From the NCBI RefSeq assembly GCF_004341945.1, contig NZ_SMBP01000021.1, positions 1 to 55,909 of the forward strand: a DNA stretch of 55,909 nt, read 5' to 3'. The notes under the pieces were generated by a model. That model had not been told where the DNA came from and searched no databases. It saw nothing but the letters and a program-made list of their open reading frames with translations. This DNA is from Longicatena caecimuris (lineage in GTDB: Bacteria; Bacillota_I; Bacilli_A; Erysipelotrichales; Erysipelotrichaceae). Below are positions 1 to 55,909 of the stretch, one piece after another. Position 1 is the first letter of the stretch; each line of letters opens with the position of its first letter. Both the position numbers and the translations under genes were made by a program.

Positions 1-95
1 TATAGAGAGACACGCTTTGAAATTAAAACGAACCGCCGTATACGGAACCGTACGTACGGTGGTGTGAGAGGGTGATTTATTTCACCCTACTCGAT
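1..95 (+). mobile_element. 3' end of a group II intron (domains V and VI)
   Basis: The first 95 bases fold like the terminal domains of a bacterial group II intron. A domain V-like hairpin lies around 30-63: arms ACCGCCGTA and TACGGTGGT enclose a TACG/CGTA upper stem with a two-base CG bulge on the 3' side. A domain VI-like stem follows (AGGGTGA and TCACCCT, 69-87), then CTACTCGAT with a candidate branch-point A, ending in AT at 95. That end matches the AY 3' boundary known for group II introns. The reverse transcriptase ORF and 5' domains would lie upstream of the window. The assignment rests on recognised sequence and structure, not on a covariance search. Confidence 0.75.
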
Positions 96-130
96 ACAAA
101 AAAACGATGTAGCTGCGCATAAAAAAGTGC

Positions 131-136
131 TATACT
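131..136 (+). promoter_or_regulatory. Possible -10 element (TATACT) for the ligase-like gene
   Basis: TATACT lies 31 bases before the start codon at 168. No convincing -35 is seen at the usual distance, so this is a weak call. It sits just downstream of the intron end, so the intron insertion may have replaced the original upstream sequence. Confidence 0.35.
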
Positions 137-167
137 ATACATAAAGCATACATAGGGGAGTGTTGTT

Positions 168-1721
168 ATGGAGAAAGAAACCGGTTATTTAATTATGGCA
201 AGGAAGATGGCATATTGTTATCTTTTTCTGTTCAACAGTTTATTTCTATTCTGGTTTACCGACTATTATTATAATCTGAATGATTCTAAATACTATTTTT
301 ATATCACAATTACCGCAATCACGTTACTGATTAGCGGTGTGTTGTATGCTCTACATAAGCTACAGCTAAAAAAAGATAATCAAACAACGACATGGAAACA
401 ACTTATACATTTATCGATTACGGATAAATTGCTTTTTCTATGCCTTTGCAGTTATTTGATAACAACCATAATAAGTTCTTATCCAAGTGCTTCTTGCTAT
501 GGCATGATCCGTCATACCGGTCTTATCTTTGCTCTTTTTTTAGCAGGGACATATGCGATCGTTTCGCGTCTATACCAGCAACAACAATCGATTCTTTTAC
601 TATTTTTAGGCAGTGTAGGCGTGGTTGTTATTATCGGCATGTTGCAATTTTTCAACATTGATCCACTTGGTTTTTTTCAAGAGGTGAGTGATTATCAAAG
701 TAACTTTTATTTATCAACCATGGGAAATATTAATTTCTTTTCATCCTTGATTTGTCTTTCTTTACCCTTAACTATCGTTTTATATTTATATTGTGAGAAT
801 ACAACTAGTAAGATTCTATATTCCATCAGTATGATCCTTTGTTTTATCGGGCTTATGATTGCGAATAGTGATAGTGGTTATTTCGGCATTTTTACCCTCT
901 TGTTAATTATCGCCTACTTCGCTTTAAAAAACATACAGTACCTAAAACGCTATTTTATTGTTCTCTTATATTTTTTAGGTACTTTCAAGCTGATGGGAAT
1001 TCTTATCTATTTTATGCAAGATAGCTGCAGAGAATTGCATACGTTTTCACACTTTATCGCTTATCGCCCAATCACATGGATTTTTCTTGTTATCGTGGGG
1101 ATTGCGTATCTCTTGATGGATGTTTACACAAGCCCTTGTGAAAAGTATTTTAAAGGTATTCAAAAAGTAGGGCGAGGATTGTTGTTACTGATTGTTATCC
1201 TAGCGATAGGACTTTTTCTGTATTATTCCTTTATCGATACAAAACAGCCATTAGGCACCTTTGCTAACTATCTGCGTTATAATGATGCATGGGGTACGGG
1301 AAGAGGATTGATCTGGAATCGGGTGCTCTACAGTTATACACAGCTGCCATTTCTTCAGCTTTTATTCGGACATGGGCTTGATACGACACGGCTTTTACTA
1401 ATTGATACATTTGGTGAAACCATGGCTCTATATGATAATGCCCATAATGAAATCTTACAATACTTAGTGACAACCGGCATCGTAGGCTTGTTATGCTATC
1501 TTTCGACATTGATCAGCAGTTTAAAACGTCTTTGGATATTTATAAAAAAAGAACCGTATGCTTTTGCCATCGCCGCGACAATGCTTTGCTATTTCATACA
1601 AGCAATCGTAAATATCAATCAGCCAATTACAACACCGTTCTTATTTATGTTTTTAGGAATAGGAGAATCTTTTATCCGACAAGAACAAACACAACCCATT
1701 AAACAAGATGTAAATAATTAA
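168..1721 (+). CDS. O-antigen ligase/polymerase-like membrane protein (Wzy_C family)
   Basis: A 517-residue polytopic membrane protein with about a dozen hydrophobic segments and a large loop near residues 360-430. The loop contains LFGHGLDTTR followed by YDNAHNEILQYLVTTG, the Wzy_C-type motif of O-antigen ligases and polysaccharide polymerases that act on lipid-linked glycans at the outer face of the membrane. A GGGGAG ribosome site lies about 8 bases before the ATG. It is transcribed alone, between the group II intron tail and a terminator at 1860-1923. Substrate cannot be told from sequence; a wall or capsular polymer fits the teichoic acid-type genes further along. The family is fairly certain, the exact reaction is not. 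Confidence 0.75.
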   Translation: MEKETGYLIMARKMAYCYLFLFNSLFLFWFTDYYYNLNDSKYYFYITITAITLLISGVLYALHKLQLKKDNQTTTWKQLIHLSITDKLLFLCLCSYLITTIISSYPSASCYGMIRHTGLIFALFLAGTYAIVSRLYQQQQSILLLFLGSVGVVVIIGMLQFFNIDPLGFFQEVSDYQSNFYLSTMGNINFFSSLICLSLPLTIVLYLYCENTTSKILYSISMILCFIGLMIANSDSGYFGIFTLLLIIAYFALKNIQYLKRYFIVLLYFLGTFKLMGILIYFMQDSCRELHTFSHFIAYRPITWIFLVIVGIAYLLMDVYTSPCEKYFKGIQKVGRGLLLLIVILAIGLFLYYSFIDTKQPLGTFANYLRYNDAWGTGRGLIWNRVLYSYTQLPFLQLLFGHGLDTTRLLLIDTFGETMALYDNAHNEILQYLVTTGIVGLLCYLSTLISSLKRLWIFIKKEPYAFAIAATMLCYFIQAIVNINQPITTPFLFMFLGIGESFIRQEQTQPIKQDVNN

Positions 1722-1741
1722 GCAAATAAAATATGGTAGTA

Positions 1742-1759
1742 ACGCATACTCTTATGCGT
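1742..1759 (+). repeat. Short perfect hairpin in the 3' UTR of the ligase-like gene
   Basis: ACGCATA (1742-1748) and TATGCGT (1753-1759) form a 7-bp perfect hairpin with a 4-base loop. It has no T-tract, so it is not a classical terminator. A second pairing, ATGCAAA with TTTGCAT, follows within 1765-1806. Role unknown. Confidence 0.4.
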
Positions 1760-1859
1760 ATAGGATGCAAACGAGTAGGGGAATACGCAAAAATTCGATT
1801 TGCATATAAAAATTATGATGATGATAGTTTTTCGATAGGTCATCGGATATCACTTTTAT

Positions 1860-1923
1860 AAGCCTGTCGTATATCAGCTTTGATTTTAGCGTTTTAAGAT
1901 ATAGGAAATCAGGGCTTTTTTTT
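1860..1923 (+). terminator. Intrinsic terminator after the ligase-like gene
   Basis: AAGCCTG (1860) pairs with CAGGGCTT (1910), and the inner arms TATATC and GATATA also pair. A run of eight or more T follows. The T-tract overlaps the 3' end of the convergent carboxypeptidase gene, where it reads as its Lys-rich tail. Confidence 0.7.
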
Positions 1924-3159
1924 CATTGGTTTTTGCTTGTTTTTCGTTATGAGAATCGGCGGCTTTGATTGTCTTCTTTTTTTCATGATTAGCCAAAGAA
2001 TTAAGATGATAAGGAGAGTGGCAATCACATATACACTGATTGCGATATGCCAGCCATCACTGATAATTTCATATGTTGTCGTAGTATTCTTTGTTTTTAT
2101 GGTAAGGATACCGACAACATCATTTGGTTTGACAATCATTTTCTGATTAGTTGAAACAAATGTTTTTTCATAAGCGTTAAAGACGCCCTGTGGAGCTTCG
2201 ATATAGATGTCGGAAGGAAGAGCGACATGAAAGGAAGGCGTTAAGATATTCCCTTTGATTGCAACCGTATCTCCTTTTTTATAAATTATTTTCTTTTGAT
2301 AATTCGTAAAATACCATTGATATAAATGAGCGGCATCAACTACGTGATTGGTGTGCTTTTCATCAATGGGAGCTTCCGCGCTCACTATCACCACACGACG
2401 CCCATCTTTTTCAGCGGTACTTGCTAAATTTAATCCGGTTTCATCCATAGAGCCACTTTTTGCCCCGGTAATATAAGAATGATCCAACTTTGCTTTATCA
2501 AATGTAGCATACACAAAGTTTTCAGCAATGCGCTCTTCAAAGGCATTCGTTTTTATTTTCACTTGATCACTTGCAACTATCTTTTGAAAGATGGGATTCT
2601 CCATAGCGTAATCCATAAGGAGGGCCATATCTTTTACAGTAGTATAATGTTGTTTATCGTATTTTCCATATACATTCGTAAAATGTGTGTCTTGTAAATG
2701 CAATTCTTTTGCTTTGTTATTCATGAGATCGACAAAATCTTTCGTATTACCGGTAGTATAGCGTGCTAGCATTTCAGCTGCATCACTTCCTGATGCCAAC
2801 ATCATACAGGATAAAGCATCCTGTATACGCATTCTTTCACCGATCAATAGCCCTGCAATGCTAGCTTCATCGCGAATAACCTTAGTATCTGATGGCACTG
2901 CTTCAACAATTTTATCAAAGTGCTTCGTATTTTCGATTACCACGATTGCCGTCATGATTTTTGTCATCGATGCCGGATAAATACGTTTCTTTATATTTTT
3001 TGCGAAAAGTATTTCTTTCGTATCACGATTCATGACGATAACATCTTTACTTTTTAATGTGGCAGCTATTGCATCTTGCGTATTCTCCTTAGCATGTAGG
3101 ACATTCATGTTCATAACAAGAAAACAGCTAAGTAACATAGATAGGAAAAGCTTTCTCAT
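1909..3159 (-). CDS. Serine-type D-Ala-D-Ala carboxypeptidase (DacA/DacF-like, peptidase S11)
   Basis: Trims the terminal D-Ala from peptidoglycan stem peptides outside the cell. With the start chosen here (416 residues), a signal peptide covers residues 1-23 (ending LHA). The S11 motifs follow in order: SMTK with catalytic Ser64 and Lys67, SGS at 123-125 in place of the usual SxN, and KSG at 234-236 in place of KTG. A single membrane helix near 370-392 and a very Lys-rich tail close the protein, a membrane-anchored layout as in DacA/DacF. AGGGTGA just before ATG at 3159 favours this start over an ATG 18 bases upstream. The two variant motifs are conservative; Ser in the second position of KTG is tolerated in some S11 enzymes. 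Confidence 0.9.
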   Translation of the reverse strand: MRKLFLSMLLSCFLVMNMNVLHAKENTQDAIAATLKSKDVIVMNRDTKEILFAKNIKKRIYPASMTKIMTAIVVIENTKHFDKIVEAVPSDTKVIRDEASIAGLLIGERMRIQDALSCMMLASGSDAAEMLARYTTGNTKDFVDLMNNKAKELHLQDTHFTNVYGKYDKQHYTTVKDMALLMDYAMENPIFQKIVASDQVKIKTNAFEERIAENFVYATFDKAKLDHSYITGAKSGSMDETGLNLASTAEKDGRRVVIVSAEAPIDEKHTNHVVDAAHLYQWYFTNYQKKIIYKKGDTVAIKGNILTPSFHVALPSDIYIEAPQGVFNAYEKTFVSTNQKMIVKPNDVVGILTIKTKNTTTTYEIISDGWHIAISVYVIATLLIILILWLIMKKRRQSKPPILITKNKQKPMKKKP

Positions 3160-3272
3160 TTTCATCACCCTAATCATCTCTTTAATAGTAACATAGACTT
3201 TATCAAAATCAAGAAATTTCCCTATTTCAAAAATTCAGATATAAGCGTTTAGGAATATCCTTATGTGGATAT

Positions 3273-5075
3273 ATGCCGCTACATGCAAATACGAAGGAAA
3301 CAAAAGACGAGATAATTAAAACAGCAGCTTTTGATTACAAAGAAAATAGTAATAATACGACAATAACGGCAACTTTTGATTTTCGCATGACGGATAATAG
3401 AAATTATTTTAAGTATAATAGGAAAACAAATAAAAATGATCATTATGATACAGGCATTTATGGTACGATTGAATCAGTCAAAGCCGGTTATGATCATACG
3501 AATTTTACGGTGGACTATTATAATTATTATAACTATACAGCAACGGGAGAAATTCAAAAAGTAAATACGTGGCTGGAATATGCCATAAAAGAGTATAACA
3601 TGGCAAAACAAAAGAATAAGATTACGACCTTTGTATTTCCTACCCAAGAGTTATCAGATGGCGATGATGCTTTTCTTAATTATATGCGAAAACACCGTTA
3701 CAAACATCCTACCGCTTTTGTCGCTTCGGAATTAGCATCGATGCAGAAACTATCGATCCCTTTGGTATTTCATTCGGGGTATGATTTACATCTTTACGAC
3801 TATAACATGAGTTTTCAGAAAATTACCAATACAAATGGTTCTTTTACCCCATCAGCCCATGACCAAATCATGAATAACAAACTGGAGGCATATGTAAAGA
3901 GCCATGATGTGAATGCGCCTTACCTCATTGAAGTAAATGCCAATTCGCAAATCATGCCAGGTACAGCGAATGTTCATATGCGCGCGGAAAATCTGGCGAA
4001 TGGTTATTATAATCTTTATAACTATAATCCAATTAATAATGCTATTTCTTATGTAGGAAGAGCTGTGGAAAAGGATGATGTCCTTTCTTTTACAACTTCT
4101 CAGAAGGGTTTATTCTTCTTAACAAAAGAAAAAGTGATGAAGGCCACCGCAAAGGGATATCGCGGTACTTATGATGGGAAGGCACATACCATCAATCTCA
4201 GTGGTTATCCATCAGGCAGTAAGATATCCTATCGTACAAGTGCAAATGGTACATGGTCAACAAAGAAACCAACAAGAACGAGTGCAGGGACAACGACGGT
4301 ATCGTACAAGATTGAGCATCCTAACTATAAGGCTTTAACGGGCAGTGCTAAGATCGAAGTCTTAGGACGCAATATCGCAAAAGGATCCATAACAGGATTA
4401 AGCACAAGAACATATACCGGTAAACGCATCAATCCTAATGTTATGGTGAAATATGGTTCGACAACATTAATAAAGGGAAAAGACTATACACTGTCTTATG
4501 GTGAAAATACCAACGCTGGAAAAGGAAGCGTAAAGATTAGTGGAAAAGGTAACTATACCGGCACAATCTCCAAAACATTTACGATCAATAAACGAAGCGT
4601 GTCTACATTAAGCTATAACAGTCTTTCTACAAGAACTTATACAGGAAAGGCGATCAAACCATCCATTACGGTGAAATATGGGAAGACGACCTTAAAAAAC
4701 GGACGTGATTACACACTGTCTTATGGAAAAAATGTAGCTACTGGCAAAGGCACAGTAAAAATCACTGGAAAAGGCAACTATCGTGGAACAATCACAAGAA
4801 GCTTTAAGATCGTACCGAAAAAACCAAGTGTGAGTATCAAGGCAGGTAAAGGAAGCTTAAAGGTGACAGCCAAAGCCACCGGAGCAAGTGGGTATCAAAT
4901 AGCTTATGCTACAAGTGCTAAAGGAAAACTGAAGTATGTGACAAGTGGTACAAGTAAAACCTTAAAACTATCAAGAAATAAGACGTATTATGTAAAAGTA
5001 AGAGCTTATAAGACGATAGATGGTAAAAAGTATTATGGCGCTTACAGTACGCTGAAACCTAGTAAGACTAAGTAA
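3273..5075 (+). CDS. Surface protein with Ig-like and FN3-like repeats, 5'-truncated
   Basis: A 600-residue protein read from the first ATG. Residues 1-280 match the unrecognised N-terminal domain of the 5218-7077 protein (shared YNYTATGEIQ, VNTWLEYAI, GLFFLTKEK). Then come a YDGKAH-type repeat, two YTGKxIxP Ig-like repeats and a C-terminal FN3-like domain ending YGAYSTLKPSKTK. No signal peptide is encoded from this ATG and no good ribosome site precedes it. The frame stays open back to 3192 and reads GISLCGYMPLHA, which resembles the second half of the signal peptides of the later family members, but contains no ATG, GTG or TTG. The gene has probably lost its true 5' end and may not be secreted. 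It is divergent from the carboxypeptidase gene. Confidence 0.7.
   Translation: MPLHANTKETKDEIIKTAAFDYKENSNNTTITATFDFRMTDNRNYFKYNRKTNKNDHYDTGIYGTIESVKAGYDHTNFTVDYYNYYNYTATGEIQKVNTWLEYAIKEYNMAKQKNKITTFVFPTQELSDGDDAFLNYMRKHRYKHPTAFVASELASMQKLSIPLVFHSGYDLHLYDYNMSFQKITNTNGSFTPSAHDQIMNNKLEAYVKSHDVNAPYLIEVNANSQIMPGTANVHMRAENLANGYYNLYNYNPINNAISYVGRAVEKDDVLSFTTSQKGLFFLTKEKVMKATAKGYRGTYDGKAHTINLSGYPSGSKISYRTSANGTWSTKKPTRTSAGTTTVSYKIEHPNYKALTGSAKIEVLGRNIAKGSITGLSTRTYTGKRINPNVMVKYGSTTLIKGKDYTLSYGENTNAGKGSVKISGKGNYTGTISKTFTINKRSVSTLSYNSLSTRTYTGKAIKPSITVKYGKTTLKNGRDYTLSYGKNVATGKGTVKITGKGNYRGTITRSFKIVPKKPSVSIKAGKGSLKVTAKATGASGYQIAYATSAKGKLKYVTSGTSKTLKLSRNKTYYVKVRAYKTIDGKKYYGAYSTLKPSKTK
4521..5039 (+). repeat. 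C-terminal cassette repeat, copy A
   Basis: A 519-base segment encoding the end of one Ig-like repeat, one full Ig-like repeat and the FN3-like domain. It aligns without gaps, at visibly high identity, with 13326-13844 and 15520-16038. The identity is at DNA level, including silent positions. Confidence 0.85.
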
Positions 5076-5082
5076 ATATAAG

Positions 5083-5128
5083 AAAACACTGGATTTACCT
5101 TTCGTGTAAGTAGATACAGTGTTTTTTT
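5083..5128 (+). terminator. Intrinsic terminator
   Basis: AAAACACTG (5083-5091) pairs with CAGTGTTTT (5117-5125) and is followed by a T-run. It closes the gene ending at 5075. Confidence 0.8.
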
Positions 5129-5151
5129 TATGAGCGATGAACAAAAAGGGA

Positions 5152-5180
5152 TTATCAAAATAGGGAAAGTAAGATATAAT
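5152..5180 (+). promoter_or_regulatory. Promoter of the 5218-7077 surface protein
   Basis: TATAAT at 5175-5180 with TTATCA at 5152-5157 (four of six consensus bases), 17-base spacer. The start codon at 5218 follows with a GAGGGG ribosome site. Confidence 0.6.
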
Positions 5181-5217
5181 AAAACCAAGAAAAGAAAAGG
5201 GATAAGTTGAGGGGTTT

Positions 5218-7077
5218 ATGAAAAATATTGAAATTAATTTTAGCAGCTTTCAATGGAAAAAGACAATGATTGCTATTGTGGTCAGTGCTGTATGTATTTC
5301 CATGTTTAATAGCCATACAGTTGTTGCCATGAGCAAGGCAGCAACCTATACTACAAGGAGTGCAATTGCTACATTTGATATTCCATTACGTTCTCATGAT
5401 GAATATTTTTATTATAAAGATGAACATAATGCGCATGGAAAAAATGGCAAAGGAACGATCACAGCCGTAAAAGGCGGTTTACATAATACGGATTTTAAAG
5501 TCGATTATACAGATTTTTATAACTATACGGCAACAGGTGAAATACAGCAGCCTGATCAGTGGCTGAAGTATGCAATGAATGAGTATACTCGAGCAAAGCA
5601 GAAAAATAAGATCAATACGTTTGTCTTACCTACGCGCAATAATTTAGACTTATCTGATACGGCGAATGCCTTTGGCCAATGGCAATCCATTACCTATCGC
5701 AAAATGCACCCAACGACTTTTTCCTCAACCGAATTAAAAGCTCTGCAAACACTCCAAGTACCTGTTGTTTTTCATGCCGGAGATCATAGCTTTGTCTATG
5801 ATTACAGTATGAGCTTTCAGGATATAACAAAAACCAGCGGATCTTTTAAACCTTCCGTAAAAGATCAAGTCACAAACACACAGTTAACAACCTATTTGAA
5901 GGCACATAATGTCACAAACGCATATGCCATCGAAGTCAATAAAGGATCAGAAATCATTCCGGGTGTTGCACATGTTTTCATGCGAACCAAAGGGCTTGCG
6001 GATGGCAATTATAACTTATATAGCTTTAATCCTAACAAGAGTACGATTTCATATGCCGGAAGAGCCATTCAGCAATCGGGAATCTTAGACTTTAAAACTA
6101 ATAAAAAAGGATTGTTTTTCCTAACAAAAGAAAAAACCAGTAAAGTGATGGCCAAAGGCTATACCGGAGTCTATGATGGCAAGGCACATAGTATAAGTTT
6201 AAGCGCATATCCTGCCGGAAGCACTGTGTCTTATAAAGTAGGTGCTAATGGTACATGGACAACGAAAAAGCCGACAAGGACACAAGCAGGTTCTGCAACG
6301 ATCTATTTTAAAATAGAACATCCAAGCTATCGGGCATTGCAAAGTTTTGCCAGAATTTCGATAAGTAAGAAAAGTTTAGCAGCAGCAAAAGTTAGTGGGA
6401 TTGTAAATAAATCTTATACAGGCCAGCCAATCAAACAAAGTCCTGTTGTCACATTAGGTACAACGACTTTAAAAAATGGTCGTGATTATAAGGTTGCCTA
6501 TGCCAATAATGTAGCAGTGGGAAGCGCCTCTATGATCATACTGGGAGCCGGAAATTACAGCGGTACCATTTATAAATCTTTCACGATTACAAAAAGCAAT
6601 GTAGCAAAACTAAGTGTTTCAGGTTTGGTGAATAAAGCATATACAGGAAAAACAATTAAGCCTGCCATTACCGTGAAAAATGGCAAAACAACATTAAAAT
6701 CCGGTAAAAATTATACGATCACCTATGGGAAAAACACAGCAGTCGGAATCGGTACAGTGAAAATCATCGGTAAAGGAAATTATACCGGAAGTGTTACGAA
6801 AACATTCCAAATCGTGCCTGTAAAACCAACGGTCAGTATCGTACCTGGCAACGCCAGTTTAAAAATTACGGCAAAAGCAAAAGGTGCCGGCAGTTATCAA
6901 ATAGCTTATGCCACAAGTGCCAAAGGAAAACTGAAGTATGTCACAAGTGGTACGAGTAAAACGTTAAAGCTATCAAGAAATAAGACGTATTATGTAAAAG
7001 TAAGAGCTTATAAGATCGTTGGCAATAAAAAATGCTATAGCTCTTACAGCACGTTAAGATGCATAAGAACGAAATAA
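5218..7077 (+). CDS. Secreted surface protein with Ig-like repeats and FN3-like C-terminus
   Basis: A 619-residue protein. Residues 1-40 form a signal peptide with an extended charged N-terminus (hydrophobic core TMIAIVVSAVCISMF, likely cut after VVAMSKA). Residues about 45-300 are a domain I do not recognise, shared only with 3273-5075 in this window. A YDGKAH-type repeat (about 312-380), two YTGKxIKP Ig-like repeats (about 385-540) and an FN3-like domain (about 540-619) follow. There is no LPxTG sorting motif, so attachment may be non-covalent. The repeats are more diverged in DNA than in the other three genes, but the last 180 bases are nearly identical to them. An adhesin-like role is inference from architecture. 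Confidence 0.75.
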   Translation: MKNIEINFSSFQWKKTMIAIVVSAVCISMFNSHTVVAMSKAATYTTRSAIATFDIPLRSHDEYFYYKDEHNAHGKNGKGTITAVKGGLHNTDFKVDYTDFYNYTATGEIQQPDQWLKYAMNEYTRAKQKNKINTFVLPTRNNLDLSDTANAFGQWQSITYRKMHPTTFSSTELKALQTLQVPVVFHAGDHSFVYDYSMSFQDITKTSGSFKPSVKDQVTNTQLTTYLKAHNVTNAYAIEVNKGSEIIPGVAHVFMRTKGLADGNYNLYSFNPNKSTISYAGRAIQQSGILDFKTNKKGLFFLTKEKTSKVMAKGYTGVYDGKAHSISLSAYPAGSTVSYKVGANGTWTTKKPTRTQAGSATIYFKIEHPSYRALQSFARISISKKSLAAAKVSGIVNKSYTGQPIKQSPVVTLGTTTLKNGRDYKVAYANNVAVGSASMIILGAGNYSGTIYKSFTITKSNVAKLSVSGLVNKAYTGKTIKPAITVKNGKTTLKSGKNYTITYGKNTAVGIGTVKIIGKGNYTGSVTKTFQIVPVKPTVSIVPGNASLKITAKAKGAGSYQIAYATSAKGKLKYVTSGTSKTLKLSRNKTYYVKVRAYKIVGNKKCYSSYSTLRCIRTK

Positions 7078-7102
7078 TAAGAATCTGAATAGCGATGAAA
7101 AT

Positions 7103-7143
7103 AGCGTTTAGCCAATCATCTTCTAATTGGTTAAACGCTTTTC
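7103..7143 (+). terminator. Intrinsic terminator
   Basis: AGCGTTTAGCCAAT (7103-7116) pairs with ATTGGTTAAACGCT (7126-7139, one G-T pair) and is followed by TTTT. It separates the surface gene from the signalling operon. Confidence 0.8.
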
Positions 7144-7201
7144 CTATATAGTGCAGCAATTGTAAGGATATATTGTAAAAATATCGCAATTCATGTAATT
7201 A

Positions 7202-7234
7202 TTGACATATTTAAAAAGAAATATATGAGATAAT
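7202..7234 (+). promoter_or_regulatory. Probable promoter of the split-kinase operon
   Basis: A perfect TTGACA at 7202-7207 is followed by an AT-rich stretch containing GATAAT at 7229-7234 (21-base gap) and TATGAG at 7224-7229 (16-base gap). The -10 is ambiguous and the spacing unusual, which could make the promoter activator-dependent. Confidence 0.45.
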
Positions 7235-7268
7235 ATATATACGTAAAATCGGGGTAGGTGAGAATGAA

Positions 7269-8060
7269 ATGAATGTTGCTGTTTATAATTTTTTATATGC
7301 AATTGCCGTCACCTATTATCTTGATACTCTCTTGACAAGAGCTCATGGAAAAACTTCCTTGTGTATTCATCTTATCTGTAATTTGTTTAGTTCCATTGTT
7401 ATTATGAATATTTTTTATGAAGAACTCTTGATGCGCGAATTCTTATATTTTAGCAGTTTGCTTTTTATTATCTGCTTCTTATATAAAGATCGTTTATTAT
7501 GGAGAATGGTCGTTCTGGTAATCCTTATGCTGATGGTTCCAATCTTTGAAATACCTCTGGATCTTTATGTAATAAATTGCACCACGTATTCACCTGAAGT
7601 GTTTTTACAACAGTATCCGCTAACCATGCCATTATTAGGGCTTTGGAATTTTATCGGTTTATGGCTAGTGTCATATTTTTTAAGAAAAAGACGACAAACG
7701 GTTTTACACATAAATGTTTATCTGACAGTGCTGCTTTTATCTTATTTCGTATTAATATTTTTTATACCGTTGTTAATTTACTTGCAAGATTTTTTAGAAG
7801 CACAATCACCAGTTTTATTGATGATGGAAATCTTGCTGCTATGGGGAAATCATTATGTATTGAAAAAATACTATGACAGTATGCTGCAAATCAAGCGAAT
7901 GCAAAGTAATACACAGGCGATGTTAGAAGAGGTTGAACAGATGAAGGAGTATAAGGTGGAATATAAGCAGATCTTGCGTCATGACTTAAAAAATCAATTA
8001 GCGGCATTAGAACGCATGTATAGAAAAGATAATACTATTGAAAGAAGGGAAGATGAATAA
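7269..8060 (+). CDS. Membrane sensor 1 with histidine box, no ATPase domain
   Basis: A 263-residue protein with six to seven membrane segments in residues 1-200, a coiled-coil linker (about 203-232) and an AgrC/GHKL-type histidine box QILRHDLKNQLAAL with His238. The protein stops 25 residues after this His, so the second dimerisation helix and the whole ATPase domain are missing. The end is not a random break: its last codons (GAAGGGAAG) form the ribosome site for the next gene, which starts 2 bases after the stop. It is paralogous to 8063-8884 and 9572-10384. It is likely a receptor subunit that supplies the phosphoacceptor His to the catalytic subunit at 10359. Ligand unknown; no AgrB/AgrD-like gene is nearby. 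Confidence 0.75.
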   Translation: MNVAVYNFLYAIAVTYYLDTLLTRAHGKTSLCIHLICNLFSSIVIMNIFYEELLMREFLYFSSLLFIICFLYKDRLLWRMVVLVILMLMVPIFEIPLDLYVINCTTYSPEVFLQQYPLTMPLLGLWNFIGLWLVSYFLRKRRQTVLHINVYLTVLLLSYFVLIFFIPLLIYLQDFLEAQSPVLLMMEILLLWGNHYVLKKYYDSMLQIKRMQSNTQAMLEEVEQMKEYKVEYKQILRHDLKNQLAALERMYRKDNTIERREDE

Positions 8061-8062
8061 GA

Positions 8063-8884
8063 ATGCAAACAGCGTATACATCTTTAAATTTTTTAATTTA
8101 TAATGTGCTCTTATCGATTGGCATTGCTTGTTTCTTTGATTCTTTACTAGAACGAAAATATAAGAAACTGTCTTTGCCTGCATGTATCATTATTTGCTCT
8201 GTGGCAGCTCTGATTACCGAAACCATACTTATCCATCAAGTAGTGATGCGTAATATTTTTACATATGTATGTTGGTATTTCGCTCAACATATCTTTTATA
8301 AAGGATCAGCAAAACGATATGTCTTCCATATTCTAGTAATCAGTTGTCTGTTGATCTTGTCGGAATTGCCATTTGACTTTGTGCTGTTATTACTAAATGG
8401 GGATATCGCTTCTTTTTATGCAGAGCATATGGATGTTATCTTTCTATCACTTCTTTTGATATACCCATGCATGGTTTTATGTTCTCGCAGTATACGAAAA
8501 AGAGACCATCTTTCCATATCAATCGACCTGTATTTATGGATAATCTTTCTATTAACCTTCTTTATGATTGTATTGTTCCCGTTATTTGTTATTATCGGCG
8601 GTTATTATAAAAATGATATGCGAATATGTTTTGTATTGGCAATGGCCTGCTTAGTCGGAAGTGTGATTACCCTATGGGGGTATGTGCGAAAGAAAAGGAG
8701 TGAATTAGCATTCCATAACCACCAAGTATTTTATACAGAAGTGAATGAACAGTATTTAAACGATGTAAAGAAAAGAAATGAATATGTACGACTTTTTCGC
8801 CATGATTTGCAAAATCAATTAGAAATAGTCAAAACATTACAGAGGAGGAAGAATGATGATGCAACTCGTAGTCGTAGAAGATGA
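8063..8884 (+). CDS. Membrane sensor 2 with histidine box, no ATPase domain
   Basis: A 273-residue paralogue of the previous protein. It has six or so membrane segments (to about residue 215), a short linker, then LFRHDLQNQLEIV with His247. It ends 26 residues later in a very basic tail (RSRRR), with no ATPase domain. Its 3' end overlaps the response regulator gene by 32 bases, and the AGAGGAGGAAGA in its final codons is that gene's ribosome site, so this end is under selection as it stands. The inner pattern before the fourth helix (ELPFDF) matches sensors 1 (EIPLDL) and 3 (EFLFDF). Confidence 0.75.
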   Translation: MQTAYTSLNFLIYNVLLSIGIACFFDSLLERKYKKLSLPACIIICSVAALITETILIHQVVMRNIFTYVCWYFAQHIFYKGSAKRYVFHILVISCLLILSELPFDFVLLLLNGDIASFYAEHMDVIFLSLLLIYPCMVLCSRSIRKRDHLSISIDLYLWIIFLLTFFMIVLFPLFVIIGGYYKNDMRICFVLAMACLVGSVITLWGYVRKKRSELAFHNHQVFYTEVNEQYLNDVKKRNEYVRLFRHDLQNQLEIVKTLQRRKNDDATRSRRR

Positions 8885-9569
8885 ATATATCCAATTGGAA
8901 GAATATCGAACATTATGTGAACAATATTTGCAAGGGGAGCAATATAAAATCACTTGTTATATGGATGCTGAAGGTTTGCAAGAACATATGAAATTAGGGA
9001 AGGGGATAGATATTCTCATTATGGATATTCGTCTGTCAAATGCCAATGGTATTGAACTAGCAAAACAAGTTAAGCGGATCTACCCGCATACGGCAGTTAT
9101 TTTTATAAGCGCTTATTTAGCGTACGCTCCTTTTGTGTATGAAGTTGACCATGTCTATTTCATTTATAAAAAAAATACCTTAAATCGCTTTCCTAAAGCA
9201 CTGGCAAAAGCCATTAAACATTATCACAATAAAGAGCGTAACATATTGCCGATTCATTGGAAAAAAGAAGTTATCTTATTAAGTATTCCCGATATTATTT
9301 ATATCGAACGGGAAGGACGTAAAACAAATATTATTATGTGTGATGAAGAACAAACCGTTTATCAGAAGATCGATGATATTATGAATCAATTGCCGGAGGA
9401 TTTATTTATTCGTATTCATCATAGCTTTATCATCAATTTTGATTACATTCGTTCGTTTTCAAGAGATAAAATTATTATGAAAAACGGAAAAGAATTGCCT
9501 GTCAGTCGAAGCTATGAAAAAGCCGCAAAAGAAAAAATTTATCATCTAATGGATGAAAGCATGGTGTAG
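8853..9569 (+). CDS. LytTR-family response regulator (AgrA/LytR-like)
   Basis: A 238-residue two-domain regulator. The receiver domain (residues 1-120) has the acidic pair EDE near residue 10, the phosphorylatable Asp58 (ILIMDIRLS), Ser in FISAY and the conserved Lys in YFIYKKN. The LytTR DNA-binding domain (about 130-236) has the typical YIEREGRKT and FIRIHHSFIIN segments. It is the only response regulator in the window and lies between sensors 2 and 3. Three ATGs lie in tandem; the second (8856) or third has the better distance to the ribosome site. LytTR proteins usually bind paired direct repeats upstream of exported-peptide or surface genes; no convincing site was identified here. Confidence 0.92.
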   Translation: MMMQLVVVEDEYIQLEEYRTLCEQYLQGEQYKITCYMDAEGLQEHMKLGKGIDILIMDIRLSNANGIELAKQVKRIYPHTAVIFISAYLAYAPFVYEVDHVYFIYKKNTLNRFPKALAKAIKHYHNKERNILPIHWKKEVILLSIPDIIYIEREGRKTNIIMCDEEQTVYQKIDDIMNQLPEDLFIRIHHSFIINFDYIRSFSRDKIIMKNGKELPVSRSYEKAAKEKIYHLMDESMV

Positions 9570-9571
9570 TT

Positions 9572-10384
9572 ATGAATATCTTATCAGTTACATCTTTTCA
9601 GCTATTTTACCAGACAATGTTAAACATCGTATTCGTATGGTTTTGCTATCGCTGCCTTACTTTCAAAGGGAAACTATGGCAATACGGCATTTTCGCGCTC
9701 ATCTTTATGATTTGTGATACGTTGCCATTTTTGTCAAGTGACAGAGTCGTACGATCACTGATTGCATATACGTTAATGTTTGGTTTTGTCATCTTCTTAT
9801 TTAAAGATCAATTTAAATATCAACTATTTGTCATGATTACATATCTTATGATTTTGTTCTTACCGGAATTTCTATTCGATTTTGTTGTTATGTATGGTTT
9901 TCATATTGATATATTGACGATATTGTTGGAACAACCATGGGTATATGGCATATGCTTTCTGATTACTTGGGGCTTTGCTTATCTTGTACAAAAAATCCTA
10001 CGTTCATATTTTCTAACAACACCACCCCAAAATCCGGAATATTTGTTATTATTGTGTGCCAGCGGAATGTTTACTATTTTTTTAGCACCGGTATTTTATT
10101 TACTTTGCTGTCCGAAAAACGAAATCAACTACTTTATAACAGGAATTGTCCAAAGTGTCTTTTTTATCATCTTTTGTTATGAAGCACATCATGTCAGTCT
10201 TATGTATCAAAGACAAGAAAAGGTAAAAGCATCTTATGCTTCTTATGAATTGTTATTAAGAAATTGTGAAGATAATCGAATGTACCAGCATGTATTACAT
10301 CATGATTTACAAAATTATATGGAAACAGCACATATGCTGTTACATCAGGAGGAACAGCATGGTTCAATTTTTAAAGAAGAATAA
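9572..10384 (+). CDS. Membrane sensor 3 with histidine box, no ATPase domain
   Basis: A 270-residue protein, third paralogue of the sensor family, with six or so membrane segments up to about residue 208. It ends in HVLHHDLQNYMETAHMLL with the box His at residue 244, stopping 26 residues later. RHD of the other two sensors is HHD here. It starts 2 bases after the response regulator stop. The last 26 bases overlap the catalytic subunit gene, and CAGGAGGAACAGC inside its coding sequence serves as that gene's ribosome site. Three receptors feeding one regulator suggests three signals or heteromeric receptors. Confidence 0.75.
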   Translation: MNILSVTSFQLFYQTMLNIVFVWFCYRCLTFKGKLWQYGIFALIFMICDTLPFLSSDRVVRSLIAYTLMFGFVIFLFKDQFKYQLFVMITYLMILFLPEFLFDFVVMYGFHIDILTILLEQPWVYGICFLITWGFAYLVQKILRSYFLTTPPQNPEYLLLLCASGMFTIFLAPVFYLLCCPKNEINYFITGIVQSVFFIIFCYEAHHVSLMYQRQEKVKASYASYELLLRNCEDNRMYQHVLHHDLQNYMETAHMLLHQEEQHGSIFKEE

Positions 10385-11225
10385 GGAAATCGGTTTATTA
10401 GGTATCATGCAAGTGCTGATCTTCATTGTTTTAGCATTTGGACAATGGCATAAAACAAGTGATATGTATGTATTTGCAGGAGTATTCTTATTGCAGGTCA
10501 TTTCCTGCATCGTGCTATATTATTTATTTCGTAAAATATTTCGCAACATTGAAGAAGAGAAAAAACAAAGTATGCTGCTGAAGCAACAAAAGTATGCCGA
10601 AGAACACAAAAAGGTGAAAGCGCAATTGGATGATCAATTGGAGGATATCAAAGAGCAAGTTTCACATATGTTAAAAAATCTACAAATGAATGCAGATAAA
10701 ATGAGTGAAAAAGCGTTCCATGAAGCGGTAAATGAGATTATTTCCAACAGTGAGCAGCTTTATCAAGTAGATTTTTGTGATAACAAAACGATAGATGCTA
10801 TCCTGTATAATAAATCACTCTTAGCGAAAAGCTTGCACATTCCTTTTGATATCCAAGTGCAAATACCACAACAGCTCAATATTGCATATGTCGACCTGAT
10901 ATGTGTCTATGCGAACTTATTAGATAATGCAATTGAGGCAAATTGTCAAGTTGATGAAACACAGCGCATGTTAAAAATAACTTCGGCATTAAAAATGAAT
11001 CAGCTGATCGTTAAGGTAGAAAACGCAAAACCTGCCAATCTACACATTGATAAAAACAGCGGGAAAACGACAAAAACAGACACGAGTGAACCGCATGGAC
11101 TGGGGTTAAAAATTTTACAGCGGACAGCTGAAAAGTATCATGGCGATATGTTAATCCAGGATAAGGGACATGAGGTAAGCGTCAGCGTGTTTATGGAAAA
11201 TGTAAATGTTGGTACCATATCGTAA
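10359..11225 (+). CDS. GHKL-type histidine kinase catalytic subunit with two membrane helices
   Basis: A 288-residue protein. Two membrane helices (about 11-28 and 38-57) join a charged helical linker (60-100). The DHp-like region around VSHMLKNLQM (His103) lacks the Asp/Glu that normally follows the phosphoacceptor His. An AgrC-like FCDNKTIDAIL (139-149) leads into the ATPase domain, with N-box NLLDNAIEA (186-194) and G-box EPHGLGLKIL (244-253). The ATPase motifs look intact. The start at 10359 follows AGGAGG and overlaps sensor 3; an upstream in-frame ATG at 10266 lies within sensor 3. It probably provides ATPase activity to the three sensors, either phosphorylating their histidines in trans or using His103 itself. 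Confidence 0.8.
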   Translation: MVQFLKKNKEIGLLGIMQVLIFIVLAFGQWHKTSDMYVFAGVFLLQVISCIVLYYLFRKIFRNIEEEKKQSMLLKQQKYAEEHKKVKAQLDDQLEDIKEQVSHMLKNLQMNADKMSEKAFHEAVNEIISNSEQLYQVDFCDNKTIDAILYNKSLLAKSLHIPFDIQVQIPQQLNIAYVDLICVYANLLDNAIEANCQVDETQRMLKITSALKMNQLIVKVENAKPANLHIDKNSGKTTKTDTSEPHGLGLKILQRTAEKYHGDMLIQDKGHEVSVSVFMENVNVGTIS

Positions 11226-11276
11226 AAACATCAAGTTTCATGTCATTATTCGTAAGGCAGCGATTTCTTTTTCGAC

Positions 11277-11282
11277 TATAAT
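11277..11282 (+). promoter_or_regulatory. -10 element of the RCC1/Ig surface protein, poor -35
   Basis: A perfect TATAAT 40 bases before the start codon. The sequence at -35 spacing (AAGGCA at 11254-11259) matches only three of six consensus bases. A TCGTAA direct repeat at 11220-11225 and 11250-11255 lies 30 bases apart upstream. A strong -10 with a weak -35 fits activator control, possibly by the adjacent LytTR regulator; this is inference. Confidence 0.55.
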
Positions 11283-11321
11283 AAAAATGATTGATGAATA
11301 AAGAAAGGTGGAACAACAAAG

Positions 11322-13880
11322 ATGAAAAAGATTTTAAAAGGTATTTTTGCAGGTGTATTGTCAATATCTTGTATGATGTTGCCAGTCGATGTGGAAAATA
11401 CAACATTAGGGATGTCAAAGGTAAAGGCAGCAGAAGATGATGGATATCAAGTTGTTGACTTTGATGCTTCGGATAGTATGGAAGGTGCAGCCGTTACGAA
11501 AAATGGTAGTCTCTATATGTGGGGACGTAATACGAATGGCGAAGTAGGGGACAATACGACGACTGCCAAACATATGCCAACGCGCATTATGGGGGATGTC
11601 AAGGCGGTTGAAAAAAAAGCAAGGTCAACCGTTATTTTAAAAACAGATGGAAGTATATATACTAATGGATCAAATCGATATGGAGATTTGGGTATTTCAG
11701 CATCTTGGGATACTAAGAAACTTACACCAACGAAAATTATGAGTGATGTCAAAACCTATATACCGGGATCAGATTGTGCTGCTATAAAGAAAAATGGCGA
11801 TCTGTATACATGGGGCGGTGATTCTTTGTCTGCGATGACGGGTCAAGGAAGTAAAACGAGCACACCACCTAAAAAATTAATAAGTAATGCTGTGAAGTAT
11901 AAAAGTTATAAATATTATACCGGAGCTTTATCTGCAACGGACAATTTATACCTATGGGGAACTGGTGAAAATGGTCAGATGAAATTGGATGATGTGGCAG
12001 ACTTTGACATAAAAGATCAATTCTGGGGTGTTTTGAAAACTAATGGTGATTTATTCTTATGGGGAAATAATCATAATGGGCAAATCGGTAATGGAACGAA
12101 TACGGAACAAGACACACCAGTAAAAGTCATGAGTGATGTAGTGTCTTTTTGCATAAACAACGATCGTACTGCCACTATTAAAAAAGATGGTTCTCTATAT
12201 ATGTGGGGTAAAAACTTTTATGGTGAAATTGGTAATGGGAATGATATGGAATATGAAGTGACGAAGCCAGTAAAGATTATGGATAATGTAAAGTCGGTTT
12301 CTTTATTTCAAAATGTTACGGCAGTTATTACAAAAGATGATGACTTATATATGTTTGGCAATAATGATAATGGCTTAATAGGTAATGGGCAAGCAATGGG
12401 AAATCAAAAAAGGCCGGTTAAAATATTATCAAACATTGCATCTATCGAGTTATCAATTTGTAATGGTCTTGCTTTATCGAATAACGGAGAAGTCTATACA
12501 TGGGGATTTAATTCTTTTGGACAATTAGGAAATGGAACTAAGACGAATTCTACTAAGCCGATAAAAGTTTTAACAAATGTCAAAAAAGTTAAATTAGTAG
12601 ATAACTCTGTTTTAGCGTTAATGTATACAGGTGAGCTTTATGCGTGGGGTGGAAATATAGGATTTTTATTAGGGAATACAGGCTCTGTCTCGACACCAAG
12701 CAAAATCGTACTGCCAAAAGTAAAAAGTCTTTCACAAGCAACGATGAGTAGTATCAATTCTGTGACCTATACAGGGAAAGAAATAAAACCTTCTGTCACT
12801 GTAAAATACGGTGACAAGGTATTACTGAATAATACGGATTATACGATAACATATAAGAATAATACCAATGCTGGTAACGCATCGGTTATCATAACAGGAA
12901 AAGGGAACTTTACAGGTAGCATAGCAAAAAGTTTTGTGATAAAGAAACGCGGCATAGAAAAGTTTTCATGTACAATGGGAAGTAAATATTCCTATGCAGG
13001 AGGACAAATCAAACCATCGATTACCATAAAAGATGGTACGAAAACGTTAAAGAATGGAACAGATTATACAGTTTCTTATGGAAAGAATACCTCATTAGGC
13101 AAAGGAACGGTAAAAATCAGTGGGAAAGGGAATTATACCGGTTCGATTTCAAAGACATTTACAATTAGCAAACGAAGTGTTACCACATTAAGCTATGGCG
13201 GACTTTCTGCAAGAACCTATACGGGAAAGGCCATCAAACCATCCATTAGCGTGAAGTATGGGAAAACGACCTTAAAGAATGGGCGCGATTATACGATTTC
13301 TTATGGAAAGAATATTTCACCTGGTAAAGGAAGCGTAAAGATTAGTGGAAAAGGCAACTATACCGGCACGATCACCAAAACATTTACGATCAATAAACGA
13401 AGCGTATCCACATTAAGCTATAACAGTCTTTCTACTAGAACTTATACAGGAAAGGCCATCAAACCATCCATTACGGTGAAATATGGAAAGACGACCTTGA
13501 AAAACGGACGTGATTACACATTGTCTTATGGAAAAAATGTAGCTACTGGCAAAGGCACAGTAAAAATCAGCGGGAAAGGCAACTATAGTGGAACAATCAC
13601 TAGAAGCTTTAAAATCGTACCGAAAAAACCAAGTGTGAGTATCAAGGCAGGCAAAGGAAGCCTAAAGGTGACAGCCAAAGCCACCGGAGCAAGTGGGTAT
13701 CAAATAGCTTATGCCACAAGTGCTAAAGGAAAACTGAAGTATGTGACAAGTGGTACAAGTAAAACCTTAAAACTATCAAGAAATAAAACGTATTATGTAA
13801 AAGTAAGAGCTTATAAGACAATGGATGGTAAAAAGTATTATGGCTCTTATAGTTCGATGAAACGGATAAAGACAAAATAA
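11322..13880 (+). CDS. Secreted RCC1-like beta-propeller protein with Ig-like and FN3-like repeats
   Basis: An 852-residue protein with a signal peptide (MKKILKGIFAGVLSISCMML; cleavage probably after VKA near residue 35). Residues about 38-465 hold nine RCC1-type repeats with the core LYxWGxNxxGxxGNG (for example LYMWGRNTNGEVGDN, LFLWGNNHNGQIGNG, VYTWGFNSFGQLGNG), expected to form a beta-propeller. Four YTGKxIKP-type Ig-like repeats (about 470-765) and a FN3-like domain (about 768-852) follow. RCC1 propellers usually bind proteins or glycans; the ligand is unknown. AAAGGTGG precedes the ATG. The gene is 28 bases upstream of the LRR protein gene and probably co-transcribed with it. Confidence 0.85.
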   Translation: MKKILKGIFAGVLSISCMMLPVDVENTTLGMSKVKAAEDDGYQVVDFDASDSMEGAAVTKNGSLYMWGRNTNGEVGDNTTTAKHMPTRIMGDVKAVEKKARSTVILKTDGSIYTNGSNRYGDLGISASWDTKKLTPTKIMSDVKTYIPGSDCAAIKKNGDLYTWGGDSLSAMTGQGSKTSTPPKKLISNAVKYKSYKYYTGALSATDNLYLWGTGENGQMKLDDVADFDIKDQFWGVLKTNGDLFLWGNNHNGQIGNGTNTEQDTPVKVMSDVVSFCINNDRTATIKKDGSLYMWGKNFYGEIGNGNDMEYEVTKPVKIMDNVKSVSLFQNVTAVITKDDDLYMFGNNDNGLIGNGQAMGNQKRPVKILSNIASIELSICNGLALSNNGEVYTWGFNSFGQLGNGTKTNSTKPIKVLTNVKKVKLVDNSVLALMYTGELYAWGGNIGFLLGNTGSVSTPSKIVLPKVKSLSQATMSSINSVTYTGKEIKPSVTVKYGDKVLLNNTDYTITYKNNTNAGNASVIITGKGNFTGSIAKSFVIKKRGIEKFSCTMGSKYSYAGGQIKPSITIKDGTKTLKNGTDYTVSYGKNTSLGKGTVKISGKGNYTGSISKTFTISKRSVTTLSYGGLSARTYTGKAIKPSISVKYGKTTLKNGRDYTISYGKNISPGKGSVKISGKGNYTGTITKTFTINKRSVSTLSYNSLSTRTYTGKAIKPSITVKYGKTTLKNGRDYTLSYGKNVATGKGTVKISGKGNYSGTITRSFKIVPKKPSVSIKAGKGSLKVTAKATGASGYQIAYATSAKGKLKYVTSGTSKTLKLSRNKTYYVKVRAYKTMDGKKYYGSYSSMKRIKTK
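13005..13844 (+). repeat. Long C-terminal repeat, copy B
   Basis: About 840 bases encoding almost three Ig-like repeats and the FN3-like domain. They align without gaps, at very high visible identity, with 15199-16038 (constant offset 2194 bases). The last 519 bases also match 4521-5039. Confidence 0.9.
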
Positions 13881-13908
13881 TTGATTATTGAGAAAGGGTG
13901 TATAGCAG

Positions 13909-16074
13909 ATGATTAAAAAAATTATAATAAGTATGATTATTGGGATATTGTCGATGTCTTGTATGACGTTGCCGATAGAGGGGAAAACGCGGAGTTATTC
14001 AGAGGTAAGCAAAGCTGCAGATGATTTCTATGATGGCTATCAATATGATGTAACAACAGACTGTTATTTTAGGCATATTCCTTATGAAGATGCATATGTA
14101 GAAGTGTTATTACCTAAAGATACAGAGGTATTTACCTTGCCTGCCAAAATTGCAGGCTATCCAGTAAAAGAACTGGCTATTAAAAGAAATGCCTATGGCC
14201 TTGATAAATATGCGGAAGTATATAATAAGTTAAAAGAAATCAATGTAGCGATAGATAATGCTTATTTTTCTAGTCTGAATGGGGTACTTTATGATAAAGG
14301 AAAAACTACATTACGATACTATCCGGCAGGAAAACCGGAAACTAGCTTTAAGGTACCAGCGAATGTAAAAGAGGTAGAGAATTTTGCTTTTATTTCTAAT
14401 CGTTATTTACAGACGTTGGATACTGGAAACTTGACTTCTATTGGTTTTGGAGCTTTTTATGATTCTAATATTCAAAAATTAAAAATTAATAAGGCATTAA
14501 AAGATATCGCTTTTGGAGTAGCTATTTCTAATATGCCACCTGCATTCGGTAAATGCAAACAGCTAAAAGCGTTTGAAGTTGATGCCGAAAATCAAAATTT
14601 TTCAACTATTGATGGTGTTCTTTTCAATAAAGACTGTTCTAAACTCATATATTATCCAAATGCGAAAGGACAATCTTATACTGTTCCTAATAATACAAAA
14701 ACAATATCGCAATATGCATTTTGGCTAAGCGGATATGATAGTGGTGAGATGAAACAACTAACAATTGGGAAAAATGTGACAAATTTCGTTGATGATGTCA
14801 GAACATCAGCTTTTAGTGGATGTGTGAAAGCATCCATAAGATGCTATAAAGATTCTTATGCATATACTATATGTCAGCAAAAAGGATTGAATGTTATAAC
14901 GATACCGGAAAAGATATCACTGAATTGTGCATCAAAAGCATTAGAGAAAAACGCAACGTATACTTTTAAACTAACGACTTCACCTACTAGCGCATCTAAA
15001 TCCGTTACGTGGAGGACAGGTAACAGTAAAGTAGCCAAAATTGATAATAATGGTAAAGTAACTGCTGTAAATGCAGGTAATACTTATATATATGCGAAAA
15101 CACCAGAAGGGTTAGAAGTGAAGGCAAAGATTACGGTCATTCTCCCATCCATAACAAAGACTAATATTACAGTAAAAAACAGTATGTTTACTGGCTCACA
15201 AATCAAACCATCTATTACCATAAAAGATGGTACGAAAACGTTAAAGAATGGAACAGATTATACAGTTTCTTATGGGAAGAATACCTCATTAGGCAAAGGA
15301 ACGGTAAAAATCAGTGGGAAAGGGAATTATTCCGGTTCGATTTCAAAAACATTTACAATTAGCAAACGAAGTGTTACCACATTAAGCTATGGCGGACTTT
15401 CTGCAAGAACCTATACGGGAAAGGCGATCAAACCATCCATTAGCGTGAAGTATGGGAAAACAACCTTAAAGAATGGGCGCGATTATACGATTTCTTATGG
15501 AAAGAATATTTCACCTGGTAAAGGAAGTGTAAAGATTAGTGGAAAAGGTAACTATACCGGCACAATCGTTAAAACATTTACGATCAATAAACGAAGCGTA
15601 TCCACACTAAGCTATAACAGTCTTTCTACTAGAACCTATACAGGAAAGGCCATCAAACCATCCATTACGGTGAAATATGGAAAGACGACCTTGAAAAACG
15701 GACGTGATTACACACTGTCTTATGGAAAAAATGTAGCTACTGGCAAAGGCACAGTAAAAATCACTGGAAAAGGCAACTATAGTGGAACAATCACTAGAAG
15801 CTTTAAAATCGTACCGAAAAAACCAAGTGTGAGTATCAAGGCAGGCAAAGGAAGCTTAAAGGTGACAGCCAAAGCCACCGGAGCAAGTGGGTATCAAATA
15901 GCTTATGCCACAAGTGCTAAAGGAAAACTGAAGTATGTGACAAGTGGTACAAGTAAAACCTTAAAACTATCAAGAAATAAGACGTATTATATAAAAGTAA
16001 GAGCTTATAAGACAATGGATGGTAAAAAGTATTATGGCTCTTATAGTTCGATGAAACCTTGCAAAACAAAGTAA
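13909..16074 (+). CDS. Secreted BspA-like LRR protein with Big2, Ig-like and FN3-like domains
   Basis: A 721-residue protein with a signal peptide (MIKKIIISMIIGILSMSCMT). Residues about 40-330 hold LRR_5/BspA-type repeats (YYPAGKPETSFKVPANVKEV, AFISNRYLQTLDTGNLTSI, YTVPNNTKTISQYAF). A bacterial Ig-like group 2 domain spans about 332-415 (SVTWRTGNSKVAKID, GKVTAVNAGNTYIYA). Three YTGKxIKP-type repeats (about 418-635) and a FN3-like domain (about 637-721) follow. BspA-like LRR proteins in gut and oral bacteria are commonly adhesins. The C-terminal half is nearly identical in DNA to the previous gene while the N-terminal heads differ entirely, so head domains appear exchanged on a common tail. 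Confidence 0.85.
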   Translation: MIKKIIISMIIGILSMSCMTLPIEGKTRSYSEVSKAADDFYDGYQYDVTTDCYFRHIPYEDAYVEVLLPKDTEVFTLPAKIAGYPVKELAIKRNAYGLDKYAEVYNKLKEINVAIDNAYFSSLNGVLYDKGKTTLRYYPAGKPETSFKVPANVKEVENFAFISNRYLQTLDTGNLTSIGFGAFYDSNIQKLKINKALKDIAFGVAISNMPPAFGKCKQLKAFEVDAENQNFSTIDGVLFNKDCSKLIYYPNAKGQSYTVPNNTKTISQYAFWLSGYDSGEMKQLTIGKNVTNFVDDVRTSAFSGCVKASIRCYKDSYAYTICQQKGLNVITIPEKISLNCASKALEKNATYTFKLTTSPTSASKSVTWRTGNSKVAKIDNNGKVTAVNAGNTYIYAKTPEGLEVKAKITVILPSITKTNITVKNSMFTGSQIKPSITIKDGTKTLKNGTDYTVSYGKNTSLGKGTVKISGKGNYSGSISKTFTISKRSVTTLSYGGLSARTYTGKAIKPSISVKYGKTTLKNGRDYTISYGKNISPGKGSVKISGKGNYTGTIVKTFTINKRSVSTLSYNSLSTRTYTGKAIKPSITVKYGKTTLKNGRDYTLSYGKNVATGKGTVKITGKGNYSGTITRSFKIVPKKPSVSIKAGKGSLKVTAKATGASGYQIAYATSAKGKLKYVTSGTSKTLKLSRNKTYYIKVRAYKTMDGKKYYGSYSSMKPCKTK
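15199..16038 (+). repeat. Long C-terminal repeat, copy C
   Basis: Direct-repeat partner of 13005-13844, 2194 bases downstream, in the same reading frame relation. Recombination between the two would delete one head domain and leave an intact hybrid gene. Confidence 0.9.
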
Positions 16075-16104
16075 GCTTAAAAACCATCTTATGGAAAGAT
16101 AAAG

Positions 16105-16148
16105 AAGTGTTTCTATCGCGAATGTTGTGCGTAAGAAACACTTTTCTT
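16105..16148 (+). terminator. Intrinsic terminator
   Basis: AAGTGTTTCT (16105-16114) pairs with AGAAACACTT (16134-16143, one base offset), followed by TTCTTT. It ends the surface-protein transcript. Confidence 0.7.
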
Positions 16149-16296
16149 TACTTGTACCATCTTCATCCTGTCATACGCTTTTTCCTCTATAATCATCATG
16201 TATCCGTGAAATATTACCTCTTTTATACGATGGTAAGAAATGCATGTTCCCTTTAGAAATGGTAAAAAAACTCTAGTTTCTACTTGCTATATGTTG

Positions 16297-16302
16297 TATA
16301 AT
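16297..16302 (+). promoter_or_regulatory. -10 element of the polymer export operon
   Basis: A perfect TATAAT 57 bases before the permease start. No good -35 was found at 16-18 bases. Confidence 0.5.
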
Positions 16303-16358
16303 GTGGTAGATTGTGCAAATAGTGCTTATAGGAAGCAATGAAAAAAGGAGTATTGTAT

Positions 16359-17189
16359 ATGTTTAAAAGCGTACAGTATGTAGTAAAAGAAAACTTCTCT
16401 AACTTATATCGTATATTTTGCATCGCGAAGTATGAATTACTTGCGGATATGCGTGACTCTAAGTTTGGATTATTTTGGAATTTTGCATCACCGGCAATTC
16501 AGGTGCTCACATATTTCCTGATTTTTGGTTTGGCATGGTCAAGAAAACCTATCAAACATGATGGTATTGAAATTAATTATCTGCCTTGGTTGGTCGTTGG
16601 GTATGCTGCATGGTGGTTTATTCAGCCATGTATCCAGAATGGTTGTAATGCCATTTTCTCCAAAACCAGCGTTATTACTAAAATGAAATTCCCTGTCAGT
16701 GTCTTACCGGCAACGATTTGTGCGAAGGAATTCTTTAATCACCTTTGTATGATGCTGATTGCAATCGTGATGTTATTTATGTGCGGTTTCTTCCCGAATG
16801 TATATTGGTTAGGATTGATTTATTTCACGATCTGTTCCTTTATGTTCGTTGAATCTGTCACCTTGATCTTATCCGTCTTAACGATGTTGTGGAGAGATGT
16901 CAGAAAACTGGTAACTTCGCTAATGCGAATGCTGATGTATTTTTCACCCGTTATTTGGGAATGTCATTTTGCGGCAAGTGTTCCATTTCATAATATCTTA
17001 AACATTATTATGAAATTAAATCCAGTGTATTATATCGTAAATGGCTACCGTGATTGTATTTTCTATAACCGATGGATATTTGCTCACCCGGCACAGACGA
17101 TTTATTTCTGGGGAGTAACGATTGTCTTATTTGTAATTGGCTGTATGCTGATGTATAAGTTTAAACGTAAGTTCATTGACTTAATTTAG
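16359..17189 (+). CDS. ABC-2 type polymer export permease (TagG-like)
   Basis: A 276-residue permease with six membrane helices, paired with the ATPase that follows. It exports lipid-linked teichoic acid or a similar polymer across the membrane. The N-terminal YELLADMRDSKFGLFWNF and internal motifs KMKFPVSVLP and FSPVIWE are typical of the TagG/RfbA group of ABC-2 permeases. The start at 16359 is chosen because AAAGGAG lies 8 bases ahead; an in-frame ATG at 16338 has a poorly placed site. Neighbouring glycerophosphotransferases favour a teichoic acid-type cargo over O-antigen. Confidence 0.85.
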   Translation: MFKSVQYVVKENFSNLYRIFCIAKYELLADMRDSKFGLFWNFASPAIQVLTYFLIFGLAWSRKPIKHDGIEINYLPWLVVGYAAWWFIQPCIQNGCNAIFSKTSVITKMKFPVSVLPATICAKEFFNHLCMMLIAIVMLFMCGFFPNVYWLGLIYFTICSFMFVESVTLILSVLTMLWRDVRKLVTSLMRMLMYFSPVIWECHFAASVPFHNILNIIMKLNPVYYIVNGYRDCIFYNRWIFAHPAQTIYFWGVTIVLFVIGCMLMYKFKRKFIDLI

Positions 17190-17202
17190 GCAGGTGATAA
17201 GA

Positions 17203-18042
17203 ATGGCAAAAAATACATATGAAACAAACCCTTATGCGGTTGAATTACATCATATTTCTAAAATTTATAAATTAAAGAAAAAAGACGGACAAAAGTCAAA
17301 TGATAACGAAAGCTTTTATGCGTTAAGAGATATTAGTATCAAAGTTGAAAAAGGCGATGTTGTTGGCGTGTTAGGAACCAATGGCTCCGGTAAATCAACG
17401 TTATCCGTTATTTTAGCCGGTATATCCGATATCGATGGCGGGGAAATGAATGTTAGTGGAGAACAAGCCTTAATTTCCATCAATACAGGGCTGAATCAAC
17501 AATTGACCGGCTTAGAAAATATCAACGTTAAGGGTGCTTTGATGGGCCTTTCTAAAAAACGTATTCAGGAAATTACGGAGGATGTTATTGAATTCGCAGA
17601 ATTAGGCGATTTCTTATATCAGCCGGTAAAAAAATATTCTAGCGGTATGAAATCAAGACTTGGTTTTTCAATATCTCTGGCATTGGATCCGGATATCTTT
17701 ATTGTCGATGAAGCCTTATCCGTAGGAGATAAAGGATTCGCCCAGAAATGTATGAATCGTATGAAAAAACTGCGTGATGAACAAGGAAAGACAATCTTCT
17801 TTATCTCACATGCATTGCCACAGGTACGAGAATTCTGTAAGACGGGAATGTGGATTGAAGGTGGAAAGCTTATTGAATTTGGGGAAATTAATGAAGTATG
17901 TGACCACTATTCAGAGTATGTAGATAAATTGAATGCAATGAGTGATAAAGAAAAGAAAAAAATGTTAAACGAAAAATTTGAACAGCGAATCATTCATAAC
18001 TATAAAGAGGGATTCTTATCTAAATTATTCACGAAAAAATAA
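17203..18042 (+). CDS. ABC transporter ATP-binding protein for polymer export (TagH-like)
   Basis: A 279-residue ATPase. Walker A GVLGTNGSGKSTL (about 52-64), signature YSSGMKSRLGF, Walker B DPDIFIVDEALSVGD and switch His in FFISHALPQV are all present. A lysine-rich tail follows. The GDKGF after Walker B and the ISINTGLNQQLTGLENI segment are features of the TagH/RfbB polysaccharide-export subgroup. It lacks the extra C-terminal domain of Bacillus TagH. The ATG at 17203 is preceded by AGGTGAT; a GTG three codons earlier overlaps that site and is unlikely. It begins 14 bases after the permease stop. Confidence 0.88.
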   Translation: MAKNTYETNPYAVELHHISKIYKLKKKDGQKSNDNESFYALRDISIKVEKGDVVGVLGTNGSGKSTLSVILAGISDIDGGEMNVSGEQALISINTGLNQQLTGLENINVKGALMGLSKKRIQEITEDVIEFAELGDFLYQPVKKYSSGMKSRLGFSISLALDPDIFIVDEALSVGDKGFAQKCMNRMKKLRDEQGKTIFFISHALPQVREFCKTGMWIEGGKLIEFGEINEVCDHYSEYVDKLNAMSDKEKKKMLNEKFEQRIIHNYKEGFLSKLFTKK

Positions 18043-18066
18043 AGCAACAACATCGTTGTTGCTTTT
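18042..18066 (+). terminator. Intrinsic terminator after the ABC pair
   Basis: AAGCAACAAC (18042-18051) and GTTGTTGCTT (18055-18064) form a perfect 10-bp stem with a 3-base loop and a short T-run. It may be partial, since no clear promoter is seen before the next gene. Confidence 0.8.
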
Positions 18067-18112
18067 GCTCTATAGTTGAAAGGGAAAGAACATGCAATGA
18101 AAGGAGTTTTTT

Positions 18113-19156
18113 ATGGATAAAGCAGTTGAAAATACAACGACGAGATTAGTGTGGCTAGACCAATTAAAAGCTATTTCCATGTATTTCGTCGTTTTAGGTC
18201 ATTCACTGTTAAAGTTTAAAGAAGGAAAATTATTTCGTTTTATTTATTCCTTCCATATGCCATTATTTTTCATGATATCCGGCTTAACATTTCGTCCTGA
18301 TAAATATACGACGATCATGGATTGTGTGAAAGATAAAATCATAAAACTAGCTCATCCCTACATCATGTTAAATATATTATCTTTACCTTTTTGGTACATC
18401 AACATGAAAACCCATATGATCCAACCGGATTCTTTGATAGAAGTTTTATTCGGCGTCTTTTATTCCAATAGCGCCGTTGTCAGAGCTCCATCCAATGCGA
18501 CATGGTTTTTAATGACCTTATTATTTGCTGAGGTTATTTATTATATGATACATTATTATTTAAAAGATGATAAATCGGTTTTCTTAATGTCGTGTATCTT
18601 GGGTGTCATCGGTGTTATGGCACCGTTGGGAAAAGAGTTTTTGGATGCTCCATTCCATTTTGATGTATCTTTAGTTGCGCAATTTTATTATGGGTGTGGC
18701 TATTTGATAAGAAAGTATTTTACGAATTTCATGAATGCCTTTAAGGAGCATTATCGCTTTAAAATCTTTCTGTTGTTCAGTGTGGGAACCTTTTCGGCAT
18801 TTATCAATAAGCAAGTAGATATGAGCAATGAGCTGTATCGCAATATCACCTATATGCTGATTAGTTCTTTCACATTATCCTTCATTCTCATCTTTCTTGC
18901 GAAAAAGTTTAATTTCCACTCGAAGCTATTATCCTATATCGGACAGAATACCATCATCATATTAGCTTTGCACATCCCTATGTTACGTATTCTCCAGGCG
19001 GCTTTCCCGATTTTTTTAACAAGTCAGTTTTATGCCGTGTTAGCATCCATCATCATATACTTCATTATGGTGATATTTATATGGTTTATTAACCGTTATT
19101 TATATTTTATAGTAAAAATGCCCAAAAGGTTACAAAACATAATTCATCGATTTTAA
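18113..19156 (+). CDS. Acyltransferase 3 family membrane protein
   Basis: A 347-residue protein with about ten membrane helices. The N-terminal WLDQLKAISMYFVVLGHS with His30 and the FHMPLFFMISGL segment are the acyltransferase 3 signatures (OafA/NolL/WecH group), which transfer acetyl or other acyl groups to sugars on the outside of the cell. Location between the exporter and the glycerophosphotransferases suggests O-acylation of the same polymer. AAAGGAG lies 6 bases before the ATG. Confidence 0.85.
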   Translation: MDKAVENTTTRLVWLDQLKAISMYFVVLGHSLLKFKEGKLFRFIYSFHMPLFFMISGLTFRPDKYTTIMDCVKDKIIKLAHPYIMLNILSLPFWYINMKTHMIQPDSLIEVLFGVFYSNSAVVRAPSNATWFLMTLLFAEVIYYMIHYYLKDDKSVFLMSCILGVIGVMAPLGKEFLDAPFHFDVSLVAQFYYGCGYLIRKYFTNFMNAFKEHYRFKIFLLFSVGTFSAFINKQVDMSNELYRNITYMLISSFTLSFILIFLAKKFNFHSKLLSYIGQNTIIILALHIPMLRILQAAFPIFLTSQFYAVLASIIIYFIMVIFIWFINRYLYFIVKMPKRLQNIIHRF

Positions 19157-19171
19157 GAACGGAGTGAAAAG

Positions 19172-20320
19172 ATGCAGGCAATTATTAAGCTAGGTACCGC
19201 AGCCTTAAATGTTTTATATTTTTTCATAAAACTTTTACCGGTAAAAAATAAAGTTGTCATGATATCCCGACAGTCAAATACACCATCCATAGATTTCATC
19301 TTGTTGAAAAAAGCTCTTCAACAACAAGATGCATCCGTTGATGTCGTGTTTTTATGTCACACCTTGGATGGCGGATTAAAATCATCGTACAAAGATAAAA
19401 TCAAATATGCCTTTCATATGTTGAAGCAGATGAAAGAGATTGCCAGCAGTAAAGTGGTCGTCTTAGATACCTATTGTATCGTCATCTCCCTTTTGAAACA
19501 TAGACGTTCTTTAAAAATCATTCAGATGTGGCATTCAATAGGAACGATGAAAAAATTTGGTTATACCGCATTGGATACGGCAGAAGGAACAAGTACGAAG
19601 ATTGCGACGGCCATGCGCATGCATGAACAGTATTCCTATGTATTCGCCAGTTCCCCTGCTTATCAAGCCGATTTAGCAAAGGGATTTCATTGCCCCGAAG
19701 ACATTGTACGCATTTATCCTTTGCCAAGAGTGGATATCTTAACTGATGCTTCTTATAAACAAGAAATGCGTAAAAAGCTATATCAAAAATATCCAATCTT
19801 GAAAGAAAAGCAAGTTATTTTATATGTTCCGACATTTAGAAAAAAGGAAACGATGATGCAGACATATGTTGATAAACTGTGTGATGCCTTATATGATGAT
19901 CAGATCCTAGTGGTAAAACGGCATCCATTATCAAAGCTGACGATTCACAATCCTCATGTATTGGTTGATACTTCCTTTACCTCCTTTGATATGTTGTTTG
20001 TTGCCGATGCTGTTATCAGTGATTATTCTTGTATTATTTATGAAGCGGCTTTATTAAATATCCCTCTGTATTTTTATAATTTTGATATGCAAAATTATAC
20101 CGGTAAACGAGGTCTTGCGATTGACTATGAAAACGAGCTTCCCGGAGTCATCAGTAAAGATCCTAAAGTCATTATTGATTCTATTGAAAAAGAGCCGTAT
20201 GATATGGATGAATTACAACGCTTCTGCAAAAAATATGTGGTATATGATGGGAACACAAGTCTTCATATTGCCGATTTTATATTGAATTTGATGAAAGAAG
20301 GAAACGATGCACATGAATAA
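19172..20320 (+). CDS. CDP-glycerol glycerophosphotransferase family protein (TagB-like)
   Basis: A 382-residue protein of the TagB/TagF family, peripheral membrane enzymes that move glycerol phosphate or ribitol phosphate from CDP-alditol to a growing wall polymer. The family hallmarks are MWHSIGTMKKFGY (about 119-131, with His121), VILYVPTFRKKE, a second His in VVKRHPLSKL and VISDYSCIIYEAALLNIPL. Its length matches TagB-type primases better than TagF polymerases. It starts 15 bases after the acyltransferase and overlaps the next gene by 14 bases. Confidence 0.85.
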   Translation: MQAIIKLGTAALNVLYFFIKLLPVKNKVVMISRQSNTPSIDFILLKKALQQQDASVDVVFLCHTLDGGLKSSYKDKIKYAFHMLKQMKEIASSKVVVLDTYCIVISLLKHRRSLKIIQMWHSIGTMKKFGYTALDTAEGTSTKIATAMRMHEQYSYVFASSPAYQADLAKGFHCPEDIVRIYPLPRVDILTDASYKQEMRKKLYQKYPILKEKQVILYVPTFRKKETMMQTYVDKLCDALYDDQILVVKRHPLSKLTIHNPHVLVDTSFTSFDMLFVADAVISDYSCIIYEAALLNIPLYFYNFDMQNYTGKRGLAIDYENELPGVISKDPKVIIDSIEKEPYDMDELQRFCKKYVVYDGNTSLHIADFILNLMKEGNDAHE

Positions 20321-21971
20321 AGTTATCATAACCGATATTTATTGGCATAATATTTATCTGACATTATCTTTACAAGGGGATGCCATCAAGGATTGCCATT
20401 TTTATGTGACGGATTTAAAAAAAGTATATCCTCTGGAACAACCTGTAGACAATAAGCTGACGATAAATATGGTAAACATAAATGAAACCAAACTTTTAGA
20501 TAATGGGAAATGGTATTTTTATTATGAAAAAGATCATGAAAAATATTATCTCAGTATCACAGCGGCATGTGGATATAAACTGGAACAATTGGATAAGCTG
20601 TATCGTTATGGTCAAGAATGCTATGCCTATGCCATTAATTTTCAGATTAGCGATATGGCGGTTTTACAGAAAAAAGCGGCGCAGACTCCTTTGGTCATCC
20701 ATGGGGATGAAGAAGATTTGATTTTATGTGCCTTTACCACCTATATGAAAAGAAATGACCATCCCAATCGAAAAGATGTGCGATTAGAATCAAAATCCTT
20801 GAAACAAGGATGCCGAAAAGTAGCTTTTATTCTTACCAAAGCAGCAATCAGAGGGATTTTTGCGGTATTAAGCAGCTGTCGTAAAAAGGATGGCAAACAT
20901 GTGCTCTTCATGTCTGAAACAAGAACACCGATTGGCGGTAATTTAAAAGCGATTGATGATCGTATGAAAGAACGCGGCTTAGATAAAACTTTTAAAATAA
21001 GTTATTCGTTCTCAAAAACCTTGCAGCAAAGCAAGTTTAAAACTTTCTTTACATGGTCAAGATTGTTGTGGCTCATTGCGAAACAGGACTATATTTTTGT
21101 GGATGACTATGTCCCTATTTTTAAAACGATTACTTTAAGCTCTAAAACAAAACTGATACAGGCATGGCATGCCGGAGTCGGCTTTAAATCGGTAGGATAT
21201 TCACGTTTTGGAAAAGCCGGCTCACCATTACCGAAAGATTCATGTCATCGTAAATATGATTATGCCTTAGTAGGCAGTAAAGGCTTAATTCCGGTATATG
21301 AAGAAGTTTTCGGAATTGATCGTTCGCACTTTTTAGCAACCGGATTGCCACGTTTGGATAATTATTTAGATGAAGAACGTATAAACGCTTATAAAATGAA
21401 GTTCTATCAGGATTTCCCGGAATTAAAAGGTCGTAAGATCATCATGTTTGCGCCAACCTATCGAGGAAATACGCAAAGTGATGCATATTATCCATATGAT
21501 AAGATTGATATGGATGGTATTGCAAAGCTTTGTGAACAAGACTATGCCTTTATCTTTAAGATGCATCCTTTCATTCAGGAAAAAGTGGATATTCCTGTTG
21601 CTTATGCAACCTATGTGAAAGATCTGTCACAATATGGTGATATCAATGATATGTTTTATATTACGGATATCTTAATTACAGATTTTTCAAGTAATATTTA
21701 TGAATTTGCGTTACATAAAAAGCCAATCATTTTCTATGCGTTTGATAAAGATTATTATCAGCTGCGTAGAGGGGTGCATCGCAGTTTGGATGATGCGTGC
21801 GGCAAGGTGTGTACAACGTTTGATGAGGTCTTATCGACCATTCGTAATAAAACTTTTGAAATGGAAAAACTGGCTGCATTTATTGAAGAATGCTTTGATA
21901 CACATGAGAAACTGTCGAGTGATATCGTGATAGACAGCATCCTTTTACATGAGAAAGGCGAGAGGTGTTGA
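20307..21971 (+). CDS. CDP-glycerol glycerophosphotransferase family protein
   Basis: A 554-residue protein. The C-terminal two-thirds carries the family motifs: LIQAWHAGVGFKSVGY with His288, IIMFAPTYRGN, FIFKMHPFIQ and LITDFSSNIYEFALHKKP. The first 190 residues are an additional region without a recognised fold, perhaps for acceptor binding. A second in-frame ATG lies 6 bases downstream and is equally likely as start. Which alditol phosphate is transferred cannot be told. Confidence 0.85.
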   Translation: MHMNKVIITDIYWHNIYLTLSLQGDAIKDCHFYVTDLKKVYPLEQPVDNKLTINMVNINETKLLDNGKWYFYYEKDHEKYYLSITAACGYKLEQLDKLYRYGQECYAYAINFQISDMAVLQKKAAQTPLVIHGDEEDLILCAFTTYMKRNDHPNRKDVRLESKSLKQGCRKVAFILTKAAIRGIFAVLSSCRKKDGKHVLFMSETRTPIGGNLKAIDDRMKERGLDKTFKISYSFSKTLQQSKFKTFFTWSRLLWLIAKQDYIFVDDYVPIFKTITLSSKTKLIQAWHAGVGFKSVGYSRFGKAGSPLPKDSCHRKYDYALVGSKGLIPVYEEVFGIDRSHFLATGLPRLDNYLDEERINAYKMKFYQDFPELKGRKIIMFAPTYRGNTQSDAYYPYDKIDMDGIAKLCEQDYAFIFKMHPFIQEKVDIPVAYATYVKDLSQYGDINDMFYITDILITDFSSNIYEFALHKKPIIFYAFDKDYYQLRRGVHRSLDDACGKVCTTFDEVLSTIRNKTFEMEKLAAFIEECFDTHEKLSSDIVIDSILLHEKGERC

Positions 21972-21973
21972 GT

Positions 21974-24706
21974 ATGGATGAAAGAAAACTGACAATTGTA
22001 TTGACGATGCAGAATGGGGTAGAAGGGCTAGCGAAAACATTCGAAAGCCTGCGCCAACAAAAAGAAAAAGCTTTTCAGCTTATCCTTGTCTGTGCACCAA
22101 AAGATAGGGAAACAGTTGAAAAAGAAGCATTGTCATCATTTCATGCAAAGCTTATAGAAAGTGATGCCAACATGCGAGGAGCCTTATTGAATCAGGCGAT
22201 GCAATATGTTGATACAACTTATGTGATGTTTATGGAAACCGGCGATACGATGAATCATCATTTTATCAAGAAAGCAATGAAAGTAATGGAAGAAAATCCT
22301 GCCGCTACCTTTGTTGTCGGTAAATCCTATTGTAATAACCCATTGATGACAAAAACACGCAAACAGCACATTTTAAGTAAACTTTTTATTGAAGAAGACA
22401 CTGTCTATGATCTGTCAAAAGAGTATTCTGCTTTACATACCGCTTTAGATTCTTCCATCTTTCATAGTGAAATGATCAAAAGGATAGGATTCAATGAAAC
22501 CCTGCCATTTGAAGCAGGCACCGATATGGTGATGAAGCTTCTATTAGAAAAACCGGTTTATGCCACCGTAGCAAAAGCGGAATATGAATACTTTGCGCCA
22601 CGTGAAAATCAAGTGCTTTATCATGTTCCATCCCATGATGCACGCTGGTATCATGAATCTTTGCAGAGCTATCTTTTCCCATTGTTAGAATATGCGAAAA
22701 AAACCCAGAAAACGATTCCGGCCTTTTTACAAAATTATTGTGTCTATTATGTAAATTGTCGAATGATGGCCAATAAAGATAATCGTAATAAAAAAGTCGT
22801 CTTAGGGAAAAAACTAGATACGTATTTAGACTTAGTCCAAACATTATTTCTACAAATTGATGATTATTATCTCTTGAATCAAGATGAATTGTTCTATATG
22901 ACAAAAAATCCAGAGATTCGTTGCATGTATTTGCGTATCAAATATGGAAAAGATCAAGTAGCATACACCTATCAAAGTGTTTTGGATGAAGAGAATGAGC
23001 GGGATGTAGAAATGTGTTTTCATGGTTTGCGCATCTCTTCTTTGAATAAACATCGCTTTACGATCAATGTCATGAATTACATTCAGGGAAAGGTTTGGAT
23101 CGATGGTTCATTGATCAGTATCTTTCAGCATGGGAAGGTAGAATATTACGCAAAATTTAATGGGAAAGAATATCCGGTAGTAGATACTGATGCATATTCC
23201 TTAACAAAATACTTTGGGGTCCCAGGATATCGCCGTCTCACATATCATCTGGAATTTCCTTTAGATGAGAAAAAAACAATGCAGAGAATTACCTTCTATG
23301 CCCGCATTCAGGGAGAAGAATATCAGATGAAGATTTCATTTGCGAATCATTGGGCAAAACTATCCAAGACACCGCGGTATTCCTACTGGCGCTTCCATAA
23401 ATATTTATGTCATCATGCCGATAATGGTATTACCATTAAAAAAGCGACGAAGACAAATGTCATAAAACGAGAGATACAATTTCAATTAAATTTAATTAAA
23501 AACCATCATAAAAAGGATTTTGCGGCCTTAGGCTTTCGTTGGTTATATTGGATCACGTATCCATGGTATAAGAATAAACGCATTTGGCTCATGTTGGATA
23601 AGCTGTATAAAGGCGGAGACAGTTGTGAGTATTTATACCGCTATAGTGCCAAATTTGATGATGGCATCACGAAGTATTATTTGATCAATGAAAATACAAG
23701 TGATTATCGAAAGTTGAAGGAAGATGGCTATACGCCTTTAAAGAACGGCTCGTTAAAGCATAAACTTGTTTTTGTCCACGCCGATATTGTCTTAATAACG
23801 AATTCTCATTTATTCCCATTTAATGGTTATAATAAGAGTACTTCTAAATATATCAGAGGCTTATGTAACTTTGGCTCCATGTGTCTGCAGCATGGATTAT
23901 CGGTGCAAAAGTGTGCAATCGCCCAGCGCCGTATCATAGATAATACCCTGATGTATTTTTTAGCAAGTAAGTTTGAGTATGAAAATTTATCAAAACATGC
24001 TTATGGCTATCAGGGATTTGATATTTTGAAGTTAACCGGAATCGGACGTTATGACGGCTTAATTAATAACGATAAGAAACAGATCTTATTATCACCGACA
24101 TGGCGTATGTACAATGCCTTGCCTGTAACAACCAGTGAAGGTGAACAAAGAGGCTATAATCCGGAATTTAAAAATTCAACATATTTCCATGTGTATAACA
24201 ATTTAATCAACAATGAACGTTTGTTACGTTGTGCAAAAGCTTATGGATATAAGATTAAATTCTTGCTGCATCCAATCTTAAGTTCGCAGCTTGAGGACTT
24301 TACCAAAAATGATGAATTAGAAGTTATTCCTTCCGTTGGTGATCTGAGCTATGAAAAAATCTTAACCGAATCCAGCTTAATGGTTACCGATTATTCCGGT
24401 GTGCAATTTGACTTTGCGTATATGCGAAAACCGATTGTGTATTTCCATCCGGATGTTTTGCCGCCACATTATGATGATGGTATCTTCTTCTACGATACGA
24501 TGGGCTTTGGTGAAATATGTACAAAGAGTGAGCAGCTGATTGATATGTTATGTGAATATATGAAAACAGGCTGTGTCATGAAGGAGGAGTATCGCAAGCG
24601 CGCAGATAATTTCTATGCTCAAAATGATCATCATAATTGTGAGCGAATTTATCAGGAAATTATGAAATTCCAAAAACAAATCGACATCGATAAGCTGCGT
24701 GTTTAG
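21974..24706 (+). CDS. Bifunctional GT2 glycosyltransferase / CDP-glycerol glycerophosphotransferase
   Basis: A 910-residue two-module protein. Residues 1 to about 230 are a family 2 glycosyltransferase-like domain (LTIVLTMQNGVEGLAKTFES, TTYVMFMETGDTM in the DXD region). Residues about 540-890 are a TagF-like domain with MCLQHGLSVQKC (His640), ILLSPTWRMYN, KFLLHPILSS and MVTDYSGVQFDFAYMRKP. The middle part is a linker of uncertain fold. GETGD replaces a strict DXD, so the first module may be weak or inactive. The ATG at 21974 is preceded by GAGAGG; GTG at 21965 is an alternative. It could alternate sugar and alditol-phosphate additions in one polymer. Confidence 0.82.
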   Translation: MDERKLTIVLTMQNGVEGLAKTFESLRQQKEKAFQLILVCAPKDRETVEKEALSSFHAKLIESDANMRGALLNQAMQYVDTTYVMFMETGDTMNHHFIKKAMKVMEENPAATFVVGKSYCNNPLMTKTRKQHILSKLFIEEDTVYDLSKEYSALHTALDSSIFHSEMIKRIGFNETLPFEAGTDMVMKLLLEKPVYATVAKAEYEYFAPRENQVLYHVPSHDARWYHESLQSYLFPLLEYAKKTQKTIPAFLQNYCVYYVNCRMMANKDNRNKKVVLGKKLDTYLDLVQTLFLQIDDYYLLNQDELFYMTKNPEIRCMYLRIKYGKDQVAYTYQSVLDEENERDVEMCFHGLRISSLNKHRFTINVMNYIQGKVWIDGSLISIFQHGKVEYYAKFNGKEYPVVDTDAYSLTKYFGVPGYRRLTYHLEFPLDEKKTMQRITFYARIQGEEYQMKISFANHWAKLSKTPRYSYWRFHKYLCHHADNGITIKKATKTNVIKREIQFQLNLIKNHHKKDFAALGFRWLYWITYPWYKNKRIWLMLDKLYKGGDSCEYLYRYSAKFDDGITKYYLINENTSDYRKLKEDGYTPLKNGSLKHKLVFVHADIVLITNSHLFPFNGYNKSTSKYIRGLCNFGSMCLQHGLSVQKCAIAQRRIIDNTLMYFLASKFEYENLSKHAYGYQGFDILKLTGIGRYDGLINNDKKQILLSPTWRMYNALPVTTSEGEQRGYNPEFKNSTYFHVYNNLINNERLLRCAKAYGYKIKFLLHPILSSQLEDFTKNDELEVIPSVGDLSYEKILTESSLMVTDYSGVQFDFAYMRKPIVYFHPDVLPPHYDDGIFFYDTMGFGEICTKSEQLIDMLCEYMKTGCVMKEEYRKRADNFYAQNDHHNCERIYQEIMKFQKQIDIDKLRV

Positions 24707-24729
24707 ATGATATATTACGAAATCGTCAG

Positions 24730-24758
24730 TTGTTAGAACCTCTGTTTAGGAGTATAAT
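24730..24758 (+). promoter_or_regulatory. Promoter of the cytidylyltransferase/SDR pair
   Basis: TATAAT at 24753-24758 and TTGTTA at 24730-24735 (four of six), 17-base spacer. It lies in the 90-base gap before the cytidylyltransferase gene. Confidence 0.6.
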
Positions 24759-24796
24759 AAGGCTGATAAAAACAGATACAAACGAGGAGGATTCAT

Positions 24797-25522
24797 ATGA
24801 ATATAGCAATCATTTTTGCCGGTGGCAGCGGGGTACGCATGGGTGCCGGAATGCCAAAACAATTTTTAGAAATCAATGGGAAACCAATCATTATTCATAC
24901 CTTGGACAATTTTCAAAATAGTCCATCCATTGATAAGATTTATATTTCTTGTAAAAAAGACTATATCACGACATTACAAGATCTGACAAAACGTTTTGCG
25001 ATTACGAAGGTGTGCGGCATTGTGGAAGGTGGAAGCAACGGACAGGATTCCATCTATCGTGCATTGCGTGCAGCGGATGCAGAAAATGACAAGGATGCCA
25101 TCGTCTTGATTCATGATGGCGTACGCCCGTTTGTCAGTGAAGAAGTGATCCAGAAAAACATAGAATGTGTAAAACAGCATGGCAGTGCTGTTACCTGTAC
25201 CTCTTTCTTTGAAACACCGATTTTAAGTAAAGGCGGCGAAGAAGTAGAAGAGATGCCATTGAAAAAAGAAATGTTTACAGCACAGGCACCACAGAGCTTT
25301 TACTTAGGTGAAATCATGGAGGCGCATAAGAAAATGCGGGAACTAAATCCAGACTATGTTGATATTGCCGATTCTTGTAACTTATATAAAAATCTGGGTA
25401 AGAAAATGTACATCGTTGAAGGAAATCGCGGAAATATTAAAGTAACGACGCCAGAAGATTTCTATATTTTACGTGCATTATTGCAATATCGTGAAAATGA
25501 GCAGATCTTAGGCTTAAAATAG
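24797..25522 (+). CDS. IspD/TarI-family cytidylyltransferase
   Basis: A 241-residue nucleotidyltransferase that makes a CDP-linked alcohol from CTP. FAGGSGVRMGAGMPKQF (7-23) is the CTP-binding loop with the key Arg14 and Lys21, and IHDGVRPFV, TAQAPQSF and NIKVTTPEDF are the other conserved blocks of the family. Context among glycerophosphotransferases favours TarI-type activation of an alditol phosphate over the isoprenoid IspD reaction. No TarJ-type alcohol dehydrogenase follows; an SDR takes that place. AGGAGG lies 7 bases before the ATG. Confidence 0.82.
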   Translation: MNIAIIFAGGSGVRMGAGMPKQFLEINGKPIIIHTLDNFQNSPSIDKIYISCKKDYITTLQDLTKRFAITKVCGIVEGGSNGQDSIYRALRAADAENDKDAIVLIHDGVRPFVSEEVIQKNIECVKQHGSAVTCTSFFETPILSKGGEEVEEMPLKKEMFTAQAPQSFYLGEIMEAHKKMRELNPDYVDIADSCNLYKNLGKKMYIVEGNRGNIKVTTPEDFYILRALLQYRENEQILGLK

Positions 25523-25542
25523 ATTGAGGAGGCTAGGCTACT

Positions 25543-26595
25543 ATGAATCCAATAGTAAAAGAAGATTTACAACGTATCTGCGCACAGGATATCGCTTGGG
25601 ATAAATTAAAAGATGCCGCCGTTTTGGTTACCGGTGCCAGCGGAATGGTAGGAACCTATTTTGTGCGAACGGTTTTAGCATTAAATGAAACAAGAAAGAT
25701 GAATGCTACGGTTATCTGTGTTGTGCGTAATCCCAAAAAGATACCGGAAGATATAGCAAACAATCCGGCCGTAACAATTGTGGCACATGATGTTAGTAAG
25801 CCGATGGTATATGATGGAAAGGTTGATTATATCATTCATGCCGCAAGCCCGGCCAGTCCATTGATCATGCGCGAAGATCCGGTAGGTACGATTGCGGCTA
25901 ACACACTTGGAGCTTTCTATACGCTAAGTTTAGCGAAAGAGAAGAATGCCAAAGGCTATATGTTTATTTCTTCCCGCGAAATTTATGGACAGCCAGATGA
26001 AAACCAGGAATTCTTCTATGAAAATACGTATGGTCTTGTGGACCCATTAGATGCTAGATCATGCTATCCTGAAGGGAAAAAAGCGGCTGAAACCATGTGT
26101 GCTTCCTTCCATAAGCAGTATGGTTTAAATACGAAAATTGCACGATTAGCCCATACATATGGTCCAGGCATGTCCATTTATGATGGCCGTGTCCAGGCGG
26201 ACTTCTTGAAGAATGTCCTATTCAATGAAGACATTGTATTAAAAAGTGATGGATCCAGTGTGCGAACTTACACCTATATCGCAGATGCCATTGCCGGAAT
26301 GTGGCGCATTTTACTAAATGGGGAAGAACTGGCATACAACATTGGAGATGAAAACGGAAAAGTTTCTATTCGTGAATTGGCTGAATTGTTAGTGAAGATA
26401 AATCCCGAGAAACATTTAAAGTTATGCTTTGATATTCCTAAGGATGCGAACACAGGATGTGCACCGTTTACCATGGGAATCTTATCGAGTGAACGCTTGC
26501 GCGAGCTTGGTTGGCAACCACTTAACACAATTGAAGAAGGATTTACAAGAACTTTACGTTATTTGGAGTATGAAAAAGCAAACGGAAGATTATAA
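25543..26595 (+). CDS. NAD-dependent epimerase/dehydratase family protein (extended SDR)
   Basis: A 350-residue extended SDR. The NAD-binding GASGMVG is at 31-37, the catalytic Ser in FISSREIYG (about 153) and YxxxK at Tyr175-Lys179 (CYPEGKK). It resembles UDP-glucuronate decarboxylase-like epimerases in general layout. It lies 20 bases after the cytidylyltransferase with a GAGGAGG site and is co-transcribed with it. The pair may make an unusual CDP- or NDP-alditol precursor, as proposed for paired IspD-like/SDR enzymes in some capsule loci; the substrate is not determinable here. Confidence 0.82.
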   Translation: MNPIVKEDLQRICAQDIAWDKLKDAAVLVTGASGMVGTYFVRTVLALNETRKMNATVICVVRNPKKIPEDIANNPAVTIVAHDVSKPMVYDGKVDYIIHAASPASPLIMREDPVGTIAANTLGAFYTLSLAKEKNAKGYMFISSREIYGQPDENQEFFYENTYGLVDPLDARSCYPEGKKAAETMCASFHKQYGLNTKIARLAHTYGPGMSIYDGRVQADFLKNVLFNEDIVLKSDGSSVRTYTYIADAIAGMWRILLNGEELAYNIGDENGKVSIRELAELLVKINPEKHLKLCFDIPKDANTGCAPFTMGILSSERLRELGWQPLNTIEEGFTRTLRYLEYEKANGRL

Positions 26596-26601
26596 CAACT
26601 T

Positions 26602-26653
26602 AAGTCTTATTGCTGCCATGATCTTATAAGATTGTAAGCAATAAGACTTTTTC
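26602..26653 (+). terminator. Strong intrinsic terminator
   Basis: AAGTCTTATTGCT (26602-26614) and AGCAATAAGACTT (26637-26649) form a 13-bp perfect stem followed by TTTT. Confidence 0.9.
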
Positions 26654-26767
26654 TTTTCTTCATAAAAGATTGGGTTGTTCCTATCGCGTGATTGTTATCC
26701 TCATATAGAAAGAGTAAAAAAGATAAGTAGTTAAGGAAAGTTAAGATGTGTCGTATGAAACTAGGAG

Positions 26768-26773
26768 TATAAT
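26768..26773 (+). promoter_or_regulatory. -10 element of the SGNH hydrolase gene
   Basis: A perfect TATAAT 20 bases before ATG 26793. Its position rules out the upstream GTG at 26748 as the start, since that codon would precede the transcript. Confidence 0.5.
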
Positions 26774-26792
26774 GCAGGTGGCAGGTGGTCAT

Positions 26793-27851
26793 ATGAAAGT
26801 AATGAAGAAGGGTATGGTATTGTTATGTGTATGTTTTTGTTTCTTCTTGAAAGGGAATACGCAAAAAGAAATCTTTGCGGAAAATCTCGATCAATGTACA
26901 ACTGCACAAAGTGATGGAATCCAAGGCTTTTATGAAAAAAAAGAGAATAGCTTAGATATCTTATTTCTTGGTGATAGTAATTTTACTCGCTCCATCAATC
27001 CTTTGATCGTATGGAAACAAACAGGTATCATCTCCTATACACTGGCAAGTGCGACACAGACAACATGGACCAGTACTTACCTATTAAAAAGCGCCTTGCG
27101 CTATCAAAAGCCAAAAGTGTTGATTATTGACGCAAATTTATTTCGTGCCCAAAATGAAGGAAGATTAGCGCGTAATTGCGCGGCAATCAATGCCATGAAA
27201 CCGGAGAAAGAACGCATGCAAGCTATACGACATTTGCTTTCTTATACGGATACCAGTATGGATGAACAAACCAAAGCAACGTTACTTCACTCCTATGTAA
27301 GAGATGTCATACGAAAACGTTTGACGTCAACTAAACAGCAACTAGATAGTAAACATACAACACATGGCTTCATCATGAATACCAAAATAGAACCATTCTA
27401 TGATCGTGATTATATGCACAATAATGAACAGATAACAGAGCTTGATGCAATCAATCAACAAGGGGTGAAAGAGCTGATCAGACTTGCGAAAGAACAGAAA
27501 ATGCAAATCTTATTGTTGCGCGTACCGGGTGCTCGAGAATGGTCCTTTTCCAGAGCGCGTTTGGTAAGTAAATTTGCTGAAAAAGAACAGGTCGATTATC
27601 TGGATATGAACTTAGAGCCCTATTCATCTAAGATCAACTGGCTAACGGACACAAAAGATGGCGGTTATCATATGAATGTATATGGGGCGGAGAAGGTAAG
27701 TGGCATGATCGCCGCTTATATTCAGCAATCTTATGGTATCAGCGGCAATAAAGACAGCGAAGTGAACAAGCAATTTCAGAGGGATTATAACCATTATCAA
27801 GATAGGAAACAGTACAATCAAAAGGAAAAAACTGAGAATGATTTTACCTAA
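26793..27851 (+). CDS. Secreted SGNH/GDSL-family hydrolase-like protein
   Basis: A 352-residue protein with a signal peptide (MKVMKKGMVLLCVCFCFFLK). Block I is DILFLGDSNFTRSI with the nucleophile Ser, and the C-terminal block is DGGYHMNVYGAEKVSG, where His is the likely catalytic base. The family includes wall polymer and polysaccharide O-acetyl esterases or transferases and DltD-like proteins. The position at the end of the wall polymer region, with an acyltransferase upstream, fits acyl editing of that polymer. AGGTGG lies 4 bases before this ATG. A charged, Gln/Lys-rich tail of about 35 residues ends the protein. Confidence 0.75.
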   Translation: MKVMKKGMVLLCVCFCFFLKGNTQKEIFAENLDQCTTAQSDGIQGFYEKKENSLDILFLGDSNFTRSINPLIVWKQTGIISYTLASATQTTWTSTYLLKSALRYQKPKVLIIDANLFRAQNEGRLARNCAAINAMKPEKERMQAIRHLLSYTDTSMDEQTKATLLHSYVRDVIRKRLTSTKQQLDSKHTTHGFIMNTKIEPFYDRDYMHNNEQITELDAINQQGVKELIRLAKEQKMQILLLRVPGAREWSFSRARLVSKFAEKEQVDYLDMNLEPYSSKINWLTDTKDGGYHMNVYGAEKVSGMIAAYIQQSYGISGNKDSEVNKQFQRDYNHYQDRKQYNQKEKTENDFT

Positions 27852-27937
27852 AAAATAAAGAAAGCCTTTACAGTTGAATGAATTCACACATCTTTCGCAT
27901 AATGAATATAGTAACTGTATGCATTTCTTAATTTCAT

Positions 27938-27966
27938 TTGTAATTAAGAGACAAATATTGTAAAAT
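27938..27966 (+). promoter_or_regulatory. Promoter of glycogen phosphorylase
   Basis: TTGTAA at 27938-27943 and TAAAAT at 27961-27966 with a 17-base spacer. Transcription would start near 27973, after the ATG at 27971, which supports the later start at 27998. Confidence 0.6.
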
Positions 27967-27997
27967 TAATATGTTACTGAGAGGAGTAAGCGAGTAT

Positions 27998-30412
27998 ATG
28001 ATAAACGAATTCAAGAACAAGAAAGAGTTTCAAGAAGAGTTTAAAAGAAGAATTATTGAACGCTACGGCCGTTCTATCGAACAGGCGCACATAACAGAAA
28101 AATACATGGTTTTAGGGGAAATGGTTAGAGATTATGCCAGTGTTCACTGGAACGACTCTAAGAATGCCATCGCAGAGAAGAAAAGCAAGCAGATGTATTA
28201 TTTCTCTATGGAATTCTTAATGGGACGTCTTCTGACAAACAACCTGATGAACCTCGGTATCTATGATTTAGTCAAAGAAGGTTTAGCTGATCTGGATCTG
28301 GATATTAATGAACTTGAAAACCTGGAAAGTGATGCAGGATTAGGAAATGGAGGTCTGGGAAGACTGGCTGCCTGTTTCCTGGATTCTTTAGCATCTTTGA
28401 ATTTACCGGGCAATGGAAACTGTATTCGTTATGAATATGGATTATTTAAACAGAAAATTGTAAATAATGAACAGGTAGAAGTACCTGATCAATGGCTGTC
28501 TTTAGGTAACGTTTGGGAAGTGCGAAAACCAAAGCATGCAGTCAATGTTAAATTCGGCGGTCATGTGGACATGTGGATGGGAGAAGATGGCAAGGCGGTT
28601 GTAAACCATGTGCCAAGCTTGGTTGTTCGTGCAGTTCCATATGATGTACCTGTGGTTGGCTATGATACGAAACTGACCAATACGTTACGTCTGTGGAGTG
28701 CAGAAGTTGCCGATGATGCATGTGATGCGGCTAACTTGAATGAATATGTAAATGAAGTTCGTGAAATCTGCCGTAATGTTTATCCGGATGATTCTACAGA
28801 ACATGGAAAATTATTGCGTTTGAAACAGCAATATTTCTTTGTTGCGGCAGGATTAAATAACATTATAGATGCGCATTTACGCGTATATGGAACATTGGAC
28901 AACTTTGCGGAAATGAATGCCATTCAGTTGAATGATACCCATCCGGTATTGTGTATTCCGGAAATGATGCGTATCCTGTTGGATGATTTCCGTTACGAAT
29001 GGGATGATGCTTGGAAAATCGTAACAGAAACGATGGCATATACGAATCATACTGTTTTAAGTGAAGCATTGGAAAAATGGCCGATTCAGTATGTACAAGA
29101 TTTATTGCCACGTATTTATATGATTATCGAAGAAATCGACCGTCGTTTCAAATATGCCTGCTCTCATGATTTAGGACGTTCTGATTTAATGAATGAATGT
29201 TGTGTAATCAAGGATGGACAAGTGCATATGGCAAACCTTGCCATCATCGGTTCGCACAGTGTGAATGGTGTTGCGGCTTTGCATACTAAAATCTTAAAAG
29301 AAGATGTAATGAAGAACTTCAATGATTTATATCCTGGCAAATTCAACAATAAGACGAATGGTATCACACATCGTCGTTGGTTGTTGTATTCTAATCCACA
29401 ATTAACACAGTTGTTAGAAAAGACCATTGGTCCTGCATTCAAAAAACATCCTGAAAAATTAGAAGATCTGATGAAGTATGTAGATAACAGCGAAGTTCAG
29501 AAGAAATTTATGGATGTGAAAATGGAACGTAAGAAAATACTTGCGAAGTACATTAAGGATACCTTGAACATTGACATTGATGTAAATTCCATCTTTGATG
29601 TACAGGCGAAACGTTTACATGCTTATAAACGTCAGCTGTTAAATGTGATGAACATCATTCATCTCTATTTCCGTATGAAAGCAGATCCTAACTTCCGTAT
29701 TTATCCTAGAACCTTTATCTTTGCCGCAAAAGCAGCACCTTCCTATACCTTTGCGAAGGAAGTTATTAAGCTGATTCACTGTGTGGCTGATAAGGTAAAT
29801 AACGATAGTGATATTAACCGTTATATGAAGGTCGTATTCATTCCGAATTATGGGGTATCCATTGCGGAAATCCTGATGAATGCTGCCGATGTATCAGAAC
29901 AAATTTCTACAGCCGGTAAAGAAGCAAGCGGTACCGGTAATATGAAGTTTATGATGAATGGTGCGATTACCTTAGGTACGATGGATGGTGCTAATGTGGA
30001 AATCGTAGAACGTGTCGGCTATGAGAATGCTGAAATCTTCGGTCTTCGTGCAGATGATGTGGCCTTGATTCGTCATGAAAATTCTTATGATGTTTGGAAA
30101 AAATACAATCAAAACGGTGATATTCAGAAGGTTGTCAATAGCTTGGTAGACAGTACCTTCTCAAATGATCCTAGAGATTTCAAGCAGATTTATAATGAAC
30201 TGATGTTCAAAAATGATGAATATCTGTTGTTGGCAGACTTTGAAGCTTATGTGCATGCGCAGGGCAATATTGAACAGCGCTATCGTAATGCAGAAGCATG
30301 GGCAAGAATGTGTCTGATAAATATCGCACAGTCTGGCTATTTCTCAAGTGATCGTACGATCCATGAATATGCACGTGATATTTGGAATATTAAACCGGTG
30401 ACGGTTAAATAA
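27998..30412 (+). CDS. glgP: Glycogen/starch/maltodextrin phosphorylase
   Basis: An 804-residue GT35 enzyme that releases glucose 1-phosphate from the non-reducing ends of alpha-1,4-glucans. Conserved stretches are clear: NLGIYDLVKEGL, ESDAGLGNGGLGRLAACFLDS, NDTHPVLCIPEMMR, and the pyridoxal phosphate loop EASGTGNMKFMMNGA with Lys650. Length is normal for bacterial enzymes. The ATG at 27998 follows GAGGAG by about 11 bases. It works with the type I pullulanase at 32219, which would remove the branches that stop the phosphorylase. It is monocistronic, with a strong terminator after it. Confidence 0.95.
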   Translation: MINEFKNKKEFQEEFKRRIIERYGRSIEQAHITEKYMVLGEMVRDYASVHWNDSKNAIAEKKSKQMYYFSMEFLMGRLLTNNLMNLGIYDLVKEGLADLDLDINELENLESDAGLGNGGLGRLAACFLDSLASLNLPGNGNCIRYEYGLFKQKIVNNEQVEVPDQWLSLGNVWEVRKPKHAVNVKFGGHVDMWMGEDGKAVVNHVPSLVVRAVPYDVPVVGYDTKLTNTLRLWSAEVADDACDAANLNEYVNEVREICRNVYPDDSTEHGKLLRLKQQYFFVAAGLNNIIDAHLRVYGTLDNFAEMNAIQLNDTHPVLCIPEMMRILLDDFRYEWDDAWKIVTETMAYTNHTVLSEALEKWPIQYVQDLLPRIYMIIEEIDRRFKYACSHDLGRSDLMNECCVIKDGQVHMANLAIIGSHSVNGVAALHTKILKEDVMKNFNDLYPGKFNNKTNGITHRRWLLYSNPQLTQLLEKTIGPAFKKHPEKLEDLMKYVDNSEVQKKFMDVKMERKKILAKYIKDTLNIDIDVNSIFDVQAKRLHAYKRQLLNVMNIIHLYFRMKADPNFRIYPRTFIFAAKAAPSYTFAKEVIKLIHCVADKVNNDSDINRYMKVVFIPNYGVSIAEILMNAADVSEQISTAGKEASGTGNMKFMMNGAITLGTMDGANVEIVERVGYENAEIFGLRADDVALIRHENSYDVWKKYNQNGDIQKVVNSLVDSTFSNDPRDFKQIYNELMFKNDEYLLLADFEAYVHAQGNIEQRYRNAEAWARMCLINIAQSGYFSSDRTIHEYARDIWNIKPVTVK

Positions 30413-30442
30413 GAAAGATTTTTCCTTGGAAATAATCAACTG

Positions 30443-30493
30443 GGAGGTATGGCAATTGCACTATTTCGCAATCGTGTCATGCTTCCTTTTTTT
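30443..30493 (+). terminator. Intrinsic terminator of glgP
   Basis: GGAGGTATG (30443-30451) pairs fully (with G-T pairs) with CATGCTTCC (30478-30486), extended by inner pairing of ATTGC with GCAAT, and is followed by seven T. Confidence 0.85.
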
Positions 30494-30543
30494 ATGCTTA
30501 AATTTACTCATGTGGCTATTTTTTTCTTCATAAACACGGGAAA

Positions 30544-30710
30544 GAATGCTTACCAAATACATAATTTCAAGCATTCACATAAATGAGGAGCGATAAGCTT
30601 AATTCTGTTGTGTACTATTACTACATCCCAGCTTATCAAAAAGGATAAGTGCGGTAACGAACGCTCACGCAAAGAGGTATCCTGTTCCCTTGATGCATAA
30701 AGGGGTTTTT
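30544..30710 (+). ncRNA. Possible structured RNA or leader (series of hairpins)
   Basis: This gap of about 430 bases has no credible gene. It holds four successive inverted repeats: GAATGCTT/AAGCATTC (30544-30576), GATAAGCT/AGCTTATC (30592-30637), AGGATA/TATCCT (30642-30683) and CCCTT/AAGGG with five T (30687-30710, terminator-like). It could be a small RNA ended by the last hairpin or a decayed gene remnant. It does not match a riboswitch that I recognise. Confidence 0.3.
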
Positions 30711-30783
30711 ATGAAGTGTTAACGATGGAAAAGGGCATAGATACACGCACGACTTGAGGATACTTACTTTATAAAAAGCTGTA

Positions 30784-30813
30784 TTTGCAATTTTATGTGA
30801 ATTTCGTTAAAAT
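30784..30813 (+). promoter_or_regulatory. Promoter of the M20 amidohydrolase gene
   Basis: TTTGCA at 30784-30789 and TAAAAT at 30808-30813 with an 18-base spacer, 28 bases before the chosen start. Confidence 0.45.
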
Positions 30814-30841
30814 AATAGGCAACAGAAAAGGGGTAATGAAG

Positions 30842-32011
30842 ATGGAGTTAAAAGAAAAGTTAATCACAAGTGTTGAAAAAAACTTAGATACTTATATGTC
30901 CTATGTACAACATATGTACGATCATCCGGAAATCGGTAATGAAGAATTTGAAACGATGGAGTTGTTAAGTGAAGGGTTATTATCTTTTGGTTTTGAAACG
31001 CAAAAGGCTTTCGTTGTGCCAACTGGTTTTCAAGCAGTGTATAAAAGTGGCAAGGCAGGTCCGGTAATTGCATATTTATGCGAATATGATGCTTTGCCGG
31101 AAGTGGGACATGGTTGCGGACATAATTTGATTGCGGCAACATCCATTGCTGCGGGAGTGGCCCTAAAAGAAATCATTGATGATATTGGCGGAGAAATACG
31201 TGTGATAGGAACACCGGCAGAGGAGAATTTCGGTGGGAAAGTGTCTATGGCGAATGCGCATGTTTTTGACGATGTGGATGTGGCGATGATGATTCATCCA
31301 GATACGGAAGATGGAGTCGGGGGCAGAACTTTGGCATTGTTACCATTGAAGTTTGAATTTTATGGTGTAAATACACATGGTTGTTCACCTGAGCATGGAA
31401 AATCAGCCTTGGATGCAGCGGTTATGAGCTATATCGGCATTAATCTGCTACGCCAATATGCACTGCCAAATACATATATTCACGGTATTATTCGTGATGG
31501 TGGTGAAGCTGCCAATGTCATTCCGGCCTATGCCAGTTTGGAATATTATTTCCGTGGAACCTCTATGCAGTATGTAAAAGAGCTCAGTCAGCGAGCAATT
31601 GATTGTGTTGAGGGAGCTTGTAAAGCGAGTGGCTGTACCTATCAGGTAACGACATATGAATGCCCTTATGAAGACTGTGTCATAAATTATACCTTATGTG
31701 ATTTGTTGAAAGAAGAATATGTGGCATTAGGCAGAACGGATGTGAAACCGGTAGATGAGGTACCAAATGGCTCTAGTGATATCGGAAGTGTCAGCTATTG
31801 TTGCCCGGCATTGCATGGCTATATCAAGATTGCCGATGCATGCGTCAATGGACATTCAAAAGAAATGGCAGCAGCTACCATTCATGAGGCAGGAAGAAAA
31901 GCTTTACGTGATGGTGCCATCGCATTGGCGAACCTTGGAAGAAGATTACTCATGGAAGAAGATTTATTACGAAAGGTACAGGATGAATTTCATAAAACGC
32001 TGAAACGTTAA
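30842..32011 (+). CDS. M20-family amidohydrolase (AbgB-like)
   Basis: A 389-residue metal-dependent peptidase/amidohydrolase. MYDHPEIGNEEF near the N-terminus, CEYDALPEVGHGCGHNL (metal ligands in GCGHN) and GTPAEENFGGK (catalytic Glu pair) are M20D features; THGCSPEHGKSALDA marks the dimerisation lid. Closest in style to aminobenzoyl-glutamate hydrolase or amidohydrolase subgroups that cleave N-acyl amino acids or dipeptides. The substrate is not determinable. The ATG at 30842 has AAAAGGGG 8 bases before it; the ATG at 30836 is too close to that site. It does not share an evident pathway with the glycogen genes on either side. Confidence 0.85.
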   Translation: MELKEKLITSVEKNLDTYMSYVQHMYDHPEIGNEEFETMELLSEGLLSFGFETQKAFVVPTGFQAVYKSGKAGPVIAYLCEYDALPEVGHGCGHNLIAATSIAAGVALKEIIDDIGGEIRVIGTPAEENFGGKVSMANAHVFDDVDVAMMIHPDTEDGVGGRTLALLPLKFEFYGVNTHGCSPEHGKSALDAAVMSYIGINLLRQYALPNTYIHGIIRDGGEAANVIPAYASLEYYFRGTSMQYVKELSQRAIDCVEGACKASGCTYQVTTYECPYEDCVINYTLCDLLKEEYVALGRTDVKPVDEVPNGSSDIGSVSYCCPALHGYIKIADACVNGHSKEMAAATIHEAGRKALRDGAIALANLGRRLLMEEDLLRKVQDEFHKTLKR

Positions 32012-32027
32012 AGGAATCATCCTTTTT
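32010..32027 (+). terminator. Short terminator-like hairpin
   Basis: AAAGGA (32010-32015) pairs with TCCTTT (32020-32025) and runs into five T. Short stem, so moderate confidence. Confidence 0.45.
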
Positions 32028-32193
32028 CTAAGGAACAATATGAGGCAAGATGCAACTGCTTAGCAAAGATGTAAGCATGTATGCATACAAACGATGAAAA
32101 GATGCCGTTAGCTTTTTTAGCCGGAAATGATATTAAAATAAGGTGCTTTGCTAGGAAATTCCACTTGAGAATGATAAAAAGAAGAAAGTCTGT

Positions 32194-32199
32194 TATAAT
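32194..32199 (+). promoter_or_regulatory. -10 element of the pullulanase gene
   Basis: A perfect TATAAT 20 bases before the start codon. The best -35 candidate (TTGAGA, 32165-32170) is 23 bases away, too far for normal spacing. Confidence 0.45.
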
Positions 32200-32218
32200 A
32201 AGGTCAAGGTGATAAAAT

Positions 32219-34336
32219 ATGCGACAACAGAAATATTATGAAGCTTATCTGGATGACTTTGATAAGATAACTGTATTTATGTCTCGTAACAGCTATGAAG
32301 GTGTCAGTAATAAGTTTTATTTGAAAGACACCAGAGGACATATTTATGATCTCCATATTCAGTCTATTGAAACAACTCATAGCAATTACAATAAATATAC
32401 GTTGGCTCTTTATGATTCAATTGAAATAGGAAATGAGTATTATGTAGTGCATCAACATGCACGCGCTACCGTTTTACAATACAGCGCTGTTGTAAAAACA
32501 GCGAAATTTGATGAATTGTTTTATTATGATGGGGACGATTTAGGTTATACGTATAATGAAAAAGCCACATCTTTTGCATTATGGGCACCTACAGCTTATC
32601 GTGTAAAGTTAGAAATCATGAAAAATGATGTTACGTATACGTATGAGATGAAACGTAGTGAACATGGGGTATTTCGTTATTCGATATTAGAAAATTTAGA
32701 AAATGCGACCTATGTATACCTTGTCAGAGTAAATGGCGAATGGAAAGAGACCATTGACCCATATGGTGTATCTTCCATAGAAAACAGCAGACGTTCGGCT
32801 ATTGTTGATTTGGCAAAGATTCGTGTAAAGGATTATCCTTTACCGCCATTGCAAAGTTCATGTGATGCAATTGTGTATGAGACAAGCGTGCGTGATTTTA
32901 CGATGCAAAGCAATATCGGAGTAAGCTGTCCTGGAACTTTTCGTGGATTTGTGGAAGAAAATGAACAAACAAAAAGCATGCAGACGGGTTTTTCTTATTT
33001 AAAATCATTAGGCATTACACATGTACAGCTGATGCCGGTCATGGATTTTGGATCTGTTGATGAAATTTATCCTTTATTACATTACAATTGGGGATATGAT
33101 CCGGTCCAATATCGGGTCTTTGAAGGCAGTTACAGCAGTGAACCGAATAACCCTTATAGCCGTATATTTGAATTTGTGAAACTGGTGGAAGAATGCCATA
33201 AAGCAGGCATTCGTGTCAATTTAGATGTAGTCTTTAATCATGTATATGATAAGGAAGAAAGCTTCTTTGACAAGACGGTCCCTAGTTATTATTTTCAAAT
33301 GAATGAGCAAGGCGATTTTTCTAATGGTACTTTTTGTGGGAATGATGTAGACAGTAAACGTCGCATGTGTGCTAAATATATTATCGATGCTTGCAAATTC
33401 TTAGTAAAAACTTATCATATCGATGGATTGCGATTTGATCTCATGGGCATTTTAGATATTGATACCATGAATGCCGTCTATCGGGAATGTTGCGCAATTA
33501 ATACAGATTTTATGATCTATGGGGAAGGTTGGGATATGCCAAGTTTCTTAGATTTCCGTCAGCGTGCAAGCATTGGCAATAATGCTCAAATGCCATTTAT
33601 CGCACATTTCTCTGATCGTTTCCGAGATGTTGTAAAAGGTCGCACGGCAAGCAATGAAGTGAATGTAAAAGGATATTGCAGTGGCGCATTGTATCTGATT
33701 GATATTATGAAAAACTGTTTAAGTGCCAGCTGTACAAATGAAGGAATGGAAGCTATGTTTGCCAATCCTCGAAATGTTGTGAATTATGTGGAATGTCATG
33801 ATAATATGACTAGCTGGGATAAATTGAAAGAATGCTGTAAGGAAGATAGCAAAGATATCCGCATCGCAAAGCATAAGATGATGATTGCGGCGGTTTTATT
33901 AGCGCAAGGGATTCCTTTCTTACACAGCGGTCAAGAATTTGCCCGTAGTAAGCATGGATTACCAAATACGTATGAAGAAAGTGATGAGATAAATAAAATA
34001 GATTATCTGCGTCGGAATCAGTATCAAGACATCGTGGAATGTACAAAAGAGCTGATTAAGCTGCGTAGAGCACATGCCTGTCTGCGTTATTGCCGCAAGG
34101 AGGATGTAGAACAGCATGTGCATTTTGACACCATCCAAAATAAGGCATTGATTTACAAACTGCTAGATGATACAGAAGAAATGATCATTCTGTTCAATCC
34201 TTCACAGGAGTATTTCACTCACGATATGAATACGGCTTATAAATTATTGTATTACAATGGCAAGGCAGAGGATATTTTGATTCAGAAAGTAAATGTAGAA
34301 CCATACAGTGTCATTGTCTTTACCAGAAAGCTTTGA
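32219..34336 (+). CDS. pulA: Type I pullulanase / glycogen debranching enzyme
   Basis: A 705-residue GH13 enzyme that hydrolyses alpha-1,6 branches. A CBM48-like N-terminal domain (FALWAPTAYRVKLEIM) precedes the catalytic barrel. The type I pullulanase signature YNWGYDP starts at residue 289. The catalytic residues are Asp407 (GLRFDLMG), Glu436 (YGEGWDMP) and Asp528 (ECHDNMTSWD). There is no signal peptide, so it acts on intracellular glycogen or imported dextrins together with glgP. AAGGTGAT lies 6 bases before the ATG. The length is typical of cytoplasmic PulA/AmyX. Confidence 0.94.
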   Translation: MRQQKYYEAYLDDFDKITVFMSRNSYEGVSNKFYLKDTRGHIYDLHIQSIETTHSNYNKYTLALYDSIEIGNEYYVVHQHARATVLQYSAVVKTAKFDELFYYDGDDLGYTYNEKATSFALWAPTAYRVKLEIMKNDVTYTYEMKRSEHGVFRYSILENLENATYVYLVRVNGEWKETIDPYGVSSIENSRRSAIVDLAKIRVKDYPLPPLQSSCDAIVYETSVRDFTMQSNIGVSCPGTFRGFVEENEQTKSMQTGFSYLKSLGITHVQLMPVMDFGSVDEIYPLLHYNWGYDPVQYRVFEGSYSSEPNNPYSRIFEFVKLVEECHKAGIRVNLDVVFNHVYDKEESFFDKTVPSYYFQMNEQGDFSNGTFCGNDVDSKRRMCAKYIIDACKFLVKTYHIDGLRFDLMGILDIDTMNAVYRECCAINTDFMIYGEGWDMPSFLDFRQRASIGNNAQMPFIAHFSDRFRDVVKGRTASNEVNVKGYCSGALYLIDIMKNCLSASCTNEGMEAMFANPRNVVNYVECHDNMTSWDKLKECCKEDSKDIRIAKHKMMIAAVLLAQGIPFLHSGQEFARSKHGLPNTYEESDEINKIDYLRRNQYQDIVECTKELIKLRRAHACLRYCRKEDVEQHVHFDTIQNKALIYKLLDDTEEMIILFNPSQEYFTHDMNTAYKLLYYNGKAEDILIQKVNVEPYSVIVFTRKL

Positions 34337-34345
34337 TGAAAAAAG

Positions 34346-34415
34346 CGTCTATTGTAAATGTACCTAAAGTTTCCTTTAAGTGATGCTAGTGGTATGTATG
34401 ACAATAGACGTTTTA
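34346..34415 (+). terminator. Intrinsic terminator with large loop
   Basis: CGTCTATTGT (34346-34355) and ACAATAGACG (34401-34410) form a perfect 10-bp stem followed by TTTT. The 45-base loop holds its own TAAAG/CTTTA hairpin. Confidence 0.7.
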
Positions 34416-34446
34416 TTATGAGGGGTAAGCTTTTTATAATAAAAGG

Positions 34447-34468
34447 TATCTAGATATATGCTATCTAG
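34447..34468 (+). promoter_or_regulatory. Possible operator: repeated TATCTAG motif
   Basis: TATCTAGATA at 34447-34456 is a perfect palindrome, and TATCTAG recurs at 34462-34468. Both lie 33-54 bases upstream of the -35 of the DegV promoter, a plausible position for a regulator site. No regulator was assigned. Confidence 0.3.
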
Positions 34469-34500
34469 TATGGGCATATACATCCTTTCCGAATTGTCGT

Positions 34501-34528
34501 TTGACATTCAAACTTCATCTGTTATAAT
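34501..34528 (+). promoter_or_regulatory. Strong sigma-A promoter of the first DegV gene
   Basis: A perfect TTGACA (34501-34506) and a perfect TATAAT (34523-34528) with a 16-base spacer. This is the best consensus promoter in the window. Confidence 0.85.
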
Positions 34529-34600
34529 ATAAAAGCAAATCAGGATTGTTTGATAACCTGAAATGTAATGATAAGCCGTACACGAAAGGGAGGGTTACCT

Positions 34601-35455
34601 ATGAAAACAGCGATTGTAACCGACAGCGGAAGCGGATTAAATAAACAACAGGCAGATGCTTTGGGTATCTATTATCTGCCATTGCAAATTATTGTAAACG
34701 ACAACATGTATCTGGACGGGGTGGATATCCAGGTAGAACAAATATATGAGATGTTGAAACAAGGTGAAATGCCGACAACATCAATGCCGCCAATGGGAAT
34801 CATTGAAGAATTATTCCATAAATTAAAAAAAGATGGATATGAAGATGTAATCGCGATACCTTTAACAAGTGGCTTATCTTCAACATCCAGCGTGATGCAT
34901 GCAGTTGCGAAAGAATGTGAACTGAAGCTGCATATTATTGAAACGTATTCTACTTGTAATATACAGTGCTACTTAGCAAAATGCGCGCAGCAGTTAGTAA
35001 AACAGGAGGTTGCGGCAGAAGAAATAGTGAAACGCTTGCAGGATAGTGTGGCACATAGTGATACATTGATCATTCCTAACGACTTACAGCATTTAAAACG
35101 TGGCGGAAGATTAACACCGTTAGCAGCTGCTTTAGGTGGTTTGTTAAAAATTAAGCCTATTTTAAAGCTGGATGAAGGTTCACAAGGTAAAATTGATGTA
35201 TTTGACAAGGTGCGTACGATGTCAAAGGCGATGAGCAAAGCCGTTACTACATTTCAAGAAACAAAGCTTGATGATGCGTATACCTTAACCGTTTTACATA
35301 GTGGTTCAGAAGAGGAAGGGTTAAAGCTGAAAACTTTGATGGAAGAGGCTTTCCCTGGAATGGAACTCTATTTTGGGCTCATTGGTGCTGTGATTTCTTG
35401 TCACACCGGGTTAGGATGCTTGGGTATACAATACATCCGCAAAGTTAAAATGTAA
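34601..35455 (+). CDS. DegV family fatty-acid-binding protein (copy 1)
   Basis: A 284-residue protein of the DegV/FakB family, which binds fatty acids for phosphorylation by the FakA kinase. TDSGSGL at the N-terminus, TSMPPMG, VIAIPLTSGLSSTSS and the LQHLKRGGRLTPLAAALGGLLKIKPIL block are diagnostic. Start at 34601 follows AAAGGGAGGG; an upstream ATG in frame at 34568 has no site. A perfect-consensus promoter suggests strong expression. The next gene is a paralogue with its own promoter. Two FakB-like proteins often differ in preference for saturated or unsaturated acids; that is family knowledge, not shown here. FakA is not in the window. Confidence 0.9.
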   Translation: MKTAIVTDSGSGLNKQQADALGIYYLPLQIIVNDNMYLDGVDIQVEQIYEMLKQGEMPTTSMPPMGIIEELFHKLKKDGYEDVIAIPLTSGLSSTSSVMHAVAKECELKLHIIETYSTCNIQCYLAKCAQQLVKQEVAAEEIVKRLQDSVAHSDTLIIPNDLQHLKRGGRLTPLAAALGGLLKIKPILKLDEGSQGKIDVFDKVRTMSKAMSKAVTTFQETKLDDAYTLTVLHSGSEEEGLKLKTLMEEAFPGMELYFGLIGAVISCHTGLGCLGIQYIRKVKM

Positions 35456-35461
35456 ACATTT

Positions 35462-35490
35462 GAGGAGGAATGAGGAAGCCTCCTCTTTTT
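35462..35490 (+). terminator. Intrinsic terminator
   Basis: GAGGAGG (35462-35468) pairs with CCTCCTC (35479-35485), followed by five T. Confidence 0.85.
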
Positions 35491-35531
35491 ACGTGCCATC
35501 CCAAGAAGAATGACAACTTCTGGCGAATGGC

Positions 35532-35560
35532 TTTTCATCTTCTATGAAATAAAGTATAAT
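35532..35560 (+). promoter_or_regulatory. Promoter of the second DegV gene
   Basis: TTTTCA (35532-35537, four of six) and TATAAT (35555-35560) with a 17-base spacer. Confidence 0.6.
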
Positions 35561-35587
35561 ATGTGTTAGATATTGGAGGGGTTTACC

Positions 35588-36442
35588 ATGAAAACAGCGT
35601 TTGTGACAGACAGTGGAACAGGTAAAACAGTTGAAGAATTAGCAAAGGAAGGTATTTTCAGCGTACCTTTACAGGTGAGCTATGACAATACAAACTATCA
35701 AGATCTGGAAGAATTAAGTATTGACCGCATTTATGAACTTATGCGTGATGGGGTGATGCTATCTACTTCATTGCCTTCACTTGGGAAAATTGAGGCTTTA
35801 TTTGAACATTTAAAAAATGACGGATATGAACAAATTTTTGCCGTACCGATTTGCAGTGGACTAAGCGGTACGATTAACGCTATGGAAATGTGTGCCAGAA
35901 CAGTAGGTTTAGCATTTGCTTATGTTGATTGTCATGTTACGGCGGTGGTACAGGAATATATGATAAAGACAGCCAAAAGGCTGCATGAAGAAGGCAAGAC
36001 AATTCAAGAAATCAAAGATGTGTTATCTCGTATCGTGGATACGACAGATACTTTGTTGTTGCCTAATGATCTACAGCATTTAAAGCGTGGCGGAAGATTA
36101 ACACCGTTGGCCGCAACCTTAGGGGGATTATTAAAAATCAAACCAATTCTGAAAATAAATAAAGAAACCAATGGAAAAATTGATGTTGTGGATAAGGTCA
36201 GAACCATGCATAAAGCAATGGATATGGCGATTGAAATCATGCGTAATGAGCATGTGGATGATAGTTATATGATAACAGTCGCACATGCGGATGATGCAGT
36301 AGAAGCAGAATATTATATGAATAAGATCAAAGCAGCCTTTCCTAATGCAAAGCATCAAATCATTAAGCTGGTAAGTGTCGTGGGAGTACATACCGGCAGA
36401 GGCTGTCAGGCTGTACAATATTTTAAAATGATACAGGAGTAA
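35588..36442 (+). CDS. DegV family fatty-acid-binding protein (copy 2)
   Basis: A 284-residue paralogue of the preceding gene with the same length and blocks (TDSGTGK, TSLPSLG, FAVPICSGLSGTINAM, LQHLKRGGRLTPLAATLGGLLKIKPIL). The pocket-lining regions differ more than the core, which fits different ligands. GGAGGGG lies before ATG 35588; a TTG 15 bases upstream overlaps this site and is rejected. Separate promoter and terminator mean the two copies can be controlled independently. Confidence 0.9.
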   Translation: MKTAFVTDSGTGKTVEELAKEGIFSVPLQVSYDNTNYQDLEELSIDRIYELMRDGVMLSTSLPSLGKIEALFEHLKNDGYEQIFAVPICSGLSGTINAMEMCARTVGLAFAYVDCHVTAVVQEYMIKTAKRLHEEGKTIQEIKDVLSRIVDTTDTLLLPNDLQHLKRGGRLTPLAATLGGLLKIKPILKINKETNGKIDVVDKVRTMHKAMDMAIEIMRNEHVDDSYMITVAHADDAVEAEYYMNKIKAAFPNAKHQIIKLVSVVGVHTGRGCQAVQYFKMIQE

Positions 36443-36480
36443 GGAAAAAGACCAATAACTTACGTGCTAAAGATTAGAAT

Positions 36481-36518
36481 AAACAGGAGAAGATGAAATC
36501 AATCAAATCCTGTTTTTT
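36481..36518 (+). terminator. Intrinsic terminator
   Basis: AAACAGGA (36481-36488) pairs with TCCTGTTT (36508-36515) within a six-T run. Confidence 0.8.
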
Positions 36519-36687
36519 CATGTGTTTTATATGAAAGCCATGTGCCCAAAAGAACTTTTTCAAGCCTTTTTTAAAAGTTAGTATTCCAATAATATCGTGT
36601 CAAGCGTTGAAATAAGGTTTGGGTTTCTCATTTCATCAAAACCTAGATGCATGTTAAATTATTGATCTTATGTTAAATGGTTTGCCT

Positions 36688-36886
36688 TATAATTTTCATT
36701 TTTTCAGTGAAAAAAAGAGCAAAAATCTGATTATCAGCATAATCACAGGGATTTTAAGTAATATAAACGAAAAATAAAAGAAATTTACCACTAATTTACT
36801 ACGATTGAAAGAACCTTGATACGACAAAGAAAACAGCATAAAAAAGCAAAAATGGCATTTCATACAGAATATGAGATGTCTTTTTT
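36688..36886 (+). ncRNA. Possible small RNA: -10-like element to free-standing terminator
   Basis: The 680-base gap 36443-37124 has no credible gene. Inside it, TATAAT occurs at 36688-36693, and a strong terminator sits at 36854-36886 (GGCATTTCATA pairs with TATGAGATGTC over 11 bp, then six T). About 160 bases lie between them with no ORF of note. No good -35 matches the -10. Another inverted repeat, TCAAGAG/CTCTTGA around an inner stem, lies at about 36955-36993. This could be a small RNA or a remnant of a deleted gene. Confidence 0.25.
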
Positions 36887-37059
36887 GTTGGTACGATACA
36901 GCATAAGTATTCTTTTTCTGCTTGACTATTAATCATTTTTTAGAACATGAATTGTCAAGAGCCTGTTGCGTAAGCAATGCTTGCACTCTTGATAAGACAT
37001 GGGATAAAAAATATTATGACAGATAGCAGAAAAGTAATGACTACATACTGGGTAAATGT

Positions 37060-37065
37060 TATAAT
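37060..37065 (+). promoter_or_regulatory. -10 element before the broken gene
   Basis: TATAAT 60 bases before ATG 37125, which also keeps a good AAGGAGG site. The expression signals survive although the gene is broken. Confidence 0.4.
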
Positions 37066-37124
37066 CTTATTGAAATATAAATAAATTTTTTAAACAATTT
37101 GTTTTTTATCTAAGGAGGTTTTTT

Positions 37125-37437
37125 ATGTTTGGCTTTGGAAAAAAACAGAATAAATCTTTATTCATAATGGGCACAGATTTTCGGTATATTGATAACTGTT
37201 CCTTGTTGTTTGGATATACCTTATTTACTCTCTGGTGATTTAGTTGAAGTTACAGGCGAAGTCACACAAGGCTCAATGTCTGGAGAAAACTCTAATAGTG
37301 AAAGAAGAATACATATTAGAGATGATAAAACGAGAGAAGAACATTCATTAAAGTATTAGGGAACAGGTAGTGATATAGGGGATAAAATAACTGTAAGATA
37401 TTTACCACATACAGAATATGGATATGTAGTTGAGTAA
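37125..37437 (+). pseudogene. Broken small protein gene (frameshift and in-frame stop)
   Basis: The frame opens with MFGFGKKQNKSLF after an AAGGAGG site and ends at TGA 37236. From 37234 a second frame reads GDLVEVTGEVTQGSMSGENS, hits TAG at 37357, then continues GTGSDIGDKITVRYLPHTEY to TAA 37435. Joined, they look like one small protein of about 100 residues with a membrane-proximal start and a beta-rich GDxVxV..GDKITVRYLP pattern. That pattern is seen in small bacterial proteins of unknown function, often near toxin-immunity loci. At least two lesions, plus a likely internal deletion, make it a pseudogene. Confidence 0.65.
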
Positions 37438-37475
37438 TATGAAAAATTCCCGTTTTATATTATGCTATATTATTA

Positions 37476-37585
37476 GTTGTAGAGACGGAGTGATCCAGAC
37501 ACGGTGGCAGGAAAATCTCTCGGATTTTTCTGCCATGTCTTGCAAGTGGCTGGTTCACTTCGTCTGTGAGTGAGCCTGTGGCGAG
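37476..37585 (+). repeat. GC-rich hairpin pair next to the oriT-like site
   Basis: GACA..TGGCAGGAAAATC (37499-37518) pairs with GATTTTTCTGCCA..TGTC (37523-37541). A second hairpin, GGTTCACT and AGTGAGCC, follows at about 37551-37577. The block is clearly richer in GC than its surroundings, which suggests imported DNA. It lies immediately upstream of the oriT-like repeat. Confidence 0.6.
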
Positions 37586-37595
37586 CGAAGATTAA

Positions 37596-37620
37596 GCCCC
37601 CGTTATCTAACAAGGGGGGC
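37596..37620 (+). mobile_element. Orphan oriT-like sequence of the Tn916/ICEBs1 type
   Basis: CCCCC (37597-37601), a loop containing TATCTAAC (37604-37611), and GGGGGG (37614-37619) reproduce the inverted repeat and nick-region core that I recall from oriT of Tn916 and ICEBs1 (CCCCC, then a loop ending CTAAC, then GGGGG), where a MobT/NicK-type relaxase cuts. No relaxase, integrase or conjugation gene is in the window, so this is probably the leftover of an excised or deleted element. It may still be mobilisable in trans. The assignment is from memory of those sites and needs alignment. Confidence 0.6.
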
Positions 37621-37643
37621 AGAAAAAACAAAAGACAATAGAC

Positions 37644-37696
37644 ATTTACAAACGTAAAACGTTGTATTTACAAGGTAAAACTGCATTTTATAAGGT
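37644..37696 (+). repeat. Tandem degenerate direct repeats, about 20-base period
   Basis: ATTTACAAACGTAAAAC (37644-37660), ATTTACAAGGTAAAAC (37666-37681) and ATTTTATAAGGTG (from 37685) occur at a spacing of 19-22 bases. They lie between the oriT-like site and the next start codon. They could be iteron-like or regulator-binding repeats. Confidence 0.5.
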
Positions 37697-37759
37697 GTGA
37701 TATAAAAAGTATCTATTTCACATGGCAAATATATAAACTTATCAAGGAGGATTATATAA

Positions 37760-37957
37760 ATGAATATTGCAATGATTTTAATAGGTGTTCTTATTTTTCT
37801 TTCTTTTCCATTTATTGTTTTGCAAAAAATCAAAAAAACGAAACAAGAAGATACATACGAGGCAAAGAAAAAATTAAATGTATTTCTTATTTGTATAATG
37901 CCTGTTCCAGTAATAGCTATTGTGCTTATTTTACTTGGTCTTAAAGCATTTATATAG
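37760..37957 (+). CDS. Small two-helix membrane protein, unknown function
   Basis: A 65-residue protein with membrane helices at about 3-22 and 41-62 and a basic/acidic loop (KKTKQEDTYEAKKK) between them. CAAGGAGG lies 8 bases before the ATG. It follows the oriT-like region and precedes the 322-residue orphan by 37 bases. I do not recognise it. Small two-helix proteins accompany both mobile elements and toxin-immunity cassettes. Confidence 0.6.
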   Translation: MNIAMILIGVLIFLSFPFIVLQKIKKTKQEDTYEAKKKLNVFLICIMPVPVIAIVLILLGLKAFI

Positions 37958-37994
37958 TAAACATCGGAACTTTACAAGTGAAATGAGGGACTCT

Positions 37995-38963
37995 ATGGAT
38001 AAAAAGGAACTTATAAAACTTTATTTACAAAATGTGGATAAAATGTTCGGATATGCCAACATGGACGCATATATTGATGAGCGATTAAAGAAATATATGA
38101 AATACTGTCAAAGTAAAAAGCAAGAAGAACAAATTATTATATGGCTGAAATTATTGCATGAAAATTTCGGAAAAAAGATTGTTTATTTAGGAAGTTATCT
38201 AGCATTACAAGAAAAGGATATGAGCTACTTAAATAATGCATTCAATTCGGCAGTAACATGGGGACAACTCACAATAACAAACAGCAGTTGCGACCATTCC
38301 ATTTACGCTTGGAATGTTTTACCGCATATATTCTGTGCAAACCGCTTTCGTGATATTGAAAATATATTTCCAAAAGAAAACGGACTTAGTAAGAATGGGT
38401 TAAAATCTGCGTGCAGTATTACAAATTTAGTGATGTATCTGTATTATCAAGAACCTGCGTGGAAACAATATGTGATTGAAGAAAGCAAAGGATTTTTGCA
38501 AGGAAAACATACATCAGAAGAAATGGCAGTGATAAGCACTTTCCTTTCATTGTTTGAAAAAGATTGGGAGAAATTTTCATTGGAATTAGCTAATCTCTGT
38601 AAAGCACATAAAAAATCAAAAGATTATGGCGAAAATCCGTTTACAAGAAAAATTTCCTTTTTTGCATTTGGATTGTATAACTTTGCAAGGTACTTGTATA
38701 AAGAAGAAGCGAAAAATATCATACTTCCTCAAAACGAATTTTTATTCGAGGATTTTAGAATTTATCAAGAAAGCAACAATTATCAAACGGGACAATCGTT
38801 TTGCGTTTTTGAAGAACCGCTATTGCTGTTGAATGATCTTGAAAAAATTGATTTACCGATTATGCACTTAACAGCGGGTAGAAAAAGGACTTTAGATATT
38901 GAAAATTACAGACAAGAAGTGATAAAGAAAATACAAGCACTTCATTACAATCAGAGCAGTTAG
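37995..38963 (+). CDS. Unknown protein, possibly an orphan immunity protein
   Basis: A 322-residue, mostly helical soluble protein without signal peptide or membrane helix. It has many aromatic residues and repeated helical segments (YLNNAFNSAVTWGQLT, NLVMYLYYQEPAWKQYVIEE, FLSLFEKDWEKFSLELANL). The character and a context of small orphan and broken genes recall polymorphic-toxin immunity proteins such as the Imm49 group, but I cannot confirm a family. GAGGGA lies 5 bases before ATG 37995; the frame is open upstream to 37920 without a ribosome site. A long terminator-like hairpin follows. Confidence 0.6.
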   Translation: MDKKELIKLYLQNVDKMFGYANMDAYIDERLKKYMKYCQSKKQEEQIIIWLKLLHENFGKKIVYLGSYLALQEKDMSYLNNAFNSAVTWGQLTITNSSCDHSIYAWNVLPHIFCANRFRDIENIFPKENGLSKNGLKSACSITNLVMYLYYQEPAWKQYVIEESKGFLQGKHTSEEMAVISTFLSLFEKDWEKFSLELANLCKAHKKSKDYGENPFTRKISFFAFGLYNFARYLYKEEAKNIILPQNEFLFEDFRIYQESNNYQTGQSFCVFEEPLLLLNDLEKIDLPIMHLTAGRKRTLDIENYRQEVIKKIQALHYNQSS

Positions 38964-39020
38964 TCTTAGGATTGAAGTGAACCCATAAAGTTGGACACAG
39001 ATTATCACACCCGACTGATT

Positions 39021-39058
39021 AAGGATTGATTCCTATATTGTATAGGAGTTAATCCTTT
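39021..39058 (+). terminator. Long terminator hairpin
   Basis: AAGGATTGATTCCTATA (39021-39037) pairs, with few mismatches, with TATAGGAGTTAATCCTT (39041-39057), followed by TTT. It ends the accessory genes. Confidence 0.75.
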
Positions 39059-39075
39059 TAATTTTACTGTGATTC

Positions 39076-39139
39076 TTTGTGTATTATAATAAAAAGCTAG
39101 GAATTAAATCGATTTAACTCCTAACTTTATAATACAAAA
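39076..39139. repeat. Long near-perfect inverted repeat centred on ATCGAT
   Basis: The two arms 39076-39110 and 39111-39139 are largely complementary (GTATTATA/TATAATAC, AAAGCTAGGAATTAAATC/GATTTAACTCCTAACTTT), with a 7-base offset on the left arm. The arms reuse the TAGGAGTTAA word of the terminator at 39021-39058. It could be a bidirectional terminator, a protein-binding palindrome or the edge of a small element. Confidence 0.6.
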
Positions 39140-39157
39140 GTCCCTTTTAAAGGGACT
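39139..39157 (-). terminator. Terminator of the sigma/anti-sigma operon
   Basis: On the minus strand AGTCCCTTT and AAAGGGACT form a palindromic stem followed by TTT. It overlaps the stop codon of the anti-sigma gene. Confidence 0.65.
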
Positions 39158-39944
39158 AATCATGATTGCCATGATGACGGTTTTGATGATGTGTTTCCTG
39201 ATTACTCTCATGTGCACGCTCACTATGACAGCCTTCAGGTACAGCGGAATCATCGTATTGTTCTAATAGCGCATATAATTTTTTCATACTATAGTTTGAC
39301 AATTCTTCAATTGTATAAGCTGCATCATAAGAACGTATTTGTTCAATCACACGATATTTGCCCTGACTTGTATGATGCGTCTTGGCCGCTTCATGTGTCT
39401 TGGAATCAATAGATGCACAGTGATATCGTTTTGCCGTAGCATTGCTTTTCAGATAAGCGCCAATTTCTTCCTCTAGACTTTTTTGCAGAGCTGCATCATC
39501 GGCATAGATCCCGACTTCCAAGATACCATTTGCTAAATATTTCTGATAGGTAGCATTCGCAAATAATAAAGTTAATGCCTCATCAAGTTCTTTGTTTTTA
39601 AGATCAATGCTCGCTAAAATCTGTTTCGCATCTTTATTGTAAGCTTTTGTTTGTAAAATGCGATGTTGCGCATCCACAGATAATTCCATACTTGGATTCA
39701 CATCTAAGGTGATGGTTGAGGCAATGGCTGCCGGTGAAGTTGGTTTTGTTGGAAGATCATCAACTTTCCAAGGCTGCCAAAGCATAACCAACAAAACACT
39801 GATCGCACATACGAGTGCTCCTTGCCATATTGGCAATGTTTTCTTATGACGTTGTTTTGATAAAACATACTGTAATGTTTTTTCTTTCGTTTCTTCACTG
39901 GCATGCAGCTGATCTAAGTCTTTTAATGGATTAGTCAAGATCAT
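39156..39944 (-). CDS. Anti-sigma factor (RsgI-like) with His-rich extracellular tail
   Basis: About 262 residues. A short cytoplasmic N-terminus (sigma-binding), one membrane helix (about 42-60, GALVCAISVLLVMLW), then an RsgI-like extracytoplasmic domain (STITLDVNPSMELSVDAQHR, DEALTLLFANATYQKYL). The last 20 residues are His-rich (QETHHQNRHHGNHD). The gene overlaps the sigma factor gene by 14-17 bases, the usual coupling of sigma and anti-sigma. GGGAGGTGATG precedes; GTG 39947, ATG 39944 and TTG 39938 are all possible starts, and the TTG has the best spacing. The His tail could sense metal, and the upstream His-rich protein supports that; this is inference. Confidence 0.8.
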   Translation of the reverse strand: MILTNPLKDLDQLHASEETKEKTLQYVLSKQRHKKTLPIWQGALVCAISVLLVMLWQPWKVDDLPTKPTSPAAIASTITLDVNPSMELSVDAQHRILQTKAYNKDAKQILASIDLKNKELDEALTLLFANATYQKYLANGILEVGIYADDAALQKSLEEEIGAYLKSNATAKRYHCASIDSKTHEAAKTHHTSQGKYRVIEQIRSYDAAYTIEELSNYSMKKLYALLEQYDDSAVPEGCHSERAHESNQETHHQNRHHGNHD

Positions 39945-40410
39945 CACCTCCCAGCATGATTTTCAAATCATCTTTTGCTCGTTTCAGCCAGGTATGAATC
40001 GTATTTTCTTTCTTTTGCAGAATATCTGCAATTTCACGAATCTTATAACCTTCATAATAATATAAATAAATAACATTGCGATAATTTGGTTTCAAATGAA
40101 GAACAGCATCCAACATTGTGGAATGCATAGAAGTAACACCGGGTGCATAACTTTCCAATTCATCACTCAAAATGACCTTACGGCGAAACCATGTAGTTAA
40201 AGTATCATGACATTCATTGATGGTCACCCTAATCAGCCATGCCTTTTCATGTTCATCATCATGAAAGCTTGATTGTTTCGCATATTTCAAAAAGACAGAT
40301 TGAAAAACATCATCCACATCACTCTCCTGTTTCATATGGATAAAGCAGATTTTGCGAATCATGTCCGCATAACGATGAATCGCTGTCCTCATTTCCTCTT
40401 CACTTCGCAT
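39931..40410 (-). CDS. ECF-type RNA polymerase sigma factor
   Basis: A 159-residue sigma-70 family protein with only regions 2 and 4. Region 2 is seen in DVDDVFQSVFLKYAKQ and EKAWLIRVTINECHD. Region 4 is a helix-turn-helix in YYYEGYKIREIADILQKKEN and TIHTWLKRAKDDLKIML. GAGGAA lies 4-5 bases before the ATG. It is the middle gene of a three-gene operon with the His-rich protein upstream and its anti-sigma downstream. AGTATACT at about 40432-40439 on this strand may be a promoter element. Confidence 0.92.
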   Translation of the reverse strand: MRSEEEMRTAIHRYADMIRKICFIHMKQESDVDDVFQSVFLKYAKQSSFHDDEHEKAWLIRVTINECHDTLTTWFRRKVILSDELESYAPGVTSMHSTMLDAVLHLKPNYRNVIYLYYYEGYKIREIADILQKKENTIHTWLKRAKDDLKIMLGGDDLD

Positions 40411-40458
40411 GGTTTCCTCATCCCTTATTCTTAGTATACTGAATTCTAATTGTTTTGC

Positions 40459-40950
40459 CTAGTGGTGATTTCCGTGATATCCTCTATTACAAGCAGTGTG
40501 ATTACTTCTTCCGCTACGTGTTTGTTTCATCTGGTAGTTACCTTTGTTTGGACATGGTATCTGTGTACGATGTTGCTTTTGACAATTTGGGCATAAGGTT
40601 TGGTTGTTGTTTTGACACTGTCTATTCTCGTTAGCGCAAGGCTGCTGATTTCTATATTGCGAATCATCATTATTGCTTACTGAACGCGTATTTGTAGTAT
40701 TTGTGGACACCGTTGTTGGCGTAAGAGGGCTTTTTTGTTTTGGGGTGGCTGTTTTTATAGATGCCTTGTTTTGAGATATCGCATGGTGTGTTTCTTTATG
40801 CTTTTGTGTATTGTCACAATGTTCATGTGTTTCATAACCATGATGAACACCAAAATGTGGAAAGGTGTCAGCTTTTGCCTTCAATAAAGTTATTGAGAGT
40901 ATAAGGGTGGCAGCGACTGCAATTACGACGACTGTTTTTTTCTTCTTCAT
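40459..40950 (-). CDS. Secreted His/Cys/Gln/Asn-rich protein, probably metal-binding
   Basis: A 163-residue protein with a signal peptide (MKKKKTVVVIAVAATLILSITLLKA, written here as its first helix) and a low-complexity mature part. That part has 16 or more His (FPHFGVHHGYETHEHC, KHKETHH, RGYHGNHH) and Cys in CPNCQK and related pairs, with Thr/Asn/Gln linkers. Composition suggests binding of Zn, Ni or Cu outside the cell. AAGGAGG lies 8 bases before ATG 40950; an upstream GTG overlaps this site. It is likely the lead gene and first target of the sigma/anti-sigma pair downstream. No family recognised. Confidence 0.7.
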   Translation of the reverse strand: MKKKKTVVVIAVAATLILSITLLKAKADTFPHFGVHHGYETHEHCDNTQKHKETHHAISQNKASIKTATPKQKSPLTPTTVSTNTTNTRSVSNNDDSQYRNQQPCANENRQCQNNNQTLCPNCQKQHRTQIPCPNKGNYQMKQTRSGRSNHTACNRGYHGNHH

Positions 40951-41058
40951 AATAAATTCCTCCTTGAGTACCTTGTACACCTATAACACGATGCTATTTT
41001 ATAAAACCTTTCAAATTTTTTGTTTTTTTTAAAATAATGCGATTCAGAATGCGAAAAG

Positions 41059-41088
41059 TTAGGCGAAAAGGTCATACTAATGTATAAT
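41059..41088 (+). promoter_or_regulatory. Promoter of uvrA
   Basis: TATAAT at 41083-41088 with a weak TTAGGC at 41059-41064 (18-base spacer). No LexA-type operator was recognised. Confidence 0.5.
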
Positions 41089-41111
41089 AGTAGTTGTTTG
41101 GAGGTAGAAAT

Positions 41112-43925
41112 ATGAGCCATGATTATATAGATATAAAAGGTGCCCGTGAGAATAATTTAAAAAATATCGATATTAAGGTACCACGCGATAAATTTGTCAT
41201 TATGACCGGAGTATCCGGTTCAGGAAAAACATCTTTGGCATTTGATACGATTTATGCCGAAGGAAGACGACGTTATGTGGAGTCTTTAAGTGCTTATGCC
41301 CGTCAGTTTTTAGGCAATAGTGAAAAACCGGATGTAGACTCTATTGAAGGATTATCCCCATCCATTTCCATCGATCAGAAAACGACGAGTAATAATCCGC
41401 GATCAACGGTTGGAACCGTAACGGAGATTTATGATTATTTGCGTTTGATGTATGCCCGAATCGGTGTACCGTATTGTCCTACGCATAATGAACCTATTAC
41501 ATCTCAGACAATTAAACAGATGGTAGATAAAATCATGGAGCTGGAAGATAAGACACGTTTAACGATTTTATCACCGGCCGTCCATGGTCAAAAAGGAACG
41601 CATAAGGATTTATTTGACCATTTACGTAAAGAAGGGTATCTTCGCGTGCGAGTTGATGGTGAAATGAAGCTATTGGAAGATGTCGAGGCATTAGAGAAAA
41701 ATAAGAAACATAATATTGATGTTGTGATTGATCGTATCGTAAAAGGAAGCGATCGTTCACGGTTGCATGATTCATTAGAAACGGCATTAAAGATGAGTGA
41801 TGGCTTGGCAATCGTCACGTATAACCATGAAGAAGTCTTGTTTTCCAGTAATTATTCTTGTAAATATTGTGGATTTAACATTCCTAAGCTAGAACCTCGA
41901 TTGTTTTCTTTCAATGCGCCTTTTGGAGCATGTGATACATGTAAAGGGTTAGGTATTACCCAAAAGGTTGATGTTGAATATCTGATACCGGATCGTACAA
42001 AATCCATACGTCAGGGTGGTATCGTTTATTATAAGAATATTGTCAATACGGAAAATCTGGAATGGCAAAAATTTGCGGCTTTATTAAACTATTATGATAT
42101 CAGTATTGATAAACCAATCAAAGATTTTACCAAAAAAGAATTGGATATTGTCTTGTATGGTTCTAAAGATCTGATCTCTTATAAACTTGAATCACGCAGT
42201 GGGAATGTGATGAAAAAAACGGAGTTTATCGAAGGTGTATGTACTTTAATCGAACGACGTTATATGGAAACCAGTTCACAGATGTCACGGGAATGGTATG
42301 CGACTTTCTTAGCAGAAGCACCATGTCCGACCTGTGGCGGGCGACGTTTAAATGAACAGGCTTTAAGCGTGCGTGTCGGCGGCATTAATATTTATGAATG
42401 GACGACGATGTCAGTGCGTCAGGCAGCTGTCTTTATGGAAGGATTAACACTGACAAAACAGGAAGAAGAAATTGCCAAATTAATCGTAAAAGAAATTCGT
42501 GAACGTTTGAGTTTCCTGAATAATGTCGGCTTGGGGTATCTGACCTTAGATCGTTTAGCAGGTACTTTATCCGGTGGAGAAGCACAGCGCATTCGGTTAG
42601 CAACGCAGATTGGTTCTCACTTAAGTGGGGTATTATATGTGCTGGATGAGCCTAGTATCGGATTGCATCAGCGTGATAATGATCGTTTGATCAATACGTT
42701 AAAGGATATGCGAGATCTTGGAAACTCCTTGATTGTTGTTGAACATGATGAAGATACTATGCGGGCAAGTGATTATATCATCGATATCGGTCCGGGTGCC
42801 GGAATTCATGGCGGACAAGTTGTTTCTGCCGGAACACCGGAAGAAGTAATGGCGGATCCTAATTCCATTACCGGTCAGTATTTAAGTGGTAAGATGAAAA
42901 TTGAAGTACCAAGTGAGCGACGAAAAGGTAATAAGAAAAAGTTAGAGGTCATCGGTGCTTGTGAAAATAACTTGAAAAATGTCGATGTGCAATTTCCTTT
43001 AGGAACCTTTATTGTTGTTACCGGAGTCAGTGGCAGTGGAAAATCATCACTGGTGAATGAAGTCTTAAGCAAAGGCATCATGCATGAATTAGGAAGAACG
43101 CGTATCAAAGCAGGAAAGCATAAGAAAATCAAAGGTATTAAGAACATTGATAAAATTATTGATATCTCACAGGACCCAATCGGTCGTACACCACGAAGTA
43201 ATCCAGCGACTTATACCGGAGTCTTTGATGATATTCGTGCCCTGTTTGCACAGACACCGGAAGCAAAGATGCGTGGTTATGATAAGGGACGTTTCTCGTT
43301 TAATGTAAAAGGAGGACGTTGTGAGGCATGTCAGGGAGATGGTATCCTACGTATCTCCATGCATTTCTTGCCAGATGTTTATGTACCTTGTGAAGAATGT
43401 GGCGGTAAGCGTTATAATGATGAAACTTTACAGGTTACTTATAAGGGAAAAAACATCTATGATGTTTTGGAAATGAGTGTGGAAGAGGCAATTGACTTTT
43501 TCGCAAATATGCATAAAATAAAACATAAGCTGCAAACCTTAAAAGATGTCGGTCTTGGCTATATTAAGCTGGGGCAAAGTGCAACTACATTATCCGGCGG
43601 AGAGGCACAGCGTGTGAAATTAGCAAGTGAATTACAGCGTAAGGCTACTGGTAAGACATTGTTTGTGTTGGATGAACCAACGACAGGTTTACATAGTCAT
43701 GATGTCAAACGTTTATTAGAAGTATTACAGCGCATTGTATCCAATGGAGATACTGTTTTGGTTATTGAACATAATCTCGATGTTATCAAATCAGCTGACT
43801 ATGTGATCGATATTGGTCCAGAAGGCGGAGATGAAGGTGGAACGATCATCGCATGTGGTACGCCGGAAGAAGTTGCACAGGTGGAAAACAGCTATACAGG
43901 ACAATATCTGAAAAAAGTTCTGTAG
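41112..43925 (+). CDS. uvrA: Excinuclease ABC subunit A
   Basis: A 937-residue damage-recognition ATPase of nucleotide excision repair. It has two ABC ATPase modules, each with its Walker A (GVSGSGKTSLAFDT near the N-terminus, GVSGSGKSSLVNEV in the second half), signature LSGGEAQR and Walker B (VLDEPSIGLHQRD, VLDEPTTGLHSHD). The zinc modules CKYCGF..CDTCKG, CPTCGG and CEACQG..CEECGG are complete. GGAGGT lies 7 bases before the ATG. No uvrB is adjacent. Followed 14 bases later by hprK. Confidence 0.97.
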   Translation: MSHDYIDIKGARENNLKNIDIKVPRDKFVIMTGVSGSGKTSLAFDTIYAEGRRRYVESLSAYARQFLGNSEKPDVDSIEGLSPSISIDQKTTSNNPRSTVGTVTEIYDYLRLMYARIGVPYCPTHNEPITSQTIKQMVDKIMELEDKTRLTILSPAVHGQKGTHKDLFDHLRKEGYLRVRVDGEMKLLEDVEALEKNKKHNIDVVIDRIVKGSDRSRLHDSLETALKMSDGLAIVTYNHEEVLFSSNYSCKYCGFNIPKLEPRLFSFNAPFGACDTCKGLGITQKVDVEYLIPDRTKSIRQGGIVYYKNIVNTENLEWQKFAALLNYYDISIDKPIKDFTKKELDIVLYGSKDLISYKLESRSGNVMKKTEFIEGVCTLIERRYMETSSQMSREWYATFLAEAPCPTCGGRRLNEQALSVRVGGINIYEWTTMSVRQAAVFMEGLTLTKQEEEIAKLIVKEIRERLSFLNNVGLGYLTLDRLAGTLSGGEAQRIRLATQIGSHLSGVLYVLDEPSIGLHQRDNDRLINTLKDMRDLGNSLIVVEHDEDTMRASDYIIDIGPGAGIHGGQVVSAGTPEEVMADPNSITGQYLSGKMKIEVPSERRKGNKKKLEVIGACENNLKNVDVQFPLGTFIVVTGVSGSGKSSLVNEVLSKGIMHELGRTRIKAGKHKKIKGIKNIDKIIDISQDPIGRTPRSNPATYTGVFDDIRALFAQTPEAKMRGYDKGRFSFNVKGGRCEACQGDGILRISMHFLPDVYVPCEECGGKRYNDETLQVTYKGKNIYDVLEMSVEEAIDFFANMHKIKHKLQTLKDVGLGYIKLGQSATTLSGGEAQRVKLASELQRKATGKTLFVLDEPTTGLHSHDVKRLLEVLQRIVSNGDTVLVIEHNLDVIKSADYVIDIGPEGGDEGGTIIACGTPEEVAQVENSYTGQYLKKVL

Positions 43926-43939
43926 GAAAGGATGTCATC

Positions 43940-44884
43940 ATGGAAGAAAAAATCAGCTGCCCGGTACGTCGTTTAGTGGAAGCATTTAACTTTGAACAGA
44001 TTACCGGAAATGATAAATCATTGGATCGCCCGATTTCCATCGCGGATACAAATCGTCCCGGTCTTGAATTGGCAGGATTTTTTGAAAACAGTCAAGTAAA
44101 GCGACTGGTGGTATTAGGCGATAAGGAAATCGCTTATATTCAGACGATGAGCGTCGCAAAACAGCGAAAATCCTTTGACTTTATTACCAATGAAGCAACT
44201 CCGGCATTGATTATCACAAAAAATCATGAATGCCCGGAATTATTGCGAAAATGTGCAAAGCGAAAGAATTTTCCGATCTTTCGCTCTGCTTCACCGACTT
44301 GGCGGTTAATCGTCGATATGGTGGCTTTTCTGGATGAACAACTGGCAACCAGTGAATGTCTGCATGGCGGTTTGTTATCCATTTATGGAAAAGGTGTGCT
44401 CATTCGCGGTGAAAGTGGCATGGGAAAAAGTGAGATTGCTTTGGAATTGATCAAACGCGGACATTTATTAGTTGCGGATGATCGTGTGGATTGTTATCGT
44501 ATTCATAATAAGATTATTGGTAAATCACCGGAATTATTAAGAGACATGCTGGAAATCCGTGGTATTGGTGTAATTAATGTGGCACGCATGTTTGGAGTAA
44601 GTTCGGTATTGCCAAAAACAGAAATCAACTTTCAGGTTACTTTAGAACCATGGGATCCTGATCAGGATTATGATCGTGTTGGCATAGAAGATAAAAAACA
44701 CGAAAACATCCTCGGCGTAGAAATACCGAAAATCGTTGTTCCTGTGCGTGAAGGACGTTCTATGGCAGTGATTATTGAATCTGCCGTGACCAACTTCATG
44801 TTGAGTGAAATGGGTATGGACAGCGCAAAAGAATTTGAACAACGCGTTTTAGATTATATTGAACGCAATAAGCAAGAGAACTAG
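43940..44884 (+). CDS. hprK: HPr kinase/phosphorylase
   Basis: A 314-residue bifunctional enzyme that phosphorylates and dephosphorylates Ser46 of HPr and so drives carbon catabolite repression in Firmicutes. The P-loop GESGMGKS is at 157-164, followed by LLVADDRVDCYRI and the family signature LEIRGIGVINV. AAAGGA lies 7 bases before ATG 43940. The hprK-lgt-ppaX-trxB order is conserved in many Firmicutes and is kept here, with lgt and ppaX fused. Confidence 0.96.
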   Translation: MEEKISCPVRRLVEAFNFEQITGNDKSLDRPISIADTNRPGLELAGFFENSQVKRLVVLGDKEIAYIQTMSVAKQRKSFDFITNEATPALIITKNHECPELLRKCAKRKNFPIFRSASPTWRLIVDMVAFLDEQLATSECLHGGLLSIYGKGVLIRGESGMGKSEIALELIKRGHLLVADDRVDCYRIHNKIIGKSPELLRDMLEIRGIGVINVARMFGVSSVLPKTEINFQVTLEPWDPDQDYDRVGIEDKKHENILGVEIPKIVVPVREGRSMAVIIESAVTNFMLSEMGMDSAKEFEQRVLDYIERNKQEN

Positions 44885-44894
44885 GAGGGGTGTT

Positions 44895-46367
44895 ATGACG
44901 TTTTTTCCTGATATGAAAACTTTTATTGCCATAGGTGGGTTTCAGATAACTTGGTATGCCATTATCATTTTGACAGGTGCCTTTGTAGCTTATTATCTGA
45001 CCTTACGCCAAGTTCGCAAATGGGGCTATAAAGAAGAAATATTTGAAAATTTTTTCCTGCTAATGCTGCCGATTGCCATCGTTGGGGCAAGATTGTATTA
45101 TGTGATTTTTGAATGGAATAATCTATATGCTGCAGATCCTATTTCCGCTTTTTATATATGGGAAGGTGGATTGGCGATTCATGGTGGAGTAATCGCCGGA
45201 ACTTTATTTGGTGTCTGGTATTTCCATCGTCATCAGATAGATGGTTTGCGCATTGCAGATGCTATATTTCCTAATTTAATGCTAGCTCAGGCGATTGGTC
45301 GTTGGGGTAATTTTATGAATCAAGAAGCCTATGGACAAATTGTCAGTGGTGACTTTTATGCCCATTGGCCTTCCTTTATAAAAGATCAGATGTATATTGA
45401 CGGATATTATCGTCAGCCAACTTTTTTGTTTGAAAGTGTCGGTAATATCGTCGGCTTCCTTTTGATTACTTTTGTCTATAAAAAATATGGCAGAAGAAAA
45501 CGTGGTGATCTGGCCTTTGCCTATTTGGCATGGTATGGTATGGTACGCTTCTTTGTGGAAGGAATGAGAACCGACTCTTTAATGCTTGGACCTTTACGTA
45601 TCGCACAAGTCGTGTCTTTGCTTGGGGTCGTATTAGGTGTCTTAGGTATACTTGGTGCCTTTGACCGCCTGTTTAAAAATATTTGGCCATTTAAGCGCCG
45701 TAAGCCTGCTATTATCTTTGATTTAGATGGTACGCTTGTTGATACAAAAGCACTTATTTTTGCTTCTTTTCGCCATACATTTAAAAAGTATCTGCCAGAG
45801 CATACCTTAACGGATGAGGAATTGCACTCCTTCTTAGGGCCGACATTAAAAGAATCGTTTTTACGTTATTTTGATGTCGAAAAAGTTGATGAAATCATTG
45901 CCTATTATCGTGCGTTTAATCATGCACATCATGATGAATATGTAACGGAAATACCGCATGTGAAAGAAACACTTGCCTATCTGAAGGAACATGATTATCC
46001 TTTAGCAGTCATGTCGAATAAACTGTTGGATATCGTGAAGATGGGGTTAGCGCAATTTGATTTAGAAGCATATTTTGAGGTCATCTTAGGTGGTGAAGAA
46101 ATCAGCGAGCCCAAACCAAGCCCAGTTGGTATTTTGGAAGCATGTGAAAAACTCCATGTGCCGCACGATGATGTTATTTACATAGGAGATTCTCCGACCG
46201 ATATACAGGCTTGTAAGAAGATGGCTGCTTATTCCGTCGCATTTGTATATGAAGAGGTAAGAGCAGAAGAGATGAAAGCAGAAAAACCTTGTGCTATAAT
46301 ACATGACATGACAGAGATCATCAATTTGGTAAAGGAGGATCACGAATGGAGCGACGTTACGATTTAG
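44895..46367 (+). CDS. lgt: Lgt-HAD fusion: prolipoprotein diacylglyceryl transferase with C-terminal PpaX/Gph-like phosphatase
   Basis: A 490-residue fusion. Residues 1-260 are a complete Lgt with seven membrane helices: GGLAIHGG (catalytic-site His), the signature GRWGNFMNQEAYG (135-147), YRQPTFLFES and FFVEGMRTDS. It attaches diacylglycerol to lipobox Cys in the membrane. After a short basic linker (KNIWPFKRRK, 261-270), residues 271-485 are a HAD hydrolase: FDLDGTLVDT with Asp276 and Asp278, VMSNK, KPSPVGI and IGDSPTDIQACK. This resembles pyrophosphatase PpaX, which in Firmicutes recycles the pyrophosphate made by HprK, or a phosphoglycolate phosphatase. In relatives the two are separate neighbours. 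AGGAGGGG precedes ATG 44895; the 3' end overlaps trxB by 22 bases. Confidence 0.93.
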   Translation: MTFFPDMKTFIAIGGFQITWYAIIILTGAFVAYYLTLRQVRKWGYKEEIFENFFLLMLPIAIVGARLYYVIFEWNNLYAADPISAFYIWEGGLAIHGGVIAGTLFGVWYFHRHQIDGLRIADAIFPNLMLAQAIGRWGNFMNQEAYGQIVSGDFYAHWPSFIKDQMYIDGYYRQPTFLFESVGNIVGFLLITFVYKKYGRRKRGDLAFAYLAWYGMVRFFVEGMRTDSLMLGPLRIAQVVSLLGVVLGVLGILGAFDRLFKNIWPFKRRKPAIIFDLDGTLVDTKALIFASFRHTFKKYLPEHTLTDEELHSFLGPTLKESFLRYFDVEKVDEIIAYYRAFNHAHHDEYVTEIPHVKETLAYLKEHDYPLAVMSNKLLDIVKMGLAQFDLEAYFEVILGGEEISEPKPSPVGILEACEKLHVPHDDVIYIGDSPTDIQACKKMAAYSVAFVYEEVRAEEMKAEKPCAIIHDMTEIINLVKEDHEWSDVTI

Positions 46368-47269
46368 TTATCATCGGGGCTGGCCCTGCGGGAATGAGTG
46401 CTGCTATTTATGGAAGCCGTGCCGGCTTACAAGTGGCTATGCTGGAGATGGGAGCACCCGGAGGTAAGTTAGTAAAGACAAATGAAATCAGTAACTGGCC
46501 GGGAACCATAGAAACAAACGGTGCTAAACTGGCTAGTGATATGTTTGAACATTCTACGGCATTCGGTGCAGAATATCTGTATGGGAATGTTATCAAGGTA
46601 GAAGATGCAGGAGATTATAAGAAAGTTATCTGTGATGATGGTGAGGTATATGAAGCAAAGGCTGTTATTGTCGCAACCGGAACACAGGAGCGTATGATGA
46701 AGATTCCAGGCGAAGCAGAAAATATCGGGCGTGGTGTATCCTATTGTGCAGTGTGTGATGGGGCATTTTTCCGCAATCAGGAAGTTTGTGTCATCGGTGG
46801 CGGTAATTCGGCTTTAGAAGAGGCAAATTACTTAACGCAATTCGCAAGCCGCGTGAATATCATAATTCGTCGAGATGTATTTCGGGCAGACAGTATCGTA
46901 CAAAAAGCAATTAGAGAGAATCCTAAAATCCATGTCATTCCAAAACACATTCCAATTGCTGTTATAGATGATGGTAATCGAGTGGTTGGATTAAAAGTAA
47001 GAAATGTTGATACAGGTATTGAAACAACAATCGAGACACATGGCATTTTCCCATATATTGGTTTAGATCCGGCAACTTCTTTCTTAGCAGATTTGCCTGT
47101 ACTAAATGAACGTGGTTATATGGTTGTGGACGAGAACTGTGAAACAAAGGTAAAAGGTATTTACGGTGCAGGTGATGTGATTGAAAAACAATTACGTCAG
47201 GTTGTAACGGCAACCAATGATGGTGCAATTGCGGCACAGCATGCCTTTCATGTTATAAAAGGTTTATAA
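46346..47269 (+). CDS. trxB: Thioredoxin-disulfide reductase
   Basis: A 307-residue NADPH-dependent flavoenzyme that reduces thioredoxin. FAD-binding GAGPAGMSA is at 11-19, the redox pair CAVC at Cys134 and Cys137, the NADPH-binding GGGNSALEEA follows, and the FAD C-terminal block is GIYGAGDV. Length is normal. AAAGGAGG precedes the ATG, inside the end of the lgt-HAD gene, which implies translational coupling. Confidence 0.95.
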   Translation: MERRYDLVIIGAGPAGMSAAIYGSRAGLQVAMLEMGAPGGKLVKTNEISNWPGTIETNGAKLASDMFEHSTAFGAEYLYGNVIKVEDAGDYKKVICDDGEVYEAKAVIVATGTQERMMKIPGEAENIGRGVSYCAVCDGAFFRNQEVCVIGGGNSALEEANYLTQFASRVNIIIRRDVFRADSIVQKAIRENPKIHVIPKHIPIAVIDDGNRVVGLKVRNVDTGIETTIETHGIFPYIGLDPATSFLADLPVLNERGYMVVDENCETKVKGIYGAGDVIEKQLRQVVTATNDGAIAAQHAFHVIKGL

Positions 47270-47277
47270 TGGTAAAG

Positions 47278-47310
47278 AAGTCATATCCGTAAAAAAGATA
47301 TGACTTTTCT
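47278..47310 (+). terminator. Intrinsic terminator after trxB
   Basis: AAGTCATATC (47278-47287) pairs with GATATGACTT (47297-47306), followed by TTC. Confidence 0.8.
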
Positions 47311-47404
47311 TATTTAAGACAAGAATATCCTTATTTCAGACATCACCATAAGAATCGCTTTTTTTCGTGCTATAGTTTTCTTACAGGAAGAAAGGTGAAA
47401 CCAA

Positions 47405-47791
47405 ATGTGGAAAAGACAAATAAGTACTTTTACAGTTACCTATATTTTTTATATTCTGTTTTTAATTACAAGATGGCATCTTGTGTTTTATAGAATTTAT
47501 GGAGAAGTATTAAGTGAACACGAAATTAATATATTTACAGGATTAGATCCAAGTCTTTTCACAAGAGATATTTTGATGTTTCTTTTATTTATATTAATTT
47601 TTATCCCACCAATAAAATCATTTGAAATAACGCGTATGACAAGAACACAATATTTCAAAAAATGCCTCCCGGCGCTTGTAGGGTGTTCATTCATTATGGC
47701 CTTAACTGCGAATGTGATTAAAACGGTTTTCATGATTGTAAAATTCTATCGTGTAGAAACATTGTTGCATAACTACAAATGCATTGGATGA
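47405..47791 (+). CDS. Membrane protein of a decayed ABC locus, C-terminus altered
   Basis: A 128-residue protein with three membrane helices (about 10-28, 58-72, 90-113) and no recognised domain. AAAGGTGA lies about 6 bases before the ATG. The last four codons (KCIG) lie inside what was ATPase sequence in another frame, so the true C-terminus has been lost at a deletion junction near 47770. The original protein may have been a membrane component beside an ABC ATPase. It may still be translated. Confidence 0.5.
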   Translation: MWKRQISTFTVTYIFYILFLITRWHLVFYRIYGEVLSEHEINIFTGLDPSLFTRDILMFLLFILIFIPPIKSFEITRMTRTQYFKKCLPALVGCSFIMALTANVIKTVFMIVKFYRVETLLHNYKCIG

Positions 47792-47945
47792 GATTAGTAT
47801 TTATCGAATTAGAGATTTATTCAAAAAACTAAGAGATGCGGGATGCATAATTATTATTGCCAGTCACAATAAAGAAGATATTGATTGCCTTTGCGACAAA
47901 GTTTTAATTATGAAAAGCGGAGAGTTGAGTGAAAAGCAAGAATAA
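47775..47945 (+). pseudogene. Remnant of an ABC transporter ATPase (C-terminal end)
   Basis: Reading from 47775 gives TNALDEISIYRIRDLFKKLR, then CIIIIASHNKEDIDCLCDKV and LIMKSGEL, ending at TAA 47943. This is the stretch from just after Walker B (usually LDEPTNALD) through the switch His (SHN) to the end of an ABC ATPase. The first 150 or so residues, including Walker A and signature, are gone. It has no start codon or ribosome site. Confidence 0.75.
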
Positions 47946-47974
47946 ATATCATTTTCGATAAAGAGCAAATCAGT

Positions 47975-48037
47975 AAAAGCAGCTGTTACGTGTAATTGAT
48001 TTTATCCGATTACTAAGAAGGAAACAGCTTCTTTTTT
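47975..48037 (+). terminator. Terminator-like hairpin
   Basis: AGCTGTT (near 47983) pairs with AACAGCT (near 48024), followed by TCTTTTTT. It separates the decayed locus from rapZ. Confidence 0.5.
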
Positions 48038-48120
48038 ATGATTAGGGAAAGAGGATTCTTTTGTGAGAAAAAGTAGCGAATGTGTGCTCGCTGTGGTAAA
48101 CTTATAGCGAGGTGATACAG

Positions 48121-48975
48121 ATGAATGAACAGAATGTTGTGTTAATAACCGGGATGTCTGGAGCAGGTAAAACGACTGCCATGGGTATTCTGGAAGATAT
48201 GGGGTATCACTGTATTGATAATTTCCCTGTACAGTTAATTGCATCACTGGGAAAAATTATCAACACCGAACCGGATCCACGCTATAAAAACATTGCCTTG
48301 GCAACAACAGCAATGGATTATCCTAAATTTTTACAGTATTTTGAGAATATCGATGTGAATATTCATATTGTTTTTTTAGATGCCAGCAATGAGAAGTTAC
48401 TATTGCGCTACAAATTTACAAGACGTCATCATCCCATGATCATCTTTCATAAGGCCAAAACCTTAGAAGAGGCAATTGAATTGGAACGCGATATGTTTGA
48501 TGCCTTAAGCGAACATGCCATCATGCATATTGATACCACGAAATTGGATCAACATGAATTAAAGAGCATGTTGATGGAAAAGCTGGCGTTAGACAGTCGC
48601 CGTGTCTTTTCGATTTCGTTTGTATCCTTTGGCTATAAACACGGAGTTCCTATGGATGCAGATTTAGTTTTTGATGTCAGATTCCTACCAAATCCATATT
48701 ATATAGAGGAACTGAAGAAACAAACGGGTGATGATGCACCGGTTTATGATTATGTGATGAGTTTTGATCAGACAAAAGAATATGTCCGACATTTAAAAAA
48801 CTTTTTAGATTTTGTTTTCACACAATATAAAAACCAAAATAAGAGTCACATTATGGTAGCGATCGGTTGTACCGGTGGGCATCATCGCAGTGTGACAATT
48901 ACCAATTGGCTGTATTCTCATTATCGTGATCAATATACCTGTTATAAATCACACCGTGATAAGAAAGTGGGTTAA
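48121..48975 (+). CDS. rapZ: RNase adapter / nucleotide-binding protein RapZ (YvcJ)
   Basis: A 284-residue P-loop protein. GMSGAGKTTA is at 11-20, and the C-terminal VAIGCTGGHHRSV is the hallmark of the family. In Firmicutes (YvcJ) it hydrolyses GTP and affects wall and competence functions; in E. coli RapZ controls glucosamine-6-phosphate synthase mRNA. GAGGTGAT precedes ATG 48121; a GTG three codons upstream overlaps the site. It leads a tight rapZ-yvcK-whiA operon. Confidence 0.95.
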   Translation: MNEQNVVLITGMSGAGKTTAMGILEDMGYHCIDNFPVQLIASLGKIINTEPDPRYKNIALATTAMDYPKFLQYFENIDVNIHIVFLDASNEKLLLRYKFTRRHHPMIIFHKAKTLEEAIELERDMFDALSEHAIMHIDTTKLDQHELKSMLMEKLALDSRRVFSISFVSFGYKHGVPMDADLVFDVRFLPNPYYIEELKKQTGDDAPVYDYVMSFDQTKEYVRHLKNFLDFVFTQYKNQNKSHIMVAIGCTGGHHRSVTITNWLYSHYRDQYTCYKSHRDKKVG

Positions 48976-48978
48976 ACT

Positions 48979-49926
48979 ATGAAAAATGTAGCAGTCATTG
49001 GCGGGGGCACTGGGTTATCGGTTATGCTGAGAGGGTTAAAACAGATTCCTGACATTAACCTGAGCGCTATTGTGACCGTCGCAGATGATGGTGGCAGTAC
49101 AGGTCGTATTCGCAGACAATTTCATATCCCCGCTATGGGGGATATCCGCAGTGTGATGTGTGCTATGGCAGAGGAAGAAACGATGTTTACCTCGCTGATG
49201 AATTTTCGCTTTGACGGGGATGACAGTGATGTCGGCGGTCATAATTTAGGCAATCTGATTTTGACTGCTTTAACACAGACAAGCGGTAGTTTTATGGAGG
49301 CCATCCGTGCCTTTTCAAAATTCTTAAAAGTGCGTGGAAATATCATACCAAGTTCTTTACAGGTCATTACGCTTTACGCTATTATGGAAGATGGAACGAT
49401 TGTTCGCGGTGAAAGTAATATCCCTAAGTTTTCCAACCGTATTGAAAAGGTTTTTTATCAAGATGATGTTGAAGCTACTAGAGAAGCTCTACAAGCCATT
49501 CATGAAGCGGACATCATTTTCTACGGCATTGGCAGCTTGTATACAAGCATTATGCCTAATTTGATTGTCAATGGTGTGGTGGATGAATTAAAAAGAAATA
49601 AAGCAAAAAAGATATATTTCTGTAATGCGATGACACAACCGGGAGAAACAGATCATTTCTCAGTTGAAGATCATATTCGGGCTTTACAGCGTCATTCCTT
49701 TGCGGATGCCGTAGATATTGTCATTACGCATAATAATGTTGTCAGCAAAGAATTACTTGATAAATATTTAGCTATGGGAAGTGAACCGGTCAAGGTAAAG
49801 GAAGAGCAGCATGATTATGAAATATTATATCGTGATGTCTTAAGTTTTGAAGATCAGCTGATTCGTCATGATTCAGATAAGATTAGAGATGTAATTCAGG
49901 AAGTTATAGAAAAAGAGTTAGGATGA
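48979..49926 (+). CDS. yvcK: Gluconeogenesis factor YvcK/CofD-like
   Basis: A 315-residue Rossmann-like protein with IGGGTGLSVMLRGLK at the N-terminus and DDGGSTGRIRRQF and NLGNLILTAL blocks. It binds UDP-sugars and is needed for normal wall growth on gluconeogenic carbon sources in Bacillus. It starts 3 bases after rapZ and ends 5 bases before whiA. Confidence 0.95.
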   Translation: MKNVAVIGGGTGLSVMLRGLKQIPDINLSAIVTVADDGGSTGRIRRQFHIPAMGDIRSVMCAMAEEETMFTSLMNFRFDGDDSDVGGHNLGNLILTALTQTSGSFMEAIRAFSKFLKVRGNIIPSSLQVITLYAIMEDGTIVRGESNIPKFSNRIEKVFYQDDVEATREALQAIHEADIIFYGIGSLYTSIMPNLIVNGVVDELKRNKAKKIYFCNAMTQPGETDHFSVEDHIRALQRHSFADAVDIVITHNNVVSKELLDKYLAMGSEPVKVKEEQHDYEILYRDVLSFEDQLIRHDSDKIRDVIQEVIEKELG

Positions 49927-49931
49927 TGTAG

Positions 49932-50870
49932 ATGTCTTTTACGACGGAAGTTAAATCGGAAATAGCGGCGAATGAGTTGCATCCTTGCTGTATGAAAGCA
50001 GAATTGAGCGCTGTTTTACAAATGTGTTCAACGATGAATTTCACTAGTGATGGGGTGCATCTGACAATTAAAACAGAAAATCCCACAACGGCGAAACGTA
50101 TCTATAAATTGGTGAAAGAACGTTATGATGTAACTACACGACTTTCTGTTATCAAAAAGATGAAACTGAAAAAAAATAATATCTATGTGATACGTGTGGA
50201 AAATAAAGCAATGGAAATCTTAAAGGATTTGGAAATATTCACCGAAAAAGGTTTGCAGGCTCATCCATCTAGCCGTATGTTGCGTAAAGAATGCTGTGCC
50301 AGAGCATATTTAGCAGGAGCTTTCTTGGCTGGAGGCAGCGTTAATTCACCGAATAAAGCAAATTATCATTTAGAAATTAGTACCAACAATGAAGGGTTGG
50401 CAAAGTTTATTCAAAAGCTGATGAACCGCTTTGATTTGCCGGCAAAATATATCAAACGCCGCAATCAAGATGTAATCTATCTAAAGGCTAGTGATAAGAT
50501 TGGTGATTTTCTTCGTTATATCGGCGCAAGTGATGCAGTCTTTACGTTTGAAGATAGTCGTATTCAACGAGATTTCATGAACTCATTGACACGTTTGGAT
50601 AATTGTGAGCTGGCAAATGAGATGAAAAGTATGGCAGCGGGAAAAAAACAATTGGAAGATATTCAATGGATTGAAAATTATCGTGGTTTAGAGGCATTGC
50701 CTGAAAAGCTTCAGCATGCTGCTTATGCGCGAAAGGAATTACCGGAAGCTAGCCTTTTAGAGCTATGTGATTATTGCGCAGATGTATATGATGAAACCAT
50801 ATCGAAATCAGGTATGAAACATCGCTTGGCAAAATTAAAGGAAATGGCCGACCAGTACCGCAAGGTATAA
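49932..50870 (+). CDS. whiA: DNA-binding protein WhiA
   Basis: A 312-residue protein. The degenerate LAGLIDADG-type domain (CCARAYLAGAFLAGGSVN, NRFDLPAKYIKRR) and the C-terminal helix-turn-helix (SLLELCDYCADV, ISKSGMKHRLAKLKEMA) are typical. In Firmicutes WhiA influences division and chromosome segregation. Third gene of the conserved operon. Confidence 0.95.
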   Translation: MSFTTEVKSEIAANELHPCCMKAELSAVLQMCSTMNFTSDGVHLTIKTENPTTAKRIYKLVKERYDVTTRLSVIKKMKLKKNNIYVIRVENKAMEILKDLEIFTEKGLQAHPSSRMLRKECCARAYLAGAFLAGGSVNSPNKANYHLEISTNNEGLAKFIQKLMNRFDLPAKYIKRRNQDVIYLKASDKIGDFLRYIGASDAVFTFEDSRIQRDFMNSLTRLDNCELANEMKSMAAGKKQLEDIQWIENYRGLEALPEKLQHAAYARKELPEASLLELCDYCADVYDETISKSGMKHRLAKLKEMADQYRKV

Positions 50871-50907
50871 ATTAAATAGAAAAGTGCAGACTAAAAAGGG
50901 TGATGAT

Positions 50908-51456
50908 ATGAAAATCTTCATGATACTAATAGCTGCACTTTTTCCTTTTCTACATAATACGCCTTATGAAGTACAAATCAGTGACTGCCAAAAAGATCAG
51001 ATTATAGCAGAGAGTCAAGGAAGTAAATTAAATCTTTCTTTATTTAATATCCATTTAAAAAATGAGAATGCTTGGAAGAAAACCTGTTCTATTTTAATGG
51101 AGGCAGATCATGTAACAATGGAAATAGATCCTACAACACAAATTAATGAAAAGTTAAGTGTATATCTGTTTGCGGATGGAACGCTTATACAAGAAGAATT
51201 GCTTTCACAGGGTCTTGCTTATATATTAATACGCAATCCTGAATATGTATATGAGGAACAAATGGAGAAAGCAGAAACAAAAACAACACAGACGATGGCA
51301 AAACCAACGATAGAAAAAAAACATAAACGTTATCCTTTTCAGGGGCCTATATATCTTGGAATATGTACTCTTTTATGGTTAGGTATGCTGCTCTATTATG
51401 GCTTTCATAAAAAAGCGAAAAAGTCGTCTTTACGTCATAAAAATATGATACAATAG
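50908..51456 (+). CDS. Membrane-anchored protein with degenerate nuclease (SNase-like) fold
   Basis: A 182-residue protein. A signal peptide-like N-terminus (MKIFMILIAALFPFLHN), a domain at about 20-115, a Lys/Thr linker and a C-terminal membrane helix (about 148-166), then a basic tail. The stretch VTMEIDPT...KLSVYLFADGTLIQEELLSQGLAYI strongly resembles the core of staphylococcal-nuclease-like domains (VxLEFD..DRYGRLLAYV..DGxxVNEELLxxGYA), but the DRYGR segment and the catalytic Arg are absent. It is probably a non-catalytic binding domain facing outside. Start at 50908 chosen for the AAGGGTGAT site. It follows whiA by 37 bases. Confidence 0.6.
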   Translation: MKIFMILIAALFPFLHNTPYEVQISDCQKDQIIAESQGSKLNLSLFNIHLKNENAWKKTCSILMEADHVTMEIDPTTQINEKLSVYLFADGTLIQEELLSQGLAYILIRNPEYVYEEQMEKAETKTTQTMAKPTIEKKHKRYPFQGPIYLGICTLLWLGMLLYYGFHKKAKKSSLRHKNMIQ

Positions 51457-51480
51457 AACCTAGAAAGGTGGGAAGCGTGT

Positions 51481-51765
51481 ATGCAGGCATACATTGCACG
51501 TACCCCCAATGTTTCGAAAAAGGAGCTGGAAAGACGGCAAAAAGAGTGTAGAGGAGATCAACGACTGCGTATTGAAGCCCGCTTTGGACGCAATGTGCGT
51601 TCTTTGAGAAAACAGCGACATTTGACGCAGGAAGAACTGGCAGCCCTCTGCCATGTTCATCAACATTATATTTCCGACATTGAGCGTGGTGTTCGGAATG
51701 TGTCGCTGCGGGTAGTGGAAACAATTGCGAGAGCATTGGGTGTACACGAAAAAGACTTATTATAG
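51481..51765 (+). CDS. Xre/Cro-family transcriptional regulator
   Basis: A 94-residue DNA-binding protein. The HTH_3 domain spans about 34-92 (FGRNVRSLRKQRHLTQEELA, HQHYISDIERGVRNVSL, VVETIARALGVHEKDLL), preceded by a basic arm of about 30 residues. AAAGGTGGG lies about 8 bases before the ATG, 24 bases after the previous gene. No target was identified. Confidence 0.85.
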   Translation: MQAYIARTPNVSKKELERRQKECRGDQRLRIEARFGRNVRSLRKQRHLTQEELAALCHVHQHYISDIERGVRNVSLRVVETIARALGVHEKDLL

Positions 51766-51768
51766 AAG

Positions 51769-51790
51769 AAGAGGGAGAAATCCCTCTTTT
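51769..51790 (+). terminator. Intrinsic terminator
   Basis: AAGAGGGA (51769-51776) and TCCCTCTT (51781-51788) form an 8-bp stem with a 4-base loop and TTTT. Confidence 0.85.
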
Positions 51791-51792
51791 CA

Positions 51793-51821
51793 TATACAGA
51801 ACAAAGATTTTATATTATAAT
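51793..51821 (+). promoter_or_regulatory. Promoter of the small membrane protein/GNAT pair
   Basis: TATACA (51793-51798) and TATAAT (51816-51821) with a 17-base spacer. Confidence 0.55.
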
Positions 51822-51856
51822 GAATCTGTAATATTTTAATGAAAGTGAGGAATATC

Positions 51857-52159
51857 ATGGACATTCTTATCTATATTATCGTAGCTATTTTATTGCTTTA
51901 TGTATTCTTTATGATTTTACCAATTGTTTTACCGATTATTCTATTCATCGTCTTGGCATTATTTTTCTATATTTTATATATGAAACATAAAATCCAAAAA
52001 AACATGGAAAAGTTTGAAGATGATATGGATTCTTATGATCAAGAGGATTTTCAAGACTATCGTAGGTATGACAATCAGCGTAGAACAAGTGATACAGATG
52101 ATATCATTGATGTTGAATATACAGAAACGGAAGAAAAAGATGATAATGGAGCGTGGTAA
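51857..52159 (+). CDS. Small membrane protein with acidic cytoplasmic tail
   Basis: A 100-residue protein with one long or two close hydrophobic helices (about 3-40) followed by an Asp/Glu/Tyr-rich tail (EDDMDSYDQEDFQDY, DIIDVEYTETEEK). GTGAGGA lies 5 bases before ATG 51857; the ATG 18 bases upstream lies inside that site region. It resembles widespread small Firmicute membrane proteins of unknown function. The next gene starts 2 bases after the stop. Confidence 0.65.
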   Translation: MDILIYIIVAILLLYVFFMILPIVLPIILFIVLALFFYILYMKHKIQKNMEKFEDDMDSYDQEDFQDYRRYDNQRRTSDTDDIIDVEYTETEEKDDNGAW

Positions 52160-52161
52160 GC

Positions 52162-53076
52162 ATGGTAAAGGAAGCTGGAAGAGACGACAAATCTGAGGTT
52201 TATGAATTATGGAAACATGCCTATCCAAGTCAAAATCGTAATTATTTAAGCTTCTATTTCCGTCATTTATTTGATGAAGGTGTTTGTTTGGTACAGGAAC
52301 AGGATCATCGTATTATCTCCAGTCTGCAAATGAATACACACGTCATGCGGTTTCAAGGTAAATTATTGAATATCTCTTATATATTAGGAGTTAGCACATT
52401 ACCCGATTATCGCCGCCGCGGACATATGCGTGAATTGATGAACAGTGCATTGGATGAGGCGAGTCATAACCATTTAATTACATTGGTGAAAGCATTCAAT
52501 CCGCGACTATATGAACAATTTGGCTTTCAGGTACTATATGAACGCAAACAATATCTCATTCAAAGGGAATACCTTAATAAGATCATACCACTGCGAGTGG
52601 CACATGAGGCTGAAGCAAAAGAGTTGTTAAAGGCGTATCGGCAATTTATCCGTCATTTTGATGGATATTATGAACGAGATGTGGCCTATTATGAAACATT
52701 GTTAAAAGAGTTGACTCTGGGAATTAAGCAGTTGGTAACATATCGTGATGCGCATGGGACGCTTTGCGGGTATTTGATTTATCAAATGCAGAAAAATGAT
52801 CTTGTTGTGAAAGAGGCTGTTTATATGGAGTCGATTGCTTTACAGCGAATGATGAAAGAGATACTTGGTGATCATGAGGCTATTATCGTGGAAGTCAGTC
52901 AAAGTGAAAAACTTGAAAAAATCTTTACCTTGGCGATACCTAAACGTTCAGCCTTTATGATGGCCCGCATTAACAGTTATCCATTGTTCAATAAGCTGTT
53001 TAATGCCAAAGCAAAAACGCCCAAAGAAGCGTATGCCATTTTAAAAAAGCCGTTATGGCTGCATGAGTATTATTAA
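52162..53076 (+). CDS. GNAT-family N-acetyltransferase (Eis-like)
   Basis: A 304-residue acetyltransferase. The acetyl-CoA-binding block ILGVSTLPDYRRRGHMRELM carries the R-R-x-G-H loop, followed by ALVKAFNPRLYEQFGFQVLY-type sequence, both typical of Eis-like proteins. The remainder corresponds to the second GNAT-like part of that group, without an evident sterol-carrier domain. ATG 52162 is taken as start with GGAG 10 bases upstream; GTG 52153 is an alternative. Substrate unknown. Confidence 0.8.
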   Translation: MVKEAGRDDKSEVYELWKHAYPSQNRNYLSFYFRHLFDEGVCLVQEQDHRIISSLQMNTHVMRFQGKLLNISYILGVSTLPDYRRRGHMRELMNSALDEASHNHLITLVKAFNPRLYEQFGFQVLYERKQYLIQREYLNKIIPLRVAHEAEAKELLKAYRQFIRHFDGYYERDVAYYETLLKELTLGIKQLVTYRDAHGTLCGYLIYQMQKNDLVVKEAVYMESIALQRMMKEILGDHEAIIVEVSQSEKLEKIFTLAIPKRSAFMMARINSYPLFNKLFNAKAKTPKEAYAILKKPLWLHEYY

Positions 53077-53124
53077 GGTAGTCAAGTGTAAAACTGGCAG
53101 ATGCCTAAGCAAAAGATATTTAGA

Positions 53125-53160
53125 AAGTTAAGGATGAAAATAACATCTTTAGCTTTTTTT
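53125..53160 (+). terminator. Intrinsic terminator of the GNAT gene
   Basis: AAGTTAAGGATG (53125-53136) pairs over 12 positions (with G-T pairs) with CATCTTTAGCTT (53144-53155), followed by seven T. Confidence 0.8.
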
Positions 53161-53212
53161 GTAATATACCGTATGCTTTAAAAAGATTGTTTTGCGAAAT
53201 CAAGAAATAAAA

Positions 53213-53255
53213 AGAGAATTCTTATACATGGCTGAATAGCCGTTTAGAATTCTCT
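53213..53255 (-). terminator. Terminator for the minus-strand membrane protein gene
   Basis: AGAGAATTCT and AGAATTCTCT form a 10-bp stem. On the minus strand it is followed by TTTTTATTT, so it works best for the gene at 53305-53853. Confidence 0.75.
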
Positions 53256-53275
53256 TCTTTCCCAATGAATTTATG

Positions 53276-53303
53276 CTGTAATCTTTTGATTACAGTTTTT
53301 TTT
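53276..53303 (+). terminator. Perfect intrinsic terminator on the plus strand
   Basis: CTGTAATC (53276-53283) and GATTACAG (53288-53295) with a 4-base loop and eight T. It abuts the stop codon of the convergent gene and backs up the terminator at 53125. Confidence 0.85.
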
Positions 53304-53304
53304 C

Positions 53305-53853
53305 TTAACCAACGTTGTTTTTCTTGAATAGAAACGCTCTGATTTCAATTATACACATGATAGCAGCGGCAACGGCAATTGCCCAATTCAGATACAGGAT
53401 GACACCTTCATACCCTTGCTGATATGCATTGATGATCAGCAATACAGATAAAGCGATAAATAAAAAGATTTTGATGACAATTTTTTTCGCATCTAAATTT
53501 GCTTCTGATTGTATCGTTCCCATGTGATTAACCGGTTTGAAATTTGGTATCTGTGGCAAAGTCTGCAGGAATTTACGGAATTTGAATTCCATGAGTGCAT
53601 ATGCTGCAATACCTAAGAAAATACACATAATCAAAGGAAGCTCAAACATATATGCAAAGATTGCGGCAATGCCACCGATAAAGAAACGCGAACTATAGGT
53701 ACGGAATGGTTTGGTTTTATCTGTTAACACATAACCTACATGATTCATACGGTTAAGATATACCGGACGTCCTTTTTCATCATGATATACATTAAGACCG
53801 CCTATTTTATTGTCTTCTGCTGACATCGCAGTTTTTCTGCCTTTTATAGCCAT
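53305..53853 (-). CDS. Membrane protein of unknown function
   Basis: A 182-residue protein with a soluble N-terminal part (about 1-55, VYHDEKGRPVYLNRMNHVGY) and four membrane helices (about 58-70, 72-88, 125-142, 152-170). GAGGTGA lies 7 bases before the ATG on this strand. I do not recognise the family. TATAAT at about 53871-53876 on the minus strand is a likely -10. It is a single gene between two plus-strand units. Confidence 0.7.
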   Translation of the reverse strand: MAIKGRKTAMSAEDNKIGGLNVYHDEKGRPVYLNRMNHVGYVLTDKTKPFRTYSSRFFIGGIAAIFAYMFELPLIMCIFLGIAAYALMEFKFRKFLQTLPQIPNFKPVNHMGTIQSEANLDAKKIVIKIFLFIALSVLLIINAYQQGYEGVILYLNWAIAVAAAIMCIIEIRAFLFKKNNVG

Positions 53854-53932
53854 TAAAAATCACCTCTAACGCTTATTATATATGGAAACAAGAAGTTCGT
53901 CTACCTTAAAAGAAAGAAATACAAAGAAAATA

Positions 53933-53948
53933 ATGCTTTTTAAAGCAT
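53933..53948. promoter_or_regulatory. Perfect 16-base palindrome
   Basis: ATGCTTTTTAAAGCAT is a perfect palindrome in the 317-base gap between divergent genes. It could be an operator for either. No regulator was assigned and it does not match a cre site. The rest of the gap, apart from the promoter elements listed, shows nothing recognisable. Confidence 0.3.
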
Positions 53949-54061
53949 CGCATGCCTATTTTCTTATCCCATATCAGAATCCGCTTCTTTCACATTTATT
54001 AAGGCTGTCAGCGGATAATTAACGCTATAAAAAAGGCAATATCGAAAATTAGTGAGGTTTT

Positions 54062-54121
54062 TGCACATTTTAACAACTTTATGCACAGTGCGTTGTTTTT
54101 TTTACTATCGTGAGATATAAT
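54062..54121 (+). promoter_or_regulatory. Promoter of the agaS-like gene with upstream direct repeat
   Basis: TTGTTT (54093-54098) and TATAAT (54116-54121) have exactly a 17-base spacer. TGCACA is repeated at 54062-54067 and 54082-54087, 20 bases apart and just upstream of the -35, a position suited to an activator or repressor. Confidence 0.55.
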
Positions 54122-54170
54122 GAAGTCGTAATGAAAAGGATTTCAAAATTCAGAAAAGGAGCGATGAAAC

Positions 54171-55349
54171 ATGATTTTTGGAAAAGACTCAGCACAGTGG
54201 GAAAGTTTGAAGGGAACCTTCACTGCAACGGAAATTAACCAGCAGCCGGCAACGTGGAGAAAAACCATCAAACAGATCGAAGACAGCAAAGATGAATTAA
54301 AGGCATTTATTGAAAATGTTACAAAGAATGAAGATTATGACATCATTCTGACAGGTGCCGGAACAAGTGAATTTGTTGGTAACTCTATTTATACGTATGT
54401 TGCAAGACGTACAAATTACAAAACAAAATCTTATGGAACAACCGATATCGTTGCGACTCCAGAAGCTTATTTATCTCAGGACAAACCAACCCTGTTAGTA
54501 TCTTATGGAAGAAGTGGTAACTCACCAGAATCTGTAGGTGCTGTTGATGTTGCGGATGAAGTATGCGGTAAGAATGTATATCACTTATTCATCACTTGTA
54601 ATGCAGAAGGTGCTTTGAGTAAAGCAGCTGCAAAACGTGATAATGCATATGCTATCAATTTAACTCCAGAAACACACGATCAAAGCTTTGCTATGACTAG
54701 CAGTTTCTCTAACATGATGTTAGCAACGCTGTTATGCTTCAGCTTGGATAATCTGGATGAAGTAAAAGCAGAATTAGAAGATGTTATCACAGCTGCTGAA
54801 AATACTTGCGCAAATGATTGGAATACATTTAAAGAAATCGCTGATGGATTTGATTTCAACCGTATCGTTTACCTTGGAGCAAACTGCTTAAAAGGTATCG
54901 CTCAGGAAAGTCAGCTGAAAATGTTGGAACTTACTGCAGGTAAAGTTGCTACAATGTTTGATACGCCAATGGGATTCCGTCATGGACCTAAATCAATCAT
55001 CAATGATGAAACATTAACAGTTGTTTATGTTAGTGATGATCCATATACTCGCCAGTATGAAGTGGATTTGATCAAAGAAATGAGCGCACAGCGTAAAGGC
55101 AATAAAATTGCTGCGATCATGAATAAAGAAGATAAAGAAATCGTTGAATTAGTTGATTATGCATATGCTTGCAACTTGAAAAATGAACATGACAATGCAT
55201 TCTTAGGATTCAACTACATCGTAGCTGCGCAGATTTTAGCATTATTCAAATCATTAGCATATGGTTCTACTCCAGACAATCCATGTCCTACAGGAGAAGT
55301 TAACCGTGTAGTAAAAGGTGTCATCTTGCACCCATATACAAAGAAATAA
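54171..55349 (+). CDS. SIS-domain sugar phosphate isomerase/deaminase (AgaS-like)
   Basis: A 392-residue protein with two SIS folds (about 40-185 and 215-370). LTGAGTSEFVGNS, SYGRSGNSPESVGA and PMGFRHGPKSIIND are hallmarks of the AgaS/glucosamine-fructose aminotransferase-like group. AgaS is described as a galactosamine-6-phosphate deaminase/isomerase in N-acetylgalactosamine use. Adjacent PTS EIIA of the mannose family supports uptake and breakdown of an amino sugar. AAAGGAG lies 9 bases before the ATG. Confidence 0.85.
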   Translation: MIFGKDSAQWESLKGTFTATEINQQPATWRKTIKQIEDSKDELKAFIENVTKNEDYDIILTGAGTSEFVGNSIYTYVARRTNYKTKSYGTTDIVATPEAYLSQDKPTLLVSYGRSGNSPESVGAVDVADEVCGKNVYHLFITCNAEGALSKAAAKRDNAYAINLTPETHDQSFAMTSSFSNMMLATLLCFSLDNLDEVKAELEDVITAAENTCANDWNTFKEIADGFDFNRIVYLGANCLKGIAQESQLKMLELTAGKVATMFDTPMGFRHGPKSIINDETLTVVYVSDDPYTRQYEVDLIKEMSAQRKGNKIAAIMNKEDKEIVELVDYAYACNLKNEHDNAFLGFNYIVAAQILALFKSLAYGSTPDNPCPTGEVNRVVKGVILHPYTKK

Positions 55350-55367
55350 TTGTTGGAGGTAAATAAC

Positions 55368-55796
55368 ATGATAGGATTAATCGTAACTGGACACGGAAAT
55401 TTCGCAACAGGTCTTACTAGCTCTTTGAAATTAATTGCTGGTGATCCACAAAACTATGTAGCTGTTGACTTTCCACAGGAATATTCAGTGGAAGACTTAG
55501 AAAGAGAATTAACTAAAGCTTTAGATTCTTTAAAAGATTGTGATGGTATTTTGGTACTTTCTGATCTTGGTGGAGGTTCTCCTTTCAAAACAGCTGTAAT
55601 GGTTGGATATCCAAGAGGTAATGTCGAAGTATTAGCTGGTACTAACCTGCCTATGCTGATCGAAGTGAATATGGGCCGTTCTTTCATCGAAGACTTAGGG
55701 GCTTTAACAGAAATGGCTATGAACACAGGAAAAGATCAGGTAGTTCGTTATGAATTTAAACCAGTTGTTCAGGAAGAATCTTCAGACGGCATCTAA
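55368..55796 (+). CDS. PTS system mannose/fructose/sorbose family EIIA component
   Basis: A 142-residue phosphocarrier. LIVTGHGNFATGL carries the phosphorylatable His9, and the GILVLSDLGGGSPFKTA and ETLAGTNLPMLIE-type segment (EVLAGTNLPMLIE) are typical of the EIIA-Man fold. It passes phosphate from HPr to an EIIB that would lie elsewhere. TTGGAGG lies 9 bases before ATG 55368, 18 bases after the agaS-like gene. Terminator-like structures follow, so the transporter components are not in this transcript. Confidence 0.9.
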   Translation: MIGLIVTGHGNFATGLTSSLKLIAGDPQNYVAVDFPQEYSVEDLERELTKALDSLKDCDGILVLSDLGGGSPFKTAVMVGYPRGNVEVLAGTNLPMLIEVNMGRSFIEDLGALTEMAMNTGKDQVVRYEFKPVVQEESSDGI

Positions 55797-55816
55797 AAAA
55801 TCATAATATATAAGAA

Positions 55817-55844
55817 GAGGCTGTAACGAATAAGAAATAGCCTC
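55817..55844 (+). repeat. Hairpin after the EIIA gene
   Basis: GAGGCT (55817-55822) pairs with AGCCTC (55839-55844). No T-run follows; it may cooperate with the terminator just downstream. Confidence 0.4.
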
Positions 55845-55852
55845 ACAAATAA

Positions 55853-55890
55853 AAATACGTCAAACTCATAAGAGAATGGCGTATTTTTTT
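55853..55890 (+). terminator. Intrinsic terminator of the agaS-EIIA unit
   Basis: AAATACG (55853-55859) pairs with CGTATTT (55880-55886) and runs into a T-tract. Confidence 0.7.
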
Positions 55891-55892
55891 GG

Positions 55893-55898
55893 TATAAT
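55893..55898 (+). promoter_or_regulatory. -10 element of a gene beyond the window
   Basis: TATAAT close after the terminator. Its gene lies outside the window. Confidence 0.4.
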
Positions 55899-55909
55899 TT
55901 AACTATGGA

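Follow-up and report, generated by a model that had tools for sequence, protein, structure and literature searches.

A family of split AgrC-type receptor kinases in which several truncated sensors probably share one ATPase subunit

Here, we report an operon of Longicatena caecimuris, and a family of related loci, in which the parts of an AgrC-type receptor histidine kinase are divided between truncated membrane sensors that carry the H-box histidine and a separate membrane protein, K, that carries the ATPase domain. Sequence comparisons make it quite likely that this set is a naturally split receptor kinase, in which K would phosphorylate the sensor His in trans and several receptors would share one ATPase. 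The split set is conserved and more general than the window alone (the window being the whole 55,909-nt stretch of DNA analysed), and we infer its function with fair confidence. To our knowledge, each receptor among the known receptor histidine kinases owns its ATPase. A natural family with a shared ATPase implies that multi-input sensing can evolve by duplication of the receptor half alone.

Organization of the operon

The operon encodes three membrane sensors (S1–S3), a response regulator (RR) and the ATPase subunit K (Table 1). Re-reading of the open reading frames and of the sequence confirmed the five genes, their sizes and the three H-box histidines described in an earlier note on this DNA. 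The sensor chains end 25 (S1), 26 (S2) and 26 (S3) residues after the H-box His, as that note had approximately stated, and a Pfam scan yielded no domain above the cut-off in any of the three. Because each chain stops just past the H-box helix, a sensor would carry the acceptor His and be unable to bind ATP. The genes are tightly joined, with gaps of 2 bases between S1 and S2 and between RR and S3, overlaps of 32 bases between S2 and RR and of 26 bases between S3 and K, and AGGAGG-type ribosome sites, read directly from the sequence, inside the ends of the S2 and S3 genes, much as the earlier note had described. These gaps and overlaps leave no place behind S1, S2 or S3 in which a lost ATPase fragment could hide.

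Table 1 Features of the split-kinase operon on contig NZ_SMBP01000021.1 (Longicatena caecimuris).
Feature	Position	Strand	Description
S1 membrane sensor	7269..8060	+	263 aa; H-box HDLKN; His238 codon 7980-7982; without ATPase domain
S2 membrane sensor	8063..8884	+	273 aa; H-box HDLQN; His247 codon 8801-8803; S1 paralogue
RR response regulator	8853..9569	+	238 aa; Pfam Response_reg 1.8e-13, LytTR 5.7e-22
S3 membrane sensor	9572..10384	+	270 aa; H-box HDLQN; His244 codon 10301-10303
K ATPase subunit	10359..11225	+	288 aa from ATG; two TM helices; Pfam HATPase_c_5 1.8e-18
K N-box NLLDNAIEA	10914..10940	+	K residues 186-194; intact
K G-box HGLG	11094..11105	+	K residues 246-249; intact
K His103 (SHMLKN)	10665..10667	+	the one His close to the lost acceptor site; not a conserved residue of the K family

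The set has the parts of an AgrC-type kinase. S1, S2 and S3 each present an HDxxN H-box behind a polytopic membrane sensor, K has an HATPase_c_5 domain with N and G boxes (N186, D189, N190, H246, G247 and G249), and RR is a LytTR-type partner; the GHKL ATPase domain with intact boxes in a two-helix protein and the LytTR regulator among its neighbours had both been recognized correctly beforehand. What departs from AgrC is the chain itself, in that sensor, H-box and ATPase are divided over S1–S3 and K instead of being joined in one protein. In its anatomy the operon is a split kinase in the sense of CheA3/CheA4, with His and ATPase on separate proteins and reciprocal loss across the family, the window K having the lone, non-conserved His103. 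The Pfam scan found no CheA-type domains; the set would work like CheA3/CheA4 but falls outside the CheA family. A search of the same genome recovered no further truncated sensors, the next matches being full-length kinases. A reading of the listed open reading frames near the operon, unsystematic for the small ones, turned up no AgrB/AgrD-like gene.

Sensors and K as halves of one kinase

Profile–profile comparison with a 432-column profile of full-length kinases places the sensors on columns 6–284 (E 1.5e-20) and K on columns 164–429 (E 3.3e-47). By these alignments, the sensors and K are overlapping halves of one AgrC-type kinase, K keeping the last two membrane helices, the linker and a DHp domain that lacks the His. 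The earlier note had described K as the catalytic subunit; its ATPase domain stands, and the description is refined by a DHp-like helical region, devoid of a conserved His, that K retains beyond that domain. Residues N186, D189, N190 and A194 of the N-box and H246, G247 and G249 of the G-box are invariant or nearly so across the K family. The acceptor column, by contrast, holds His in 30 of 31 full-length kinases and in only 1 of the 21 K that have a residue there.

Structural comparisons agree with this division. The K profile aligns with nearly the full length of the AgrC kinase module 6e52 (E 1.3e-8), and the same entry is the best PDB fold match of an AlphaFold2 model of K (pLDDT 77, pTM 0.51). 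The sensor profile touches only the first helix of 6e52 (residues 28–76), with a weak E of 0.42. The model of S3 (pLDDT 80, pTM 0.63) consists of a helical transmembrane bundle and a long helix that ends at the H-box, without an ATPase domain; a fold search with the sensor model returned no match. For two sensors of the family, the AgrC model aligns across the sensor and H-box regions, though with scores well under its cut-off (E 1.9e-7 and 5e-4). In a sample of 26 sensors, all matches to kinase models were weak and below threshold, so annotation pipelines are likely to miss such sensors.

The loss of the acceptor His from K bears on an alternative in which K is its own substrate, at His103 or elsewhere in the chain, and is regulated allosterically by the sensors, the H-boxes of which would be leftovers serving packing only. 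His103 lies in the right region of the window K, near the acceptor position, which leaves self-phosphorylation some room, and a few other K, those of L088, L089 and L113, also have a single His in its vicinity. These residues, however, fall in different alignment columns, most K have none, and His103 is followed by M, not D. Packing alone would not explain the sensors either: in an alignment of 26 sensors with a mean column identity of 24%, the H-box shows no change at H or D and almost none at N (a smaller alignment for H-box conservation held 17 sensors). We consider this alternative quite improbable and favour phosphorylation of the sensors by K.

How many of the window sensors would partner K is a separate matter. 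S2 matches S1 with 23% identity (E 1e-13), and the C-terminal identity among S1, S2 and S3 is 17–26%, so that they are more diverged from one another than the sensors of other loci. This divergence and the 26-base overlap of S3 with K speak for a trans-acting split with a single partner sensor (for example S3), S1 and S2 being decoys or antagonists. Yet S1 and S2 have the same HDxxN motif, and every sensor in all three- and four-sensor loci keeps the HD of the H-box, which makes a single partner unlikely in our estimate. In locus L038, the sensors share 91% C-terminal and 43% transmembrane identity, a difference that hints only faintly at a shared partner because every kinase conserves its H-box region; given the strong divergence of the window sensors, the case for a shared partner is weaker in the window than in such loci. 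We nonetheless prefer the reading in which all three sensors use K.

Distribution across the order

We searched for K in 60 relatives, extended the search with a profile to 245, and completed it over the full set of 316 genomes available to us for the order to which the window belongs. The K family comprises 22 loci in 18 of the 316 genomes, with scores of 179–312 bits, whereas other GHKL kinases reach about 146 bits at most; outside the order, no K scoring at least 179 bits was found in a class sample (395) or a phylum sample (392). The gene neighbourhood was read for all 22 loci. In 21 of them, across two families, truncated H-box sensors adjoin K, 39 sensors in total; 11 loci have a single sensor, 4 have two, 4 (the window among them) have three and 2 have four, always with one K per locus. 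A LytTR-type regulator homologous to the window RR lies close by in nearly all loci. Gene order varies, from S-S-RR-S-K in the window to RR-K-S-S-S, RR-S-K-S-S, S-S-S-S-K-RR, RR-S-K, RR-K-S-S and S-K-RR. Some loci (L086, L095) run into contig ends, and the assembly of L114 interrupts both RR and K.

Recurrence of the same division in 21 of 22 homologous loci is more than chance would give. The three-receptor, one-ATPase set singled out in the earlier note is thus real, but this genome is not alone in having it, as the set belongs to a family. The recurrence also bears on the possibility that K has its role elsewhere and that the sensors receive phosphate from other, full-length kinases of the genome or serve as phosphate sinks or phosphatases. 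Full-length GHKL kinases do exist in the genome (frames of 394–444 aa), but the adjacency of K and sensors in 21 of 22 loci, the tight junctions and the fact that each supplies exactly the half that the other is missing make this very unlikely, and we retain K as the kinase of its neighbouring sensors.

Several loci depart from the common arrangement. The one locus without a neighbouring sensor (L113, in G758, 5559–7162) has RR and a K with EHDMEH near, but off, the acceptor column. L036 (12089–15688, in G043), the second split set on its contig, has proteins of 372 aa and 70 aa, the latter with two helices, between K and RR. In L047 (4204–6100, in G024), a 474-aa membrane sensor ending after MRHNVLHH is followed by a 150-aa ATPase-only frame; this could be a split of a different type or a kinase that has been interrupted.

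A search of genome contigs with K alone gave no match, and an alignment-based search of genome contigs recovered mostly full-length kinases, together with L121, L122 and L128. No near copy of the split set was found on plasmids, where protein-level matches were distant GHKL proteins.

Selection and origin of the split

For pairs of near relatives, with saturated pairs set aside and the window itself lacking a near relative, dN/dS was 0.07–0.26 for K, RR and each sensor. By this measure, the genes of the split operons are under purifying selection in the relatives. In a tree of ATPase domains, 17 K including that of the window form one clade (support 98) and the other 7 fall among full-length kinases; a single clade of all 24 K was not rejected (p-AU 0.68).

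The plainest objection to a split kinase is that the operon is a decayed or frameshifted remnant of former full-length kinases, and truly interrupted kinases with internal stops do occur in related genomes (G049:C53 and G084). Against this stand the same division in homologous loci, the purifying selection in relatives and the 2-base gaps with no remnant of an ATPase domain behind the sensors. We rejected a frameshift or pseudogene origin on these grounds, and the decay reading, largely contradicted, is scarcely credible. The earlier note had named as one refutation that homologous loci would encode full-length kinases and that this copy would be a recent frameshift series; in the relatives this is not the case, and its view of the truncations as fixed parts of the operon holds. 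A programmed frameshift from S3 into K was likewise rejected as a general mechanism, since K precedes the sensors in many loci; more broadly, the variable gene order excludes frameshift or read-through fusion as a general mechanism. The set is better read as a conserved division of one kinase.

Two loci from the wider search are worth recording. L122 (JAGAFR010000022.1, 978–3501), from a Lachnospiraceae rumen metagenome-assembled genome (MAG) outside the order of the window, is an RR-K-S set. L128 (CAMNRM010000001.1, 3570–7664), from a clostridial MAG, has the order RR-S-K-S; its K is a 439-aa protein with its own membrane sensor and an ATPase domain but no His box, and its two sensors, of 292 aa each and without ATPase, are both paralogous to the sensor part of that K. 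L128 looks like an evolutionary intermediate in which paralogous receptors have lost opposite functions. Searches for more loci like L128 or L122 in their relatives recovered only longer frames or the starting loci.

Proposed mechanism

The conserved division, the reciprocal loss of His and ATPase, the purifying selection in relatives, the single K beside 1–4 sensors and the rejection of a frameshift origin support the earlier proposal that an AgrC-like kinase is split here into multiple sensor/His subunits and a shared ATPase subunit. Obligatory phosphorylation in trans, with the ATPase coming from K and the His from a sensor, would be the simplest mechanism. K would be the complementary half of a sensor, comprising the last two membrane helices, a signalling helix, the His-less DHp and the ATPase domain, and a sensor may pair with K by contacts between the last membrane helices, and between the DHp helices, of the two chains. 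On binding of a ligand to a sensor, the ATPase of K would phosphorylate the His of that sensor in trans, and the phosphate would then pass, as in the family at large, to the LytTR regulator. The regulator would control target genes, conceivably those of the surface proteins on either side. AgrC protomers reportedly autophosphorylate in trans (Cisar et al. 2009), so a sensor–K heterodimer would need no new chemistry.

With one K, one regulator and 1–4 diverged sensors, the receptors would have a single ATPase and a single output to share or to compete for. One K alongside several diverged sensors suggests that several inputs would be integrated, and several signals can probably drive one regulator through one shared ATPase. 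On balance we favour, with less assurance than the split itself, the view that these loci form a distinct class: a membrane ATPase serving 1–4 exchangeable AgrC-like receptors that give only the acceptor His, whose ligands would compete or add up on one catalytic subunit and its LytTR regulator, and whose number would change as receptors are gained or lost by gene duplication.

Comparison with known systems

Among the closest known systems is AgrC of Staphylococcus aureus, whose partner is the LytTR regulator AgrA. The operon shares with it the sensor topology, the H-box, the GHKL/HATPase_c_5 ATPase domain and the LytTR partner. AgrC, however, is one chain acting as a homodimer, whereas here receptor and His are separate from the ATPase and there are several receptors per ATPase.

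The worked case of a split kinase with phosphorylation in trans is CheA3/CheA4 of Rhodobacter sphaeroides (PMC3591291). In both systems the His and ATPase functions lie on two proteins, and phosphorylation in trans would be common to both, which for the sensor–K pair we infer from sequence. In contrast, CheA3 and CheA4 are soluble, belong to chemotaxis and have CheA domains; each such kinase has a single His protein, and neither chain contains a receptor. In the loci described here, the receptor doubles as the His subunit and is present in 1–4 versions. A SMART survey listed HisKA proteins without HATPase as possible split kinases and assigned them no ATPase partner (PMC3591291). Like the sensors, those proteins have a His domain and no ATPase domain on one chain; HisKA models do not match the sensors, which would therefore have been missed by a survey based on HisKA. 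Separated domains of EnvZ, as cited in PMC3591291, indicate that separate His and ATPase domains can cooperate in vitro; that separation was engineered, unlike the natural one in this operon.

Split kinases are thus already known as a concept. A natural split of AgrC/GHKL receptor kinases in this receptor-multiplexed form was not found in the open literature searched, which mostly leaves out subscription journals, so that absence is not proof. A system in which trans phosphorylation is enforced would be useful for studies of kinase mechanism, and as a part for building sensors it would allow receptors to be swapped with the catalytic subunit untouched.

Surroundings of the operon

Four secreted repeat proteins flank the operon (3273–7077 and 11322–16074), two of them with RCC1 or Big_2/LRR_5 domains. 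They share C-terminal repeats, 300-nt copies of which are 68–98% identical, with 98% between two genes; this suggests that the surface-protein genes around the kinase locus have been duplicated or recombined. Around the operon, no LytTR-like direct repeats were found, and promoter-like sites were no more frequent than in shuffled sequence. Proteins that share repeats with these four also adjoin split loci in other genomes (L041, L042, L090 and L091), so that surface proteins are plausible targets. The two genes at the start of the window (168–1721 and 1909–3177) have homologues, with 38% and 37% identity, beside the split locus L091 of G100, so the position of the locus is partly shared between genera.
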